From: an uncultured Candidatus Melainabacteria bacterium
GTDB taxonomy: Bacteria; Cyanobacteriota; Vampirovibrionia; Gastranaerophilales; Gastranaerophilaceae
Direction of reading: 5' to 3'
Assembly: GCA_949741915.1 (NCBI GenBank)
Contig: CATJOM010000080.1
Coordinates: 1 to 64,000, forward strand
Length of the DNA: 64,000 nt
How positions within the stretch are numbered: the stretch's first letter is position 1; each line of letters opens with the position of its first letter. Position numbers and translations under genes: made by a program. The notes under the pieces were generated by a model. That model was not told the DNA's origin and did not search any database. It worked only from the letters and a program-made list of their open reading frames with translations. This document shows, in pieces, positions 1-64,000 of the stretch.

Positions 1-72
1 AACATCACAAACAACCCAACCAAAGGAGGCAATGGTTCTAATGGAAAGATAATACTTGAGTGGTGGGAGTGA
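1..72 (+). CDS. C-terminal tail of an unknown protein (partial)
   Basis: Frame 1 is open from the left edge and stops at TGA 70-72. The visible 23 residues are Asn/Gly-rich and end in KIILEWWE. The bulk of the gene lies outside the window, so no family can be named; a Gly/Asn-rich tail ending in aromatic residues is compatible with a secreted or pilin-like protein, but that is only a guess. The strong terminator at 193-228 is the natural end of this transcript. Confidence 0.5.
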   Translation, partial: NITNNPTKGGNGSNGKIILEWWE

Positions 73-192
73 TATATTCACTTCCGCCAGGGGGCGGGGT
101 GAAGAGTATTTAATGGTGCAGTCGTGCCCGCAATTAAATAAAAATCCAAAGTTATCTGATAATTAGCAAATTTTACGATAAACAATTTCTCG

Positions 193-228
193 GGAGTGCT
201 TTTTGTAACCTTTAGCACTCCTTTTTTT
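193..228 (+). terminator. Rho-independent terminator
   Basis: An 8-bp perfect stem, GGAGTGCT (193-200) with AGCACTCC (214-221), closes a 13-nt loop and is followed by seven T residues. It lies 120 bp after the partial gene at the left edge and is one of the clearest intrinsic terminators in the window. Confidence 0.85.
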
Positions 229-803
229 ATACGTTTTTATTGGGCTTGTTTGAATATGCTGTTGGTGGGACAAAACAAGAGCTTGTAATGAAACGACTTG
301 GTAAATAATAAAACCAGGTCTGGAAAATCGGTTTGACTGTTTTGCTGCGCACAGAGCCGCAGCTCAATGATATTGCAATATACTAACGTTATAATAATAA
401 AAACGGTTGAGCTTTAGGAAAGTGGTGATAAATTTTAATCTTGAATGTTTACTTGTAAACCACCGCTATTATTGCAAGAGCTAGTGCTGGTTTAAATGCG
501 TGAGCCAGGGTGAATGAGAAGTTACATTATATTAACAAGGTGCTAAAACTGCTATCTGGATTATATTATATATTTCTATAGTAATAGCTGAAATGGTTAA
601 AATATTTGCAATAAGGCGGATTGAATAATAATAGCTAACAGTGTTTGTCAATATTGCACTGGGTGAAAATCAATATATTTTATATTATAATCGACTCATG
701 ATTTAGCCTCTGTAAATGAATAAACAATTTGGATTAATAAATCTTTTAAGGGGTAGGAATCATTATAACTAGTGCAGAAGTAATTTATATAAGGAAGCCT
801 GAG
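229..803. other. Gene-free interval
   Basis: About 575 bp with no supportable gene. It contains a GC-richer 20-bp hairpin around 343-362 (GCTGCG...CGCAGC) whose right part, CGCACAGAGCC followed by GCAGC, resembles the start box of the cassettes at 60.4-64 kb (see findings). An 18-codon reading frame ending near 308 has no ribosome-binding site and is not called. Confidence 0.4.
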
Positions 804-1973
804 ATGGATGAAAAAGAATTTTTAACGGCAAAAAAGAAATCATTGACTATATTATCGTTGCTGTTATTGCTATTTTTAGGTATCGCTGTTGTGTTTATGG
901 GCTTACCTTTTTTGAATGCACCGGCGAATAAAGGCGAAGAGGTATTCAATTTATCTGAGCTTATTCAAAATGGAAGTTTTAAAGAAGGACAAAATGCTAG
1001 GTTAGAGATTAATAATTTGCCAATATTGATTACTCCGCCCTTAAAAGCTGAGAGCCAGTTTTACTATGTTATGGATGCGAACAACCGTACATATATTGCA
1101 AACCTTTCCACTGCAACTTTTAAAAGGATAGCTAAAGGACTTGATTTAAAAACTGGAAAACTTGCAACGCCTTATGAATTTAAAGGTGTTGTAAATATTA
1201 TGGATAAAGATATTAAGAAATTTGTTTTATCAAGCAGTTATTATAATATATTAAAACGCGACAAATTAAATCCTGGTGACTTTTATGGAGTTTATTTAAA
1301 GGAAAACTATGTAAATGACAGAGTCGTTACATTATACAAAATTTCAGCACTTTTTAGCCTGTTGTTTTTGATAATTGCCCTGGGGTATGTACTTCCTTCT
1401 ATTGTAAGAATTTCCAAGGGTGATTTTGGCATTCGCGATGAGAGTATTATGGCAAGGGTGCTGCAAAAGTATCTTCCCGCTGATGAATCTCTTGTGGCAG
1501 GAATTTATGGCATTGGTATTGAAGTAGGCATTAAGCAAATTTTTGAAAATTGCGCAATGGTTGATGGAAATCTTGTGCCAGATGAAGATGGTGTATCGTT
1601 TGAGGTATCTAAGTCTAAATATTCAAAATATGATGTATATTTTGGAATTACCAAGGGGCATATACTGCTTTCAGAGTGTGAAGAGTGTGATTATTTATAT
1701 GAATTTAACGAAGTTCAAAATGCACAGGAGGTCAACTGTCTCAAAATAGATGAGCCCGTTTTGTCTAAAGACATTGGAAAATGTTTTGCGCTTTCAGATA
1801 TTCAAAACTGTATAATACAGAATGGAATAGCTGGTTCTATGAAGTGCACTATTCTAATGAAAAATGGCAGCTTTATTAAACTTGTGTTGCCAAAATATGG
1901 CGGACCTGGTATGATGCATCAGGCAGAATACCGTGACATTATTTTAAATTCTTTAAGGCTGCAAAGCGAATAG
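804..1973 (+). CDS. Two-helix membrane protein, unknown function
   Basis: The 389-residue product is not one I recognise. A hydrophobic helix spans roughly residues 12-35 and a second spans about 178-202 (ending GYVLPSIV). The segment between them is therefore likely extracytoplasmic and the C-terminal ~185 residues cytoplasmic. The C-terminal part carries a CEECDYLYEF cluster but no clear metal site. ATG 804 follows an AAGGA ribosome-binding site at 791-795. It stands alone, with several hundred bp of gene-free sequence on both sides, and no partner gives a hint of its job. Coding status is well supported by length and start; function is unknown. Confidence 0.75.
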   Translation: MDEKEFLTAKKKSLTILSLLLLLFLGIAVVFMGLPFLNAPANKGEEVFNLSELIQNGSFKEGQNARLEINNLPILITPPLKAESQFYYVMDANNRTYIANLSTATFKRIAKGLDLKTGKLATPYEFKGVVNIMDKDIKKFVLSSSYYNILKRDKLNPGDFYGVYLKENYVNDRVVTLYKISALFSLLFLIIALGYVLPSIVRISKGDFGIRDESIMARVLQKYLPADESLVAGIYGIGIEVGIKQIFENCAMVDGNLVPDEDGVSFEVSKSKYSKYDVYFGITKGHILLSECEECDYLYEFNEVQNAQEVNCLKIDEPVLSKDIGKCFALSDIQNCIIQNGIAGSMKCTILMKNGSFIKLVLPKYGGPGMMHQAEYRDIILNSLRLQSE

Positions 1974-2536
1974 ATTGATTTTGATGAAAGCAGGAATTTG
2001 ATACAAAGTCTTTAGCAACTTATGTCAAGGCAGAATATGGTGCTTTTAAATTTTTAAGGCAAAATATTTGATGCTGGTGTAGTTCATATTTAAATTTTAT
2101 GCATATGTTTAACATTAACTCTTGTTTGTGTTTCGATGGTGCGCTGTTTAAAAATTTCATTTTGGATGCTGGAGTATTATAAGATTTATTGCTTTTATTA
2201 TTCAGCCGGTGTTTTGCACCTTTACTTTTCTATTGATTCTCTTACAAAATGCAGCACTTAATTTTAAAATATGATATTAGTAATAAACAAGGAATTTAGG
2301 CAGCTGAAAAAAGCAAACAGCAAGGCGCATCCAACCTTGGATGAAAGAAAAAACTTGGTCATTTTGAATGTGCCAGTATTGAATCTTACAGAATTAGAAG
2401 CAAAAGTCTGACTTGTTTAACAGTATTTGCAATATAATACCAATGAAAAGTTTAAGAATTAATAGTTGCATTTACTTAGCGAATTGTCCCTTGATAATAT
2501 TGTAAAGCTATGTAAAATGATGATATAATAATGTTT
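1974..2536. other. Gene-poor interval with a possible 46-codon remnant
   Basis: No solid gene. A 46-codon plus frame at 2271-2411 (Lys-rich, no ribosome-binding site) may be a decayed gene. The sequence around 2205-2235 repeats the motif CCGGTGTTTTGCACC found again at 2891-2905, so part of this interval looks like an old duplicate of the locus just to its right. Confidence 0.35.
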
Positions 2537-2764
2537 ATGGAGAAATAAGAACTAAAACTTAAACACCTTATAGCGCTTCGGACTAATTATTTTTCAATGA
2601 TAATGCTTATTTCAAGCGGTGTTGCAGGGTTGTTTCTAACAAATTTTGCAATAACTAAGGTGCTACTGCTTATGGCTGCCGGAGCGTATTTTGACTGTAT
2701 TTTTATCAGTAAGTTTATATATGTTAATAATGAAACCAAGATGATGTTGGAGGATAAAGAGTAA
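2537..2764 (+). pseudogene. Small membrane protein, interrupted at codon 4
   Basis: Reading from ATG 2537 the frame gives MEK, a TAA at 2546-2548, and then an uninterrupted 71 codons to TAA 2762-2764. The part after the stop has a charged start and two hydrophobic stretches, consistent with a small inner-membrane protein. The in-frame ATG at 2597 could still produce a 55-residue shortened form. It overlaps the next tiny ORF by TAATG, which suggests translational coupling. Either a young pseudogene or a gene that starts internally; family not recognised with certainty. Confidence 0.4.
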
Positions 2765-2865
2765 TGGATGCAAATTTTATAGTTTGTTATGCAGGTTTAA
2801 TTATAATTGCAATAATGATGACAAGGATGTTGAATAAGGTAAGTGGCGACAATAAAAAAATGTAG
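2764..2865 (+). CDS. 33-residue single-helix membrane peptide
   Basis: The start overlaps the stop of the preceding small membrane ORF (TAATG, 2762-2766), the arrangement of a coupled pair. The product is one hydrophobic helix (about residues 5-20) followed by a short basic/polar tail ending DNKKM. At 33 residues it is too short for homology by eye. The overlap and helix favour a real small protein; whether it is still made depends on the interrupted upstream partner. Confidence 0.35.
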   Translation: MDANFIVCYAGLIIIAIMMTRMLNKVSGDNKKM

Positions 2866-2909
2866 ATGAATATTGTTAAAAGTTTTATTTTCCGGTGTTT
2901 TGCACCGGT

Positions 2910-3098
2910 CTACTTTTGTAAAATTTTGTTAAGTTCATTAAGGGTGTTGATTAATTTTTTAACAAGTTTTTGCGATTTTATAATATCTTCCTCTGTTTCC
3001 ATAAAGGCGGGCAAAATTTTTTCTAGGTCTTTTAAATCACCCAATCTCATTGCCATAGGCTTTTCATCTATCCAAATATCAAATTTTAATTGTGACAT
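2910..3098 (-). CDS. 62-residue helical protein, unknown
   Basis: The product begins MSQLKFDIWIDEK and is otherwise a highly charged, probably all-helical chain (KDLEKILPAF... to LNELNKILQK), suggesting a small coiled-coil or adaptor. The minus-strand start has a good GGAG ribosome-binding site 8-9 nt upstream, whereas the competing plus-strand frame here is Cys/Phe-rich and lacks one. A CCGGTG/CACCGG hairpin lies just beyond its stop at 2891-2907. Function unknown. Confidence 0.55.
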   Translation of the reverse strand: MSQLKFDIWIDEKPMAMRLGDLKDLEKILPAFMETEEDIIKSQKLVKKLINTLNELNKILQK

Positions 3099-3257
3099 AT
3101 TTTAACTCCATTTCAGTTTTTAAGCTTGCAATTTCTGCTAAACTACTACTCTTTTGTGCGTTAGTTTCCGGATATCCTGTTTTTGTAATAAATCAATGAA
3201 TTAATGCATTGGGTTTATGCATTGATTTTATTTGTATTATATACGATTATTGTAATA

Positions 3258-3503
3258 ATGCAACAGTTTGATTTACGGGATTATATAAAATTTAAAAGAA
3301 CTAAAATGGGCTTTAAATTAAACAAGTTTGCTATTGAAAATGAAATCGATCAAAGTATTTTGAGTCGTCTTGAGAATAAAAAGTTTGATTTAAAGTATCC
3401 TGTTTTAGAAAAGATAGCCAGGGGATTTTCTATGTCGCCAGGTGAATTTCTGCTGGAATATGAAAATTATGTTAAAGCAATGGAAAAAACCTCTGATAAA
3501 TAA
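3258..3503 (+). CDS. XRE-family helix-turn-helix regulator
   Basis: Residues from DLRDYIKFKRTKMGF through ARGFSMSPGEFLLEY form a Cro/C1-type HTH: helix 2-turn-helix 3 is around NKFAIENEIDQSILSRLENKK, and the 'LEKIARGF' helix 4 is typical. It is a likely small DNA-binding regulator of about 81 residues. The frame is open upstream to ATG 3204, which would add a hydrophobic 18-residue N-terminus, but neither start has a clear ribosome-binding site. A plausible -10 (TATATA-like, ~3236-3244) lies inside that extension, so I prefer 3258. No neighbouring partner toxin is evident. Confidence 0.65.
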   Translation: MQQFDLRDYIKFKRTKMGFKLNKFAIENEIDQSILSRLENKKFDLKYPVLEKIARGFSMSPGEFLLEYENYVKAMEKTSDK

Positions 3504-3662
3504 CACTGGTATTTTGACTTAGCCCATATGGGTTAATTTTAAGGCTTAAAATATTAATGCCTATTGCAAAAGCTTAGAAAACAGGATACAATATATTTAT
3601 TCAGGCTATAAGAATAATATTATGGTTTGAATTTATTTACTAACCAAAGGAGACAAAAAACA

Positions 3663-3938
3663 ATGTACCAAGACGAAACCCTAAAATGTGAAGATTGTGG
3701 ACAAGATTTCGTGTTCACAGTAGGGGAGCAGGAATTTTACGCTGAAAAGGGATTGGTTAACAAGCCAAAAAGATGCCCTGAATGCAGAAAAGACAGACGT
3801 CAAAGAAATTCAAGAAAGAAAATGTATGATGCTGTTTGTTCTGAATGCGGAGCAGAAACCAAAGTTCCTTTCAGACCTATTGAAGGAAAAGAAATTTTTT
3901 GCAAAGAATGTTATTTAAAAAGACAGGCAGCTGTTTAA
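3663..3938 (+). CDS. Zinc-ribbon protein with two Cys4 sites
   Basis: A 91-residue protein with two CxxC...CxxC modules: CEDC...CPEC in the N-terminal half (probable zinc-ribbon family with the conserved FTVGEQEFYAEKG segment and a RCPECRKDRR turn) and CSEC...CKEC in the C-terminal half. The family is widespread in bacteria, small and cytosolic; its role is not well defined, with a nucleic-acid or stress role usually assumed. ATG 3663 is chosen over an upstream in-frame start because AAAGGAGA sits 10 nt before it. A terminator follows at 3965-4000, so the gene is monocistronic. Confidence 0.85.
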   Translation: MYQDETLKCEDCGQDFVFTVGEQEFYAEKGLVNKPKRCPECRKDRRQRNSRKKMYDAVCSECGAETKVPFRPIEGKEIFCKECYLKRQAAV

Positions 3939-3964
3939 AGATAGATAATATTATAAATTTATAT

Positions 3965-4000
3965 GCCGCTTTTGAAGATAAGATTCAAAGGCGGTTTTTA
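3965..4000 (+). terminator. Intrinsic terminator after zinc-ribbon gene
   Basis: GCCGCTTTTGAA (3965-3976) pairs imperfectly with ATTCAAAGGCGG (3983-3994), followed by TTTTTA. The remaining ~290 bp up to 4292 contain no gene. Confidence 0.7.
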
Positions 4001-4292
4001 GTGTTTTAGTTTGATATGAATACAATCTTATTAACTTCAGAATTTATCTGAATTTTTGAAAAGAATTGTCTTTCAATAAAAAGTACCGTCTAATGATTTA
4101 TTAAATAATTGTGCCCTGATTATTGATTCAAGGCTGTTTAATTTTGCTTGTGGAGTAAACCTTGCTGTTATCTCTGTGTCCTTGTTTGCTAACCCTTTGG
4201 TACTATTTTCAGTCTGAAAAAATTATGTTACAAATTTGCATAGATGTGTGTTAGAAAATATAATTGATATATAGAATTTAAAAGGAATTTTA

Positions 4293-5531
4293 ATGTTTAG
4301 AGATAAGGTACTTACAATGATACTTGCAGGTGGACAGGGGAAAAGACTCTTTCCTCTCACAAGAGATAGGGCAAAGCCTGCGGTGCCTTTTGGGGGCAGA
4401 TATAGAATCATTGATTTTGTGTTGAACAATTTTGTAAATTCCGGATTTTATAAAATAAAGGTTTTAACTCAATATAAGTCAGATTCTCTTAATAAACATA
4501 TTTCAAGGGGATGGAATTTGTCTGCATCCGTAGGACAATATGTAGATTGTGTTCCTGCCCAGATGAGAACGGATGGCAACTGGTATAAAGGCACTGCTGA
4601 TGCTATTTTCCAGAATATAAACCAGATAACAGACGGTGATTATACTAATATATTTGTTTTTGGCGGTGACCATATCTATAAAATGGATGTAAGGCAAATG
4701 CTTGACTATCATATAGAGAAAGGTGCTGAGCTTACAATTGCTGCAATCCCTATTCCAATTTCGCTCGCAGGAGAATATGGCATAATAGAGGTGGATGAAG
4801 ATTGGCGCCTTACAGGCTTTATTGAAAAGCCTAAACATACACCAAGACACATTCCAGGCGTACCTGATATGTGTCTTGCATCAATGGGAAATTACATATT
4901 TAGGTCAAATGTTCTAATTGATGAGGTGCAAAAGGATTCTTTGGATGAGAATTCAAGTCATGATTTTGGCAAAAATATAATTCCAAACATGTTGAATTCA
5001 GGAAAAAAAGTTTACATTTATGATTTTGCAAAGAATGAATTCCCTGGTATAACCCCTTCTGAGAGAGGCTATTGGCGTGATGTTGGTAATGTTGACAGCT
5101 ATTTTCAGGCAAATATGGATCTTTTAGATTATAATCCTGAATTAAATCTATACTCAAAGGATTGGCCACTAAGGACGTTTAATTATAATTTTCCGCCTGC
5201 AAAATTTATCTGGGATGAGGATAAAAGAGTAGGTGTGGCAAAGAATTCATTAGTTTCTGAGGGCTGTATTATAAGTGGGGGTTCACTTTCAGGATGTGTA
5301 TTGTCTCCAAAGGTAAAAATAAACAGTTTTTGCGCTATATCGAATTCTATTCTTCTTGAAAATGTACAAATTGGTAGGCACTCTAGGATAAATAGGGCAA
5401 TAATCGACAAAAATGTGGAGATACCCCCTTATACGGAAATTGGCTTCAACCCTGATGAGGATAGAAAAAGAGGCTTTTTTGTGTCTGATGGCGGAATTAC
5501 TGTCGTGCCTAAGGATACGATTGTGGGGTAG
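4293..5531 (+). CDS. glgC: Glucose-1-phosphate adenylyltransferase
   Basis: Converts glucose-1-phosphate and ATP to ADP-glucose, the committed step of bacterial glycogen synthesis, in the cytoplasm. The 412-residue length is normal for the family. The N-terminal Rossmann-like nucleotidyltransferase domain starts with the pyrophosphorylase signature [13 protein letters not shown] and continues with [24 protein letters not shown] is the substrate-binding loop and FIEKPK is also conserved. The last ~120 residues form the left-handed beta-helix (hexapeptide-like [12 protein letters not shown]...ILLENVQIG). ATG 4293 follows AAAGGA. No other glg gene is adjacent, so the pathway is scattered in this genome. 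Confidence 0.95.
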
Positions 5532-5582
5532 CTTTGGGGCCATAAAATCTCCGATATTGTCCTGTAAGATTTTGATTTGATG

Positions 5583-5614
5583 TTGAAAAAGTCATCATAT
5601 TGTGATAATATGAT
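5583..5614 (+). promoter_or_regulatory. higBA promoter with overlapping palindromic operator
   Basis: TTGAAA (5583-5588), a 17-bp spacer and TAATAT (5606-5611) form a consensus-like sigma70 promoter. The -10 is embedded in a perfect palindrome, ATCATATT-GTGAT-AATATGAT (5594-5614), a likely site for HigA autorepression. The predicted transcription start falls on or next to the A of the HigB start codon (5618). Confidence 0.65.
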
Positions 5615-5617
5615 AAC

Positions 5618-5896
5618 ATGATTAAAACCTTCAAAGACAAAGAGACAAAAAGAATTTTTGACGGGCATAATTCTAAAAAGTATGTAAATATACAAAAAGT
5701 CATTAAAAGAAAATTAGATATGCTGCATTTTGCCTATAGCGAGAAGGATTTAATGGCTCCTCCGTCAAACAGATTTGAACACCTGAAGGGCGATTTGAAA
5801 GATTTTTGTTCAATCAGAATTAATGACCAGTTTCGAATAATATTTAGATTTGAAGGCGGTCAGGCATATGATGTTGAAATTGTTGATTATCATTAA
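5618..5896 (+). CDS. higB: HigB-type RelE-superfamily mRNA endonuclease toxin
   Basis: The 92-residue product has the RelE/HigB fold sequence: MIKTFKDKETKRIFDG at the start, the PPSNRFEHLKGDLKDFCSIRINDQFRIIFRF core and a VEIVDYH C-terminus, including the conserved LKGD, R-x-N-x-Q-x-R-I-x-F and terminal Y-H elements. Family members cleave mRNA on the ribosome. It is followed after 14 bp by the HigA antitoxin, the toxin-first order typical of higBA. The promoter abuts the start codon, so the toxin may be translated from a nearly leaderless mRNA. Confidence 0.9.
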   Translation: MIKTFKDKETKRIFDGHNSKKYVNIQKVIKRKLDMLHFAYSEKDLMAPPSNRFEHLKGDLKDFCSIRINDQFRIIFRFEGGQAYDVEIVDYH

Positions 5897-5910
5897 AGAA
5901 AGGATGTATT

Positions 5911-6195
5911 ATGGCTAGATATTACACCCACCCTGGCGAAATTCTGCTGGAAGAATTTGTTAAACCATATAATCTCACTCAAAAAAGACTTTGCGAACTT
6001 CTTGGGGTTGGCATTAAAACTATAAGTGAAATTTATAATAAAAAGCGCGGTATAACGCCTGTTATGGCTTTAAAGCTTGCTAATTTATTCTCTACAACCC
6101 CCGAATTTTGGTTGAATGCGCAAAATGCTTATGATTTAAGCGTGGCCTATGAAAAAAACAAGGATGAGATTGAAAAGGTTAAAAAGATTGCATAA
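5911..6195 (+). CDS. higA: HigA-type XRE antitoxin
   Basis: A 94-residue antitoxin of the HigA family: HPGEILLEEFVKPYNLTQ is the family signature, followed by an HTH (QKRLCELLGVGIKTISEIYNKKR) and the characteristic MALKLANLFSTTPEFWLNAQNAYDL segment. It should bind HigB to neutralise it and repress the promoter at the palindrome 5594-5614. It has an AAAGGATG ribosome-binding site 8-10 nt before ATG 5911, stronger than that of higB, fitting an excess of antitoxin. A terminator-like hairpin follows at 6247-6297. Confidence 0.93.
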   Translation: MARYYTHPGEILLEEFVKPYNLTQKRLCELLGVGIKTISEIYNKKRGITPVMALKLANLFSTTPEFWLNAQNAYDLSVAYEKNKDEIEKVKKIA

Positions 6196-6246
6196 GTTTT
6201 ATCTGGCTAGTGTGCTGTTTAAATGGATGAGTATTCTTTAATTTAC

Positions 6247-6297
6247 TCCTAAAACCGGACTGTGTCTGTGTTTTTAGGATTAATAATTCTTTTTATT
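6247..6297 (+). terminator. Probable terminator after higBA
   Basis: TCCTAAAA (6247-6254) pairs with TTTTAGGA (6272-6279) around a 17-nt loop and is followed by a T-rich run ending TTTTTATTTTA. Confidence 0.55.
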
Positions 6298-6302
6298 TTA
6301 AC

Positions 6303-7193
6303 TTAAGATTTAAATTTTGTGCTTTTAAAAAATACGCTTAAGGGCCCAAGATAATACTTGTTGTACATTTTTTCGATTTTTGCCTGTGCCTCAAAAGCTT
6401 CTTTTTCAAGTAAATTTTCCTTGTATGCTTTTTCTGTTTCTGTTGAATAGTTTTTTGTTGCATCAATATATTTATTAATTCTGTCTTGAATTTCTGGTGT
6501 CGGTGCGGTTTTTGGCTTATTTAAAGTTGTTTTGTAGCCTTCTTGTACTGTCTTTTTGGAGTGCTCTAATAATGCCTTAAAAAACGGTGCGTCATAGTTC
6601 ATTTGACCGTATTTGTTTTCAAGTACTATTTTTGCATATTTTTCTGCATCTATATGCTGCAAAAGAAAGTTTGATTGCTTGCAATGTTCAAGTTCATGCC
6701 TTAAAGAACCGACAATACTGCCTTTGTCGTCCTCAAAGAAATTTATTGCGGATTCATTAAGGTTGATTGAATTTTCCAGGAAAGCGTGTCCAGCTATTGT
6801 GGATGGTGTAGTCTCAAATGCTGATGCACCAAGGGTTTCGGTGGTTAATTTTTCCGGTGCAATATCCTGCATATTTAAAATTTTCACAAGACCTTCGTAG
6901 GACTGTTTTGCGTATTCTTTTTTATCCGTTATTTTTTCCAAAGATTTAAAAAATTGTCTGTAATCCTTTGGTACTGCGTATCTTCGGATGAATAAAAAAC
7001 TCAAAGGTATTAAAAGGGCGATTGTGCTGGCTAAAAAATTATTTACTGTTGTTTTTTCTTTTGTTTTAGCCTCGGGTGTTTTTTTATCGGAAGGAATAGC
7101 GGAATGTGTGGGTATAGATGCTTTTTGGGCAGGCGCCTTGGCATTCTTATATTGAAAATCTTTAAAAATATTGTTATTTATGCCGTTAATCAT
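6303..7193 (-). CDS. Membrane-anchored protein with HELEH metalloprotease motif
   Basis: The 296-residue protein has a disordered, Lys/Pro-rich N-terminus (residues 1-50), one transmembrane helix (about 52-70) and a C-terminal helical domain. Residues 166-170 read HELEH (context SLRHELEHCKQ), the HExxH zinc-binding signature of gluzincins. I cannot assign a named peptidase family, and the third metal ligand is not obvious. The N-terminus (NNNIFKDF) resembles the 'F-motif' starts of other lineage-specific proteins here. It is convergent with higBA and followed upstream by ~690 bp of gene-free DNA. Confidence 0.7.
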   Translation of the reverse strand: MINGINNNIFKDFQYKNAKAPAQKASIPTHSAIPSDKKTPEAKTKEKTTVNNFLASTIALLIPLSFLFIRRYAVPKDYRQFFKSLEKITDKKEYAKQSYEGLVKILNMQDIAPEKLTTETLGASAFETTPSTIAGHAFLENSINLNESAINFFEDDKGSIVGSLRHELEHCKQSNFLLQHIDAEKYAKIVLENKYGQMNYDAPFFKALLEHSKKTVQEGYKTTLNKPKTAPTPEIQDRINKYIDATKNYSTETEKAYKENLLEKEAFEAQAKIEKMYNKYYLGPLSVFFKSTKFKS

Positions 7194-7879
7194 ATATTTA
7201 TAAAACTTCTAAAGGAAAAAAAGTGCTGAATTTTTTAGGCTTTGTAATGAAATGTTAACAAAAATATGCAGTTTCAAGGTATGATTTTTTGTAAAAATCT
7301 GTTAAAAGTTTCAATTTTTGTCTTTTTATTTTACTATTTGGGTAAATTTTTGTGAAGTTTTTGTATATCAGCCAGGTTTTGTTAATGTTAAGAAAATGTT
7401 ACAAAATAGTGCCTGTGGGGTATTCTAAAAAGTGTTTATACGTGCAGAAATTTGTCTTTATAAAAATAGGGTTTTTAGGGTTTGGTGTTTGCTATGTGGC
7501 TTGCAATCCTTATACTGCAATAGTTTTATACTGTTTTTACGGTAAAAAGCTTTATGCTGCAATAGATATAGGGCAATTTGTTTACTGTAGAATTTTGCGA
7601 GCCTGTTATTGATTGGGTGGAAAGCTTTTTGTGATATGGGCTATAGCGTTTTTGCACGCAGAAAAACCTTGCAGGAGTATGGTTTTTTCCTAATCGTACA
7701 TAATATTCACTTAAAATACACAACGGGACTGTGATATGCGTGATTTGATGCTGAAAAAATATTATTAACACAGCGTTTGAACTGGAAATATAAGCTACAA
7801 GCCTTATAAATAGCGGATGATGGCTATTTAAAAAATGCACGTGCATATTTCGTGCTGCAGGATGGTCTTAAAAACTAGC
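7194..7879. other. Gene-free interval
   Basis: About 690 bp separating two minus-strand units. Two overlapping frames of 86 and 106 codons exist on opposite strands, but both are Cys/aromatic-rich, lack ribosome-binding sites and look like chance openings. No RNA gene or hairpin-plus-T-run was recognised. Confidence 0.4.
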
Positions 7880-8662
7880 TCAAACCCTTGCAAATTCGAT
7901 AAGTTCGACGTTTTCTTTTATGTTAAAGAACAAAGACCCGCTTCTTTTAAAGTTTTCGGGATTATCTGATACGTAAAACCTAAACGTTGACGGGGTTTCA
8001 CGCTGAGGTAACCTTGTATTTAATTCATCTTTTATTGTTTGTATTAAAAATTTTGCTGGGTCTAAAAATTCTATATTATTTGTGAATTTTTTGAACACAG
8101 GCACAAGGTACGGAAAATGTGTACAGCCCAAAATTACCTTTTTGCAGCCTGTATTCATCACGTAATCCATTTTTTCTTTTATGTATTCAAGGCTTGAAAC
8201 ATCATCATAGAGCCTTTTTTCAACTATTCGAACAAAATTTTGACAGGGGATTTCAACAATTTTTGCATCTTTGTTGTATCTTAGAATTTCTCTTGTGTAG
8301 GCCTGGCTTCTTGCTGTGGCCTCGGTTGAAATTACACCTATCACTGCTTTTTCGTCTTTAAGGTATGGAGCTGCCTTTTGAATCAGGGGAAAAATTTTAA
8401 TGTACTTTGAAAATTCGTTTTTTAAATCCTCGTAAACTAGGGCAGAGCTTGTGTTGCAGGCGATAATAGCGGTATCAACACCTTTTTTTATGAAAAATTC
8501 CATAATTTCTCTTGTGAATGAAAGGATTTCAGCCTTGGTTTTTGTGCCATAGGGTACATTTTTAGTGTCGCCAAAATATATAAAGTCTTCCCTGATATTA
8601 CTTTCTATTAGTGCTTTTAGGACACTTAAGCCCCCCACTCCAGAATCAAACAAACCTATCAT
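7880..8662 (-). CDS. murI: Glutamate racemase
   Basis: Interconverts L- and D-glutamate for peptidoglycan synthesis. The 260-residue protein starts with the family signature GLFDSGVGGLSVLKAL. The two catalytic cysteines are in IACNTSSAL (about residue 70) and LGCTHFPYL (about 180), and the YFGDTKNVPYG loop is conserved. It overlaps the 3' end of the upstream amidase gene by 4 bp, so the two cell-wall genes form one transcript, with murI distal. Length is normal. Confidence 0.95.
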   Translation of the reverse strand: MIGLFDSGVGGLSVLKALIESNIREDFIYFGDTKNVPYGTKTKAEILSFTREIMEFFIKKGVDTAIIACNTSSALVYEDLKNEFSKYIKIFPLIQKAAPYLKDEKAVIGVISTEATARSQAYTREILRYNKDAKIVEIPCQNFVRIVEKRLYDDVSSLEYIKEKMDYVMNTGCKKVILGCTHFPYLVPVFKKFTNNIEFLDPAKFLIQTIKDELNTRLPQRETPSTFRFYVSDNPENFKRSGSLFFNIKENVELIEFARV

Positions 8663-10806
8663 TTTTCTTCTTGCCCTCTATTTTTTAGATAGTTCATAAT
8701 ACCCTCTGTGATTGCTTTTGCGATTTCGGTTTGCCTTTTTTGAGTTATTATGGCTTCCCTTTCGTTTGCATTTGAGATGAATCCAATCTCCACAAGAATT
8801 GCAGGCGCCTCAGTATGATTTATAACATAAAATTGAGACTTAAACAAACCTCTATCCCTTGTGCCCCATTTGCCAAAGTTTTTGGCAAGGGATGAGTGTA
8901 CGGTTTGTGCATACTCTACACTATCCTGCTTCCACCAATGTGTTTCTACTCCGTATATGGCGTTGTTTACGCTTGAATTTACGTGAATGCTGACAAATAA
9001 ATCAGGGCTGACTTCATTTGAAATGTCGCATCTTTCTTGCAATGACACGGTTTTATCCTTATCAAGCGTCATTGTGGTTTTTACTTTTTTTGCCTGGAGA
9101 TTTTTTTCAACCATTTTTGCTATGGATAAGGTGATATTTTTTTCATATATACCGTTTCTTGTTGCTCCGACATCGCTTCCGCCGTGCCCTGCATCAATTA
9201 CAACCTTGTAAAGATTTGATATTGAAGGTTCTTTCTTTTCTGCCTTTGAAATAGTCTGTTCCCTTTTGCCTTCAGGGTTTTCGCCTTCTTTGTTTTCTTC
9301 CTTTATTTCTTCTATATGTTTAATTATGGCAAGAATGGTTTTTGCGTCAGGCGAAGCTTTCAATTGCACGTTTTGAGCAGTTTTTGCCGGTAGAACAATT
9401 CTTAATTTATCAAGTGCGAGTTTAATTATCTGTACATTTTCGTACTGGGTTTTTAGGGCATCGAGCACGTTTGGCAGGGCTTGTGAGGCATTATTGAAAT
9501 CAAGGTAGAGACTGTCATTTTCCTGAAATACAGAAAAAGCGACTGGGGCGGTAAAATTAAACTCCATCGTTGTTTTTATGAGTGATTCTTTTTCGTTAAT
9601 TTTTTGAATGGTCTCATCGTTTTTTTTAGTTGATTTCAAGGAAGTTTGGGTTTCTGTAATTTTTGAATTTATAATATCTGTTTTTTTTGCTATAAAAACA
9701 TTTTGAAAATCAGGCGAAATAACTAGCCTATAATTTTTTGCCTGAGGACCTTCAATTACAAGTCTTGCTACGTTTGTGGAATTCTGCCCAAGCTTTATTA
9801 TATCGCTGCCATTTTCGTCTATATTAATGGATTTACCCCTTAAATTTTTTGAAACAACTGTATCATCAAAATCTACAACTATTCTGTCTGGGTTTTCCAG
9901 GTAAAATGCGGGTTTTAGGCTTAAAAAGCCCATACCCTTTATCATAAGCCCCTTTTGGCTTTTTGAGATTGAATCAATAAAATATTTTGACTGCAATTTA
10001 TACTCTTTTGAATTAAGGTTTTCATTATTTTTTTCAAAGATATTATTAAGTTCGCTTTTGTTGTCTTTTTGGGTTGCATTATTTACAGGGACTACATAAT
10101 TACTTATCAGGCTCGAGGTTGAGCCTTCAAAGAAAATGAGCCTGCTCTTGTCTTCTGTATCTGAGTATATTATTTGTTCTTTTGCAGTTTTATTAATGGC
10201 TTGACCAAGTGGTTTAGAATATTTGATTATTATGGATTTATCGTTCGCTAGTGCGTTGAAATTTCCTGTTTGTGCAGAATTTTCGGATGCGTATGTAAAA
10301 ACAAGCCTTACCACATTTGGATTGACTGAAAATTGTGAAATTTTTACGGTTTTAAATATTGAATTTTTTAATTCATAGCTTTTTGCTGAGCCTGAAAGCA
10401 CTGCATTTGTTATATCTATATAGGCTCTATCAGGTTCTTTTAAAAAACCTTTTGTAATTATATTTTGTGAATAATCTATTTTTTCTTCATTTTGGGCTGT
10501 TTCTTCTTTGTTAATTTGAGCTGTATCAGGCAATGGTGCGCCGTCGGTTTTATTTTCAACTGTTTTGGGCGCGGCTGGGGTATTTATCTTTGGGGAGGGA
10601 AGTTTTATCTGCCCCTGTGAATTTATTAAAATAATGTTGTCGGAGTTATCAAAACTTAGCCCTGTAATTTTAAGTGGGGTATTTGCCCAGGCAATGTTTG
10701 AATTTATGCCTGATAAGGGCGCTAAAAGTGCCGTAAATATTAATAATATGACGGTTAGTATGTGTTTCATTATGTGTTTATATAACATAACACAAAAATA
10801 ATACAC
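8659..10806 (-). CDS. amiC: N-acetylmuramoyl-L-alanine amidase with AMIN domains
   Basis: A periplasmic amidase that removes stem peptides from peptidoglycan, used in cell separation. A signal peptide (MKHILTVILLIFTALLAP...AWA) follows a short N-terminal extension, so translation may begin at the internal ATG near 10770; the distal start has an AGGGTG box. Three AMIN-like beta repeats (about residues 115-200, 270-380 and 415-500) are separated by Lys/Glu-rich linkers. The C-terminal Amidase_3 domain (about 535-710) has the zinc ligands in VIDAGHGG, the Glu of YEKN, and SIHVNSS, plus the catalytic Glu in ILVEIGFISN. At 715 residues it is longer than E. coli AmiC and more like cyanobacterial multi-AMIN enzymes. 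Confidence 0.92.
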   Translation of the reverse strand: MYYFCVMLYKHIMKHILTVILLIFTALLAPLSGINSNIAWANTPLKITGLSFDNSDNIILINSQGQIKLPSPKINTPAAPKTVENKTDGAPLPDTAQINKEETAQNEEKIDYSQNIITKGFLKEPDRAYIDITNAVLSGSAKSYELKNSIFKTVKISQFSVNPNVVRLVFTYASENSAQTGNFNALANDKSIIIKYSKPLGQAINKTAKEQIIYSDTEDKSRLIFFEGSTSSLISNYVVPVNNATQKDNKSELNNIFEKNNENLNSKEYKLQSKYFIDSISKSQKGLMIKGMGFLSLKPAFYLENPDRIVVDFDDTVVSKNLRGKSINIDENGSDIIKLGQNSTNVARLVIEGPQAKNYRLVISPDFQNVFIAKKTDIINSKITETQTSLKSTKKNDETIQKINEKESLIKTTMEFNFTAPVAFSVFQENDSLYLDFNNASQALPNVLDALKTQYENVQIIKLALDKLRIVLPAKTAQNVQLKASPDAKTILAIIKHIEEIKEENKEGENPEGKREQTISKAEKKEPSISNLYKVVIDAGHGGSDVGATRNGIYEKNITLSIAKMVEKNLQAKKVKTTMTLDKDKTVSLQERCDISNEVSPDLFVSIHVNSSVNNAIYGVETHWWKQDSVEYAQTVHSSLAKNFGKWGTRDRGLFKSQFYVINHTEAPAILVEIGFISNANEREAIITQKRQTEIAKAITEGIMNYLKNRGQEEK

Positions 10807-11580
10807 CCTAAATGAGATTATGGCTAGTTTGTGAATATGGTATTTATTGAGTACTATATTAATATTAATAATCCTTACTATTATTTTGCAGGGGGTTGGT
10901 TGGATAATTATGTTTTAAGGCGTTTTGGCTTAAAATTTTGGGTATTTACACATAAATTTCACATCTGCTTCTTAGATGTTTTCTTTTCATTCCAGCCCCA
11001 TACTGCAACAAAAAAGAGTAGCTTTGAGTTTTTGTTTTATCTGGAAACTTAATTGGAATGCTCTTTTTATGCATATGGGCTTCCATTACAAGAAGAAAAA
11101 GAATCAATGTTTTTGTGTAAAGTTGTCTATAATTACTAAATTTTAATATGGCGGTCAAATTTTGTTAAAAAATATAAATTAAAAAATGTAAATCCGGGTT
11201 TTACCTTTTAAGATAAAGGGCATGGTCAATTGTAAAAAAAAATTTACGCAATCGTGCTTGCATGGCATGTTTGATTGTTATTTACTATTAACAAGCTGAG
11301 GCAAGGAAGAGTATAAGATACAGGATACGAGAGAATAACATAATCTTTCAGCTAATATGGAATGAATAGTTAAGATGAAGATACTGAAAGGAGTGATGGC
11401 ACAAAATCAGGAAGCTGAAATAAGGATATTATAAGAGAGAAGAATATGCCATACAGTTTTCGATTTACTAAAAAGTCAAAAGAGGAATATTAAAAGATTT
11501 ATTAACATCAAAAAAAGAATTAAAGCAAAGGCTGCTAGACTTTGCGGAGTGGGAGAAAAAGAGAATAATAGGTTAAAATA
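10807..11580. other. Gene-poor interval with a possible decayed small locus
   Basis: No secure gene over ~770 bp. Near 11394-11450 there is a strong AAAGGAG box before a 12-codon frame (MAQNQEAEIRIL), and a second start at 11446 (MPYSFRFTKKSKEEY) that stops after 15 codons. Its neighbouring frame continues in a plausible helical peptide (KDLLTSKKELKQRLLDF) up to TAA 11574-11576. This could be a frameshifted RelE-like or other small gene pair, or an untranslated RNA. Confidence 0.35.
11446..11576 (+). pseudogene. Possible frameshifted small ORF before a terminator
   Basis: ATG 11446 opens MPYSFRFTKKSKEEY then TAA. A one-base shift joins this to an open frame of about 30 residues that is Lys/Leu/Glu-rich and ends EWEKKRIIG, immediately before the terminator at 11583. 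The start 'xPYxFxFTKKSxE' resembles the first strand and helix of RelE-type toxins, but the homology is too short to assert. Confidence 0.25.
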
Positions 11581-11582
11581 AA

Positions 11583-11609
11583 GACACCCAAGAAGGTGTC
11601 TTTTGTTTT
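11583..11609 (+). terminator. Rho-independent terminator
   Basis: GACACC (11583-11588) pairs with GGTGTC (11595-11600), followed by TTTTGTTTTG. It implies a transcript from the otherwise gene-poor interval to its left. Confidence 0.75.
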
Positions 11610-11848
11610 GGTTTGTTAAGGACACCTGCAGTAAAATGCATATTGATGCCAGGCTAATGTTTTAGGGTTTACGTTTTGGAAGTTGCATTTTGATTTAAAA
11701 GCTTTGTTTTAGTCTTAAATAATTATTTTGATGTAATAGAAACAAGGTTAGCATTAAGCCTGTGGAGTGATTTTTAATATTTACTTAACTTGATTTTGTT
11801 TTTTTGTTAAAATATGAACAAAGAAGAGCAATTAGACAGGAAAAATAA

Positions 11849-13162
11849 ATGAAAAACAAAATTATTCTTTTTTGGGCGATTGTATTAATTGTCATAGCTT
11901 CCATTTTTATTATATGGAAGAAACCAACATCATTGGGACTTGATTTGGTTGGCGGTTCAAGATTAATGCTTGAAGCACAAACATCAGAGGCTGTTAAAAA
12001 AATAACACCCGAAGTTATGGATAGTTTGCAGTATGCCATTGAAAACCGTGTAAATGCCATGGGTGTTGGTGAAACAGTTGTGCAAAAGGTTGGCGAAAAC
12101 AGGCTTTTGATTGAAATACCAAATATCACAGACACACAAAAAGCAAAAACTTTCCTTGGCGAAACAGCAGAACTTGAATTTAAAGAGCCCGCCGGCACAA
12201 ACAAAAATGGTGAGCAGGTTTGGAAATCAACTGGATTAAGCGGCAAAGATTTAAAGAGAGCATCTGTTGCAACATCTCAGTCTGGCGAATGGATTGTTTC
12301 ATTGGAATTTAATATGGATGGGGCAAAAAAATTCGGCAACCTTACGAGAAAACTTGTGGGGCAACAAATGGCGATATTCTTTAATGGCAAATTATACTCT
12401 GCCCCAAGAATTAATGAAGAAATAACCGGTGGAAATGCTCAAATAACAGGTGGCGGCAACACTGGCTTTGAATATAAAGAAGCAAAAGAAATGGTAGATT
12501 TATTGAATGCGGGTGCTTTGCCTGTTGGAGCTGAGATTATTGAAGAAAATTCAATCGGCCCTACGCTTGGCGCTGATAGTATTCAGAAATCCAAGTTTGC
12601 AGGACTTGTAGGGTTGTCCTTAGTTATGATATTTATGATTTTATATTACAGGCTGCCTGGCGTTGTGGCTTGTATAGCACTTGTAATATATAGTTTAATA
12701 GTGTTTGCAATATTTAAGATAATTCCTGTAACTTTAACTCTTGCAGGTATTGCAGGCTTTATTTTAAGTATAGGAATGGCAGTGGATGCTAACATTCTTA
12801 TATTCGAGAGGACAAAGGAAGAATTAAAGGCAGGAAGGAGTTTGTTTACTGCTATTAATTCCGGCTTTGACAGGGCATTTACAAGTATTTTTGATTCTAA
12901 TATGTCAACAATTATAACCTGTGTGATATTGTATATCCTTGGAACAAGCATTGTTAAAGGCTTTGCGCTGACTCTTGCAATCGGTGTCCTTGTGAGTATG
13001 TTTTCAGCAATTACAGTTACTAAAAACTTTATGCATCTTCTTTTTGGTACAGGTGAATTAAAACATCCTGCTTTGTTTGGTCTTAAAAAATCAGATATTC
13101 AGGCTGGTTTTAGTGCAACTGAAACAAAGAAAGAAAAAGCAAAGTTTGGTGTATTAGATTAA
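11849..13162 (+). CDS. secD: Protein translocase subunit SecD
   Basis: Inner-membrane component of the Sec holotranslocase that uses the proton gradient to help pull proteins across. The N-terminal helix (residues ~4-24) is followed by the D1 motif LGLDLVGGSRLMLEA, then the large P1 periplasmic domain. The C-terminal RND-type bundle of five helices contains GPTLGADS and the D4 element GMAVDANILIFERTKEEL. At 437 residues it is short relative to E. coli SecD but normal outside proteobacteria. SecF follows after 64 bp. A 12-codon upstream reading frame (11814-11852) overlaps its start by ATGA. Confidence 0.96.
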   Translation: MKNKIILFWAIVLIVIASIFIIWKKPTSLGLDLVGGSRLMLEAQTSEAVKKITPEVMDSLQYAIENRVNAMGVGETVVQKVGENRLLIEIPNITDTQKAKTFLGETAELEFKEPAGTNKNGEQVWKSTGLSGKDLKRASVATSQSGEWIVSLEFNMDGAKKFGNLTRKLVGQQMAIFFNGKLYSAPRINEEITGGNAQITGGGNTGFEYKEAKEMVDLLNAGALPVGAEIIEENSIGPTLGADSIQKSKFAGLVGLSLVMIFMILYYRLPGVVACIALVIYSLIVFAIFKIIPVTLTLAGIAGFILSIGMAVDANILIFERTKEELKAGRSLFTAINSGFDRAFTSIFDSNMSTIITCVILYILGTSIVKGFALTLAIGVLVSMFSAITVTKNFMHLLFGTGELKHPALFGLKKSDIQAGFSATETKKEKAKFGVLD

Positions 13163-13226
13163 TTTTGAATTTGCCAGCTGCCTATGCTCGACGCTCTAGC
13201 TGGTAGAATAAGGAGAAATATATAAA

Positions 13227-14231
13227 ATGGCAAACCCTAATTTGATGAATCAAAAACAAATAATAGATGTTGTAAAATTTAGATGGCTGTGGCTTTCAAT
13301 AAGTGCAATTCTTTTAATTCCTTGCGTTGCTGCAATAATATATCTTATGGCAACCCAGGCAAATCATGCGCCTGTTAAGCTTGGTATTGATTTTACCGGG
13401 GGAACTATCCTTCAATATGCAATAAAAGGCGATGTTACTGTTAGCGATGTTGGTAAAATCAGGGATGATATGATGAAGGAAGGCTTTACCACACCTATAG
13501 TTCAGAACATTAATAATGCTGGTGTTGAAGGACAGGATAATGGAATAAAAAATATAATTTCTGTAAAAACAGGCTTTATTGAGGACAAAACAGGTGAAAC
13601 AACTAATAAGGTCACAAATATTGTGTCAAAATATGTTGATTCGCCAGAGCTTGTGCAGACAACTTCTGTGGGACCTTCTTTGGGATCTGAATTATTAAAA
13701 AATTCAATGATTGCACTATTACTTGCCTTTATTGGAATTGTAATTTATATCTCATTAAGGTTTAAGACAGACTATGCCTTAATAACGCTATTATCGCTTG
13801 CACATGATGCACTTTTTGTAATAGGTGTCTTTGCTATTATGTCTATATTTTCAAATGTTTATGTTGATGCCTTGTTTATTACGGCAGTGCTTACGGTTGT
13901 AGGGTTTTCTGTGCATGACACTATTGTTGTGTTTGACCGTGTGCGTGAAAATAACAGGTTTTTGGCCAAAAAATATACATTTAATGAGATTGTGAATGCC
14001 AGTGTTAACCAGACACTTGCAAGAAGCTTAAACACTTCATTGACAACACTTTTGACATTGGGTGCTTTATACTTCTTTGGCGGGTCTACCACAAAAGAAT
14101 TTATTCTTGCAATGATTTTAGGTATTATTGTTGGTACCTATTCAAGTATTTTCTTTGCCAGTGTGCTTTTAGCATGGGATAAAGAAATCAGAGACAAGAG
14201 GGCGGCTAAAAGAATTACGGCTAATGCCTAA
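13227..14231 (+). CDS. secF: Protein translocase subunit SecF
   Basis: Partner of SecD in the Sec accessory complex. The 334-residue protein has an N-terminal helix, the LGIDFTGGTILQYA signature, a short periplasmic domain, then GPSLGSELLKNS and the RND helices with VGFSVHDTIVVFDRVRENN, the conserved proton-relay region. An AAGGAG box precedes ATG 13227. The 64-bp gap to secD contains a CCAGCT/AGCTGG hairpin; a long GC stem follows the gene at 14250-14286. Confidence 0.96.
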   Translation: MANPNLMNQKQIIDVVKFRWLWLSISAILLIPCVAAIIYLMATQANHAPVKLGIDFTGGTILQYAIKGDVTVSDVGKIRDDMMKEGFTTPIVQNINNAGVEGQDNGIKNIISVKTGFIEDKTGETTNKVTNIVSKYVDSPELVQTTSVGPSLGSELLKNSMIALLLAFIGIVIYISLRFKTDYALITLLSLAHDALFVIGVFAIMSIFSNVYVDALFITAVLTVVGFSVHDTIVVFDRVRENNRFLAKKYTFNEIVNASVNQTLARSLNTSLTTLLTLGALYFFGGSTTKEFILAMILGIIVGTYSSIFFASVLLAWDKEIRDKRAAKRITANA

Positions 14232-14249
14232 AGTTTTATATTATTTTTG

Positions 14250-14286
14250 TTTGCCGGTTCCATATTTATTATTTGGAGCCGGCAAA
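14250..14286 (+). terminator. Long stem after secF
   Basis: TTTGCCGGTTCC (14250-14261) pairs with GGAGCCGGCAAA (14275-14286), a 12-bp stem with one G-T wobble. The following T content is low, so it may be an attenuator or mRNA-stabilising hairpin between secF and the downstream regulator. Confidence 0.5.
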
Positions 14287-14309
14287 ATTAGTTTATAAGA
14301 GGATTTTAG

Positions 14310-14741
14310 ATGAAGGAAGTTAAAAAATATCCAACACTTGCGCAGTTTGTCTCAGAAACAAGGGAAAAAGCCGGGTTTTCCCAGTCGGGGCTTGCAAAAA
14401 GGTGTAATCTTGCTATCGAAGATATTCAAAATATTGAATCAGGTATAGAATTGTTTTTATCATCAACCGTGAGGCAAAAACTTGCAAAGGGCTTAAAGGC
14501 AACACTGTCAGAGATTAAACTTTATGAAAAGCAGCAAGATTTTCATTTTTCTGATAAACGCGATGTTGAAGATTTAAAGGCTTTGATTCTGGAGAATGAG
14601 AACAATAAAGGCTTTGTACTACTGTGCCCTGTTTGTGGTAGTAAATTAATTACAAGAATTGCAAAACTGTATGATTTAGAAGACAATTTGATGCTTCATC
14701 CTAAGGCAAGATGCACAAAATGCCCCTTTCAAATAACATGA
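14310..14741 (+). CDS. XRE regulator fused to a C-terminal zinc ribbon
   Basis: The 143-residue protein has an N-terminal Cro/C1 HTH (residues ~9-65: FVSETREKAGFSQSGLAKRCNLAIEDIQNIESG) and a C-terminal domain with CPVCGSKL...CTKCPFQ, a four-cysteine zinc site. The combination suggests a DNA-binding regulator whose C-terminal part senses metal or redox, or simply stabilises a dimer; the targets are unknown. GAGG-type box 9-10 nt before ATG 14310. It lies directly downstream of secDF behind a hairpin, so it may be partly cotranscribed. Confidence 0.75.
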   Translation: MKEVKKYPTLAQFVSETREKAGFSQSGLAKRCNLAIEDIQNIESGIELFLSSTVRQKLAKGLKATLSEIKLYEKQQDFHFSDKRDVEDLKALILENENNKGFVLLCPVCGSKLITRIAKLYDLEDNLMLHPKARCTKCPFQIT

Positions 14742-14916
14742 TGCTTACTGCGTGCTTTTAAGTGTCTTTGATAAATATTGTGTATGAATTTTGATACAAT
14801 ATGGAACCTGTTTTGGGGTTTCAAGGCGTATTTTAAAAGCAGTTTCATTTAGGTGATTATATGCAATTTATGCTCGTAATTCAAGCCATTTTTGTGCTTT
14901 GTAGTATAATACTTCA

Positions 14917-15114
14917 ATGAATATTAAGAAATGTGCATCATTCTATTGGAAAATGGGCTGCAGTCTGTTTTTAAAAAAGCGTCTTTCTTTTGTATTTAAC
15001 AGACAAATGCTGGGCGCATCAGTTGTTGATTTTATTATGGGGGTTTTAATAAGCATAGCTTTTATGCTTGTTGTTGCGAAGTTTGCCATGGAGATGTATT
15101 ATTCTTTGCGCTGA
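14917..15114 (+). CDS. Small single-helix membrane protein
   Basis: A 65-residue frame with a basic N-terminus and one clear transmembrane helix (about residues 36-57). No ribosome-binding site precedes ATG 14917, and the internal ATG (MLGASVVDF, residue 31) could be the true start of a 35-residue peptide. Family not recognised; kept because of the helix and its isolated position. Confidence 0.35.
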   Translation: MNIKKCASFYWKMGCSLFLKKRLSFVFNRQMLGASVVDFIMGVLISIAFMLVVAKFAMEMYYSLR

Positions 15115-15150
15115 GAATTTATGATGAAGTAAAAAGTTATAAAAATTTTG

Positions 15151-15804
15151 TTAGGCTATTACATCTAACTGTATCGTTTTGTTTTTTACATAGTCAATAT
15201 AGCTGGCATAGTCGGCTCCTTCTAGCGTCCTTTCGTTAATTGTTGCATTGTTTCTTTTGAAGAAGCCGTTTTTTTTCCAGAAACCTTCATTTGTGGATGT
15301 TAGTTTGATATTTGAATATTCTTGTTTTTTCGCCTCTTCTACAATACCTGATACCAGCACTTCGCCAAGGCCTTTATATTTTTTCTTGCTTGATGAGTGC
15401 ATTTCGCTTGGTTTTGTTTGTATGTATTCAATGGTTAAGTTTTTTGTATCATCGTCATATGAATATTCATTATTTGATGTTTCCGCAATTGAAAAAATTA
15501 CCCCTGCCTTATTTTCAAGTGCGTAAAAATGGTGATTTTCATAATCGTTTGGAATATTATTTAAATAATCGGTATGCAAATCTTCAAATGACCCTGTAAT
15601 AGCCCCTAAATATTTGGCACTTTGTCCCCATTGTTTTTCAAGATTTTTGATTTGTTTTAAGTCGCTTTTATTTTTGAAATCGTATTCCGTAAAATTAAGC
15701 TCTGTAGTTTTGCCATTGGCTTTTCTTACACTGACTGTTTTAAGCAGGTTTTTTGTAAAGTTTATGTTACTGTTGTTTAAGCTCGATAATGGGGTTATTA
15801 GCAT
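15151..15804 (-). CDS. GNAT-like acetyltransferase paralogue A
   Basis: A 217-residue protein in the same family as the two tandem proteins at 20.1-21.5 kb. Shared features are 'TVSVRKANGK' near the N-terminus, KKYKGLGEVLVSGIVEEAKKQ (matching the acetyl-CoA-binding RxxGxG motif A of GNATs with Lys in the first position), and NEGFWKKNGFFKRN (motif B-like). It should be an acyltransferase of unknown substrate, probably cytosolic, with no signal peptide. AGAAGGA precedes the start. The N-terminus carries the NINFTKN 'F-motif' seen in other lineage-specific proteins. Confidence 0.7.
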   Translation of the reverse strand: MLITPLSSLNNSNINFTKNLLKTVSVRKANGKTTELNFTEYDFKNKSDLKQIKNLEKQWGQSAKYLGAITGSFEDLHTDYLNNIPNDYENHHFYALENKAGVIFSIAETSNNEYSYDDDTKNLTIEYIQTKPSEMHSSSKKKYKGLGEVLVSGIVEEAKKQEYSNIKLTSTNEGFWKKNGFFKRNNATINERTLEGADYASYIDYVKNKTIQLDVIA

Positions 15805-15885
15805 TTTTTCCTTCTTTTGTTTGTGTATTTATTAATGTGTATGAATGATAAAAATTGCTATTTGTAAAGAAAATTTGATTATTTG

Positions 15886-16902
15886 TTACAATTTTAGCTG
15901 TGTCATAAAGTAAATGGAATTTTGAATGTTGCTGTCGGCAATATCATTTTGTGTCAGGCTATAATTTAGGCTGAATCTTATTCTTTGGCCTAGGGCGTAA
16001 TAGTTTATGCCGACTGTGTATTTTTGTGATGTATCATTTGATTGTTTGGTGTTGGCATCAAAAATATCATATCTGCCCAAGATTTGAATCTTATCTGTTA
16101 AATTATAGGCTGCTGTTGCGTAAAATCCCTGTTGGGTATTTTGATTATATGATTTAGCATTTGACCCGTTTGCGTATGCGTATTCAGCATTAAGTAAGAA
16201 CTTCTTATATTTGTATTCGGCGCCAAAGCCTGTCACTGTGTAATTTTGACCATTTTTTCCTGTATTTAAGCCTGTGCCGATTTTGAGATTCTTAAATAAG
16301 GAGCCTTCTTTGTTATTGAAGGGTTTGTAGTTTATCCATCCTGCGAATTCTATTCCATCGGATAAATTTTGCAGATATCTAGTACTTGAGTATCCGCCAA
16401 TATCATAATCTAATGTGCCAAAATCTCCCCTCAATCTTATTCCTGTGCTTCTTGCATTGCCAAGATTTGAGGCTATTTGGCTTCTTTTTATGAATAGTAG
16501 ATTATATTGGCTTTGGCCGCCTTCCATTCCAATTGGAATTCTTGAATTTCCGATTAATATTTTGTGGTTATCATTCAAATTTCTTTCCAAATAAACGTCA
16601 GAGATTTTACCAAGGAATTTATTGTCTAAATCGTCTACATCTCTTGTAAAGGAGGAGGTTATTCTGAATTTGTTTTTTAGTTTGCCGTTATCATCGTTAA
16701 AATGTATTTCGCTACCTCCATCCACGGAAAACGGGTATGTGAAGTTTGATTTTTCGTCTGAAATTTCAGCATCGTATGTGCCTTGAAAATCAAGCACAGG
16801 TTTAAATGTGATTTCATCTGTTAACTTTGCCTCATATGCGGTTGTGATATCTGGCCTAAGGGCTAGCAATATTAATAAAGATATGCAAATTTTTTTAATC
16901 AT
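15886..16902 (-). CDS. Outer-membrane beta-barrel porin
   Basis: A 338-residue protein with a signal peptide (MIKKICISLLILLALRPDITTA) and alternating aromatic/polar beta strands throughout, ending in the outer-membrane-type terminus YFMTQLKL. Overall layout resembles phosphate-selective porin O/P family barrels (DVYLERNL.., NSRIPIGMEGG, LRGDFGTLDYDIGGY). It probably forms a diffusion pore of unknown selectivity. It demonstrates a diderm envelope. Stands alone between the GNAT gene and the divergent rimP-nusA operon. Confidence 0.85.
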   Translation of the reverse strand: MIKKICISLLILLALRPDITTAYEAKLTDEITFKPVLDFQGTYDAEISDEKSNFTYPFSVDGGSEIHFNDDNGKLKNKFRITSSFTRDVDDLDNKFLGKISDVYLERNLNDNHKILIGNSRIPIGMEGGQSQYNLLFIKRSQIASNLGNARSTGIRLRGDFGTLDYDIGGYSSTRYLQNLSDGIEFAGWINYKPFNNKEGSLFKNLKIGTGLNTGKNGQNYTVTGFGAEYKYKKFLLNAEYAYANGSNAKSYNQNTQQGFYATAAYNLTDKIQILGRYDIFDANTKQSNDTSQKYTVGINYYALGQRIRFSLNYSLTQNDIADSNIQNSIYFMTQLKL

Positions 16903-17088
16903 TATTGTGATGGCCTGATAACAACGGTGCGAAGGTTTGTTAATATTATCATAAAATTTTAATAAAAAGCAACAATTTAGGTGTATTTTGATAAAATTTT
17001 GATGGTTTATGATATACTGATTTTGTACTCTTTAAGCGCTTTGTTTTTAGCGGGCTTTTGAGCCAAAGATTTAAGGGTATGGACAAAA

Positions 17089-17134
17089 CTTTGTACTTTT
17101 TTACAAAGAGCGGCTTTTTCAACCGCTCTTTTTT
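17089..17134 (+). promoter_or_regulatory. Attenuator-like hairpins in the rimP leader
   Basis: AAGAGCGG (17106-17113) pairs with CCGCTCTT (17123-17130) and is followed by a T-run, forming a terminator only 12 bp before the rimP start. A second hairpin, CTTTGTA (17089-17095) with TACAAAG (17102-17108), overlaps the first arm by three bases, so the two are partly exclusive. This suggests termination control of the rimP-nusA operon, as NusA itself autoregulates in other bacteria. Confidence 0.5.
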
Positions 17135-17146
17135 AAGGGGAAGAGC

Positions 17147-17644
17147 TTGAATAAACAATTTAATAAAAAACATGTTTTAGAAACAATTATGCCGGTTATT
17201 GAAAATACGGCAATGAGATATAATTTGATTCCATTGGAGGTTTCTTTTGAAAAAGAAAATAGCCATTGGTTTTTAAGGATATTTATATATTCAAATGACC
17301 ATCCTGTAAATCATAATGATTGCGAGCATATGACAAGAGGGCTTGGGGACTTGCTGGATGAATTGATACCATTTAAATATTATCTTGAGGTTTCATCCCC
17401 AGGTTTAGATAGACGCCTTAAGTCTGATAAAGAATATATTATATTCAAGGGGCACAACGTTATTGTCAAGGTAAAAGAGCCTCTTGAAGCTAATTATCCT
17501 AAAAAATTCAGCGCTAAACTTTTAGATTTTAATGAAGGGGCTGGACTAAAAGTTTTAACAATTGATACAAAAAAAGAATATACCATAGATACCGACAATA
17601 TTTTTTCGGTTCGGTTGGATGATATTAATTTAAAAGGAGAATAA
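17147..17644 (+). CDS. rimP: Ribosome maturation factor RimP
   Basis: Assists 30S subunit assembly. The 165-residue length and sequence fit: the N-terminal domain includes GLGDLLDELIPFKYYLEVSSPGLDRRL, the RimP signature, followed by the C-terminal SH3-like domain. The start is TTG 17147, supported by AAGGGGA 8 nt upstream, just beyond the leader terminator. The gene is immediately followed by nusA (1-bp gap region), the conserved bacterial order rimP-nusA. Confidence 0.93.
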   Translation: MNKQFNKKHVLETIMPVIENTAMRYNLIPLEVSFEKENSHWFLRIFIYSNDHPVNHNDCEHMTRGLGDLLDELIPFKYYLEVSSPGLDRRLKSDKEYIIFKGHNVIVKVKEPLEANYPKKFSAKLLDFNEGAGLKVLTIDTKKEYTIDTDNIFSVRLDDINLKGE

Positions 17645-17645
17645 T

Positions 17646-18938
17646 ATGATTAAGATTGGAACTGCCCTGTTTGAAGCAGCTGAACAGCTTGAAAGGGAAA
17701 AAGGAATTTCTAAGGATGTTTTGGTATCCTCTCTTTGCGATGCTTTAGTTGCGGGATATAAAAAACACATAAAGGATAAAGATGCTGAGAATGTGGAAGC
17801 AATATTGGATGAAACAGCAGGTGAAATCGGTGTTTTTAGGACAAAGCTTGTAGTAAATGTGGTTGAAAATCCTGATTTGGAGATTTCTCTCGAAGATGCC
17901 AAGGAAATTGATGAAGATGTTGAATTGGATGATGAGGTTAAAATTGAAGTAACCCCTGAAAATTTTGGCAGAATCGCAGCACAAAGTGCAAAACAGGTTA
18001 TTACCCAGAGAATTAGAGAAGCTGAGCGCAAGATGGTTCTTGATGAATTTCTCTCTAAAAAAGGTACTTTGATAACTGGTATTGTTCAAAGAAGGGATGA
18101 GAGAAACAATGTTATTGTTAACATTGGTAAGACTGATGCTGTTATGCCTTCAAGAGAGCAACTTCCTGGTGAATACTATAAACCAGGCAACAGAATCAGG
18201 GTTTTTGTATTGAATGTAAAAGAAACAACAAGGCTGCCGCAGGTTATAGTATCCCAGGCACATTCAGAGATTGTAAGGGAATTATTTGAACTTGAAGTTC
18301 CTGAAATTGAGGATGGAATTGTTGAAATTAAGTCTATTGCAAGGGAAGCAGGATACAGAACAAAGCTTGCTGTTTGGTCAAATGATCCATCAGTTGATAG
18401 TGTTGGTGCTTGCATAGGGCCAAGAGGCTCAAGGATTCAGACAATTGTCGGTGAATTGAAGAATGAAAAGATTGATATTGTAAGATTTTCGCCTGATCCA
18501 GTTGAATACATTGTAAATGCACTTTCCCCTGCAAGGATTGTATCTGTTGATATTTTGGCTGATGAAGAGGCTAGAAAAGAAGCCTTTGTTATTGTGCCTG
18601 ATGATCAATTATCTCTTGCGATTGGAAGAGAAGGACAAAATGTAAGGCTTGCACACAGATTGACTGGCTGGAAGATAGATATTAAGAGTGAATCTCAGGC
18701 TGCACAAATGGAAAAACAAGCGCAAAGAGAAGCTGTAGCTCCTACAGTTTCTGCTGAAGAAAGTGCCGTTGAAGAAATTCCAGCTCCTGATGAAGATGTC
18801 AATGATGAAATTCATCAGGAAATAGAAGAAGAATTCAAAGAAATGGTTCAGACAGATTCTCCTGAGGCAGATGATGCAGCTGGTGAAGAGCTTTTTGAAG
18901 AATCTAATGAAGAATCAGCTGACGAATTTCAGGAATAA
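17646..18938 (+). CDS. nusA: Transcription termination/antitermination factor NusA
   Basis: Binds RNA polymerase and modulates pausing, termination and antitermination. The 430-residue protein has the N-terminal polymerase-binding domain (1-125), an S1 domain (about 133-200, GIVQRRDERNNVIVNIG), and two KH domains (230-345, with VGACIGPRGSRIQTIV and LAIGREGQNVRLA). It lacks the C-terminal acidic repeats of E. coli and instead ends in an unstructured Glu/Asp-rich tail of ~75 residues. An AAGGAG box precedes ATG 17646. In many genomes infB follows; here a formyltransferase gene follows instead. Confidence 0.96.
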   Translation: MIKIGTALFEAAEQLEREKGISKDVLVSSLCDALVAGYKKHIKDKDAENVEAILDETAGEIGVFRTKLVVNVVENPDLEISLEDAKEIDEDVELDDEVKIEVTPENFGRIAAQSAKQVITQRIREAERKMVLDEFLSKKGTLITGIVQRRDERNNVIVNIGKTDAVMPSREQLPGEYYKPGNRIRVFVLNVKETTRLPQVIVSQAHSEIVRELFELEVPEIEDGIVEIKSIAREAGYRTKLAVWSNDPSVDSVGACIGPRGSRIQTIVGELKNEKIDIVRFSPDPVEYIVNALSPARIVSVDILADEEARKEAFVIVPDDQLSLAIGREGQNVRLAHRLTGWKIDIKSESQAAQMEKQAQREAVAPTVSAEESAVEEIPAPDEDVNDEIHQEIEEEFKEMVQTDSPEADDAAGEELFEESNEESADEFQE

Positions 18939-18986
18939 TATTATGTGCCAATTTTAATGGAAGGCAGAAGTAATTATGAGGCAATT

Positions 18987-19916
18987 ATGAATATTGTAAT
19001 CGTCGGATATGATAAAATGCTTGCTGCCCTTATTTCAGGAGCTAAATTTAAAGGGCATAATATTGTTGGTGTTTTTAGAATTGACAGGGTAAGGTATTCA
19101 AAACCTGCCCTGTTTTTTAAGGATATTTTTAACCCTTCAAATGACTTGTCATTTATTAAAAGCCATAAACTGTATGACATCAAGGCAGATAGCGTAAAAT
19201 CAAAAGCTTTTTTGGATGAGATAAAGCGTCTTAATCCTGACATTATTCTTGTCGGGAGTTGGAGCGAAAAATTTCCGCTAGATGTTATTAATTTTCCAAA
19301 GTACGGTGTTGTAAACTGTCATCCATCGCTTCTTCCAAAACACAGGGGTGCAAATCCTTATTTCTGGGCGATATATTCAGGAGATGAAAAAACTGGGGTT
19401 ACTTTTCATTTGATGGATGGAAATTTTGATACAGGAAAAATTTTGATGCAGGCTGCTTTTAAGATTGATGAAAGTATTACAGGCGGTGAATTAAGAAATA
19501 AGGCTGCAAAGATTGCCGAATTAATGACAGGTGAGCTATTGGATGACATTAAAAATAATAAAATTATCCCTGTCATTCAGGATGAGGATGAGGCAACATA
19601 TGACAAGTATCCGTATCCTGACATTGATGTTGTGGATTTTTTGGAGTCTGCTAAGAAAGTTTATGATAAAGTTCGCGCCCTAAAGCCGTGGGGTTATTGC
19701 TCTTGTGTATTGAATGGCAGGGTTTATCGGATAGAATCTGCGAGGATTTTGGTGTATGATGACAATCCATCTTTTTGTGGGAGTGCATTACAGGATATGC
19801 CTAAAGTTGCAGATTATCATAGTTATAAGCCAGGTGATGTTATAGAATTTTATTCTGATAAAAAAATGGCTGTTGTTAAATGTGTTGCAGGGGTGGTTGA
19901 AATTAAGGTTTTATAA
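18987..19916 (+). CDS. fmt: Methionyl-tRNA formyltransferase-like protein
   Basis: Formyltransferase-fold enzyme using 10-formyltetrahydrofolate. NCHPSLLPKHRGANPYFWAI is the family signature (the catalytic Asn and His lie in NCHPSLLP), and MDGNFDTGKIL supplies the conserved Asp. A C-terminal Fmt_C-like domain follows (about 215-310). The frame opens at GTG 18945, but the family N-terminus MNIVIVGYDKM begins at ATG 18987, which has a GAGG box. Sequence is divergent from textbook Fmt in the N-terminal domain (no SxRGRG-type loop), so it could be a related sugar or nucleotide formyltransferase; location beside nusA does not decide. Confidence 0.75.
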   Translation: MNIVIVGYDKMLAALISGAKFKGHNIVGVFRIDRVRYSKPALFFKDIFNPSNDLSFIKSHKLYDIKADSVKSKAFLDEIKRLNPDIILVGSWSEKFPLDVINFPKYGVVNCHPSLLPKHRGANPYFWAIYSGDEKTGVTFHLMDGNFDTGKILMQAAFKIDESITGGELRNKAAKIAELMTGELLDDIKNNKIIPVIQDEDEATYDKYPYPDIDVVDFLESAKKVYDKVRALKPWGYCSCVLNGRVYRIESARILVYDDNPSFCGSALQDMPKVADYHSYKPGDVIEFYSDKKMAVVKCVAGVVEIKVL

Positions 19917-20064
19917 AATATTGATGGTGTTGAAAGTAATGCGTCCTGGTAAAGTATAATTTATTATAACAATTTTGTAATAATTTATAAGAATTTGTGC
20001 TTAGTAGGGCAAAAGATTTTATTTACATGTTTTATACTGATACTATTTTTTAAAAGGAAATATT

Positions 20065-20751
20065 ATGAAGGTTGCTCCATTAGCCACTTGTAATCAAAGT
20101 TTTGGAAAGATTGAACTTGGCAGGGTATCTGTTCGCAAAAAAGATGGTGGCATGGAGGATGTGAAGCTGGTTGAATATGAGCCTGATAATCTTGATGATA
20201 TGCAGCAGATATATGATTTAAAAGTGAATTGGCTAAATGATGCTAGGGCATATTTTATATGTCACATTGCAGATAACTTTGAAAACCTTCAACTATATGG
20301 AAATTTACCTGACAAAGATGAAATTATTTACGGACTTGAAGACTGTACTGGTGATACACTTGTCCTCGCTGATGTTTTGAATCATAACAGAAAAAGCGAT
20401 GGTGGAATAAAAAAGAGCGCCACTATAAGTTTTATTGAGGCAAGGCCTGATTTGCAATCTGTATATGGAGTGAGTGAAGGTGAATTTAGGGGCCTTGGTG
20501 AGACACTGGTATCTGAAATTGTAAAGATTGCAAAGAAAAAAGGAAGCCGGTTTGTTGATTTGGAATCTTGCAATGAAGGCTTTTGGACAAAAAGCGGTAT
20601 GTTTGAGTACAAATATCCGGTTAGCAGAAACCATGAATCTCCAGATAGGATGCTGCCATCTTCAAAATATGATGATTATATAAAATATGTTGAGGATAAG
20701 AGGGCGGCACATGGTGCTAAAGCCCGTAAAGGGCTTGACATTAGTCTTTAG
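20065..20751 (+). CDS. GNAT-like acetyltransferase paralogue B
   Basis: A 228-residue protein, tandem duplicate of the next gene. The N-terminal segment FGKIELGRVSVRKKDGG and the C-terminal block PDRMLPSSKYDDYIKYVED are nearly identical between the two. The middle holds the GNAT motif A equivalent (EFRGLGETLVSEIVKIAKK) and the NEGFWTKSGMF element. Substrate unknown. AAGGAA precedes ATG 20065. There is no signal peptide or transmembrane segment. Confidence 0.75.
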   Translation: MKVAPLATCNQSFGKIELGRVSVRKKDGGMEDVKLVEYEPDNLDDMQQIYDLKVNWLNDARAYFICHIADNFENLQLYGNLPDKDEIIYGLEDCTGDTLVLADVLNHNRKSDGGIKKSATISFIEARPDLQSVYGVSEGEFRGLGETLVSEIVKIAKKKGSRFVDLESCNEGFWTKSGMFEYKYPVSRNHESPDRMLPSSKYDDYIKYVEDKRAAHGAKARKGLDISL

Positions 20752-20772
20752 AATATATGGGAGGCTTTAAGT

Positions 20773-21450
20773 ATGAAGTTTGATTTTAGGGTGTCCAATC
20801 AAATCTTTAAGCCAACATTTGGAAAGATTGAACTTGGTACAGTATCTGTTCGCAAAAATGATGGTGGCATGGAGGATGTGAAGTTAGTTGAATATGAATC
20901 TGATGATGTGGCTGATATTAAGCAGCTAAAGGGGGTTCAGAATTCATGGAATGTTAAGGCGCGCTTTATAAACAATATTATGACTGCTTTTTTAGAAGAT
21001 AATTGTGATAACATTTACGGCCTGGAAAACAGTGACGGTGATACCCTTGTACTTGCCGATGTTTGCAACATGCAGTATTATGGGACACGAAAAGAATATT
21101 GCGGCTCTCCATGTATTAATATAGATTTAATTCAGGTTAATCCTATAGAGAAATATCTTTCTACTGATGAAAGCAAGAAAAGATATAAAGGTCTTGGTGA
21201 AGCCATGGTTTCAGAGATTGCAAAAATAGCAAAAGATGAAGGTGTGAATTTTATTAACACAACATCGGCAAATGAAGGTTTTTGGGTAAGCAGCGGACTT
21301 TTTGATATTATAAATCCTGACATGGAAGGAGGGGTTTTGCCAGATAGGATGCTGCCATCTTCAAAATATGATGATTATATAAAATATGTTGAAGATAAGA
21401 AGGCAAAACATGCCAATAAAGCTGGCATGGGGCTCAATGTTAGTGTATAA
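20773..21450 (+). CDS. GNAT-like acetyltransferase paralogue C
   Basis: A 225-residue paralogue, 22 bp downstream of paralogue B with its own GGGAGG box. Motif A reads KRYKGLGEAMVSEIAKIAK, matching RxxGxG exactly (R-Y-K-G-L-G), and motif B-like NEGFWVSSGLF is present. The central ~60 residues differ from paralogue B while both ends are nearly identical, so duplication was recent or the ends are being homogenised. Its 3' end overlaps the convergent metF gene by 11 bp. Confidence 0.75.
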   Translation: MKFDFRVSNQIFKPTFGKIELGTVSVRKNDGGMEDVKLVEYESDDVADIKQLKGVQNSWNVKARFINNIMTAFLEDNCDNIYGLENSDGDTLVLADVCNMQYYGTRKEYCGSPCINIDLIQVNPIEKYLSTDESKKRYKGLGEAMVSEIAKIAKDEGVNFINTTSANEGFWVSSGLFDIINPDMEGGVLPDRMLPSSKYDDYIKYVEDKKAKHANKAGMGLNVSV

Positions 21451-22324
21451 ATTTCCTGTTTTTTAATATTTCAATTGTGGAATACGCCTTATTTAATGTG
21501 TAAAAATGAATGCCGCTAACATTGTTTTTTGCTAAATCTTCAACCTGCTGGCTGGCCCATTCAATACCTGCTTTTATAGTATCTTCTTTTGAATTCTGCC
21601 ATTTTTCAAAGTGGCACTTGGCTTTATTTGAAAGCTTTATTCCTGATAGCCGTATCATCCTTAAAAGCCCTTCATAGCTGATTACTGGCAATATGCCGGC
21701 ACATACAGGCAGGTTGATTTTGTTTTTGTCTAAAAGTTCAAGATAATTATAGAATTTTTCATTTTCAAAGAAGAATTGGGTGAAGATTGCGCTTGCACCG
21801 TTATTTACTTTAGTCTTTAAATGTTTTATATCCTCATTAAGGCTTTCTGATAAGATATGCCCTTCGGGATATCCTGCAACTGCAATTTCAAAATCTGTTT
21901 TATTTTTTATGAAATCAACTAGGTCGCTTGCGTATTTAAAATCCTTATAGCAAACATCAATGTCTTTAGGTTCATCGCCCCGAAGTGCTAGGATATTTTC
22001 TATTTTGTATTCCTTGATTTCGCTTAGGTGTCTTTCTATAAAATCTTTGCTTGAGCAAACGCAGGTAAAGTGCGGCATTACTATGTCAAATCCACAGTTT
22101 TCTTTAATTTCTTTTGCTAGTACATTGGAATTTTTGCAGGTGGAACCGCCAGCGCCATACGTGATTGAAATGAGGCTGGGTTTGAAGTGACTATTTAGCT
22201 TATCAAGTTCCTTGTATAAGTTTGTTTTCTTTATATTGAAATCAGGATCCTTTGGTGGGAAAATTTCAATTGAAATAACAGGGGCTTTATTTTGGTTTTT
22301 TTCGAATAAGCTGCTTAGTTTCAT
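21440..22324 (-). CDS. metF: 5,10-methylenetetrahydrofolate reductase
   Basis: FAD-dependent reduction of methylene-THF to methyl-THF for methionine synthesis. Conserved elements include the N-terminal EIFPPKD (substrate-binding Glu), SITYGAGGST, the ALRGDEPKD FAD loop, and IFTQFFFENEKFYNYL with GILPVISYE. ATG 22324 is chosen because an AAGGA box lies upstream and the family N-terminus (MKLSSLFEKN) starts there; an 18-residue extension would be possible. Length of 294 residues is normal. Follows lpxK closely with the same strand. Confidence 0.94.
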   Translation of the reverse strand: MKLSSLFEKNQNKAPVISIEIFPPKDPDFNIKKTNLYKELDKLNSHFKPSLISITYGAGGSTCKNSNVLAKEIKENCGFDIVMPHFTCVCSSKDFIERHLSEIKEYKIENILALRGDEPKDIDVCYKDFKYASDLVDFIKNKTDFEIAVAGYPEGHILSESLNEDIKHLKTKVNNGASAIFTQFFFENEKFYNYLELLDKNKINLPVCAGILPVISYEGLLRMIRLSGIKLSNKAKCHFEKWQNSKEDTIKAGIEWASQQVEDLAKNNVSGIHFYTLNKAYSTIEILKNRKFIH

Positions 22325-22381
22325 AAAAATAGTCCTTCTATTTTGTGTCAAGTGCACGATGGGTTTGTTTTGTTGCATTTG

Positions 22382-23518
22382 TCAGCGGCTAAAATTTAGT
22401 GTTGAGATTATATTTTGTATATCAATGTCAGCTTTTAGCTTCATTGCATAGATTTTATCACTGTTTAAATGGTCTTTTATTTTAACTGCATCTTTTTCCG
22501 TGGTTATTATATAATTTGTTTTATTGTCCTCTGCAAGGGTGATTATTTCGTCCATATCTGATTTTGTGTAGACATAATGGTCATTGTAGCTTTTTGTGCC
22601 AATCAATTTAAGCAGTGGATTTTTGTGTATATAATTATAAAATTGTTCTGGCTGGCCGATTCCAGAGAATGCAAAAATTTTTGCAGGTTCTGTTATATCA
22701 AGGATTTTGCCAGTTTTTATATTGTAAAAATAGTCTGTTTTAAATTTTGAGATAAAGACAGGTTTATTGAATTTTTTGTATAAAAAGTCTGAAAGTTTTT
22801 TTAGTTCTTCATTTCCTATGTCTTCTTTGTCAATCAGGATAATTCCATTGGCCCTTTTAATTTCAGAAACAGGTTCTCTTAATGGACCAAGGGGCAAGAG
22901 GAAGCCGTTTCCTATGAATTTTGTTGAATCAAATAAAAGTAATGATAAATCTTTTTGAATTTTTCTGTTTGAAAAACCGTCATCCATCACTATGATTTCT
23001 GCGCCAAGTTCATCTATGGCCTTGACTGCCCCTAGAAAACGGTCTTTTGAAGCGATAACGGCAAAACTTTTATTAGCACTTTGCACATTTTCTTTGGATT
23101 GTATTATGTCACATTGCATGCTGCTTTCAGCTAAGAGTTTTAATTCATCGCCAATCAACTTGCTTTCATTTATTAATATATCTTCATAATTTTTTACAAT
23201 GTTTGCGCCTTCAAGGGTGCCGCCATAGCCCCTGCTAAGAGATGCGGTTTTATGATATTGTGATAGGTATTTGCAAAATTCAATAGTTACCGGGGTTTTA
23301 CCTACACCGCCTGTGGTCAGGTTTCCAATACAAATTATCTTGGCGTTAACTTTTTTTTCTTTTAAAATCTTAATTTTGTAAAGAAAGTTTTTAGTGTTTA
23401 TGATTATTGAATAAACCATTGAGGGTAAAAGAAACAATAGAAAGAGGCATGCTGATGTAATGCTGCTTAGTTTTTTGTAGTGAAATTTCGTAATGGTTTG
23501 CCCGAAATTTTTGAGCAT
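22382..23518 (-). CDS. lpxK: Tetraacyldisaccharide 4'-kinase
   Basis: Phosphorylates the 4' position of the lipid A precursor at the inner membrane, so the organism makes lipid A. The 378-residue protein has an N-terminal membrane-associating helix (residues 20-42), the P-loop GNLTTGGVGKTP, SRGYGG, and DDGFSNRKIQKDLSLLLFD (the DDGFQ-type catalytic motif, here DDGFS). Upstream lies mlaD, so lipid A synthesis is linked to envelope lipid transport genes. The 106-bp gap to mlaD holds nothing obvious. Confidence 0.93.
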   Translation of the reverse strand: MLKNFGQTITKFHYKKLSSITSACLFLLFLLPSMVYSIIINTKNFLYKIKILKEKKVNAKIICIGNLTTGGVGKTPVTIEFCKYLSQYHKTASLSRGYGGTLEGANIVKNYEDILINESKLIGDELKLLAESSMQCDIIQSKENVQSANKSFAVIASKDRFLGAVKAIDELGAEIIVMDDGFSNRKIQKDLSLLLFDSTKFIGNGFLLPLGPLREPVSEIKRANGIILIDKEDIGNEELKKLSDFLYKKFNKPVFISKFKTDYFYNIKTGKILDITEPAKIFAFSGIGQPEQFYNYIHKNPLLKLIGTKSYNDHYVYTKSDMDEIITLAEDNKTNYIITTEKDAVKIKDHLNSDKIYAMKLKADIDIQNIISTLNFSR

Positions 23519-23624
23519 TTAATCGCCTTTCAAAGTTCTTTGTTTTTATTCTGTAAGCATTCTCTAAAGTTTTAAGTCATGTCTAAAAAGCCAGCTGTGT
23601 ATGGCTTTAGTTGAAATTTTTTAT

Positions 23625-24992
23625 TTAAAACATAAGTCTAAAAAGTAAGAATCTTTTGTTTAATTTTTCAGAAAACTGCCTTAAATTTCTTGCTGTCACA
23701 ACAGAATCAGACAGAGCTGATGAAACTGATAATTTTTCAGAATCACACAAATCTCCTGTTTTTGCAAGGCTTTGATTTATTCCTGCTATAGCCTGGTTCA
23801 ATCCTGAAAGAGTTGACTTCAGGTCTTTTTTGACATTTTCATCGTCTGTAAATTCATTTACATATACTGAAATATCTGCAATATTTTTAGATATTTCATT
23901 AAGGTTTGACATAATATCTTTTGTATTTTTATCTTCCATTAATGTATTCAGGTTGTCTGATAGCTTTCCAACAGAAGCCATTGTTGTGGATAAATTGCCT
24001 TGCAACTCTTTATCTGATGCAAAATGGTTAATGTTATCAGAAAGAGTGATTAGCTTATTTATTAAAACATTTGACTGGCTGAGCATTGTGTTTAATTCAT
24101 TCCTTGATTCATCAAGTAATGCATCCGCTTTTTCCATTGTGCTGCCTGCTTTTGCTGTTAATTTATTGACATTTTCAACAGAGTCTTTTACTTGATATAT
24201 AAATTCATCAGAAAGTATTTGTGTTATTTTTTCGTTTGTTTCGGCCAACCCTTGAGCTGATTTATATTGCAGTTCAAGAAAATCGCTTATTCTCATAGGC
24301 TCAATTACAGTATATGGGGCACTTCCTTTTGCAATGCGCACTTCTTCGCCATCTTTTGTATAGAAAACGACCTGTGAATTTTGCAATTTCACATTCATAT
24401 TTGAAGGCTCTAAGATAAGCCCCGGCATTTCAATTATATAACTTAACCTGATTGCATGCTTTGTCTTGAATCTGGCTCTATATTCAATTGGAGCTGAGGC
24501 AATTGGAATAACTTCGGCTTTTTCAACTTTTCCTATTTCGGCTGCCTGGTTTTGGATGTTCATAAAAATTGGCTGGCCTTCTTTTATTGCAGTTGTTGGT
24601 TTTGAAGTTTCAACATATATGGTTTTAGCCTTTGGCGGCATAACCTCTAAAAACTGTTCACCAATTAGCCCTGATTGCTGGATGGAGATGGTAGATGCTG
24701 GCGGAATTTCGACACCTGTTTCTGTTATCACAAATTTTACTTTAACATAGCTGTCTTTTCCATTTATGACAGGGGTAATTTCTTCAATCTGTCCTATTCT
24801 AAGGCCCATCATCTGTACGCCTGAGCCTGGTCTTATTCCGTTTACATCATGGAATATAACTTCAATTCTTTCTCCTGCAGAGAGGGTTCTACCTTTAATC
24901 CAAAGAACGGTAAATATAAGTATCAAGAGCGCTACAACTGTCAAGATACCTACTTTTAGAGATGATGAAATTTTTCTATCCGAAGTTTCCAA
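23625..24992 (-). CDS. mlaD: MlaD-type MCE-domain lipid transporter component
   Basis: Periplasmic, membrane-anchored MCE protein that forms a hexameric lipid-binding ring on an MlaE-MlaF ABC transporter. An N-terminal helix (GILTVVALLILIFTVLWI) is followed by the MCE domain with DVNGIRPGSGVQMMGLRIGQIEEI and GLIGEQFLEV. The C-terminal ~220 residues are a long, coiled-coil-like Ser/Asn/Leu-rich region, longer than E. coli MlaD and closer to PqiB/Mce-type tails. Starts are TTG: 24992 has a GGGAAA box, 25022 is an alternative. Neighbours mlaF and mlaE complete the transporter. Confidence 0.9.
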   Translation of the reverse strand: METSDRKISSSLKVGILTVVALLILIFTVLWIKGRTLSAGERIEVIFHDVNGIRPGSGVQMMGLRIGQIEEITPVINGKDSYVKVKFVITETGVEIPPASTISIQQSGLIGEQFLEVMPPKAKTIYVETSKPTTAIKEGQPIFMNIQNQAAEIGKVEKAEVIPIASAPIEYRARFKTKHAIRLSYIIEMPGLILEPSNMNVKLQNSQVVFYTKDGEEVRIAKGSAPYTVIEPMRISDFLELQYKSAQGLAETNEKITQILSDEFIYQVKDSVENVNKLTAKAGSTMEKADALLDESRNELNTMLSQSNVLINKLITLSDNINHFASDKELQGNLSTTMASVGKLSDNLNTLMEDKNTKDIMSNLNEISKNIADISVYVNEFTDDENVKKDLKSTLSGLNQAIAGINQSLAKTGDLCDSEKLSVSSALSDSVVTARNLRQFSEKLNKRFLLFRLMF

Positions 24993-25039
24993 GTTTATTT
25001 CCCAGAATGTTCTATATGTCAATTATACATGAAAAAAAA

Positions 25040-25768
25040 TTATGTGGTTGATTTAATTTCCATAGGGCCCTCAATTGAGGCTGTGATAAATTGTCTTGTA
25101 TAGGGGTTATTTCCTTCAAGAAATTCTTTGATTGAGCCTTTGAATACGATTTTTCCTTCATAAAGAAGGATTACATTGTCGCATGCCCTTGTTATGGTTG
25201 ACATTTGATGAGTCACGACAATGCAGCTTGCATTCAACTCTTTTTTTAATTGATTAATATAATCTTCAATTAATGTGGATGAAACAGGGTCTAAACCTGC
25301 TGTTGGTTCATCGTAGAGGATGATTTTCGGGTTTGTTACAATTGCGCGCGCAAAGCCTACTCTTTTTTGCATACCGCCTGATAATTCTGACGGGAATTTA
25401 TTTTCAATGCCTTGGAGTCCTACAATTTTTAGCTTTTGAGCAACTATTTCTTTTAATTCATTTTTTGAATATTTACCTTTAAATTCGCGTCTTTCAAGGA
25501 GAGGAAACGCTATATTGTGATAGACATCAAGGAAATCAAATAGGGCGGAATACTGAAAAGTCATTGCTATGTCTGAATTTTCAGTTGTTTTAATATTGCC
25601 AGAATCAGCCTCTGTCAATTTACTTATTATTTTAAGCAGGGTGCTTTTGCCACTGCCTGAAAAACCAACCACGCCAAGGGTTTCACCATCTTTTACTGAA
25701 AACGAGATGTTGTCTAAAACTTTTTTGTTATCAAATTTTTTAGTTAGATTTTCAACTTCTATGCTCAT
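25040..25768 (-). CDS. mlaF: MlaF-type ABC transporter ATPase
   Basis: ATPase of the phospholipid transporter. In 242 residues it has Walker A GFSGSGKST, the signature LSGGMQKRVGFARA, Walker B IILYDEPTAGLDP, and a His switch (VVTHQMS). GGMQKRV is typical of the MlaF/Ttg2A group rather than of export ABC proteins. It lies between the MCE protein and the permease in one minus-strand operon. Confidence 0.94.
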   Translation of the reverse strand: MSIEVENLTKKFDNKKVLDNISFSVKDGETLGVVGFSGSGKSTLLKIISKLTEADSGNIKTTENSDIAMTFQYSALFDFLDVYHNIAFPLLERREFKGKYSKNELKEIVAQKLKIVGLQGIENKFPSELSGGMQKRVGFARAIVTNPKIILYDEPTAGLDPVSSTLIEDYINQLKKELNASCIVVTHQMSTITRACDNVILLYEGKIVFKGSIKEFLEGNNPYTRQFITASIEGPMEIKSTT

Positions 25769-25828
25769 TTTCCATCCTGTTAAGTGTTTCAGCCTTGCGT
25801 TTTTTGCGCTGTGCGTGTTTTTATCATA

Positions 25829-26626
25829 TTACAAATAAAACATTGCGGCAAATATATAATCCCAAACAGCTATTGCAAGGAAGGACCATACAACAGCACG
25901 AGTGGTGGCTTCACCTACTTCTTTTGCGCCGCCTTTTGTATTGTAGCCTGAAGAACAACTGATTAGTGCTATTGTTCCGCCAAAAAAAGCTGATTTTAAA
26001 AGCGCAATCATTATATCTCTTACGTATAGTCCCCGCCAGATTGAATCCACGTAATTTAATAGACTTAAATCTGCTGTCCATTTGGCGACATATCCTGCGC
26101 ACAAGAGCCCAACAAAGGATGAAACTATAAAGACAAGCGGCATCATAATAACACCTGATAGGAATCTTGGAACCACTAGGTATTCTACAGGGTTTACCCT
26201 AAGTACTTTCATAGCACTCATCTGTTCGCTGACAGACATTGAGGCTAGTTCCGAGGCAAAGGACGAACCTATCATTGAAATTATTGCAAAGCCTGACATT
26301 ATGGCGGCCAATTCTCTTATCATAACAAGTGCCGAGAGCATTCCTATATAATTTTCAGCCCCCTGCTTTGCAAGCTCTGGCGATATTTGCATAGATATGA
26401 TGATAGATGTCATACCTACAATGGTGAGTGTTATAGGTAGGCTATCTACTGCAAATCTTGATGATTGTTCAATTACGGCTTTAAAATTAATCCTAAGCCT
26501 TAAGATATAGAAAAGTACGCGTGCAAAATCATACCCTATATTGCCGAGGGTTTCAAGAAAGCCCACAGTCTCAGTTTTAAGGTAATAAAGCCCTTTGTAA
26601 ACAAGCGTATCTTTTACATTAATCAT
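25829..26626 (-). CDS. mlaE: MlaE-type ABC transporter permease
   Basis: Inner-membrane permease of the MCE lipid transporter. Five to six hydrophobic helices are visible, with the family signature SMISSFASELASMSVSEQMSAM-like segment (GSSFASELASM, VSEQMSAMKVLRVNPVEYLVVPR) and C-terminal CSSGYNTKGGAKEVGEATTRAVV, the hallmark of MlaE/Ttg2B. ATG 26626 is preferred; a TTG 36 bp upstream is possible, and neither has an ideal ribosome-binding site. It is the first gene of the mlaE-mlaF-mlaD-lpxK-metF run. Confidence 0.92.
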   Translation of the reverse strand: MINVKDTLVYKGLYYLKTETVGFLETLGNIGYDFARVLFYILRLRINFKAVIEQSSRFAVDSLPITLTIVGMTSIIISMQISPELAKQGAENYIGMLSALVMIRELAAIMSGFAIISMIGSSFASELASMSVSEQMSAMKVLRVNPVEYLVVPRFLSGVIMMPLVFIVSSFVGLLCAGYVAKWTADLSLLNYVDSIWRGLYVRDIMIALLKSAFFGGTIALISCSSGYNTKGGAKEVGEATTRAVVWSFLAIAVWDYIFAAMFYL

Positions 26627-26724
26627 CCTTTTTATAATATATGAAGCAGGAATTTTTTGCAAAAAAGTTTAGCAGAAGAATTGCCTTATTATGCACATAT
26701 TTAATAATTAAATGGTATCTAAGA

Positions 26725-26762
26725 CAGTTTTATTAAAATGAGCCCTATTATTAAAGGGCTCA
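26725..26762 (-). terminator. Terminator of the serA transcript
   Basis: GAGCCC (26740-26745) and GGGCTC (26756-26761) form a compact hairpin. Read on the minus strand it is followed by ATTTTAATAAAA, so it can end the serA transcript before mlaE. Confidence 0.6.
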
Positions 26763-26935
26763 AATCAAGATTGGCAATTATACAATAATGTTGCACTTAA
26801 TTATTAAATACTTCTTTTTTATTTTAGCCTTTCTTCACAAAAAGCGGGATAAATTTTGCTTTACGTGAATGAAGGTTTTCATTGCAAGAAAATAGAAGCA
26901 ATATTTTTGTATAAAATGCATATAAGCCTTAAATT

Positions 26936-28537
26936 TTATACATTTAATTTTACAAATTCGGCTTCATAGATTCCATTTATTTGTGCGATTTTATCCAGCG
27001 CCTCTTTTGAAACTTCATTATCAGTGTTAATTATCATCATACTTTTTTCATTTGTTGAAGCTTGTTTTCCAGATTTTTGAACAACCTGCATTCTTGAAAT
27101 ATTAACATCATATGAGCCCAAAACTGTTGCCACCTTTGCTATCATACCAGGTTTATTAACATGGGGCACTAGAAGCATGAATTTTTCAGGCTTGATTGAA
27201 GTATTGTAATCATTCAATTTTACAATTCTTTTTATGTCTTCTGCTATCATAGCACCTGAAATTTCAGCTCCCTCTTTATCGCAGTTGAGCTTTACTGTGA
27301 TTGAGCCTATATAATCGGTTGTCTGGTTAGATTTTTTAACTGTTACGGCGATTTCTCTGTTTTTTGCTATTAATGGGGCATTTACATAGTTTACACCGAC
27401 CAGATTTGTAGATAAGACGCCTTTTAATACTGCGGTTTCAAGTGGTGATACATCAAGGTCTGCAAGTGAACCCTTTACTTCAATATCAATGTTTTTCAGA
27501 TTTCCTTTGCAGATTTGAGCTGCCATCTGAGCAATATTCTCTGCTATTGACATGTAATCCTTAACAGGCTCAAGTTTTTGAGGTTTTAATGATGGGATAT
27601 TCACTGCAGATGTTGCGTTGCCGCCAGAGAGTACATTCTTTACCTGTTCTGCTACATCAAGTGCAACATTTATTTGAGCCTCGGATGTGCTTGCGCCAAG
27701 GTGAGGCGTCATCAGAAGGTTTTTGCCTAAATCTCTTAAAACGCAGTCCTGAATATTTTTTTCATCCTCAAACACATCAATTGCGGCGCTTGCCACTTTT
27801 CCTGATTCAAGGGCATCTTTTAAATCCTTTTCATCAATGATGCCACCCCTTGCACAGTTTACAATTCTAACGCCATCCTTCATCTTTGCAATTGTTTCTT
27901 TGTTGATTAAATGCGTGGTTTCAGGTGTTTTAGGGGTGTGGATTGTAATAAAATCAGGCAGAGCCCAGAAATCACTTATGTTTTCAATATATTTTCCGCC
28001 GAATTTTTCGACAAATTCTTTTGTTGTATATGGGTCAGATACAACAAGGTTCATACCAAGCGCAAGTGCTGCTTTTGCAACGTGCTGGCCAATTTTTCCA
28101 AACCCTATAACACCAAGAGTTTTTCCAAAAACTTCAACACCTGTAAATTTTGATCTTTCCCAGAGGCCTGTTTTGACTGACTGAACAGCATCGGGAATAT
28201 TTCTTGCCATTGATAACATTAATGCCAAGGTGTGCTCTGCTGCAGCATGGGTATTTCCATCTGGTGAATTAACAACAATGATGCCATTTTCTGTTGCTGC
28301 ATTTAGGTCAATATTATCAACACCGACACCTGCACGACCTATTATTTTAAGGTTTTTGCCAGCTTCAATCACTTTTTTTGTTACCTTTGTCTGGCTTCTA
28401 ACTAGAAGTGCATCATATTCTCCAATTACAGAGCAAAGTTCTTCTTCTTCCATTGTTGGCAATACAACAGGCTCTGCTGCTTCTTTTATTATGTCTGCGG
28501 CTTTTTCGTTGATTTTATCAGTGATTAAAACTTTCAT
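26936..28537 (-). CDS. serA: D-3-phosphoglycerate dehydrogenase
   Basis: First step of serine synthesis, NAD-dependent oxidation of 3-phosphoglycerate. The 533-residue long form has the NAD-binding Rossmann domain (GVIGFGKIGQHVAKAA), the 2-hydroxyacid dehydrogenase signatures (VNCARGGIIDEKDL and the catalytic His in MTPHLGAST), an intervening allosteric substrate-binding domain, and a C-terminal ACT domain (FMLLVPHVNKPGMIAKVATVLG). Long SerA forms occur in Cyanobacteria and Firmicutes and are often serine-inhibited. Preceded on the same strand by a GNAT gene 62 bp upstream. Confidence 0.96.
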   Translation of the reverse strand: MKVLITDKINEKAADIIKEAAEPVVLPTMEEEELCSVIGEYDALLVRSQTKVTKKVIEAGKNLKIIGRAGVGVDNIDLNAATENGIIVVNSPDGNTHAAAEHTLALMLSMARNIPDAVQSVKTGLWERSKFTGVEVFGKTLGVIGFGKIGQHVAKAALALGMNLVVSDPYTTKEFVEKFGGKYIENISDFWALPDFITIHTPKTPETTHLINKETIAKMKDGVRIVNCARGGIIDEKDLKDALESGKVASAAIDVFEDEKNIQDCVLRDLGKNLLMTPHLGASTSEAQINVALDVAEQVKNVLSGGNATSAVNIPSLKPQKLEPVKDYMSIAENIAQMAAQICKGNLKNIDIEVKGSLADLDVSPLETAVLKGVLSTNLVGVNYVNAPLIAKNREIAVTVKKSNQTTDYIGSITVKLNCDKEGAEISGAMIAEDIKRIVKLNDYNTSIKPEKFMLLVPHVNKPGMIAKVATVLGSYDVNISRMQVVQKSGKQASTNEKSMMIINTDNEVSKEALDKIAQINGIYEAEFVKLNV

Positions 28538-28599
28538 CTTTTATTCTCCATTTAAATCTAAACCCGTTATGCGCCCGAGGGAAGTTTTTGTTTATTTTA

Positions 28600-29580
28600 T
28601 CAGCCGCCTGTTTTTGGCAGATAGCCTTGAGGATAGGTATAAGATTCTCTAAAACCTGTGTGCAGATACATTTTGCAAGCGCTTTCATTTGCTGCATCAG
28701 TGCTTACGTTTACTTCCTGCAGTTTTACAAAACCTGATTTGTTAAGTTTTATTACATCCTCAAGAACACCTTTCAGCATTACTTTGGATAAATTTAAGCC
28801 TCTGTGCTCTGGAACTATGCCCACAAGCGGAATATTGCCTATATAATCGCCCGTAATATTGGCAAATGCAAAGCCTGCAACCTGGCTTTCAGCAAGAAGC
28901 ACTTTTGAGCATTGCGGCAAAAATTTTCCGTAGATTGAATTTGTGATTTTTTCAATTATATCCCGAACACCCTCAATGGTCTTAAATCTGGGGTCAAAAT
29001 TAATATCTGAAGAGTCTTTAAAGGCTTCATATGCCACCTTTACTACTTCATCAAAGTAAACATCCCTGTAGGGCGTGCTTTTATAGCCTATGGGAAGGTC
29101 TGTAAATTTAATTTGCTCAAACTCTTTTAAAACTTTTTTGTCATTTATGTCAAAAATAAGGACAGACAAATCTATAAACTTGAAGCCAAGTTTTGCTGCC
29201 TTATCCTTAAAGGTTGCTTGTGTGCCAAGCATAGGATAACTTACAAGGGCTTTTTGCCTTTTTTCTTTTGTTGCCTCAAGAAATTTTTGAAGGAGGCACA
29301 CCTTTTTTTCAGTTATATTCTCGTTTCCAAGGCAGTGAATTACATAAAGTTCAATGGCATCTTCAAGCGCCGGAGAATAGGCTAAAAAGCCTGTTGGAAT
29401 ATCATCTTCCAAAAGTAAAATACACCCCAGGAGCCCCTTTGCAAAATATTCAATAAAATCGTTGTATTCTAAAGGATCAAGCTCAAACTTGTAGTCCTGA
29501 CGGCATTTTTTTCGAAAATCATTATAAACGCCGCCAAATATTTTAAAGTATTTTTCGTCTAAAACCTGTGCCTGATACAT
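28600..29580 (-). CDS. Double-GNAT N-acetyltransferase
   Basis: A 326-residue protein with two GNAT-like halves. The N-terminal half (about 40-150) is degenerate and lacks a clear acetyl-CoA motif; the C-terminal half (about 160-320) carries VGIVPEHRGLNLSKVMLKGVL, a good motif A (R-G-L-N-L), and NESACKMYLHTGF, motif B. Tandem GNAT proteins often acylate amines or peptides. Substrate unknown; location 62 bp upstream of serA suggests cotranscription, not function. Confidence 0.75.
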   Translation of the reverse strand: MYQAQVLDEKYFKIFGGVYNDFRKKCRQDYKFELDPLEYNDFIEYFAKGLLGCILLLEDDIPTGFLAYSPALEDAIELYVIHCLGNENITEKKVCLLQKFLEATKEKRQKALVSYPMLGTQATFKDKAAKLGFKFIDLSVLIFDINDKKVLKEFEQIKFTDLPIGYKSTPYRDVYFDEVVKVAYEAFKDSSDINFDPRFKTIEGVRDIIEKITNSIYGKFLPQCSKVLLAESQVAGFAFANITGDYIGNIPLVGIVPEHRGLNLSKVMLKGVLEDVIKLNKSGFVKLQEVNVSTDAANESACKMYLHTGFRESYTYPQGYLPKTGG

Positions 29581-29681
29581 CTTTTAGGGTATTTATCCTT
29601 TATTTATCCTTCCGGTAGAATAAAATTTAAGTTGATTATATCATAAAGTTAACAAATTTAACAAATATTTTTTGGTTTAGT

Positions 29682-30941
29682 TTATGAAATGCACTCTTCA
29701 AGGGGCTTTTCAGGATTTTTTCCAGCGGTATCTTCAGCTAAATACAAATGATGCATCTTTTGTTTTTTTGTTTCTATGTATCTTTTGTTAAACTGGTTAA
29801 TTTTAGGCGGTATTCCTACTCTGTCAATGATTTTGAGGCCATATCCTTCAAGCCCTATAATCTTTGTCGGGTTATTTGTGATTAGTTTAAACTCTTGATA
29901 ACCAATATCTACAAGGATTTGCGCTCCTGTGCCATAGTCTCTCAAATCGCTTTTAAAACCGAGTGAAATATTTGCTTCTATTGTATCCTGGCCTTTTTCC
30001 TGGAGTTCGTAGGCTTTAAGTTTGTTAATTAGGCCAATTCCTCTTCCCTCATGGTCTGTGATGTAGACTAGAGCGCCCTTTCCATAATCATTAATAAGCC
30101 TTAAGGAATCTAAAAGCTGCTGATTGCAATCGCATTTTAGGCTGTGAAAAATGTCTCCTGTTAAGCATTGGGAGTGCATTCTAACAATTGGAGTTTTATT
30201 TGAGCCATCATTTTTTATGAGTGCAACATGCTCGATTCCTGTTAATTCATCAAGGTATCCGTATATTTCAAACTGTCCAAATTCAGTTGGTAAGTGGGTT
30301 TCAACCATTCTTTTTACATGCCGTTCAGTCTTCATGCGGTATTTAATTAAATCAGCCACCGTAATTAGCTTTATAGAGTGTGTTTTAGCGAATTCAAATA
30401 GCTCATCGCGCCTTGCCATTGTGCCATCTGGGTTTAGGATTTCACAAATTACACCGGACGGAGTGAGGCCCGCTAATCTAGCTAAATCTACCGCGGTTTC
30501 AGTGTGTCCAGACCTTTTTAAAACCCCGCCATCCCTTGCTATTAGAGGAAAAATGTGCCCCGGGCGCCTTAAATCCTTTGCGGATGAGGTTTTATCGTTT
30601 ATTACTTGTATTGTTTTTGCTCTGTCAAATGCTGAAATCCCTGTTGTGGTGCCGTATTTCGGGTCTGCGTCTACACTTTGTGTAAAATTTGTGCCCTTGA
30701 TGTCGGTATTGTGTTCTACCATCGGCGAAATGCCTATTCTGTCTGCGATTTCCGATGTTATGGCATGGCAAATCAGCCCCCTGCAATGAGTTGCCATAAA
30801 ATTTATCCATTTAGGTGTAACAAAATCTGCGGGAAGTATTAAATCGCCTTCGTTTTCCCGGTCTTCATCATCAGCAACTATGACTGGCTTTCCAGCTTTA
30901 AAGTCTTCTATTGCTTCATCTATCGTGTTAAATCTTGTCAT
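29682..30941 (-). CDS. ribBA: Bifunctional DHBP synthase / GTP cyclohydrolase II
   Basis: Two riboflavin-pathway enzymes in one 419-residue chain. The N-terminal RibB domain has DDEDRENEGDLILPADF and the catalytic ATHCRGLICHA and GHTETAVDLARLAG elements. The C-terminal RibA domain (from about residue 205) has the zinc site CLTGDIFHSLKCDCNQQL and GRGIGLINKLKAYELQ. RibB makes 3,4-dihydroxy-2-butanone-4-phosphate and RibA opens GTP. A perfect GGGAGGA box precedes ATG 30941. Lies 41 bp downstream of ribE. Confidence 0.97.
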   Translation of the reverse strand: MTRFNTIDEAIEDFKAGKPVIVADDEDRENEGDLILPADFVTPKWINFMATHCRGLICHAITSEIADRIGISPMVEHNTDIKGTNFTQSVDADPKYGTTTGISAFDRAKTIQVINDKTSSAKDLRRPGHIFPLIARDGGVLKRSGHTETAVDLARLAGLTPSGVICEILNPDGTMARRDELFEFAKTHSIKLITVADLIKYRMKTERHVKRMVETHLPTEFGQFEIYGYLDELTGIEHVALIKNDGSNKTPIVRMHSQCLTGDIFHSLKCDCNQQLLDSLRLINDYGKGALVYITDHEGRGIGLINKLKAYELQEKGQDTIEANISLGFKSDLRDYGTGAQILVDIGYQEFKLITNNPTKIIGLEGYGLKIIDRVGIPPKINQFNKRYIETKKQKMHHLYLAEDTAGKNPEKPLEECIS

Positions 30942-30982
30942 TATTCCTCCCTGTATGCTCTAAACCCTTTCTGTGAGCGGGT

Positions 30983-31639
30983 TTAGAAGCCATTTTCAAT
31001 TAAAAAATTTTCATCAATTTTTGAATTTTTGATTTCGTTTGTATTATCTTTTAAAAGTGTGAATTTTTCAATATATTTTGCTAAAATATCGTATTCTACG
31101 TTCAAAAAATCACCTTCTTGTAAAAATTGAAATGTTGTATTTTTTAGTGTGTGAGGTATTAAACTCACCTCTATTATTGAATTTTGAACCTTTGACACGG
31201 TTAAACTTACACCGTTGAGCGCAATTGAGCCTCTTTCAATGATATATTGCGTATCGCATTCTATTGAAAAAATCCTTGAAAAGCCATCAGGAGTTATCTT
31301 TTGAACTATAGCCACGCCGTCAATGTGCCCCTGAACTATATGTCCGTCAAATCTGCTTTTTAAACCCATTGCTAATTCAAGGTTTACGGGATTTTTACGG
31401 GATAAATGTCCGAGGTTACTGCGTTTTAGACTATTATTCATTAAATTGACGCTGAAAACCCTTTCAGAGCGCGAAACTACAGTTGTACAAAGTCCGTTAA
31501 TTGCAATAGAATCGCCTATTTTCACGTCGTTAAATCCTTCAAAGCCTTTGGAATCAACCATTATAGAGATTGTTTTTCCTTCCGTGGAGGTTTTTATGTC
31601 TGAAATTTCGCCAATATGTTGAATAATTCCTGTAAACAT
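30983..31639 (-). CDS. ribE: Riboflavin synthase alpha subunit
   Basis: Final dismutation of 6,7-dimethyl-8-ribityllumazine to riboflavin. The 218-residue protein begins MFTGIIQHIGEI, the family start, and has two lumazine-binding repeats (SIAINGLCTTVV and SIALNGVSLTVS), with the GHIVQGHIDGV motif between. Cotranscribed with ribBA downstream. I saw no clear FMN riboswitch in the short upstream gap, which instead contains a terminator for the neighbouring small gene. Confidence 0.96.
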   Translation of the reverse strand: MFTGIIQHIGEISDIKTSTEGKTISIMVDSKGFEGFNDVKIGDSIAINGLCTTVVSRSERVFSVNLMNNSLKRSNLGHLSRKNPVNLELAMGLKSRFDGHIVQGHIDGVAIVQKITPDGFSRIFSIECDTQYIIERGSIALNGVSLTVSKVQNSIIEVSLIPHTLKNTTFQFLQEGDFLNVEYDILAKYIEKFTLLKDNTNEIKNSKIDENFLIENGF

Positions 31640-31654
31640 AAGTAAAATCTAGCA

Positions 31655-31694
31655 TTAAAAAAGACGCCTTGCAATCAAAAATTGTAAAACGTCT
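31655..31694 (-). terminator. Terminator after the 65-residue protein gene
   Basis: On the minus strand AGACG (31694-31690) pairs with CGTCT (31666-31662), with inner TTACAAT/ATTG pairing, followed by a run of T (A-run 31656-31662 on the plus strand). It separates the small gene at 31719 from ribE. Confidence 0.7.
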
Positions 31695-31718
31695 GATTTC
31701 CTTTAATACCGCGTTTTT

Positions 31719-31916
31719 TTAAGCTAGATAGTTCAGCTTTTGCCCACAAACACTGTATTCTCTCGTGCCACAGCAATTGATATTTAATTTTTCACCTTTT
31801 TCAAATCTATTTAGCTGATTTTGATAGGTTTGGGCTCTTTTTGCGCCGAATGTTACAGGGTTTGTAACCCTTGTAGCGCCAGCTATGGCCTGATGTGAGG
31901 TAATTGGTTGAATCAT
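31719..31916 (-). CDS. 65-residue Cys-containing small protein
   Basis: A small protein with a strong AGGAGG box 7 nt before ATG 31916 and its own terminator, so it is very likely expressed. The first half is disordered and contains the VTNPVTFGAKR 'F-motif'. The second half holds INCCGTREYSVCGQKLNYLA with three cysteines. Homology is not recognised; a lineage-specific secreted or metal-binding peptide is possible but unproven. Confidence 0.6.
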   Translation of the reverse strand: MIQPITSHQAIAGATRVTNPVTFGAKRAQTYQNQLNRFEKGEKLNINCCGTREYSVCGQKLNYLA

Positions 31917-32140
31917 TTTAACCTCCTGTCTTTCCCACTTTATGTCCCTGTGGTGTTGGACTTTGCCGACTCTAAAATCTTCCTATAAGATTTTAGCCCT
32001 GTAATTGTAATAAAAACAATTATATTTGTCAATGCCCAGGCTTTACCTAAGCTGAGACATTTTTTGTCGACAATTTAATATACTTAAAACGTGTAAATAA
32101 AATTTTTTGCTAAAATGTGAAGAAATATTAAGAAAAATCA

Positions 32141-33136
32141 CTAGTCCAAACTTCTCAGTAATTCCTTATTTTTTCTAATGAGTGTATTTTTTTGGTTTAT
32201 CAGTACTGAAATTTGCATTCCTCTATCATTCATCCGTTCGCTTGGTAATTCAGTCGTTTTTGCAATTTCTTGTTCAGTCTCTTCTTCTGCATTTTTTATT
32301 TCTTCTTCTAAATTATCAATATATTTATTCAAATCGTCAATTTTCTCGTTATATTGTGCAATTTGGACTGTTAGTTCATCATCTTCATCGGAAGCGTTCT
32401 TTTGCATAAGTTCGTCTCTTTCGGTTGTCAAGCTTTCCTTATCCCTAATGGCTTCTCGGATTTTGTTTTTTAATAGCTTCTCTTTTGAAATGTATTCTAT
32501 TTCTTCTTTTATTTGGTCTGATTCTTTGGCATACTCATCTATTTCTGATGAGAGCTTTTCTATTTCATTATCAATTTCGTTGATTCTTTCAATATTTTCG
32601 TTTATTTTGCTTTCAATCCTTTGTCTTTCCTCAGGCTCGGGACTGTTTTTTGCCTCTTTGTGTTTCTGGACTTCAAATGATTCTACTGTTCTTGACTTTT
32701 CTAATTCAAGTTTTTCATCATACGCTTCTTGCCAGCCTTCTGGTTTGTCATCAGGATTTTCTCTCTCAAATGTGTTTAGATAATCTTCAAGCGCCTTTAT
32801 GCGCGTTTCTCTTTGTTCTGGAGTCAAGTGTGTTTCTTTATAGTCTGAATCGTTTTGGAGTTTGTTATTTGGCGCTGTATTGCTGTTGTCCTCCTCTGTG
32901 CAAATGTTTTGCGGCCTATTAATATTTGTATTTTGCTGCCCGCATCCTGCAAGACTGAGTGCTGCAGCTATAAATAATGCTGTTAGCGCATTTTTTGATT
33001 TTTTGTTGTCATTCTTTGATGTAAAAGCAACTGTGTCAGCTAATTGCGTGTTTACATTGTGTTTAAAGTTGCTTTGGGTGTTGTTTGTTCCTAACGGGGT
33101 GCTGCTATATGAAGCCAGCCTTGAATGGATTTGCAT
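32141..33136 (-). CDS. Coiled-coil protein with internal lipobox
   Basis: A 331-residue protein with an unusual N-terminus: ~48 polar residues including TVAFTSKN (the 'F-motif'), then a hydrophobic segment (about 49-61) and a lipobox-like LSLAGC with Cys65. Residues ~100-330 are Glu/Lys-rich, predicted coiled coil with heptads (EIEKLSSEIDEYAKESDQI and ERDEL...). If the lipobox is used, the first 64 residues would be removed, which is far longer than a normal lipoprotein signal peptide. AGGAG box before ATG 33136. Function unknown. Confidence 0.7.
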   Translation of the reverse strand: MQIHSRLASYSSTPLGTNNTQSNFKHNVNTQLADTVAFTSKNDNKKSKNALTALFIAAALSLAGCGQQNTNINRPQNICTEEDNSNTAPNNKLQNDSDYKETHLTPEQRETRIKALEDYLNTFERENPDDKPEGWQEAYDEKLELEKSRTVESFEVQKHKEAKNSPEPEERQRIESKINENIERINEIDNEIEKLSSEIDEYAKESDQIKEEIEYISKEKLLKNKIREAIRDKESLTTERDELMQKNASDEDDELTVQIAQYNEKIDDLNKYIDNLEEEIKNAEEETEQEIAKTTELPSERMNDRGMQISVLINQKNTLIRKNKELLRSLD

Positions 33137-33221
33137 TTTTTGCTCCTTAGTATTTTAAATTAATTTATTCATATAAATAAGGGATGAACAATAAATTAAT
33201 TGCTAGCAGTTTATATAATAA

Positions 33222-33329
33222 TTTACGAAACTTAATAAACTTGTAATGTTATTTTAAAAAGGACTTAATATACGTATTGTGTGTTGCGGCTGGGATAAAG
33301 TTTACAAAACTTAATAAAATTTATTAAGT
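33222..33329. promoter_or_regulatory. Repeated AT-rich half-sites and palindrome upstream of der
   Basis: The 18-mer TTTAC(G/A)AAACTTAATAAA occurs at 33222-33239 and at 33301-33318. The second copy is part of a perfect 21-bp palindrome, ACTTAATAAA-A-TTTATTAAGT (33309-33329). It lies between the divergent coiled-coil gene and der, and just upstream of a TACAAT -10 candidate (33341-33346), as expected for an operator. Confidence 0.5.
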
Positions 33330-33353
33330 AAAATCTATGCTACAATAGGATGT

Positions 33354-34682
33354 ATGAAAAAGAGCAAAATTGTGGCAGTTGTGGGGCGCCCGAACGTCGG
33401 GAAGTCAACCCTTATAAACAGAATATTGGGCGAAAGACGCTCTATAGTTGATGATATGCCTGGTGTTACCCGTGATAGAGTCTATTTTGATGCATCTTGG
33501 CAGGGCAAGGAGTTTGTATTAATTGACACAGGCGGAATTGTAACAAATGATGAGGATGAGTTTGTAAACAATATCTTTAATCAAGCAAAACTTGCTGTAG
33601 ATGAGGCTGATACAATACTTTTTATTGTGGATGCAAAGGCTGGATTAAGTCCCTATGATACAGATATTGCCAATATTTTAAGGCAATCTGGCAAGGAGTT
33701 GATACTTGTTGCAAATAAGGTTGATTCTATGTCAGAAATTGGTAATACGGCTGACTTTTATGCTTTAGGTTTGGGTGAGCCGCAAGCGGTATCTGCACTT
33801 CATGGTTCTGGCGGGGTTGGGGATCTTTTGGATTTAATTACAAAGGATTTAGAGCGCAAAAAGGACGATGACGAGGATGAAAACACTGTAAAAATAGCTA
33901 TTGTGGGAAAGCCAAATGCTGGAAAGAGCTCTATATTGAATAATCTACTCAATGAAAACAGAGCAATAGTTTCCCCAGTTTCCGGAACAACAAGGGATTC
34001 AATCAATTCAGAGGTTGTATACAATGACAGAGCCTTTGTTTTGGTGGATACGGCAGGTATTAGAAAAAAATCAAAGGTTGATTATGGCGTTGAGGCTTTT
34101 GCAGTTGATAGGGCTATCAGGGCCATAAGAGAGGCTGATGTGGCGCTTCTTGTGATAGATGCGGTGGAAGGTTTAACGGATCAGGATAAAAAGATAGCGC
34201 AGACTATTGAAGAAGCTGGCTGCGGGCTGATTGTAGCTTTTAATAAATGGGATTTAATTAAGAACGTGCAGACGCATAAGCTCGAGAAGCAAATAGAGGA
34301 TGAAGCTCCATTTTTAAACTATGCAAAGAAAATTTTTATAAGTGCAAAAACTGGACAGAGGTTGCATCAAATCTTTGATGTGGCTGTTGAAGTTGCCGAA
34401 CAGAGGGCAAAAAGAGTTCAGACTGGGCTTTTGAATAAGGTTATTAATGAGGCTGCAGCTTTAAACCCACCAATTTCAATCAAGGGAAAACTTTTAAAGA
34501 TTTATTATTCCACCCAGGTAAAGGCAAAACCCCCGACATTTATATTGTTTGTAAATAATAAAGATTTGGTCAAAGATTCTTATAAGAGATATCTTTTAAA
34601 GAAGCTCCGCGAAGCTTTTGGCTTTTTTGGCACACCCATAAGAATATCTTTCAGGGAGAGAAAAGAGAAGGGGGATAAATAA
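33354..34682 (+). CDS. der: Ribosome-associated GTPase Der
   Basis: An essential double-GTPase for 50S subunit maturation. The 442-residue protein has two tandem G domains, with G1 loops GRPNVGKST (residue ~9) and GKPNAGKSS (~182), G3 DTGG and DTAG, G4 NKVD and NKWD, and a C-terminal KH-like domain (~355-435). AGGA before ATG. The gene overlaps plsY start (TAATGG), so they are cotranscribed; der-plsY adjacency is common. Confidence 0.97.
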   Translation: MKKSKIVAVVGRPNVGKSTLINRILGERRSIVDDMPGVTRDRVYFDASWQGKEFVLIDTGGIVTNDEDEFVNNIFNQAKLAVDEADTILFIVDAKAGLSPYDTDIANILRQSGKELILVANKVDSMSEIGNTADFYALGLGEPQAVSALHGSGGVGDLLDLITKDLERKKDDDEDENTVKIAIVGKPNAGKSSILNNLLNENRAIVSPVSGTTRDSINSEVVYNDRAFVLVDTAGIRKKSKVDYGVEAFAVDRAIRAIREADVALLVIDAVEGLTDQDKKIAQTIEEAGCGLIVAFNKWDLIKNVQTHKLEKQIEDEAPFLNYAKKIFISAKTGQRLHQIFDVAVEVAEQRAKRVQTGLLNKVINEAAALNPPISIKGKLLKIYYSTQVKAKPPTFILFVNNKDLVKDSYKRYLLKKLREAFGFFGTPIRISFRERKEKGDK

Positions 34683-35314
34683 TGGATTCTTTGACATTGG
34701 GTATGATGGGTGAGTTTGGTGTTATTGTTTCTGTTTGTGCTGTTATAGCTTATCTAATTGGGTCAATTCCTACAGGGTATTTGATTGTTAAAGCAAAAAC
34801 AGGCAAAGACATACGTGAAATCGGCTCAGGGTCTACCGGGGCGACAAATGTAAAGAGGGTGCTTGGCAAAAAGTGGTTTTTTATTGTGATGCTATTAGAT
34901 GCCCTAAAGGGTGCTACTCCCGTGCTTATGGCATCTTTGATATTGTCAGATTATAATGTTTTTGGTATATACCCTGTTGTTGCTGCAATTTTTGTAATAA
35001 TTGGGCATTCGAAACCTCTATTTTTGAGATTTAAGGGCGGTAAGTCCGTTGCATCTGGAGTAGGAACAATTTTGGCACTGAACTGGCAGGTTGGACTGAT
35101 ACTTGCTGTTGTGTGGGGTATTATAACCTATTTTACAAAATATGTATCTGTCGGCTCAATTGTGGCGCTTATTTTGTCACCTTTTTTGATGTTATTATTT
35201 AGGGCACCCGGGGCATATATAGTATATTGTGTAATTGCTGCTATTTATGTAACATATCTTCATCGAGAAAACATAAAAAGATTAATTAAGGGTGAAGAAA
35301 ACAAGGTAAGATAA
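34682..35314 (+). CDS. plsY: Acyl-phosphate glycerol-3-phosphate acyltransferase
   Basis: Polytopic inner-membrane enzyme making lysophosphatidic acid, the first acylation in phospholipid synthesis. Conserved motifs are present: the IGSIPTGYLIVK segment with GSGSTGATNVKRVLG (motif 1), GHSKPLFLRFKGGKSVASGVG (motif 2), and a C-terminal HRENIKRLIKGEE. Four to five hydrophobic helices. It overlaps der and precedes a duplicate gene by 16 bp that has lost these motifs. Confidence 0.94.
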   Translation: MDSLTLGMMGEFGVIVSVCAVIAYLIGSIPTGYLIVKAKTGKDIREIGSGSTGATNVKRVLGKKWFFIVMLLDALKGATPVLMASLILSDYNVFGIYPVVAAIFVIIGHSKPLFLRFKGGKSVASGVGTILALNWQVGLILAVVWGIITYFTKYVSVGSIVALILSPFLMLLFRAPGAYIVYCVIAAIYVTYLHRENIKRLIKGEENKVR

Positions 35315-35330
35315 TTAAAAAGGAGAATAA

Positions 35331-35906
35331 ATGTCTGATTTTGTACTGTCATTTGAGGCAAAATATGCAATAATTATTTTTGTGGCAGCTTTTGTATCAT
35401 TTATTATTGGTTTAATACCAACAGATAAATTATTTTGCCAAGCCAAGGCAAGTAAAAAATGGCTTTGTTTGATGGTTTTAGCGGATATTCTGAGAGGTGC
35501 TGCCGTTGTAATATTTACAGCAATAGTGTTGTCAAGGATGCAGATAGGCTCTGCTAGTGTATTTATAATGTCTGCAGCATTTCTTGCGCTTATTGGAAGT
35601 TCTAAGTCGGCATTTTCAAATGGCAATACTGCAAGCCCTTTGGCTGTTTTATTTGGCACTATTTTAGCACTGAACTGGCAGGCGGGGCTTATACTCGCAG
35701 CTGTGTGGGGTGCTGTAACATTTGTAACCAAAAAGTATTCTGCGGGTTTAATTATAGCATTAATTTTGGCGCCATTTTTGATGTTTTTGTTTAACAATCC
35801 GCTTTCATATGCAATATATTGTGCAATTTCAGCACTTTATATGCTTTATTTGTACAGAGAAAGTATAAAAAAACTTGTTAAGGGCTTGGATGATGAGGTA
35901 AAATAA
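35331..35906 (+). CDS. Catalytically degenerate PlsY paralogue
   Basis: A 191-residue duplicate of the preceding PlsY (shared LALNWQ(A/V)GLILA(A/V)VWG, LYRESIKKLVKG and helix pattern). Motif 1 with its GSGSTGATN segment is absent, and motif 2 (GHSKPLFLRFKGG in PlsY) reads GSSKSAFSNGNTA, so the conserved His, Lys and Gly residues are lost. It should fold as a membrane protein but not acylate. An AAAGGAG box is retained, implying it is still translated. Possible regulator or scaffold for PlsY, or a decaying duplicate. Confidence 0.8.
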   Translation: MSDFVLSFEAKYAIIIFVAAFVSFIIGLIPTDKLFCQAKASKKWLCLMVLADILRGAAVVIFTAIVLSRMQIGSASVFIMSAAFLALIGSSKSAFSNGNTASPLAVLFGTILALNWQAGLILAAVWGAVTFVTKKYSAGLIIALILAPFLMFLFNNPLSYAIYCAISALYMLYLYRESIKKLVKGLDDEVK

Positions 35907-36118
35907 ACCATTAGCCTTTTGGCGGGCTTGGGTTTATTTGCTTGTGTTTTTTCAGACTGGGGCTTTTAAGGTTGCGGCAGTTTTTAAATGAGAGTGAAAT
36001 GCGGTTGTGGCGAAAGAGCTTGTTGGCATTTTCATTGGGGAATTTTGAGAGTCCAAAACGTGTGAATAAGTACTTAAATCAGGCCTTTACTACTTAATAA
36101 ATATTGGGGGAGCAGGAG

Positions 36119-37588
36119 ATGGAGATAATTGAAATAATACCTAAGGTTGAGGTTAATTCCAAAAAGAAGTTGGCGCTTGTTTATACGCCGGGTGTAGCCA
36201 AGAGTTCGCTTACAATTAAGGAAGACTATGATAAAGTTTTTGATTTAACAAATAGGTCAAATTCCCTTGCTGTGTTGTCTTTCAAGTATGAAGATAGCCT
36301 GAGACGCGCTGTATATCTCAAAAAGACTTGTAATGTGGATGCTTATCCTTTGCAAATAAAGCTTGAGGGCAAGGATGAGATTGATTTTGTCATTGAAAAT
36401 ATAATTCCTAATTTTATGGGGGTAGATAGGGCTTTGATTGACTCTATGCCTTGGGATGTGCCTTTAGACGTACCGGTTATGAGCAAGGGGTGTATACTTC
36501 CTGAAGATTTAAATATAGAAACACTAGAGCCTGTTGAATTAAGAAGACTTTTTGGCGGGGTGATTGAGACAAGAATTGCTGATGGCGATGTTAAAAAGCC
36601 TGTTGCGATTGTGTCTGATGGCAGTGCCGTCCTCGGCTTAGGGAATATAGGGGCGGAGGCTGGGCTTCCTGTTATGGAGGGCAAAGCTGTGTTGTTTAAA
36701 GAATTGGGCGGGGTGGATGCTATGCCATTATGTCTTAAAACACAGGTGCCGAGCGAGATTGAAAGGATAGTGTATCTTCTTGAAGAATCATTTTCAGGGA
36801 TAAATCTTGAAGATATCTGTGCTCCAAGGTGTTTTGAGGTTGAGAATTATTTGATTGATAGATTAAATATACCAGTTTTTCACGATGACCAGCACGGTAC
36901 AGCAATTGTTGTATTAGCAGGTCTTTTGAATGCTTTAAAGGTTGCGGATAAGGATTTATCTAAGGTAAAAGTTGTGTTTTCTGGTGCGGGCGCTGCTGGG
37001 CAGGCTATTGCGCGCCTTTTAATCAAGACACGCGAGAAATTAGACTCTTCAAAGCCTGGCGGAGAAGGCATTTTGATGTTTGATAAATTTGGATGTGTAT
37101 ATAAAGGTCGAAAAGAAAACGATTCTTCTCTTGAAAAAATGGCTGAGATTACTAATTATGAAGGATTCAAAGGTACGCTTGATGATGGGGTAAAGGGTGC
37201 CGATGTATTTATCGGGGTTAGTGCAAAGGGTGTTCTCGCACCCGATATGGTATCTTCTATGGCCAAAGGTGCTGTCGTTTTTGCAATAGCAAATCCTGAG
37301 CCAGAAATATTGCCAAATCTTGCAATTCAGGCAGGCGCTCTTGTTGCGGCGTCTGGCAGGAGTGATTTTTCCAATCAGATAAATAATTCGCTTGTTTTCC
37401 CGGGGTTATTTAGGGGAATTTTGGATAACGGCATAAAAAGGGTTGATGATGAGGTTAAAATTCAGGCAGCGCTTGCACTCAGCGAGATTGTTTCAGATGT
37501 GGAATTAGCGAAGGATTATATAATTCCTGACGCTTTGGATAAAAAAGTACCTTTGGGCTTGCAAAAAATATTTCAGCATGTAGAATAA
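36119..37588 (+). CDS. NAD(P)-dependent malic enzyme
   Basis: Oxidative decarboxylation of malate to pyruvate. Family signatures: LVYTPGVA, SDGSAVLGLGNIGAEAGLPVMEGKAVLF (N-terminal malic domain), FHDDQHGTAIVVLAGLLNAL (metal site), and the NAD-binding VFSGAGAAGQAIARLL. Compared with the usual ~400-residue bacterial malic enzyme, an ~80-residue insertion of ACT-like character is present near the N-terminus (residues ~35-80). ATG 36119 follows GGGGGAG; an in-frame ATG five codons earlier is possible. Next comes a long hairpin and rpsE, not normally linked. Confidence 0.9.
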   Translation: MEIIEIIPKVEVNSKKKLALVYTPGVAKSSLTIKEDYDKVFDLTNRSNSLAVLSFKYEDSLRRAVYLKKTCNVDAYPLQIKLEGKDEIDFVIENIIPNFMGVDRALIDSMPWDVPLDVPVMSKGCILPEDLNIETLEPVELRRLFGGVIETRIADGDVKKPVAIVSDGSAVLGLGNIGAEAGLPVMEGKAVLFKELGGVDAMPLCLKTQVPSEIERIVYLLEESFSGINLEDICAPRCFEVENYLIDRLNIPVFHDDQHGTAIVVLAGLLNALKVADKDLSKVKVVFSGAGAAGQAIARLLIKTREKLDSSKPGGEGILMFDKFGCVYKGRKENDSSLEKMAEITNYEGFKGTLDDGVKGADVFIGVSAKGVLAPDMVSSMAKGAVVFAIANPEPEILPNLAIQAGALVAASGRSDFSNQINNSLVFPGLFRGILDNGIKRVDDEVKIQAALALSEIVSDVELAKDYIIPDALDKKVPLGLQKIFQHVE

Positions 37589-37598
37589 AAATGTCAGA

Positions 37599-37672
37599 AA
37601 AAATGCCTTAATCGGCGCCCAACATCTTCGAATAGTCAAAATAGCCTAAAGATTGAAGCTATGGGCATTTTG
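37599..37672 (+). promoter_or_regulatory. Long structured leader between malic enzyme and rpsE
   Basis: AAAATGCC (37600-37607) pairs with GGCATTTT (37664-37671), and within this CTTCGAAT (37626-37633) pairs with ATTGAAG (37652-37658), one base bulged. The outer stem ends in TTTTGTTGTT, so it may terminate the malic enzyme transcript, or act as an mRNA leader of the ribosomal protein operon 50 bp downstream. Confidence 0.45.
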
Positions 37673-37721
37673 TTGTTCTTAAAATTTAATTGGGTATATA
37701 ACAAAGCGAAAGGTAATAAAC

Positions 37722-38387
37722 GTGAGCGAAGAAAAAGAAATTCAAGCCAATGAAACTGTTCAGGAAGTGAATGTTGAAGCAAGTGAAGCTGCTGAAAATG
37801 TTTCAGAAGAGGTTAAAGGTGATGATAATGTTGAGGTTAAGCATTTGAGACCTCAAAGAAAAGGACAAAGAAGAAGAAAGATTGAAACAGTTGAACCTGT
37901 TGAATCTGAATGGAAAGAACAGGTTGTCCAAATCCGTCGTGTAACAAAGGTTGTTAAGGGCGGTAAAAAATTAAGCTTCAGGGCAATTGTTATTGTCGGC
38001 AACAAAAAAGGCCAGGTGGGAATGGGCGTTGCAAAGGCAGCTGAAGTTATTGTTGCAATCCAAAAAGCGGTTGCTGACGGCAGAAAAAATCTTGTAACCG
38101 TTCCTATTTTTAAAACAACAATTCCGCATATGATTACCGGAAAATCTGGCGCAGGTTCCGTTGTACTTAAACCTGCAAGCCAAGGTACTGGTGTAATTGC
38201 CGGTGGTGCTGTTCGTGCGGTGCTTGAATTGTCAGGCATTGAAAACATTTTGGCAAAATCTTTAGGTTCAAAGTCTCCTCTAAATGCTGTTAACGCTACA
38301 TTAAATGCACTTAAATCATTAAGAACATTTAAACAGGTAGCCGATGAGAGAGGTATTTCTATGAAGCAACTTTTGGGGCAAAATTAG
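37722..38387 (+). CDS. rpsE: 30S ribosomal protein S5
   Basis: Small-subunit protein involved in decoding accuracy. The core (from [20 protein letters not shown], about residue 65, to the end) is a complete S5 with [17 protein letters not shown]. The N-terminal ~62 residues are an acidic, unstructured extension followed by a basic [11 protein letters not shown] patch, making it 221 residues against a usual ~165. GTG 37722 start with an AAAGGT box. It begins the rpsE-rpmD-rplO-secY-adk-map run without rplR upstream. Confidence 0.95.
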
Positions 38388-38488
38388 TAAATTCTGCTTC
38401 CTGCCGGCGGATAGTTTTATATTTGCCAGGTGGCTAAAATCATTAAATAACAATAAAGTTTAAAAATTAAAGAAAAAGGTAATATAAA

Positions 38489-38674
38489 ATGGCTAATAAT
38501 GAAAAAGTTAAAATAACTCTAAAGAAAAGCACAATCGGCTCTCCGGTTAAACATACAAAAATTGTCAAAGCTCTTGGCCTTACAAAAACAAATCAGGTTG
38601 TTGAGCATAATAAAACAGATATTATTATGGGCATGGTAAATAAGATTCCTCACCTTGTTCAAGTTGTGGAATAA
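38489..38674 (+). CDS. rpmD: 50S ribosomal protein L30
   Basis: A 61-residue L30 of normal length: KVKITLKKSTIGSPVKHTKIVKALGL and GMVNKIPHLVQVVE are the two conserved halves. AAAAGG box precedes ATG. It sits in the standard position between rpsE and rplO, with ~100-bp and ~50-bp gaps. Confidence 0.95.
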   Translation: MANNEKVKITLKKSTIGSPVKHTKIVKALGLTKTNQVVEHNKTDIIMGMVNKIPHLVQVVE

Positions 38675-38725
38675 TGGTTAAGTGCCAAAATTTTGATGCT
38701 AATTAATTATAAGGAATAATTTAAA

Positions 38726-39169
38726 ATGATAACATTAGAAGATTTAAAGCCTGCTGAAGGTTCTGTAAAGAAGTCTAAAAGAGTGGGCAGAGGAAGATCA
38801 TCAGGCCATGGTAAAACATCTTGCCGTGGAAACAATGGTGAAGGACAAAGAAGCGGAAGAACTGCGAAGCGTGGTTTTGAAGGCGGACAGATGCCTGCTT
38901 TCAGGCGGTTGCCAAAATTGAAAGGTTTTAACAATATTCATGCTTTGAATACTGCTGAAATCAATGTTTCAGCACTTGAAAAAATAGATGTAAGTGAAAT
39001 TGATTTACAATATTTAAAAGAAAACAAACTTGTGCACTCTTCCTGTGAAGTTTTGAGAGTGCTTGGCAACGGTGAAATTTCAAAGGCTGTTACCGTTAAA
39101 GCAAGCTATGTTACTGAATCTGCCAAAGAAAAAATTGAAAAAGCTGGTGGAAAGGTAGAATTAGTTTAA
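38726..39169 (+). CDS. rplO: 50S ribosomal protein L15
   Basis: A 147-residue L15 with the N-terminal Gly/Arg-rich rRNA-binding segment (KRVGRGRSSGHGKTSCRGNNGEGQRS) followed by the signature GFEGGQMPAFRRLPKLKGF. Ends with the conserved 'AKEKIEKAGG' turn. An AAGGAA box precedes ATG. A hairpin (39189-39215) separates it from secY. Confidence 0.95.
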   Translation: MITLEDLKPAEGSVKKSKRVGRGRSSGHGKTSCRGNNGEGQRSGRTAKRGFEGGQMPAFRRLPKLKGFNNIHALNTAEINVSALEKIDVSEIDLQYLKENKLVHSSCEVLRVLGNGEISKAVTVKASYVTESAKEKIEKAGGKVELV

Positions 39170-39188
39170 TAAACAGGATTAAAAGTTT

Positions 39189-39222
39189 CTAAAACCGGCA
39201 CTAAACCGGTTTTAGGACTTTT
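39189..39222 (+). terminator. Attenuating hairpin between rplO and secY
   Basis: CTAAAACCGG (39189-39198) pairs perfectly with CCGGTTTTAG (39206-39215), then GACTTTTAG. T-content is modest, so partial termination is likely, giving less secY than ribosomal protein mRNA. Confidence 0.6.
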
Positions 39223-39263
39223 AGCTGTTTTATGATATAAATAAAGAAAGGTCAAGTTATTCA

Positions 39264-40604
39264 ATGCAACAAGCAAATAACGAGCAGATGCTTCAAAGCC
39301 TTGTAAGTAATATACAAGCAAGCGGATTGAAACAAAAATTAATATTTACTTTTATAATCATTGCCCTGTTTAGGTTTGGCACGCAGCTTCCTATTTTTGG
39401 CATTAATAATGAGGTTTTTCAGGCACTTGCAGCCGGCAATAATATGATAGGCTTTTTGGATTTATTTTCAGGCGGTGCCTTGGGCAAGGTTTCAATTTTT
39501 GCTCTCGGTATCGGGCCATACATTACTGCCTCAATTATAATGCAGCTGTTAGCTGTAATTATTCCATACCTTGAGAATCTGCAAAAAGAGGAGGGTGAAG
39601 CAGGAAGGCGAAAAATTCAACAACTGACAAGGCAATTTACAGTTGTTCTTGCATTTTTTCAGTCTTTTGTATTTGTTACAATCCTTTCAAAATTACCTGG
39701 TTCTATAATGCATACGGTTAATCCTGTGATGTTTTTTATAGGTTCTATGATAGCTTTGACTGCGGGCGCTGTTATGGTTATGTGGCTTGCAGAATTAATA
39801 ACCGAAAAAGGTATTGGAAATGGCGGTTCACTGTTGATTTTTGTTGGTATTATTTCAGGAATTCCTTTGTATACCCAAAGAACAGTAACCCTTGTATCTC
39901 AAGATCCAAGGCTGCAGCTTGGAATTATGGCATTATTATTGATTTTTGTTGCAACGATAATATTTATTATTGTTTTGCATGATGCAGTAAGGAAAGTGCC
40001 AATAGTTTCAGCAAGACGCCAGGTTGGCAATAAGGTATATGGCGGCACAAATACAAATATACCGTTTAAATTAAATCCGGGCGGTGTTATGCCTATTATC
40101 TTTGCAGTTGCAATATTATTGTTTCCTGCGACGATTCTAGGGTTTGTTCATCAGATGAAGATTTCAAATCCAGCTTTAAAGTCTGTTTTAGAATCCATGA
40201 GTGCGTTTTTAAGCCCGTCTAGCGTAAGTTATTATGTAATTTATTTCTTATTGATTGTGGCATTGACTTTCTTTTATGCTTCAATCATCCCAAATATGCA
40301 ACCAAAAGAGATTGCAAATAATCTTAAAAAATATGGCTCTGCGATTCCAGGTGTAAAACCAGGCAAACCGACTGCTGATAAATTGGATGAAATTTTATCA
40401 AGGTTAATGTTCATTGGTGCGATTGCACTTGGTATCATCGCGATGATTCCGACGGTTGCATCAAAGATAACTAATATTACAACATTGCAGGGGCTTGGCG
40501 CCACATCATTAATCATTATGGTTGGTGTTGCGCTTGATTTTATAAATCAAATCAAGACCCATATGCTTGCAAAGAATTATGAAAGCTTTTTAAAGCAGGA
40601 ATAA
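39264..40604 (+). CDS. secY: Protein translocase channel SecY
   Basis: The ten-helix pore of the Sec translocon. SecY signatures are visible: GTQLPIFGIN near the N-terminus, LDLFSGGALGKVSIFALGIGPYITASIIMQLL, GNGGSLLIFVGIISGIP, and the C-terminal GIAMIPTV-like helices. The 446-residue length is typical. With secDF at 11.8-14.2 kb the window encodes the main channel and its helper. AAAGG box before ATG. Confidence 0.97.
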   Translation: MQQANNEQMLQSLVSNIQASGLKQKLIFTFIIIALFRFGTQLPIFGINNEVFQALAAGNNMIGFLDLFSGGALGKVSIFALGIGPYITASIIMQLLAVIIPYLENLQKEEGEAGRRKIQQLTRQFTVVLAFFQSFVFVTILSKLPGSIMHTVNPVMFFIGSMIALTAGAVMVMWLAELITEKGIGNGGSLLIFVGIISGIPLYTQRTVTLVSQDPRLQLGIMALLLIFVATIIFIIVLHDAVRKVPIVSARRQVGNKVYGGTNTNIPFKLNPGGVMPIIFAVAILLFPATILGFVHQMKISNPALKSVLESMSAFLSPSSVSYYVIYFLLIVALTFFYASIIPNMQPKEIANNLKKYGSAIPGVKPGKPTADKLDEILSRLMFIGAIALGIIAMIPTVASKITNITTLQGLGATSLIIMVGVALDFINQIKTHMLAKNYESFLKQE

Positions 40605-40610
40605 GATTTT

Positions 40611-40651
40611 AAAAAGGCCTGCGGTTTGTGATTGTGGGCCTTAAAAATTTT
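40611..40651 (+). terminator. Terminator/attenuator between secY and adk
   Basis: AAGGCC (40614-40619) pairs with GGCCTT (40637-40642), followed by AAAAATTTTTAT. It lies in the 100-bp secY-adk gap. Confidence 0.5.
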
Positions 40652-40712
40652 TATAGCGGATAAAATTAGTGTGAAAATTTAATAAAATTAATAAAAAGAA
40701 AGCGTGTATCAG

Positions 40713-41375
40713 ATGAAGAAAGTTTTTATTTTTTTGGGGCCTCCTGGGTGTGGCAAGGGAACACAAACTGATGTTTTAAGTAAAGATTTAAATATTCCTC
40801 ACATTGATACAGGCTCACTTTTGCGTGAAAATATAAAAAATGAAACAGAATTTGGTAAAATTGCCAAAGGTTTTATTGATAAGGGCCAGCTTGTGCCTAT
40901 TGAAGTGGTGCAGTCTGTTATAAATGAAAGAATATCAAGGGAAGATTGCAAAAACGGATACATCTTGGATGGCTTTCCAAGGAGCGTAGAGCAGGCTGAT
41001 GCACTTAAAAAGATGTGGGAAAATTCGCCTTATAAATTTAATAAAGAAGATAAAATTGCAGTTTATTTTGATATTCCAACTAATGTTCTTGTTGAAAGAC
41101 TTGTAAACAGACGCTCCTGCCCTAAATGTGGGAAGATTTATAATCTTATAAGTTCTGCTCCTAAAAAAGAAGGTGTTTGCGATATTTGTAATGAAACGCT
41201 CATTCAAAGAAAAGATGACACCAAAGAGATAGCTGTGCTTAGGTTTGAAACCTATAATAAGGAAACAAGGCCACTTCTAGATTATTATAAGAATGAGGGG
41301 CTTTTGGTTCAAATTAATGCAAATCAAAGCATTGATGCAGTTTATAGTGAATTGAAGAATGTAATAAATGATTAA
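40713..41375 (+). CDS. adk: Adenylate kinase, zinc-LID type
   Basis: Interconverts ADP with ATP and AMP. P-loop FLGPPGCGKGTQ, the NMP-binding DTGSLLREN and DGFPRSVEQA elements are conserved. The LID domain has four cysteines (CPKCGKIYNL...CDICNETLIQR), a structural zinc as in Gram-positive and many diderm enzymes. ATG 40713 starts MKKVFIFLGPPG; a GTG nine bases upstream is not preferred. It overlaps the map start by 8 bp. Confidence 0.96.
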   Translation: MKKVFIFLGPPGCGKGTQTDVLSKDLNIPHIDTGSLLRENIKNETEFGKIAKGFIDKGQLVPIEVVQSVINERISREDCKNGYILDGFPRSVEQADALKKMWENSPYKFNKEDKIAVYFDIPTNVLVERLVNRRSCPKCGKIYNLISSAPKKEGVCDICNETLIQRKDDTKEIAVLRFETYNKETRPLLDYYKNEGLLVQINANQSIDAVYSELKNVIND

Positions 41376-42153
41376 CAGAAAATCGAGAGAAGAAATAAAA
41401 TTAATGCGACATGCTGGGGGTGTTGTGGCACTTGTGCATCAGGCGATGAAAAAGGCTGTTGTGCCTGGCATTTCTACCTTGGAACTTGATGAAATTGCAG
41501 CTAAGGTGATTAAGGAAAATAAATGCACGCCAACATTCTTGGGGTATAATGGTTTTCCTGGGTGTATTTGCACCTCTATTAACGAGGAGGTAGTTCATGG
41601 AATTCCATCTCGGGACAGGATTTTAAAAGAGGGAGATATTATATCGATTGATGCAGGAGCCACATACAGAGGGCTTGTTGGGGATTCTGCATGGACTTAT
41701 GCTGTTGGGAATGTTAGCAAAGAGTGCAAGGATTTGCTTAAAATAACAGAACTTGCACTTTTTAATGGAATAGCACAAATGAAGCCTGGAAATATTTTGG
41801 ATGATATTTCAGGTGCAATAGAAGATACGGCGCTTGGTATGGCTTCTAATATTCCGGATGAACTTAAAGGAAAAAAATATGGCATTGTGAGACAGTACGG
41901 CGGTCATGGTGTTGGTCGAAGCATGCATGAGGATCCCTTTTTGTTCAATTACAGGGTAAAGAATAACACTAAGATTAAATCAGGTTATGTGATTGCGATT
42001 GAGCCTATGATAAATCTTGGCGTGGATGATGTTGTAGTGTCAAATGTAGATAACTGGTGTGTTTCAACGGTTGATAACAAGGCTTCTGCGCATTTCGAGC
42101 ATACTGTTGCCGCAACTGATGATGGGCCTTTAATCTTAACGGCTCTTGAATAG
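41368..42153 (+). CDS. map: Methionine aminopeptidase type I
   Basis: Removes initiator methionine from nascent chains. The 261-residue enzyme has IDAGATYRGLVGDSAWTYAVG (metal-binding Asp pair), YGGHGVGRSMHEDP (His), IAIEPMINLG (Glu) and HFEHTVA (Glu), i.e. all five metal ligands. It overlaps adk and is translated from a coupled start. Standard spc-operon order adk-map; infA and the alpha operon are not downstream. The 202-bp gap to the convergent nuclease gene holds no visible terminator. Confidence 0.97.
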   Translation: MINRKSREEIKLMRHAGGVVALVHQAMKKAVVPGISTLELDEIAAKVIKENKCTPTFLGYNGFPGCICTSINEEVVHGIPSRDRILKEGDIISIDAGATYRGLVGDSAWTYAVGNVSKECKDLLKITELALFNGIAQMKPGNILDDISGAIEDTALGMASNIPDELKGKKYGIVRQYGGHGVGRSMHEDPFLFNYRVKNNTKIKSGYVIAIEPMINLGVDDVVVSNVDNWCVSTVDNKASAHFEHTVAATDDGPLILTALE

Positions 42154-42355
42154 GCGTGTCGTCTGGCTTATGGTGATCATGTAGTCTTTAGAAGTTTTTG
42201 TGGATAATAATTTGTGCTGCAAGGGTGTAAAAGTAGTGCTATAACTAGCTCTGCTCCTTAATGACACATGTGTTCAATGCAGGGGTTGATTATCCTGGAT
42301 TGGGTTTATGTAATATCCTTGGAAGATGTGGTTTTGCAGTACAAGTAAAAAATTG

Positions 42356-43114
42356 TTATTCGTCTTGGTATTTATTTACTATATTTATTATTTTTGAGAG
42401 ATAATCCTCTGCTGAATCATAGGCTATTGCGATATTTTCGTCTTTGCTTAATGACAGGTACGTAATTAAAATGTTGTTTGTTTTGTATAATTTTGATGCG
42501 GCATAAAGATAAACTATTGTTTGGATATCATCCTTCGGGGATTTTGGCAGGTTTATTGTTTTCCAGTCATATATTTGGATTTGAGGATTTTTATCCAATA
42601 ATACGGCATCAAATCTGCCTGTGAGGTAGAAGATATCAGTGTTTTTTTCTATTTTGCTGGCTTTTTGATTTTTTTGAAGGTTGGTTTTATTGTCGTCTGT
42701 AGAAAATTGCGCTGCTGAAGCCTGCATATGTTTTTCTTCAATACCTGCCAGCAGACTACTGTGACAAGAAGACGCGCCTGGATAAGTGTCCGAATTCCTC
42801 TCTGGATATAGCTTTTTGCATTTTACTAAAAACGGTTGCTCTATATCTTTTTTTTGTGCACCCTTAAGTGTTTTTATTATTTCATAGTTTTTTAATTGCT
42901 CGATAAAATCTCTGTCAGCAGAGGAAAATGCAGCTTCAATTTTTGAAGTATCAAAGTTTTTTAGGTAATAACACAAGAAACTGTGCAGGTTTTGACCTTG
43001 TTTTGCGTTTTTGCTTGAAGGACTCAAAGAGAGGTTTTCAATGTATTTTTTCTTAAATTCCTCAGGGTTTTTATCTAGTATTTTTAGTGAATTTGCACTA
43101 AATGTGTCAATCAT
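42356..43114 (-). CDS. RecB-like PD-(D/E)XK nuclease
   Basis: A 252-residue nuclease of the RecB/Cas4-like superfamily: YLTGRFDAVLLD...IQIYDWKT supplies the D...D-x-K active site, and QTIVYLYAASKL is the downstream Q-xxx-Y motif. A preceding helix SFLCYYL is in the expected place for the conserved His/Glu region (LHSFL). A strong AGGAGG box, and the 4-bp overlap with the upstream helicase gene (43111-43114), show the two are one functional unit, as in AddAB or RecBCD but with the nuclease split off as its own subunit. Confidence 0.8.
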   Translation of the reverse strand: MIDTFSANSLKILDKNPEEFKKKYIENLSLSPSSKNAKQGQNLHSFLCYYLKNFDTSKIEAAFSSADRDFIEQLKNYEIIKTLKGAQKKDIEQPFLVKCKKLYPERNSDTYPGASSCHSSLLAGIEEKHMQASAAQFSTDDNKTNLQKNQKASKIEKNTDIFYLTGRFDAVLLDKNPQIQIYDWKTINLPKSPKDDIQTIVYLYAASKLYKTNNILITYLSLSKDENIAIAYDSAEDYLSKIINIVNKYQDE

Positions 43115-46100
43115 TCTGCCTCCTTTGTGCTGCTTTTTGGAAGTAAAAACAATTGATTCGGGCTTTTTTCTCTTATTTTATTGAAGATTTTATATTCTTT
43201 TGCGGATGTTAAATACAGCTTCTTTTTTGCCCTTGTAATTCCAACATATGCCAGCCTGAAATTTTCATCAAGGATTTCTTTTTTTAGTTCAGCTTCATTT
43301 TTGGGTTCAGTCTTTACGCTTTCAATAAATTTTGCGTTTTCCTTTAGTTTGATATCGTTGATATCAAGGGAAAGGTTGTCTGTGTATAGCTCGGGGATAA
43401 AGACGTGGTCAAATTCATCTCCCTTTGATTTATGCAGGGTTAAAATTTGAATGCCCGTTTCTTTGTTTTCTGAGTCTGCAATTAGCTTTATGCCTGTTCT
43501 GTTTGGTTTATTTGCGAGGGTGTTTAATTTATTAATAGTATCTTCAAAGGTTTTATTTGTGTTGTAAATTTTTGAAATTATCCCCGAAACAAGCGATATA
43601 TTTGCCTTATGAACCTCGTCTTTTGAAAAATAAAATTCTCCTATTTTGTATGCGGTTTCATATATGGGTTGATTCCACATAGAAAGGAAATATTTAAGGT
43701 CCCAAAAGATGCTGAAATATTCATTGTTTCCAAGGATAAAGGGTTCTTGAATGCGGTCTAGGAATTCGAGCACCTCGATATCTTGTCTGTAAAAACCAAG
43801 GCCTATAAGGGTCTTTGCCGTAGTTTTTATTGTGTTATTATCGAGGGGTGTGTTTATAAAGTTTAGGATAGCTAAAACTGTTCTGTAGACAGGGTTTAGG
43901 TCTAAAGTGTCAGAGTTTGTGCTGAATTTCAGGGTAGAATTTTCGCTTATAAATTCGCTCCATTCAAGCACTTTTCTGTTGCTTCTTAAAAGTATTGCTA
44001 TGCTTGGGTTTTTATTAGTTTGTGCAGCATTTTTATGTATGTCGTTTATTTTCGATAATATAAAGTCTTTTTCTTCCTTTTCTTTATTGAAGATGAAAGT
44101 TTGCGCGCTTTTATTGTCTACTATATTTTTGTTTGGCACAGGTTTTGTCACAATTGGTAAAAATGCTTCCTTTGACACTGTTTTGCCGTATTCAATAAGG
44201 CTGTTTGCAAGGTCTATAATGCCTGTTGCACTTCTGTTTGAATAATTCATTTTTATGTTTGTATTTTCATTTATGAATTTTTTAAATCCCTTAACATCTG
44301 CGTTTGAAAAGGTGGTTGTAATGGCCTGGTTTACATCTCCGCATCTAATCAGGTTTTTGTGCCCCTGTGATAACATTTGGATTAATTCCTGCTGTATTTC
44401 GCTTGAATCCTGCGCTTCGTCTTCAATTATATATTTCATCAGGTTTTGATAATATTCTCTTACTCCTTTATCTTTTCTTAGAAGCATCAAAGAAAGTGAG
44501 AGCAGGTCATCATAATCAATGAGGTTTTGGCTTAGAAGGGTTATTTTGTAGGCTTCAAATATGCGCTTAAACAAGGGAGAAAGTTTATCTGGGCTTTGAT
44601 GTTTTTGGTTTTTGTAGGCTGAAATTGCCCGCTCATAAAGGTCGGTTTTTGTTAAATCTATACCGAATGCGGAGATTATGTCTTTTATTATTATGTTTCG
44701 TTTAATTTCGTCCAAAATTTCAAAATCTACATCAAGGTTTAGTTTTGTATGGTTGTTGTTTTCTCTTAAGATTCTAAGGGCAAGGCCGTGAATGGTTGAA
44801 ATATGGGGTAATTCTACAAGGTTTGGGAAATTGTCCTTGATTCTTTCCTTAAAATTTCTTGCAGCCGAATCCATAAATGTTAGGACAAAAATGTTTTCTG
44901 GCAAAATGTTTTGGCTTAAAAGTTTTATTATTAGTGCAAGCATTATTGTGGTTTTTCCAGCCCCTGCAACGGCGCTTACTGCCATTTTACCTTCTTTGTA
45001 TTCAAGGACTGGCGCCTGGTCTGGTCTTGGGATTATTTTGAATTCTTTTTTTATAGGCTCTTGGGTGTCACCTTCAGTGTTTGTATTTGAATGTGATTCT
45101 TTGAAGAAATGGTTGATGCCTTTGAAATTTTCTATTCCAAGAAAATCATATATGCTTGAATAAATATAGATTTTTTCTGAGTTAAGAAGATATATTTTTC
45201 TTATAATTCTTGCTGTTTTATCAAGCGCACAGTTTATATTATCTTCAAGCTCAAATGATGGTTTTTTCCAGCTTTTTTGAAATACCCAGGCATTGTATAG
45301 TGGGCCTATGTCCTGCTTTGTCCAGTTTGAGCTTGTTGTGTCAAGCAGGAATGCATGTTTTGAAAATATTGAATTATCTATTAATTTTTGTGCGGTTGAA
45401 ACTATGATGGCGTCATCATCAACGTTTGCGCTGTATAATGGGTTTTCTGATATTATTGTATTTTCAAGCTGTAATAAAAGTTCCCGTTTAAAATGAAGGG
45501 AGTCTTTTTCTTGGCTAATAAAAATTTCTTCAAAATCTCTTATCTGTTTTAGAAGCTGGTTTATTTTATAGATAAGGTCTTTATTTTGGGGTGTTTCTTT
45601 GATATATTTATATGCAAGCGCAAAAAGCTGCTCTGAAAGATTTTGGTTTTGAATATCCTCTATCAGGGTTAAAAAAACATCTATTTCTTCTGTACTTGAA
45701 AATGTGTTTAATGCATCAAAAATACTTTGGTCGGATGATTCGTAATTATCTGTTATTTTGAGGGCTAAATCGATATCAATATTTAAAATTTTTACCAGCG
45801 TGCCTCTTAAAATATAGGGTGAAATTTTAAGATTTTTGTTGTTTATCAATTTTAGAATTTCTAAGAGAGCATGGATGACAGGGTTTTTTGATAATTTTTC
45901 ACTTCCTGAAAGATATTGTATGGGTACCTTTATTGATTTCAGTTGGATTTTTAGGTAATCATCAATGTTTGGGGTTACAATTGAAATATCAGATGGTTTT
46001 AGTTTATTTTTGGGGTCTGATAAGAGTATATTGATTTTATCTACGGTTTTTTTTATCATTTCATCCTGTCTTATGAAAGTTTGAAGTTCTGAATTTTCAA

Positions 46101-46950
46101 CAAGGACAGGCTCGTTCTTTTTTATCAGGCAAAAGATTTCATTTGCTTTTTTCGTTTTTGCTGTGTCATTATTATTTTGTATTGGTTTTTCGCCAGTAAA
46201 ATTTTCAAAGTCAAATTCAAGGGCTCCAAGAAATCCTTTTCTTGTGCAACCATATTCATCATATGCAATAAAAAATTTTTTTATATCGTTTTTGATAAAT
46301 GTTAGATATTCAAACAAGGCTGGGGTTATTTCGTCACCGTCATCTAGAAAAACGTATTCGTATTTATTTTTTGTATTTTGATAAATATATTTAAATATGT
46401 CAGTTTGTCTTAAATAGTCAAAGGCGCGTAGATTCAGGGTTTTTAGCTTGTAGAGGTTTAGGGCATTTTTGATATCTGAATAAAAGGGGTCGGATAAAAT
46501 TTTTGCCCTTTCTTTGATTTCATCTTGTGTTAGTGCATTTAAGACGCAAAGTGAGTATCTTCTTAAAAGCTGGTGAAGGAGGTTTATTTTTGAATTGTAG
46601 CCTTTAAATTTAACTTCATCTATGGCTTTTCTAAAAATATATTGGCTAACTTCAAGGCCTGAGAGGTTTGGGGTTATTTTTGCATCGGTATCTTTTATTT
46701 TATTTTCAATTACAGGCCAATTATCAAGAATTTTATTGTAGATAAGCCCAAAGAAGGTATAAACATTAAAGTTTGTAATGGCATCAATTTTTAGAAGGTT
46801 TTTTGTTTTTTGAATAAAATCATCCTTTTTTTTAAAATTTTGCACGATTACAAGAATCTTATCAGCACTTATGCCTTTGTTTAGAAGACTTGCGTAAGAA
46901 TTTATAAGAATTTCTGTTTTGTCTGAATTAAGGTGATTTTTTATTAGCAT
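43111..46950 (-). CDS. Double-headed UvrD/AddAB-like helicase
   Basis: A 1279-residue protein with two UvrD-like modules. The C-terminal half (from about residue 645) is an active SF1A helicase: Walker A VAGAGKTT, motif II EDEAQDS, GDVNQAI (motif III/Q-like), TLHKSKGDEFDHVF (motif V) and YVGITRAKKKLYL (motif VI). The N-terminal ~630 residues resemble the same fold but are degenerate: motif I region NHLNSDKTEILI without a GKT loop, VFLDDGDEIT instead of DExx, and a V-like STAQ segment. This looks like an AddB-style dead helicase fused to an AddA-style motor. The downstream nuclease gene overlaps by 4 bp. Likely role: double-strand break resection. Confidence 0.8.
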   Translation of the reverse strand: MLIKNHLNSDKTEILINSYASLLNKGISADKILVIVQNFKKKDDFIQKTKNLLKIDAITNFNVYTFFGLIYNKILDNWPVIENKIKDTDAKITPNLSGLEVSQYIFRKAIDEVKFKGYNSKINLLHQLLRRYSLCVLNALTQDEIKERAKILSDPFYSDIKNALNLYKLKTLNLRAFDYLRQTDIFKYIYQNTKNKYEYVFLDDGDEITPALFEYLTFIKNDIKKFFIAYDEYGCTRKGFLGALEFDFENFTGEKPIQNNNDTAKTKKANEIFCLIKKNEPVLVENSELQTFIRQDEMIKKTVDKINILLSDPKNKLKPSDISIVTPNIDDYLKIQLKSIKVPIQYLSGSEKLSKNPVIHALLEILKLINNKNLKISPYILRGTLVKILNIDIDLALKITDNYESSDQSIFDALNTFSSTEEIDVFLTLIEDIQNQNLSEQLFALAYKYIKETPQNKDLIYKINQLLKQIRDFEEIFISQEKDSLHFKRELLLQLENTIISENPLYSANVDDDAIIVSTAQKLIDNSIFSKHAFLLDTTSSNWTKQDIGPLYNAWVFQKSWKKPSFELEDNINCALDKTARIIRKIYLLNSEKIYIYSSIYDFLGIENFKGINHFFKESHSNTNTEGDTQEPIKKEFKIIPRPDQAPVLEYKEGKMAVSAVAGAGKTTIMLALIIKLLSQNILPENIFVLTFMDSAARNFKERIKDNFPNLVELPHISTIHGLALRILRENNNHTKLNLDVDFEILDEIKRNIIIKDIISAFGIDLTKTDLYERAISAYKNQKHQSPDKLSPLFKRIFEAYKITLLSQNLIDYDDLLSLSLMLLRKDKGVREYYQNLMKYIIEDEAQDSSEIQQELIQMLSQGHKNLIRCGDVNQAITTTFSNADVKGFKKFINENTNIKMNYSNRSATGIIDLANSLIEYGKTVSKEAFLPIVTKPVPNKNIVDNKSAQTFIFNKEKEEKDFILSKINDIHKNAAQTNKNPSIAILLRSNRKVLEWSEFISENSTLKFSTNSDTLDLNPVYRTVLAILNFINTPLDNNTIKTTAKTLIGLGFYRQDIEVLEFLDRIQEPFILGNNEYFSIFWDLKYFLSMWNQPIYETAYKIGEFYFSKDEVHKANISLVSGIISKIYNTNKTFEDTINKLNTLANKPNRTGIKLIADSENKETGIQILTLHKSKGDEFDHVFIPELYTDNLSLDINDIKLKENAKFIESVKTEPKNEAELKKEILDENFRLAYVGITRAKKKLYLTSAKEYKIFNKIREKSPNQLFLLPKSSTKEAE

Positions 46951-46961
46951 TGCTGTTTTGA

Positions 46962-49022
46962 TTATAAAATATCCATAGGGTCGACATCTACTATCATTTT
47001 TATGTCGTTTGGAAGAATAATTTTTCTTAAGAAAGAAAGTATTGTATTGTGGCCTTTTTCATCCAGTTTATTTTTAATCAAGATGTTGAATCTGTATTCA
47101 CCGCGGATTTTTTCTAATACACAGGCTGCAGGCCCCATAACAATAAGTCTTTCCGTGAGTGAAAGTTTTTCTATCCATTCCTTAAGACGCATAGCTATTT
47201 CAAGGGCGGATTTTTCTGCTCTAAAATTGTTTTCTGCGCTTAAAATAATTCTTATTATTTTGGCAAATGGCGGATAATCAAAGGCTTCTCTTATTTCTAT
47301 TTCGTTTTCATAAAAGCTTTCATAATCTTGTTCACGCGCCTTATCGAGGAAGATATTGGAATTATTGTAAGTTTGGAATATTACCTTGCCTTCTTCTTTG
47401 CCTCTGCCACTTCTTCCTGCAACCTGGCAGAGAAGCGAAAAACCTCTTTCTGAACTTCTAAAATCGGGCAAATTAAAGCTTAAGTCCGCATTTATTACAC
47501 CGACAAGTGTAACGTTCGGGTTATCAAGGCCTTTTGCTATCATTTGTGTGCCAATTAAGATATCAATTTCGCCCTTAGAGAATGCTTCCAAGATTTCAAA
47601 ATGTTCATTCTTTTTGGTTAAATTATCGGAATCAAGCCTTTGAATGTTCATATCTTCAAAGATTTTTCCTGCAATCTCTTCCACTCTTTGTGTGCCAGTG
47701 CCAAAGTTTTCAAGTGTATCTTCCTTATCGCATTCTGGGCATCTTGTTAAGTGTTTTATCTCGTAATTGCAGTAGTGGCAGCGGTGAGAGTCTGAACTTG
47801 AATGATAAATTAATGGAATCGCGCATTTTGGGCATTCTATTATGGTTGAACATTCCATACATTGTGTGTAGCTTGAAAAGCCGCGTCTGTTTATTAAAAG
47901 AATTACCTGGTTTTTGTTTTTTACAGTATTTTTTATTTCATCAATCAGATATTTTGAAAATATGCCGTTGTTTCCAAGGCCTCTTTCAAGGCGCATATCA
48001 ACGATTTTGACCTTTGGCAGGCTTGCGTTATTGTATCTGTGCTTTAATTCAAAAAGAGAGTTTGAATTTTTAGCTTCATAATAATTTTTTATATCTGGTG
48101 TGGCGCTTCCAAGGATTACTTTTGCATTGTTTAATTCTGCAAGTTTTTTTGCAACTTCGACAGCTGAATACCTTGGGGCTGGCATGGTTTGTTTGTATGA
48201 TGGGTCATTTTCTTCATCTATTATGATAAGGCCAAGATTTTTTATTGGTGCAAAAACACTGGAGCGTGCGCCAAAGAGGATTTTTATTTCATCGTTTCTC
48301 AATTTTTGCCAAACTTTATACTTTTCTGCTTCTGATATTGAACTATGCCATATACCAACAGAAGATTTTCCGAAACGCTTTATTGTGCAACTTGTAAGCT
48401 GTGAAACAAGGGCTATTTCGGGGGCTAGAAAAAGTATGTTCTTACCTTTGTTTATGGTATCTTCAATTAGTTTAAAATAAATTTCTGTTTTGCCGGAGCC
48501 TGTAACGCCATACAATAGCGAGGTTTTAGCGCTTACTTTTTTTATTTCATCATAAACTTTTTGTTGTTCATCAGACAGCGTGTTTTGATTCTTTGATTTT
48601 CTGGTACTTAAAACTTTTAGTTCTTTGTTTGGTTTTCTATAATTTTTAAGATTTTTTTGGAAAAATTTTTCAGGAAGCGCTGTTTTTAAGACGGTCGGAA
48701 GGTCTGAAAAGTAATAATTTGCAACCCATTCAAGCATTTTTAGATATCCAAGGTCAAACATTGCTTCATTATCTAAAATTTCATCAATGTATTTTGCTTT
48801 TATTCCTTCTTCTAAGTAATTTGAAAAGCCAACAATGTAGGCTTTTAGTTTTCTGCCTTTTCCAAAGCCAAACGGTACAATAACGGGCTGACCTATTTTT
48901 ATAGTGCCTTTCATTGAATCAGGTATTAGGTATGAAAAAGTTTTTGTGCCAAGTACTTTTATATCAACAAGGCAGAGGGCGTATTTATAACTATTTTCCG
49001 AAATATCAGACATAGTAGACAT
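46962..49022 (-). CDS. priA: Primosomal protein N' (replication restart helicase)
   Basis: Reloads the replication machinery at stalled forks. The 686-residue protein has an N-terminal DNA-binding region, Walker A LYGVTGSGKTEIYF, motif II reading DEEND (usually DEEHD), and the eight-cysteine double zinc site around CMECSTIIECPKC...CHYCNYEIKHLTRCPEC, followed by GTQRVEE and IGTQMIAKGLDNPNVTLVG. AAGGA box before the start. It lies 11 bp upstream of the helicase gene, so the repair genes polA-priA-helicase-nuclease form one minus-strand block. Confidence 0.95.
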   Translation of the reverse strand: MSTMSDISENSYKYALCLVDIKVLGTKTFSYLIPDSMKGTIKIGQPVIVPFGFGKGRKLKAYIVGFSNYLEEGIKAKYIDEILDNEAMFDLGYLKMLEWVANYYFSDLPTVLKTALPEKFFQKNLKNYRKPNKELKVLSTRKSKNQNTLSDEQQKVYDEIKKVSAKTSLLYGVTGSGKTEIYFKLIEDTINKGKNILFLAPEIALVSQLTSCTIKRFGKSSVGIWHSSISEAEKYKVWQKLRNDEIKILFGARSSVFAPIKNLGLIIIDEENDPSYKQTMPAPRYSAVEVAKKLAELNNAKVILGSATPDIKNYYEAKNSNSLFELKHRYNNASLPKVKIVDMRLERGLGNNGIFSKYLIDEIKNTVKNKNQVILLINRRGFSSYTQCMECSTIIECPKCAIPLIYHSSSDSHRCHYCNYEIKHLTRCPECDKEDTLENFGTGTQRVEEIAGKIFEDMNIQRLDSDNLTKKNEHFEILEAFSKGEIDILIGTQMIAKGLDNPNVTLVGVINADLSFNLPDFRSSERGFSLLCQVAGRSGRGKEEGKVIFQTYNNSNIFLDKAREQDYESFYENEIEIREAFDYPPFAKIIRIILSAENNFRAEKSALEIAMRLKEWIEKLSLTERLIVMGPAACVLEKIRGEYRFNILIKNKLDEKGHNTILSFLRKIILPNDIKMIVDVDPMDIL

Positions 49023-49026
49023 ATTG

Positions 49027-49407
49027 TCATCCTTGTTTTTTCAGAATGTTTAATTTATTAACTTCAAGCTCGTTAAATATTGTTTTTTGTATGGCGGTTC
49101 CTGTTGTAAATAGGCTGTTTGCAGGAAGAATTTTTATGTTTGATGTAACAGGCGAGAGTGCTGTTACTGTCATAATGTAGTCTTTTGCACCAGTTCTAAA
49201 TAAGATGTAGCCACTTTTTGACTGGGTTTCCAGGATTTCATAATTTAAGGAATTTAGCACTGAGAGTGAAGTCAAATACATATTATCGGCAGAAACGCCA
49301 AAATTTTTCGTTGACTCTTCAAGGTATGAGGCAGAATATGACGGGCTCATTTGTGTGAACGCCAGTATTGAAAGGAATATAAGGATATTTTGTATTTTTT
49401 TTATCAT
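49027..49407 (-). CDS. Small exported protein, unknown function
   Basis: A 126-residue protein with a clear signal peptide (MIKKIQNILIFLSILAFTQMSPSYSA). The mature part is a compact alpha/beta domain of about 100 residues (LSVLNSLNYEILETQSKSGYILFRTG) with no cysteines. Family not recognised. It overlaps polA by 4 bp on the 5' side and abuts priA on the 3' side, so it is cotranscribed with replication genes, though an exported product argues against a direct role in them. Confidence 0.75.
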   Translation of the reverse strand: MIKKIQNILIFLSILAFTQMSPSYSASYLEESTKNFGVSADNMYLTSLSVLNSLNYEILETQSKSGYILFRTGAKDYIMTVTALSPVTSNIKILPANSLFTTGTAIQKTIFNELEVNKLNILKKQG

Positions 49408-52211
49408 TTGCTATCCTTCCAAGTTTTACCTATTTTAACGTCAGCAACTAATGGCACCCTAAGAGGCTGGTTGAGCTCCATTGCCTCTGTTACTGTTTTT
49501 TGAACATCATCAAGCGCATCATTTCTAACCTCAAGTACAAGTTCATCATGTACTTGAAGCAGCATTTTGGCAGGCAGATTTTTGTTTTTCAGAGCTTTGT
49601 ATAATTTTACCATTGCCATTTTGATTAAATCTGCAGCAGAGCCTTGAAGGGGTGCATTAATGGCTGCGCGTTCGGCAAACTCTCTTATTTTTGCATTTCT
49701 TGAGTTTAATTCTTCGCCGAGATATCTTTTCCTGCCGTATATAGTTTCAACATAGCCTGTTTCATGGGCCTGGATTAATGTATTTGTAATGTATGTATTG
49801 ATTTTCGGGTATTGTTTGAAGTATTTGTCTATAAAAATCTGTGCTTCCTGTGGTGTTATATTTATGGCAGAGGCAAGACCGTATCTTGTCTGTCCATATA
49901 CAAGCCCGAAGTTTACAGCTTTTGCCTTGCGCCTCATCTCTTTTGTGACGTTCTCCGGTGTTGTATCAAATATTTTTGAGGCAGTAAGTGTATGAATATC
50001 TATATTTTTTTTGAATGCTTCAATAAGGGCTTCATCTTCTGAAACATGGGCTAAAAGCCTTAATTCTATTTGTGAATAATCAGCTGCAAGGATAGAATAT
50101 TCATCATTTGTTGGCACAAAGGCCGCTCTTATTCTGTTTGAAAACTCTGTTCTGATTGGGATATTCTGTAAATTTGGATCAGAGCTTGAAAGTCTTCCTG
50201 TTGTTGTGACAATCTGGTTAAAGTGAGTATGCAGTCTATGATCCAGTCCAAGAAGTGTTGGGAGGTTATCAACATAGGTAGTTTTTAACTTCATTAGCGT
50301 TCTGTGTTCCAGAATATCTCTTGCTATTTTGTATTCAGCTGCTAAATCTTCAAGTATTTTTGCGTTTGTGGAATAGCCTGTTTTGTTTTTTTTGCCAGGC
50401 TTTATTTTTAGGGTATCAAAAAGCACTTCTCCCACTTGTTTTGGGGAATTTATATTAAAGATTGTGCCTGCTTCATCATATATGTCTTTTTCAAAACCTG
50501 AAATTTTTTGGTTAATTTCTTTTGATAATTTCTCAAGATAATTGCAATCAAGGCGCACCCCTGTTTTTTCCATATCTGATAAAACGAAGGTGAGGGGCAG
50601 CTCAATGTTATTTAGAATATTTTTTTCATTATCAGAAAGGATTTTTGAATAATATTGGTGTAATTTGTAAGCATATGCTGTTAATTCATTTTTATTATCT
50701 TTATTTGGAATTATTCCAAGATAATTTTGAATTTGGCTTACAAGGTCATGTTTTCTTGATGAATCTTTTACATAGCTTGAGAGTATAACATCATCAACTA
50801 TGCCTTTGATATCTATATTGGTTTCAAGGGCTTTTTTTATATCAAAGGTAATTTTTTTAATGTCAGGGTTTGAGAGAATTTTTTTAGCTGAATCTAAAGT
50901 GGTTTCTGTAGTTTTTGAGCCATTGGCAAAGAATACTGTAGTGTTTTCTATTAAAAATGCTGTAAGAGCATCTTTATTTATGCAATTTTTGAATTCTTCA
51001 AAGTCTGTTTTTGTAATATTCAAGGTTTTTACGGACTGTTTTGGTTCAGTTATTTCAAAGAGGCTGCCCTGAATCGGCCCATTTTGGAGAGTTTCAGCGG
51101 TTGGCTTGTCAGAATCATCTTTGAATTTAACAATAGTGCCAGTTTGGGCTTGCTGGTTTGTGATGTCAATGGCTTTACTTGTGAATGACTCGTTTTTGCT
51201 CTCGCCAACTTTATCTGTGCAATATTTGTTGCTGTGCTCGTGAACTTTGCCCTTGGATGTTATATTGTTTCCATTTAGGACTTCGTCCTTACAAAGGAAT
51301 GGTGTCAGAAGGTTATTAATATTTTTTACAAAGCTGAAGAATTGTACCTTGTTGAAAAATTCTATGACATTATTCTTTCTTTCGATTTCAAGGCAGGTGT
51401 TTTCAAAGTCAAAATCAATGTCTACATCTGTTTTAATTGTTGCAAGGAATTGTGAAAGATAGGCTATTTCTTTGTGTTCAATTAATTTTTCCTTGAGTGA
51501 TTTTTTTGTAATATTTTCAATATTTTTGTATATGTTTTCAAGTGTTTGGTATTCTTTCAAGAGACTTGAGGCGGTTTTTGGGCCTATGCCTTTAACGCCA
51601 GGAATATTATCTGACGTATCACCGCAAAGTGCCTTATAGTCTATTACTTGGTTTGGATAAATTTCCATTTTTTCATAGACTTTATTCCAGTCATAAGTAA
51701 TAATTTCACCTTTGCTTGGAATTAAAACTTTTGTATAGCCTTCTTTGTCTATTAATTGCAAGCTGTCTTTGTCACCCGTTAAAATATAGGTTTTATGTTT
51801 GAGTGCAATGGCTTTTTTTGAAATGGTGCCTATAATGTCGTCACCTTCAAATCTGTCCTTTGTGTAAATAGGTATGTTTAGGGCTTTTAGGCCTTCCATA
51901 ATAAGACCAAGCTGAGGTCTCATATTATCTGGCATAGATTCTCTGTTTGCTTTGTATCCTTCATATTTTTCAAGGCGAAATGTGTGTCTTGAAACATCAA
52001 ATGCTACCGCAATTGAATCAGGCTTAATGTTATCAAGCCCGTTATTTTGTCTTAAGAGGTCAAATATTGCCTTAAAAAAACCATAAACAGCCCAAGTTGG
52101 CGTATGTTCGGTTGTTTGCATATTGGTCCGCTCCAGCGCAAAATACATTCTGAATGCAAGCGCATGTCCATCAATCAATAAAAGCGTTTTCTGTTCTGTT
52201 GTACTTTCCAT
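49404..52211 (-). CDS. polA: DNA polymerase I, probably without proofreading
   Basis: A 935-residue Pol I. The N-terminal 5'-3' exonuclease domain (1-~290) has LIDGHALAFR, GDKDSLQL and GVKGIGPKTA. The C-terminal polymerase domain has DYSQIELR (motif A), RRKAKAVNFGLVYGQTRYGLA (motif B, Phe retained) and LLQVHDELVLEV (motif C). The middle 3'-5' exonuclease-like region (~390-520) lacks the acidic DxE and NxxYD motifs, so proofreading is probably absent, as in Taq-type enzymes. A ~90-residue low-complexity insert links the first two domains. AAGGA box before ATG. Confidence 0.95.
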   Translation of the reverse strand: MESTTEQKTLLLIDGHALAFRMYFALERTNMQTTEHTPTWAVYGFFKAIFDLLRQNNGLDNIKPDSIAVAFDVSRHTFRLEKYEGYKANRESMPDNMRPQLGLIMEGLKALNIPIYTKDRFEGDDIIGTISKKAIALKHKTYILTGDKDSLQLIDKEGYTKVLIPSKGEIITYDWNKVYEKMEIYPNQVIDYKALCGDTSDNIPGVKGIGPKTASSLLKEYQTLENIYKNIENITKKSLKEKLIEHKEIAYLSQFLATIKTDVDIDFDFENTCLEIERKNNVIEFFNKVQFFSFVKNINNLLTPFLCKDEVLNGNNITSKGKVHEHSNKYCTDKVGESKNESFTSKAIDITNQQAQTGTIVKFKDDSDKPTAETLQNGPIQGSLFEITEPKQSVKTLNITKTDFEEFKNCINKDALTAFLIENTTVFFANGSKTTETTLDSAKKILSNPDIKKITFDIKKALETNIDIKGIVDDVILSSYVKDSSRKHDLVSQIQNYLGIIPNKDNKNELTAYAYKLHQYYSKILSDNEKNILNNIELPLTFVLSDMEKTGVRLDCNYLEKLSKEINQKISGFEKDIYDEAGTIFNINSPKQVGEVLFDTLKIKPGKKNKTGYSTNAKILEDLAAEYKIARDILEHRTLMKLKTTYVDNLPTLLGLDHRLHTHFNQIVTTTGRLSSSDPNLQNIPIRTEFSNRIRAAFVPTNDEYSILAADYSQIELRLLAHVSEDEALIEAFKKNIDIHTLTASKIFDTTPENVTKEMRRKAKAVNFGLVYGQTRYGLASAINITPQEAQIFIDKYFKQYPKINTYITNTLIQAHETGYVETIYGRKRYLGEELNSRNAKIREFAERAAINAPLQGSAADLIKMAMVKLYKALKNKNLPAKMLLQVHDELVLEVRNDALDDVQKTVTEAMELNQPLRVPLVADVKIGKTWKDSK

Positions 52212-52268
52212 TTTATATCCTTCTTGCGCTCAGAGCTTAATTTTATTCTACATCAAACATTTATATCT

Positions 52269-53192
52269 TTAAAATTCGCTTTTTTTAATTAACCGTACAG
52301 AATTTAGGATTGTGACAATAGGTTCATTGCCTTCTGACTCAATGTCTTCTGTGTCTTTTGTTTCATGTATTTTATCAGTATCATAAGGCAAGTTTGCCAT
52401 ATCTTTAGAGCCTTCCGGTGGTTCTTCTGATTCGTTATTGCATTCTACTTTATATATTTTTATATATTTAACAAGACCTATGGTTTTTTCAGTATCTTTT
52501 GAAAGATCAAAAGTAGAAGCAGCCTCATTAATACAATAAGCTTCATAGCTTGTTGTGCCATTTGTAACTGTGACTTTTGTTTTTTTGTTGTCTGTTTTTG
52601 TACTTATATCAGCCCAGTTGATTTTGCCATCATAATCTTCCAGACCTGCAAAGATTAGATAATTGTTATCATAGTTTATTTTGATATCATTACCAGTTTT
52701 ATCTGTGATGATGTTGTTGCTTTTAAATGTGTATGAGTTTGTATCATATGCATAAAGTGGCATTTGCCATTCTTCAGCTATTGCGTATGATGTTTGGAGT
52801 ATTTTTGTTATACCAAGGCCAAAAAACCTTAGAAATAAAACTGGCGTGTATGTCTCGGTTGTTATTTTGATTTTGGGATTTGTATCTACGTTTTTTAATT
52901 CAATATTGGTTATTTTAAAGCTATTATAGCCGGTTAATTTTTTATTTGAGTAAAGATTTTGGATTCTTTCTTTTATATTATCGAGTGCAATTGGGTTTCT
53001 TTGTGCGGTAGGTATGGATTTAATGTATGATGCCATATAGAGAGCTGTTGTTTCTGTTGTTTTTTGGGTTTTGTATCTAGTTAGAATAATATATCCGGCA
53101 TCGATTGCACAGATTGAGAAAAAAATTAGTGCAAGTGCGAAAATGATTATTGTTGTTGAGATATTACCTCTGTGCTTTGTTGATTTGAGCAT
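52269..53192 (-). CDS. TadG/TadE-like pseudopilin-type membrane protein
   Basis: A 307-residue protein with a short basic N-terminus then a long hydrophobic helix (IIIFALALIFFSICAIDAGYIIL), the layout of Tad-pilus TadE/TadG minor pseudopilins, followed by a periplasmic domain rich in Thr/Asn/Lys. It lies directly after a second such protein (start/stop overlap). No other tad genes are adjacent, so the pair may belong to an unlinked pilus or have taken another envelope role. Confidence 0.6.
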   Translation of the reverse strand: MLKSTKHRGNISTTIIIFALALIFFSICAIDAGYIILTRYKTQKTTETTALYMASYIKSIPTAQRNPIALDNIKERIQNLYSNKKLTGYNSFKITNIELKNVDTNPKIKITTETYTPVLFLRFFGLGITKILQTSYAIAEEWQMPLYAYDTNSYTFKSNNIITDKTGNDIKINYDNNYLIFAGLEDYDGKINWADISTKTDNKKTKVTVTNGTTSYEAYCINEAASTFDLSKDTEKTIGLVKYIKIYKVECNNESEEPPEGSKDMANLPYDTDKIHETKDTEDIESEGNEPIVTILNSVRLIKKSEF

Positions 53193-53857
53193 CAGATATT
53201 GGCCTCCGGTATTTCAATATCAAAAGTTTCAGAGTTTTTATCTTCTGGTAGACTTTCATCTGTGTTATTTTCTGTCGAATCATTGCTGTCTTTTGGTTTT
53301 GCAATTTCGATTATGTTTTCTGTGAAGAAAGCATCTGGTATATCAAATGAGTTTCTTCTTAATACAGCGCTGTTTATGGGGATTATTGTTGAAAAATTAT
53401 ATGCACCTAGTGTGAAATCTTTAAATATATTAAGAAGTGTAAAGGTTGAAGTGTATTTATATGTACCTATTAAAAAATCTAAATCACCAGTTTCAACAAG
53501 CTTAATATCAAGAGTATCAGAATAGGGTGCAAGCCTTTGGTTTAAAAGGATTTTAGCATATTCCTTAGCGTCATTAATGGATTCTTCTTTTGTTGTGTTT
53601 ATTTTATCAGTTAGAGCCGTCAGGCTGATTGCCTCATAAAGGGCGGAGTTAAATTTGTAGTTTGTGTAGACAACTATAGCAATCTCAATAATGATTCCGA
53701 TGAGGATTATTACAAAGGGCGCAAGCAGACTGAGCTCCATAATGTGTTGTGCTTTTTTTGTATGGATGCATTGGTTTTGCGTGTCGTTCAATTGCATAGG
53801 CGGTGCGCTGTGTCTGCAGGCTTTTTTAAATATAGAATTATGAATTCGCTTAAACAT
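53192..53857 (-). CDS. TadE-like pseudopilin-type membrane protein
   Basis: A 221-residue protein. After ~38 polar residues comes AQHIMELSLLAPFVIILIGIIIEIAIVVYTNY, the Glu-then-Leu-rich hydrophobic helix of TadE proteins. The C-terminal half is an exported domain ending in an acidic tail. Its stop codon overlaps the start of the downstream TadG-like gene, indicating translational coupling. The true start may be internal, near the helix. Confidence 0.6.
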   Translation of the reverse strand: MFKRIHNSIFKKACRHSAPPMQLNDTQNQCIHTKKAQHIMELSLLAPFVIILIGIIIEIAIVVYTNYKFNSALYEAISLTALTDKINTTKEESINDAKEYAKILLNQRLAPYSDTLDIKLVETGDLDFLIGTYKYTSTFTLLNIFKDFTLGAYNFSTIIPINSAVLRRNSFDIPDAFFTENIIEIAKPKDSNDSTENNTDESLPEDKNSETFDIEIPEANI

Positions 53858-53889
53858 TTAAGCCCTTCTTTTGCCTTAATAAGAATAAT

Positions 53890-54600
53890 TTATTTTGAAG
53901 ATTTGGAATTTTTGTCTCTGTTGGCTTCGCCGAAAGAGAATGTCAAATCCTTGTATGCAAAGTTAATAGGTAATGTGTTAGGGTCTTTTAAGAAGATATA
54001 GAAAAAGTTTGAGCTGTTTGTTTTAACGACACTTGCCGATGTAATTGTATGGTTTGAGATTCCATTTGCAATTGAGCCTATTTGATTTGAAACGGCAGTA
54101 GTTGAAGAGCTTTTTGAGGCAGCTGTATTATTCATTGAATTTACATTGTGATAAGCATTCTGAATGTCGGCAAATGCACCAAGCGTCGGGGCAATATTTG
54201 AAAGACCGTTGTATGTACCTGTTTCATAGCTTTGATAAGCGTTAATGTAAGCTGATGGCGGTATTGCAGAAAGAGTTTCGTTGCCTGCCTTCATTATGAA
54301 ATCTTTTAGATAGAACACATAGTCAGCAACTGATGAATTATTTTTGATATTTACATAAACAACAAGAGCATCAGGAAGGGGGGTTTTTGCAACCCCCAGC
54401 TTCATCTGAATATTCTCTGTGTTTGATGTTTTTGTGTAAGTTGAAAATGTAAACAGTTCGCTTGTCTGTACGGTTTGCGTATTTTTTACATCATAATCAT
54501 CACTAATATATGACAGGCTTGTGCAGCCGGATAAAATACAAAGCGTGCCGCATAGAATAATTCCTAAGAATAGGTTTTTAATTGCACTGTTTTTTTTCAT
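53890..54600 (-). CDS. Lipoprotein of unknown function
   Basis: A 236-residue protein with a lipoprotein signal ending ILSGC (Cys ~26) and an Ala/Ser/Asn-rich mature part with a short FTFSTYTKT segment. No known domain recognised. Its 5' end overlaps the 3' end of pnp by 23 bp. It precedes the TadE-like genes, so an envelope-assembly role is possible. Confidence 0.7.
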   Translation of the reverse strand: MKKNSAIKNLFLGIILCGTLCILSGCTSLSYISDDYDVKNTQTVQTSELFTFSTYTKTSNTENIQMKLGVAKTPLPDALVVYVNIKNNSSVADYVFYLKDFIMKAGNETLSAIPPSAYINAYQSYETGTYNGLSNIAPTLGAFADIQNAYHNVNSMNNTAASKSSSTTAVSNQIGSIANGISNHTITSASVVKTNSSNFFYIFLKDPNTLPINFAYKDLTFSFGEANRDKNSKSSK

Positions 54601-56719
54601 CTTCGCTTACTCCCTTGATTGTAAGGTTAACTCTTCCTTTGTCGTCGATTTTTACAACTTTAACGACAACACTATCGCCTATATTTAAGCGGGATTCAAT
54701 TGTGTCGATTCTTTCTTGGCAAACCTGTGAAATATGAACCATGCCGTCTTTTCCAGGTGCTAATTCAACAAATGCGCCAATAGGAATAATCCTTACAACC
54801 TTGCCTTTATATACATGCCCAACTTCTGCTTTAAAGGTCAACTCTTCAATCATCTTGATTGCAATGTCTGCGCCTTCTTTGTCGTTTGAGGTAATTGTAA
54901 CCTGGCCGTCATCTTTGATATCAATCTCGGCACCTGAGGCATCAATTATGCTTCTTATCATTTTTCCTCCTGGTCCGATTACTGTGCCTATATCTTCAAC
55001 AGGAATTTTCATAGTATAAAGCCTTGGTGCATAAGCTGACAGGTCTTTATTTGGCTCTGAAATTGCTTCTCTCATTTTGTCCATAATGTAAAGCCTGCCG
55101 TCTTTTGCCTGGTAGAGCGCTCTTCTTAGAGTTTCGTTTGATATACCTTTAATTTTCATATCCATTTGAAGAGCTGTAATGCCTGTGTCGTTTCCTGTAA
55201 CTTTAAAGTCCATATCTCCAAGGAAATCTTCAATGCCCTGAATGTCTGTTAAAACAACGTCTGTTTCGCCTTCTTTAATTAGACCCATTGCAACGCCGCC
55301 TATCATGCATTTTACTGGAACACCGGCGTTCATTAGTGCCATTGAACTTGCGCAGGTTGAGCCCATAGAAGTTGAACCGTTTGATTCAAGCACATCACTT
55401 GTTACTCTTATTGTGTATGGGAAAACTTTTTCGTCAGGAAGAGCAGGAATATTGGCACGTTCTGCAAGGTTTCCATGGCCAATTTCACGCCTGCCTGGGC
55501 CTCTTAACGGTTTTACTTCGCCAACAGAGAAGCCTGGGAATATGTATTTGTGCATATAGTGCTTTCTTGTTAATGGGTCAACGCCATCAAGCTCTTGCGC
55601 CATTGAAGGACCTGCAAGTGTTGCGCAGGATAAAATCTGAGTTTGTCCTCTTGTGAAAACAGCACTGCCGTGTGCTCTTGGAATTACGCCAACTTCGCAC
55701 CAGATTGGCCTAACCTCATAAACCTTTCTGCCGTCAGCACGAACGCCTTCATTTACTATCATCGCCCTCATAATCTTCTTTTCAAGGGCTTTGAATTCTT
55801 CTGCAACAAAGTCTATGCCGGTTTCTTCCATCATAGTTTTTATAGGATGGCTGTCATCAAGCGCTGTTATTTTATCTTTTACTATTTGTTTTGCTTCATC
55901 AAGCTTATTTTTTCTGTAGTCGCGGTCAAAGTTATGATAAGCGTCAACAATCATATCATAGCAATTATCTTTTATAATCTGGGCTAATTCGCTTGTGTCA
56001 TAAGGGTTTGTGAATTCTTCTTTTTGAATGCCGCATTGTTTTGCAAATTCAATTTGCGCCTCACATTGTTTTTTGATTTCAACCTGTGCAAATTCAACCG
56101 CAGCCATAATGTCGTCTTCTGTTACAAATTTACATCCAGCTTCAACCATAATAACGGATTCCATTGTTCCTGCTACAACTATATCCATATCTGATTTTTC
56201 AGCTTCCTGATGACTTGGGTTTGCAACCATTTGACCATCTATTCTTCCAACGCGCACAGCACCAACAGGGCCTTCGAACGGTGCACCTGAAAGCATAAGT
56301 GCAGTTGAAGCGCCCAATATTGCAAGAGTATCAGGCTGGTTTTTTTGATCATAGCTGAATAACTGTACAACAACCTGAACGTCATTTCTGTATCCTTTTG
56401 GCCATAGAGGACGGATTGGACGGTCAATTAATCTTGATACCAATATTGCTTTTTCTGAAGATTTTCCTTCAGTTCTTGTAAAGCCGCCAGGAATTCTTCC
56501 TATGGCTGACATTCTTTCTTCATAATCAATTAGTAATGGGAAAAAATCAATCCCGACACGGGGCTCTTTACTTATTGTGGAGTGAATAAAAAGCATAGTG
56601 TCTTCACATTTTACAGTGACTGAAGAAGTTGCACTTTGTGCATATTTTCCTGTTTCAATCTCTACAGTCTTCCCGCCGACTGTAATCTGCATTTTTTTTG
56701 CTTCTGGTTTGTTTTCCAT
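54578..56719 (-). CDS. pnp: Polyribonucleotide nucleotidyltransferase
   Basis: 3'-5' phosphorolytic RNA exonuclease of the degradosome. Two RNase PH domains (with GRPIRPLWPKGYRNDVQVV and IPALPDEKVFPYTIRVTSDVLESNGS), a helical linker, a KH domain (DIGTVIGPGGKMIRSI) and an S1 domain (YKGKVVRIIPIGAFVELAPGKDGMVHIS) are all visible. Length is normal at 713 residues from ATG 56719; ten further residues upstream are possible. The gene ends inside the start of the lipoprotein gene. Confidence 0.97.
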   Translation of the reverse strand: MENKPEAKKMQITVGGKTVEIETGKYAQSATSSVTVKCEDTMLFIHSTISKEPRVGIDFFPLLIDYEERMSAIGRIPGGFTRTEGKSSEKAILVSRLIDRPIRPLWPKGYRNDVQVVVQLFSYDQKNQPDTLAILGASTALMLSGAPFEGPVGAVRVGRIDGQMVANPSHQEAEKSDMDIVVAGTMESVIMVEAGCKFVTEDDIMAAVEFAQVEIKKQCEAQIEFAKQCGIQKEEFTNPYDTSELAQIIKDNCYDMIVDAYHNFDRDYRKNKLDEAKQIVKDKITALDDSHPIKTMMEETGIDFVAEEFKALEKKIMRAMIVNEGVRADGRKVYEVRPIWCEVGVIPRAHGSAVFTRGQTQILSCATLAGPSMAQELDGVDPLTRKHYMHKYIFPGFSVGEVKPLRGPGRREIGHGNLAERANIPALPDEKVFPYTIRVTSDVLESNGSTSMGSTCASSMALMNAGVPVKCMIGGVAMGLIKEGETDVVLTDIQGIEDFLGDMDFKVTGNDTGITALQMDMKIKGISNETLRRALYQAKDGRLYIMDKMREAISEPNKDLSAYAPRLYTMKIPVEDIGTVIGPGGKMIRSIIDASGAEIDIKDDGQVTITSNDKEGADIAIKMIEELTFKAEVGHVYKGKVVRIIPIGAFVELAPGKDGMVHISQVCQERIDTIESRLNIGDSVVVKVVKIDDKGRVNLTIKGVSEDEKKQCN

Positions 56720-56874
56720 TTTTCTTTTCTTTCTTAAAATTCTATACACTTCTTTTGTCTGTCTAAATTTTATAATAAAGATGGATGAAAGGAAAGAAAA
56801 GTTTAATGTTATGTAATATTTAAGAATATTTCGTCATTAACCAGGTAGCAATTTTTACTTCAGTATGTTTTTTG

Positions 56875-58419
56875 TTATTTTAAAATTTCTTCCATCGCCT
56901 TATTTAATGTAATTCTTGCTGTTCTTTGCGGCGCTGCAATGGATGTACCTGATAATGGTTTTTTAAACTGCAAAACAGGAATAACAAAACCATCTTTTGT
57001 TATTTGAGCCGGAGTATCTCCTAAAAAATAAGCCGTATTCGGGCTAATGCTTGATGTTTTTGTATCCTGTACAAGTTCTTTGCATTTATCATATAGGTTG
57101 ATGCATACATTTATACCATTGTCCTGTTTTGATAAATCTTCTCTTAATCTGTTTTTGAAATATTCAATAATATTTTTTTGTTCTTTATCTATGATTTTTC
57201 CATCGAATTTTTTGCAATTTTGGCAAAATTGCAAGTCGCTTATTTCGCCTGTTGAATATTGATTAAGTAATTCAAGATATTCCTGAATCTCTTGTTTGGT
57301 TGTAATTAATTCTTTATAATTTTTTCCTGCCCAATTCGCATATGGTGTATCATTGTAGGATATATCGGCTCCTTTTTGTCCTGTTATATTGACTCCATCA
57401 GCAGTTGCTTTTAAAGTAACTGCCCCTATTTCAAAATGGGGCGTAAATGCTCTTGAAGCCGAATAGTCTGCTATTTTAGCATCCCCGCTTAGGGCACCAA
57501 CTATAGTGCAGCCTTCTATGCCTGAAAAAAGACTTAGCTTTTCTTTCTTTTTATTTCCTGCAGCAAAAACAACCTCTGTGCCCGAAGATATTATCTCCTC
57601 GATTAATTTTCTTTGTTCATTTATTTTTTCAATGGAGCTATTTGTGCCGGAATACTCTTGCAGGGAGTCTATAATTTTTTTGCTTGCAGAGTATGATGCG
57701 ATTATTTCTTTACTGTGAGGTACTTTGCTTCTTAATAGACCCCTGTATGCTTTTGTAAGATTTGTTTCATCTCCAAATGAACAGTTTAGGGCATCTATTG
57801 TTTCACCGTCTTGAATTCTTTTCAGTATTTCTTTTAGCGCCTCTATTGTCTCTGTTTTATTGGTGCAATTAATAGCTTCGATATCAGCTATCGGGTTATT
57901 CCTTTCGATAAATTTTGTTATAATGGCGCCATGGGTTCCGGCAACTTCTCCTATACTGCAAGGTAAACTGTTTTGAAAATCATCCAAAACAACAATTTTT
58001 TTGGGTGCAATATTTGTTTCTGTGACAACTTCTCCTGCTTTATTTAATATTCTTACAAGCTTTGTGCCATCCGGATTGTCACCCTTCTTGATTATTGTAT
58101 ATATTTGTCCACTGTTTGGGTCTATCCAACTTATCCATTTATTAACCATATTTGCTGCATTGGATGCAATTAGCTTAGCATCTTCTTTACAAGCTGCTTT
58201 TGGTGTTTCCGTCATTCCCTTTCCAATGCCATTTAGGGCAGCAAGATTCATAGCGCGTATTTTTTGCCCTTTTTCTGTTTTAAAGAGCTTTTCAAAGAAT
58301 GGATTTGACAAGGGTCTTGCTTTATCCGCAACTTTTATTTCAAGGTTGCTAAATGTTTGATTTATGAGTTCAACTTTTTTAATATGTGATACAACTTTGG
58401 CGTTTACAATGTTTGACAT
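56875..58419 (-). CDS. Cytoplasmic subtilisin-like S8 protease, copy 1
   Basis: A 514-residue protein with a ~135-residue N-terminal helical domain, then a subtilase core: catalytic Asp in KIVVLDD (~146), His in GTHGAI (~163), the oxyanion Asn region FAAGNKK, and Ser in SGTSIAAP (~493). No signal peptide, so cytosolic or exported by another route. The His-to-Ser spacing is enlarged by inserted Lys/Glu-rich segments (~375-460). Tandem duplicate of the next gene (58508). Substrate unknown; proximity to the lectin-like cassette array may or may not be meaningful. Confidence 0.8.
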   Translation of the reverse strand: MSNIVNAKVVSHIKKVELINQTFSNLEIKVADKARPLSNPFFEKLFKTEKGQKIRAMNLAALNGIGKGMTETPKAACKEDAKLIASNAANMVNKWISWIDPNSGQIYTIIKKGDNPDGTKLVRILNKAGEVVTETNIAPKKIVVLDDFQNSLPCSIGEVAGTHGAIITKFIERNNPIADIEAINCTNKTETIEALKEILKRIQDGETIDALNCSFGDETNLTKAYRGLLRSKVPHSKEIIASYSASKKIIDSLQEYSGTNSSIEKINEQRKLIEEIISSGTEVVFAAGNKKKEKLSLFSGIEGCTIVGALSGDAKIADYSASRAFTPHFEIGAVTLKATADGVNITGQKGADISYNDTPYANWAGKNYKELITTKQEIQEYLELLNQYSTGEISDLQFCQNCKKFDGKIIDKEQKNIIEYFKNRLREDLSKQDNGINVCINLYDKCKELVQDTKTSSISPNTAYFLGDTPAQITKDGFVIPVLQFKKPLSGTSIAAPQRTARITLNKAMEEILK

Positions 58420-58507
58420 ATCATTTCTCTTGTCTTAAAAGTATTTTTAATTTAATAAAAACACAATCGCAATTAAAATTGCTTAATCTTAATATTTTGC
58501 AATATAT

Positions 58508-60043
58508 TTATTCTTCCAGTAGCTCTTTCATTGCTTTGTTGAGAACTATTTTTGCTGTCCTTGCGGGCGCAGCGAATGATGTGCCATTAAAAGATGAATC
58601 TGTATCGAGATTAAAACAACTCAAGTGTGGTAACAGGGTTCCGTCTTTTGTGATTTCAAATGTATAATGGGCATCTCCGAGATTTTGGGCTGCATCTTTG
58701 ATTTTATTTATATCGCCATCTTTAATTTTAGTTGCGCCATCTAAACTATTTATGTTTAGGCTATCTTCTTTGTTTAATTTGAATATTATCTCATTAGTGC
58801 ACCTTGAAATGTCACGCTTCTGCTCATCATCCATTATTTTGTTTTCAAACTTTTTACAAGCTTTCCTAAAGTCTTCCTCGCTCAACCTGTATTCCATATA
58901 ATCTTTGTATAAATTCAAATATTCAAGGCAGTCTTCTCTTGTTGCAAGACAATCTTTGGCTTTTTTGCCTGTAAGTTTAAGTGCCGCGCCTTTGTACGAT
59001 ATATCTGCACCTGGCAAACCTGTTATGTTTATTCCTTCGGCTAATATCTTTGGTCTATACTGACAAAGTTCTAAATGCTTAGTAAAAGCTCTTGATGCTG
59101 AACCTGTATACATTTTTCCCATGGAATTAAGCCCGCCCACAACATCCATACCATCAATACAACTGTTGAGATTAAAAGTATCTGCACCTTTATTTCCTGC
59201 TATAAACACAACCTGTACACCTTCTGAAATTAGGGATTTGAATTTTTCATATTTTGAAATTTTTTCCTTGTCATCCTCTGCTATTTTTTTTGCTACTGTA
59301 TATGAAGTAAGTATTTTGCCTTCATCATATGTTTTATTAATTTTTGTTGTTAATCCGGGTTTGTAATCGGTGCTGAATGAGCAATTTATGACGTCAATTT
59401 TTTCTCCTGCCTTTATTCTTTTTAATAAATCGTCAAGGGCACTTTTTAATTTGCTATCGTCCATACGGCCTTTTATAGTACTATCACTAACATCGATACT
59501 TTCTATATCTGCTATTGGATTATTTCTTTCTGCAATTTTTTGCACCATGTCGCCATGGCTTCCTACGGTGCATGTTATATCGCTACAAGCATCTTTTTTG
59601 AAAATATCCAAAACCACTATCTTTTTTGGAACAACATTTTTTTCTGTAACAACTTCGCCTGCTTCGTTTAATACTCTTACCGTTCTTGTGCTATCAGGAT
59701 TATCACCTTTATTTATTATTGTATATGATTTTCCGCTCTTTGGGCTAACCCAGCTTACCCATTTCTTTACCATTTCTGCTTCGTTTGAAGCTAACAACTT
59801 AATATCTTCAGGAGCAAGTGCTTTTGGTCTTTCTGTAACTCCCTTTTTAATACCGTTTAAGGCGGCTAAATTCATAGCCCTTGCTTCTTTGCCTGCTTCT
59901 GTTCGAAAGAATTTCTGCAGCATGGGATTCGCCAAAGGTCTTACTTTGTCTTCTGCTTTTATTCCTAATTCGGTTAACAATTCATTAATTAGTTTGGTTT
60001 TTTCAACATGCGCTGTAATTTTAGTACTGACCCCGTTTAGCAT
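58508..60043 (-). CDS. Cytoplasmic subtilisin-like S8 protease, copy 2
   Basis: A 511-residue paralogue of copy 1 (N-terminal NLAALNGIKKGVTERPKA block, MVKKWVSWV..SGKSYTIINKGDNPD, and the triad VVLD, GSHGD, NGTSFAAP all match). ATG 60043 is chosen because AGGAAA precedes it and it aligns with the start of copy 1; 17 further residues upstream lack support. Both copies keep a complete triad. They are separated by 88 bp and transcribed in the same direction as the cassettes. Confidence 0.8.
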   Translation of the reverse strand: MLNGVSTKITAHVEKTKLINELLTELGIKAEDKVRPLANPMLQKFFRTEAGKEARAMNLAALNGIKKGVTERPKALAPEDIKLLASNEAEMVKKWVSWVSPKSGKSYTIINKGDNPDSTRTVRVLNEAGEVVTEKNVVPKKIVVLDIFKKDACSDITCTVGSHGDMVQKIAERNNPIADIESIDVSDSTIKGRMDDSKLKSALDDLLKRIKAGEKIDVINCSFSTDYKPGLTTKINKTYDEGKILTSYTVAKKIAEDDKEKISKYEKFKSLISEGVQVVFIAGNKGADTFNLNSCIDGMDVVGGLNSMGKMYTGSASRAFTKHLELCQYRPKILAEGINITGLPGADISYKGAALKLTGKKAKDCLATREDCLEYLNLYKDYMEYRLSEEDFRKACKKFENKIMDDEQKRDISRCTNEIIFKLNKEDSLNINSLDGATKIKDGDINKIKDAAQNLGDAHYTFEITKDGTLLPHLSCFNLDTDSSFNGTSFAAPARTAKIVLNKAMKELLEE

Positions 60044-60380
60044 AATGTTTCCTGTTTTTATTGTTAATATTTTACAACCTAATAAAAACAGCACCAGGTT
60101 TAAAATTGTCTATGATAAATATAATGTTTTTACATTTTGTAATAATTTAAAACTGCAATTAGGGATTATTGAAAGACTATGGTTTTGTTTTATGTAGAAA
60201 GATAATTTATTATGTGTTTTCTATATGTAGAGACTTTTATTGTAAGAAAAATGTAATTAATATTTTGTATAAAAATTACATATAATTGCCTTGGTTTATT
60301 TAAATCCATAAAGACACAGTGCAATACGGTCTAGAGTCACGAGTGACTTTGCCGCCATACATGTAAAATATAAAATACTA
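60044..60380. other. Gene-free interval before the cassette array
   Basis: About 340 bp of AT-rich sequence containing no gene or terminator that I recognise, apart from the 3' tail of the first cassette ORF (to 60337). Confidence 0.5.
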
Positions 60381-60612
60381 ACAGCAAAAAGCGCACCGAA
60401 AAGGCATAAGAAGCAGGACAGTAACCAGTGCCGCAAGCCTGGTAAAACTTAATACTGCTACCGTTAAACTCGGGCGAGTAATATACGCCGCTTGACTGAG
60501 CTGAGCCTGACCACGCTATGTACGGGTAGCAGTTGGTTTCTGCTGCACCCGCACAGCCGCCAGGGTGCCAATTGCACTGCACAGAGCCTGCAGAACCAGC
60601 GTCGCACAGCTG
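60381..60612 (-). pseudogene. Cassette 1 (LCD box to SVRF end)
   Basis: Full-length core. Opens LQLCDAGSAGSVQC and reads NCYPYIAWSGSAQSSGVYY...GTGYCPASYAFSVRF. The 3' box is altered: the usual Cys after SVR is Phe because the TGT codon is TTT. Tail LLLVFYILHVWRQSHS then stop at ~60337. Confidence 0.6.
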
Positions 60613-60767
60613 TAAGTATCTATACTACAGAATTTTATATGTTTTTATGTCAAAGTATTGAATTTGAACGTGAAAGTATTGTACTGCAAGTGTTTTAGAA
60701 TACATCAATGTTTAAGAAATTCGTAAAGTAAATATTCTTGCATATTCAATGTTATAAATAATACTTA

Positions 60768-60982
60768 AATCCATGGACACAGCGCACCGAAAAGGCATAA
60801 GTAGAAACAAAGGCATTAGTATAGTTGAATCCGCCGCTTATCAACTGTCCTGCATAATAGTCGCTGCTGCTATACAGTCTACTGCTCCACATGTCGAACG
60901 GGTTGCAGTTGCCATTTACAGAGCCCGCACAGCCGCCTGTTTCGTTGCACCGCACAGAGGCTGCCGGCTGATAGTCGCACAG
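60768..60982 (-). pseudogene. Cassette 2
   Basis: Opens WLCDYQPAASVRCNETGGCAG, ends TYAFSVRCVHGFKYYL and stop. The middle (NPFDMWSSRLYSSSDYY...) differs strongly from cassettes 1 and 6-8. The upstream codon before LCD is not the common LQ, so its 5' border is slightly altered. Confidence 0.6.
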
Positions 60983-61134
60983 CCATTCAACTCTGGTTTT
61001 AGACAGAACATATGCTGCTTGTTATTATGATGTTTGTTGTCAAAATTCTAAAATGAGTTGAAATTTTGTCTTTAAAAATGGAGTTTTGCTTGCTATTTTA
61101 ATCGCGGGTTTCAAAATACGTTATAACAGTACAT

Positions 61135-61360
61135 AAATCCAAGGACACAGCGCACCGAAAAGGCAATAGTACTTGGACATCTGCCAGTGCCATCACAGGT
61201 TTCGTTATTAAAATGTGAATTGTTCATATGAAATGCCTGAAAATAGCCACTGTCGCGAGGTATGCCTGACCACATGTTATTTGGGTAGCAGTTGCCTGTC
61301 CACCCTGTATTAACAGCGGCGCCCGCACAGCCGCCCAGACCACTGCACTGCACAGAGCTT
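61135..61360 (-). pseudogene. Cassette 3, 5' box lost
   Basis: Homology starts at SVQCSGLGGCAG; the LCD segment is replaced by unrelated sequence (RLIS). Contains the longer NTGWTGNCYPNNMWSG form shared with cassette 5, and ends GRCPSTIAFSVRCVLGFMYCYNVF stop. Confidence 0.6.
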
Positions 61361-61645
61361 ATCAGTCTCTATGCCGTAGATGCCAGCAAAGCATCTTTAG
61401 CTTGGTGTGTGAGCTATAACATTCGTAATGCCAACTAAACCTTATCTCGATTGTTATAGGTAGTCATTATGATTTTTAAGGCTATTATGAGCGAGCTTAT
61501 AGAAAGTTACAGGTTTATCTATAAGGTTCTGCAAAGTTCTTTATATGGCTGCATTACAAGCTTGACTTTGTCAATTTTTTTAATGCGATAGTGGCCGTAT
61601 ATGTGCGAATGTTATAGTATTGTATTTAGGGGTATTTAATTATCG

Positions 61646-61867
61646 TAAATCCACATAGACACAGCGCACCGAAAAGGCGTTGGTGTCAAGATACATACCG
61701 GAGCCAATATTGCCTGTGTTAAGATACCCTCTGTCGTGGTAGCCGTCTGTTCCTGGAGTGTACAGCCAGAAAGTGTCCGGGTTGCAGTTGCTGTTTGCAG
61801 AGCCTGTACAGCCGCCACCCAGGTTGCCGCACCGCACAGAGCCTCCGCTGCTGCCATCGCACAGCTG
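61646..61867 (-). pseudogene. Cassette 4
   Basis: Opens KLQLCDGSSGGSVRCGNLGGGCTGSANSNCNPD and ends DTNAFSVRCVYVDLR stop. The GCGTGYCP-type Cys pair near the 3' end is missing here, as in cassette 2. Confidence 0.6.
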
Positions 61868-62000
61868 TAACTTTAGTGCTGCGCATAGGTGTTTTGAGTA
61901 TGCTTGACAACAAGTGAAATTAGATCTAGCCAAAGGCCTTAATGTTTTTATATACAGATAAAATTGTGAGTAATCTAATATTTAACCTATGAAAGTAATT

Positions 62001-62261
62001 CAAAACCAGGACACAGCGCACCGAAAAGGCAAGGGCACCGGGGCAGCCGCTCCCTGAAGCATAACAGTTGTCGTCTACTAGGCTTCCATTGTTCAAATAT
62101 CCTGTGTGAAAGACAAAGCTTCCGTATGAGGGAGAAGAAGAGGCTGACCATATACTGCGCGGGTAGCAGTTGCCTGTCCATTCTGTATTAGCAGCAGCGC
62201 CCGCACAGCCGCCACCCTCAAGACACCGCACAGAGCCTGCTGCGTATTTGTCGCACAGCTG
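62001..62261 (-). pseudogene. Cassette 5
   Basis: The longest core: QLSQLCDKYAAGSVRCLEGGGCAGAA, the NTEWTGNCYPRSIW form, and NCYASGSGCPGALAFSVRCVLVLNYF. A GTG could open a 120-codon frame, but it has no ribosome-binding site. Confidence 0.6.
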
Positions 62262-62454
62262 AGAAAGCTGTGGGTATTGAGCTAGCACAGTTATAGCATG
62301 CTTGTCAGGGTGTGTGCTATACTTGCTCTTTAGTATATAGAATCAATAAATCAAGAGTATAAGTCAGCAGGAGTCACAAAGAGATACATATAAGCCTGAG
62401 CTCTATGGTTATTTACATGGTAGAGTAGAGTGATTTTGGATTTGGAGACATAAT

Positions 62455-62691
62455 CAAAACCAGGACACAGCGCACCGAAAAGGTATAGGTAGCAGGGCAG
62501 TAACCTGTACCGCAAGCTCCATACATATTGATAGCTCCATTGTTTAAGTTTGGAGCCCAGAACACGCTGCTAGACTGCGCACTGCCTGTCCATACATGGT
62601 TCGGGTAGCAGTTGCTATTTGCTGAGCCCGCACAGCCGCCACCCAGGTTGTCGCATCGCACAGAGCCTGCAGCTAATTTGTCGCACAGCTG
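62455..62691 (-). pseudogene. Cassette 6
   Basis: LQLCDKLAAGSVRCDNLGGGCAG, NSNCYPNHVWTGSAQSSSVFW, ACGTGYCPATYTFSVRCVLVLIM. A TAA lies nine codons upstream of LCD in the same frame, so no start can be used. Shares the CCTGGTTTTGA 3' border with cassettes 5, 7 and 8. Confidence 0.65.
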
Positions 62692-63020
62692 TAAACCATA
62701 TGGTTCTTACGCAGTTTGTTCCAGCATTGTAATTAAAGAGTCTTATTGCAACCCGATAACTGGTATTTTAATGTAGCTATGTATGGTTATTGTTTTGTCT
62801 GCTGATTTCCGTAATACACAAAGAGCTGCTTTGTTGTTATTTTAAATGGATTTTGTCATGGTGGCTGGTGTACGCGGATATTATTGTTTTTTTATGGTCT
62901 TGCTTTGGTTTTAAAATCATTTGTGTATTATTAAAACTAATATAGTATTATTTTGGTTGATATATAAAGTTGTGTGATTAAATGCAATCTTTTTATCTTT
63001 GGTTTTCCATAAAAGTATTT

Positions 63021-63249
63021 CAAAACCAGGACACAGCGCACCGAAAATGCAAGAGAAACTGGGCAGTAACCGGTACCGCAAGCACCATGCAAACTGACGC
63101 TTCCGCCATTCAGGTAAGGAGACCAATACACTCCGCTTGACTGTGCTGAGCTTGACCATGCAATGTTCGGGTAGCAGTTGTTAGCCCATTCTGTACCTAC
63201 TGCGGCGCCCGCGCAGCCGCTCCATAATTCGCCGCACCGCACAGAGCCT
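63021..63249 (-). pseudogene. Cassette 7, 5' box lost
   Basis: Homology begins at GSVRCGELWSGCAG; LCD is absent (upstream reads YHIKLV). The middle NCYPNIAWSSSAQSSGVYW and ACGTGYCPVSLAFSVRCVLVLKYF match cassettes 1 and 6 closely, with the AFSVRC box carrying an A-to-T change in the plus-strand sequence (AAAATGC). Confidence 0.6.
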
Positions 63250-63773
63250 ACCAACTTTATGTGATACGCATTAGTGTGGATGCTACTATCTTGGGCCATT
63301 GTGGGTTTACAGCTTTTATTGACCTTCTGTTTCTTGTCTTGAATAAGACATGGTTGGAAGTCTGCACTATCTTTCTTTTTCTCTTCGGAGCACAATAATG
63401 GTTACTTTGGACTCAGAAGGCCGGTGCGTGGGCATAAAAGGTAAACAGCGCATAGCCTCTATCTGTCAAAATCTTGATGTTGTACGAACCAAATGTCTTT
63501 TGGAGGGTAAAATTGCCTCCCGTTTTATTGTAAAATTTGACATTCGACAATATACTGGGCAAAATGGCACAACTGCCTTTAAATTCCTCAGAGTGCTTTC
63601 TTTGGTTAACTTTTTATTTAAGCACTGTGTATGATTATGTTGTATGTAGCGCACATGGGCACAGAGTAGGGTGTCAGCTTTTCTAATGCAAGCCTCTGCT
63701 GAACATATAATCCATGGCTTTCAACAACTATAGCCGCAATTTTTGCGTATTTTGCTATGTTGAAAACTATATT

Positions 63774-64000
63774 CAAAACCAGGACACAGCGCACCGAAAA
63801 GCCACGACTCGCAGGACAAAAACCACTATTGCAAGCCCCTGTAGTGTTGATACTGCCGCCATTTAAGTTTGGAACAGCATATGTATCTGAACTTGTGGTA
63901 CCTGTCCACACGTGGTTTGGGTAGCAGGTAGGGTCTGCAGCGCCCGCACAGCCACCACCCAGATTTCCGCACCGCACAGAGCCTGCAGCATTGATGTCGC
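63774..64000 (-). pseudogene. Cassette 8 (cut by window end)
   Basis: Reads ...INAAGSVRCGNLGGGCAGAADPTCYPNHVW...ACNSGFCPASRGFSVRCVLVLNIVF. The core continues to the last base, where GTCGC is the beginning of the usual GTCGCACAGCTG box; the expressed gene or further cassettes may follow. Confidence 0.55.

Follow-up and report, generated by a model that had tools for sequence, protein, structure and literature searches.

A silent cassette library that probably descends from a DGR template and feeds one prepilin-type gene in a Melainabacteria bacterium

Diversity-generating retroelements (DGRs) and silent-cassette systems have been viewed as surface-variation strategies that were invented separately. 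A DGR of the Bordetella phage BPP-1 type comprises a reverse transcriptase (RT), Avd, a template repeat (TR) and a variable region (VR); for BPP-1 itself, the IMH is where the 3' end integrates, and at the 5' end 8 bp of homology are enough (PMC3240598). In some DGRs one RT serves several templates or targets: that of Pseudomonas costantinii has 6 TRs and 91 TR-VR pairs (PMC6642488), and for Treponema denticola multiple TRs were reported within single individuals (PMC4891356). In vls/vlsE of Borrelia, pilS/pilE of Neisseria and the tprK donor sites of Treponema, arrays of promoterless donors that keep their coding frame serve one expressed gene, in which exact segmental mosaics are found.

The locus described here shares features with each of these. 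As in a DGR, an RT and Avd lie beside a target whose variable segment falls in a DUF1566/Lcl_C-like domain with a fixed end border; related RTs have adenine-mutagenized TR/VR pairs, and the cassettes are homologues of TRs. It differs from a DGR in that the RT locus has no TR, that there are about 125 pre-diversified templates for one main target (31 in the related genome G001 and at least 31 in G161), and that donor adenines are seldom changed, variation coming mostly from template choice and mixing. The multi-TR/multi-VR DGRs have few TRs for many VRs, or variation between strains, whereas here the ratio is reversed and the templates stand in arrays. With vls, pilS and tprK it has in common the promoterless, in-frame donor arrays, the exact mosaics in one expressed gene and a target with a pilin-type N terminus, but its cassettes are far more divergent and spread over about 12 loci, its donors appear to descend from a retroelement template, and a DGR RT and Avd are present at the expression site. 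It seems that a hypermutating retroelement has here become a system for shuffling gene cassettes. No description of such TR arrays, and no paper treating DGRs together with Melainabacteria, was found in the literature searched.

The window, that is, the whole stretch of 64,000 nucleotides that was analyzed, lies on contig C80 of a fragmented assembly of 126 contigs (the window genome, G000). At 60379-64000 it carries eight open cassettes on the minus strand, each about 215 to 260 bp long and without a promoter:

60379-60609, minus strand: silent cassette 1, LCDAGSAGSVQC...YAFSVR, with the 3' border TTCGGTGCGC at 60391-60400
60767-60983, minus strand: silent cassette 2, traced donor for the expressed gene on C26
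61135-61362, minus strand: silent cassette 3, with the short form of the 5' border, beginning at SSVQC
61652-61864, minus strand: silent cassette 4, 88% identical over 156 bp to cassette C95:33383
62001-62258, minus strand: silent cassette 5, longest of the eight (86 codons)
62455-62688, minus strand: silent cassette 6, strongest match to the profile (4e-40)
63021-63254, minus strand: silent cassette 7, profile match
63774-64000, minus strand: silent cassette 8, extending to contig position 64004 and followed by five more cassettes to C80:65935
63782-63801, minus strand: example of the 3' border, CTTTTCGGTGCGCTGTGTCC, a candidate IMH*-type site

This candidate site is common to the expressed gene described below and the 3' ends of the other seven window cassettes. 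The original prediction of eight open cores on one strand was borne out, as all eight were located. The number of promoter-like matches was near chance (14 versus 8.8 expected). The extent that it gave the array was correct for the window but too short, since the array continues past 64000 on C80 to a total of 13 cassettes. The 3' tails, which had been called unrelated, are not all so: TGTGTCCTGG(T/A)TTTGA is repeated 3' of several cassettes of the array. The GC content was 52% in cassette cores, 40% in spacers and 35% in the window. Adjoining the cassette array (56875-58419 and 58508-60094, minus strand) are tandem paralogues with a GTS(I/F)AAP serine-protease-like motif, and a related frame was also present on C26 (L044:9690-10679). 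Exact copies of a further element, CGAGAAATTGTTTATC, were found in the window (177-192, minus strand) and close to the intergenic stretch between RT and target in both the window genome and G001 (L105 near 5967 and 6224; L165 near the VP stop).

A profile of the eight cassettes gave 129 matches in the whole genome (best E value, 4e-40). Silent cassettes number about 125, in about 12 arrays (on C80, C47, C57, C22, C95, C88, C35, C66, C102, C20 and C45), and within any one array all are on the same strand. Stop-free silent cores made up 115 of 126, compared with an average of 8 of 126 after shuffling, and the 3' border core TTCGGTGCGC occurred 111 times in the genome, compared with once for the reversed control. 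The codons of this border were fixed (TCG in 110, GTG in 110 and CGC in 105 of 111 cassettes), and because TCG serves for only 36 of the 658 serines inside cassettes, the border is constrained as DNA. The 3' border CTTTTCGGTGCGCTG was invariant; the 5' border was looser, with an optional CAGCTGTGCGAC followed by TCTGTGCGGTGC. No conserved cassette flank able to act as an Sp RNA element was found in the window genome, and a search of IMG/VR for the 3' border returned none. Comparisons among the silent cassettes showed only a modest adenine bias, and fresh DGR mutagenesis was therefore rejected as the source of their divergence. C66 and C63 (L038, L045) both start in the 3' half of one cassette, over 144 bp with 2 mismatches, none at A, reflecting either a recent duplication or an assembly branch, and a decayed target paralogue with stop codons (L091, C88:28064-30342) has retained the border TTCGGTGCGC.

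The cassette profile also matched a long frame at the end of C26 encoding a glycine-rich, prepilin-like protein with the motif FSLVEMLMALLVASLLLAALAPVMTKKF, in which the prepilin motif is followed by a cysteine-rich domain and then by the variable segment LQLCD...SVRC. The C-terminal half of this gene was located at the end of C118 through similarity to the intact paralogues on C48 and C68. The two contig ends share 36 bp (the 3' border plus CAGGATACAGTTTCTACAT), yet hold different cassettes. Given this overlap, together with one unpaired 5' half and one unpaired 3' half, we infer that they belong to one gene, of which at least two alleles would then be present in the assembly. The prepilin cleavage/methylation motif at the N terminus of the target is FSLVEMLMALLVASLLLAALAP. 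Pfam N_methyl reached its cutoff in the C68 paralogue and in the relative G098 and fell below it in G001; a match on the window genome's own expressed gene was not reported. Scores for Lcl_C (formerly DUF1566) were all below the Pfam cutoff, at 26 bits for the G098 target and 19 bits for the target domain of the window genome, and a solved-structure profile search with this domain returned nothing. By family membership the predicted target domain is DUF1566/Lcl_C-like, of the C-type-lectin type, and the expressed copy encodes a predicted prepilin-anchored, glycine-rich surface protein. Glycine-rich prepilin-like genes form a large family in G000 (C35, C39, C42, C58, C65, C67-C69, C71, C79, C91, C95, C97, C107, C114, C116 and other contigs), which is poorly assembled because many contigs break at the common N-terminal motif FSLVEMLMALLVASLLLAALAPVMTKK.

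The expressed variable region is a mosaic of several donors packed into 165 bp. In the C26 allele, 37 bp in the 5' part are identical to window positions 60947-60983 in cassette 2, 64 bp to C95:28443-28506 and 59 bp to C35:29154-29212, and a short stretch has its best match at C47:1536 with one A>T change. In the C118 allele, 56 bp are identical to C47:436-491, with one A>C change just before. We consider it very likely that the cassettes constitute a functional donor library for the one expressed gene.

The window genome has a single RVT_1 match (61 bits), which is on C118 and oriented convergently to the expressed gene; Avd is directly upstream of the RT both there and in G001 (Pfam bAvd, 46.3 bits, cutoff 40). 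The best solved relative of the RT was 8ub7 chain A (E value of 1e-36), which we take to be the Bordetella phage DGR RT, and the predicted enzyme is of the DGR type. Unlike the target, the RT (dN of 0.18 with synonymous sites saturated) and Avd (dN of 0.07 versus dS of 2.3) are under purifying selection. The positions R74 and I181, presumably the adenine-selectivity residues of bRT, are conserved in the window-genome RT, so a change in them was rejected as the cause of the low mutation load described below. DNA comparison on the RT contigs revealed no TR near the RT with adenine-specific VR mismatches, either on C118 (18 kb) or on C171 of G001; run on 36 control loci from IMG/VR, the same script detected pairs in 28, and it also did so in several relatives. 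Genome-wide searches with cassette-type and viral-type profiles for a hidden canonical viral-type VR/TR in the window genome or G001 recovered cassettes only, plus one chance-level match. A hairpin 3' of the variable region was not clear in the window genome; G001 has one with a 5-bp stem.

These results bear on the original prediction of a reservoir recombining into one expressed gene. Donors and an expressed copy with exact donor segments are indeed present, and the full gene that it looked for, with LCD...AFSVRC in its 3' third, corresponds to the prepilin-type gene on C26/C118, outside the window, whose variable segment runs from LQLCD to SVRC. A purely vls/pilS-like reading, made where no RT had been seen, is not supported, since the genome's single RVT_1 match adjoins that gene with Avd, likewise outside the window, and the cassettes are TR homologues. 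Its remark on the C-type lectin-like fold of DGR targets was the right lead.

G001 (CANSKM010000171.1), a metagenome assembly from the same genus, has the same RT, Avd and target layout with 31 cassettes. Its RT is also the sole RVT_1 match and adjoins the expressed gene, and its contig breaks fall at the same variable region. Its silent cassette C158 is reproduced exactly at both ends of the expressed region.

The closest RT relatives in IMG/VR reached 49% identity across most of the RT and have canonical TR/VR pairs that differ almost solely at TR adenines. In an order-wide sample, this RT was present in 39 of 286 genomes, and in several of these (RT 54 to 66% identical) a TR and a prepilin-type target accompany it at the locus. 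TRs in genera g33 and g34 are full-length homologues of the window cassettes; the TR/VR pairs of G171 (197 bp) and G209 (217 bp) had 21 of 22 and 19 of 20 mismatches, respectively, at adenines. In G161, at least 31 tandem cassettes (C1:341283-349764) lie beside Avd, the RT and the target, with a conserved spacer that resembles the TR 3' flank of G171 and G098. The expressed variable region of G161 equals cassette C1:348475 over about 200 bp save for two substitutions, both A>T; a second pilin-type target in G161 gave no match to the array. G161 is thus an intermediate between a canonical DGR and a dispersed cassette library. The homology of the sister TRs and this intermediate identify the cassettes as amplified DGR templates, and there is little doubt that the library is DGR derived. 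Among the RT-bearing genomes tested, cassette-like sequences were limited to g1, g34 and g33, bar one marginal match in g10. In g33 and g34, most among the matches listed fell within long frames, one or two templates standing against many targets; g1 and G161 have the opposite ratio. One lineage spans canonical DGRs (G171, G098), a locus with two TRs (G142), a DGR with 31 tandem cassettes (G161) and dispersed libraries of 31 (G001) and about 125 (window genome) cassettes, so that the steps from a hypermutator to a stored repertoire can be directly compared.

Our preferred reading, which we hold to be probable, is that a silent library of at least 125 cassettes, amplified from a DGR TR, feeds one prepilin-type gene via RT and Avd. 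A TR would have been amplified into silent template cassettes, whose RNA would be reverse transcribed by the RT/Avd complex; the cDNA would enter at the invariant 3' border (IMH) and its 5' end would be resolved wherever short homology exists. Mosaics would be the product of successive transfers, and new changes would enter through an occasional adenine error. When expressed regions were compared with their donors, pooling four expressed alleles from fragmented assemblies of three genomes and leaving out a one-base deletion at the G161 border, mismatches were seen at 4 of the 99 adenines and at none of the 423 remaining bases (p = 0.0012), which points to copying by an adenine-error-prone RT with a low error rate. 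Some of these mismatches could be explained by donors missing from the assembly. A fixed 3' and a loose 5' border are what 3'-anchored retrohoming would leave (PMC3240598). It is evenly balanced whether the retroelement has gone from mutator to copier, reading more than 100 RNA templates and copying into a single surface gene those that are selected or recombined.

The same library could instead be used by DNA-to-DNA gene conversion of the RecA type, with the RT and Avd acting separately on the gene or for rare adenine mutations. Conversion also yields exact multi-donor mosaics such as those within 165 bp, the donors stand intact alongside their copies, the window genome has no conserved Sp-like flank, and about 95 of the 99 donor adenines are unchanged, far below the adenine error of Bordetella bRT of about 30 to 50% (PMC12875486). 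The unchanged adenines, the missing flank and the lack of a clear hairpin 3' of the window genome's variable region count against transfer by the RT. Against conversion, each of the four mismatches is at a donor adenine, RecA needs neither the 3'/5' border asymmetry nor a codon-fixed 3' border, and the RT and Avd are strongly conserved despite the absence of a TR in cis. We regard conversion as a tentative alternative of some weight, and RT-dependent transfer, slightly favored over it, as having about an even chance. That the arrays are mainly an archive, storing past variants copied out of the expressed gene, appears unlikely: window-genome and G161 cassettes are adenine poor like VRs (AAY codons 4%, versus 7% in VRs and 24% in TRs), but those of G001 are still TR-like (14.5%), and in G161 the direction reads from cassette to gene because the gene's mismatches are changes of donor A and it keeps its own downstream border. 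Decay of duplicated lectin-domain genes into pseudogene debris would account for the stops in 11 of 126 cores and for some truncated cassettes, yet it is highly improbable given the open frames, the borders fixed at the codon level, the exact cassette copies inside the expressed gene, the recent cassette-to-gene transfer that was seen, and the repetition of the pattern in three species.

Three minor observations concern the relatives. In G161 (L242:10609-11832) and G171 (L240:6249-7469), a one-base frameshift in the target gene coincides precisely with the 3' border, where GGTCGCTGTG stands in place of GGTTCGCTGTG, and the G098 target is in frame; the frameshift is possibly an off-state from imprecise integration. 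G096 gave 59 cassette-profile matches, many among the matches listed being in long frames, and it possibly has one TR for dozens of target genes, a mirror of the window genome. Within the same family, G008 (L157) has a canonical TR/VR-bearing DGR whose surroundings are different and phage-like.
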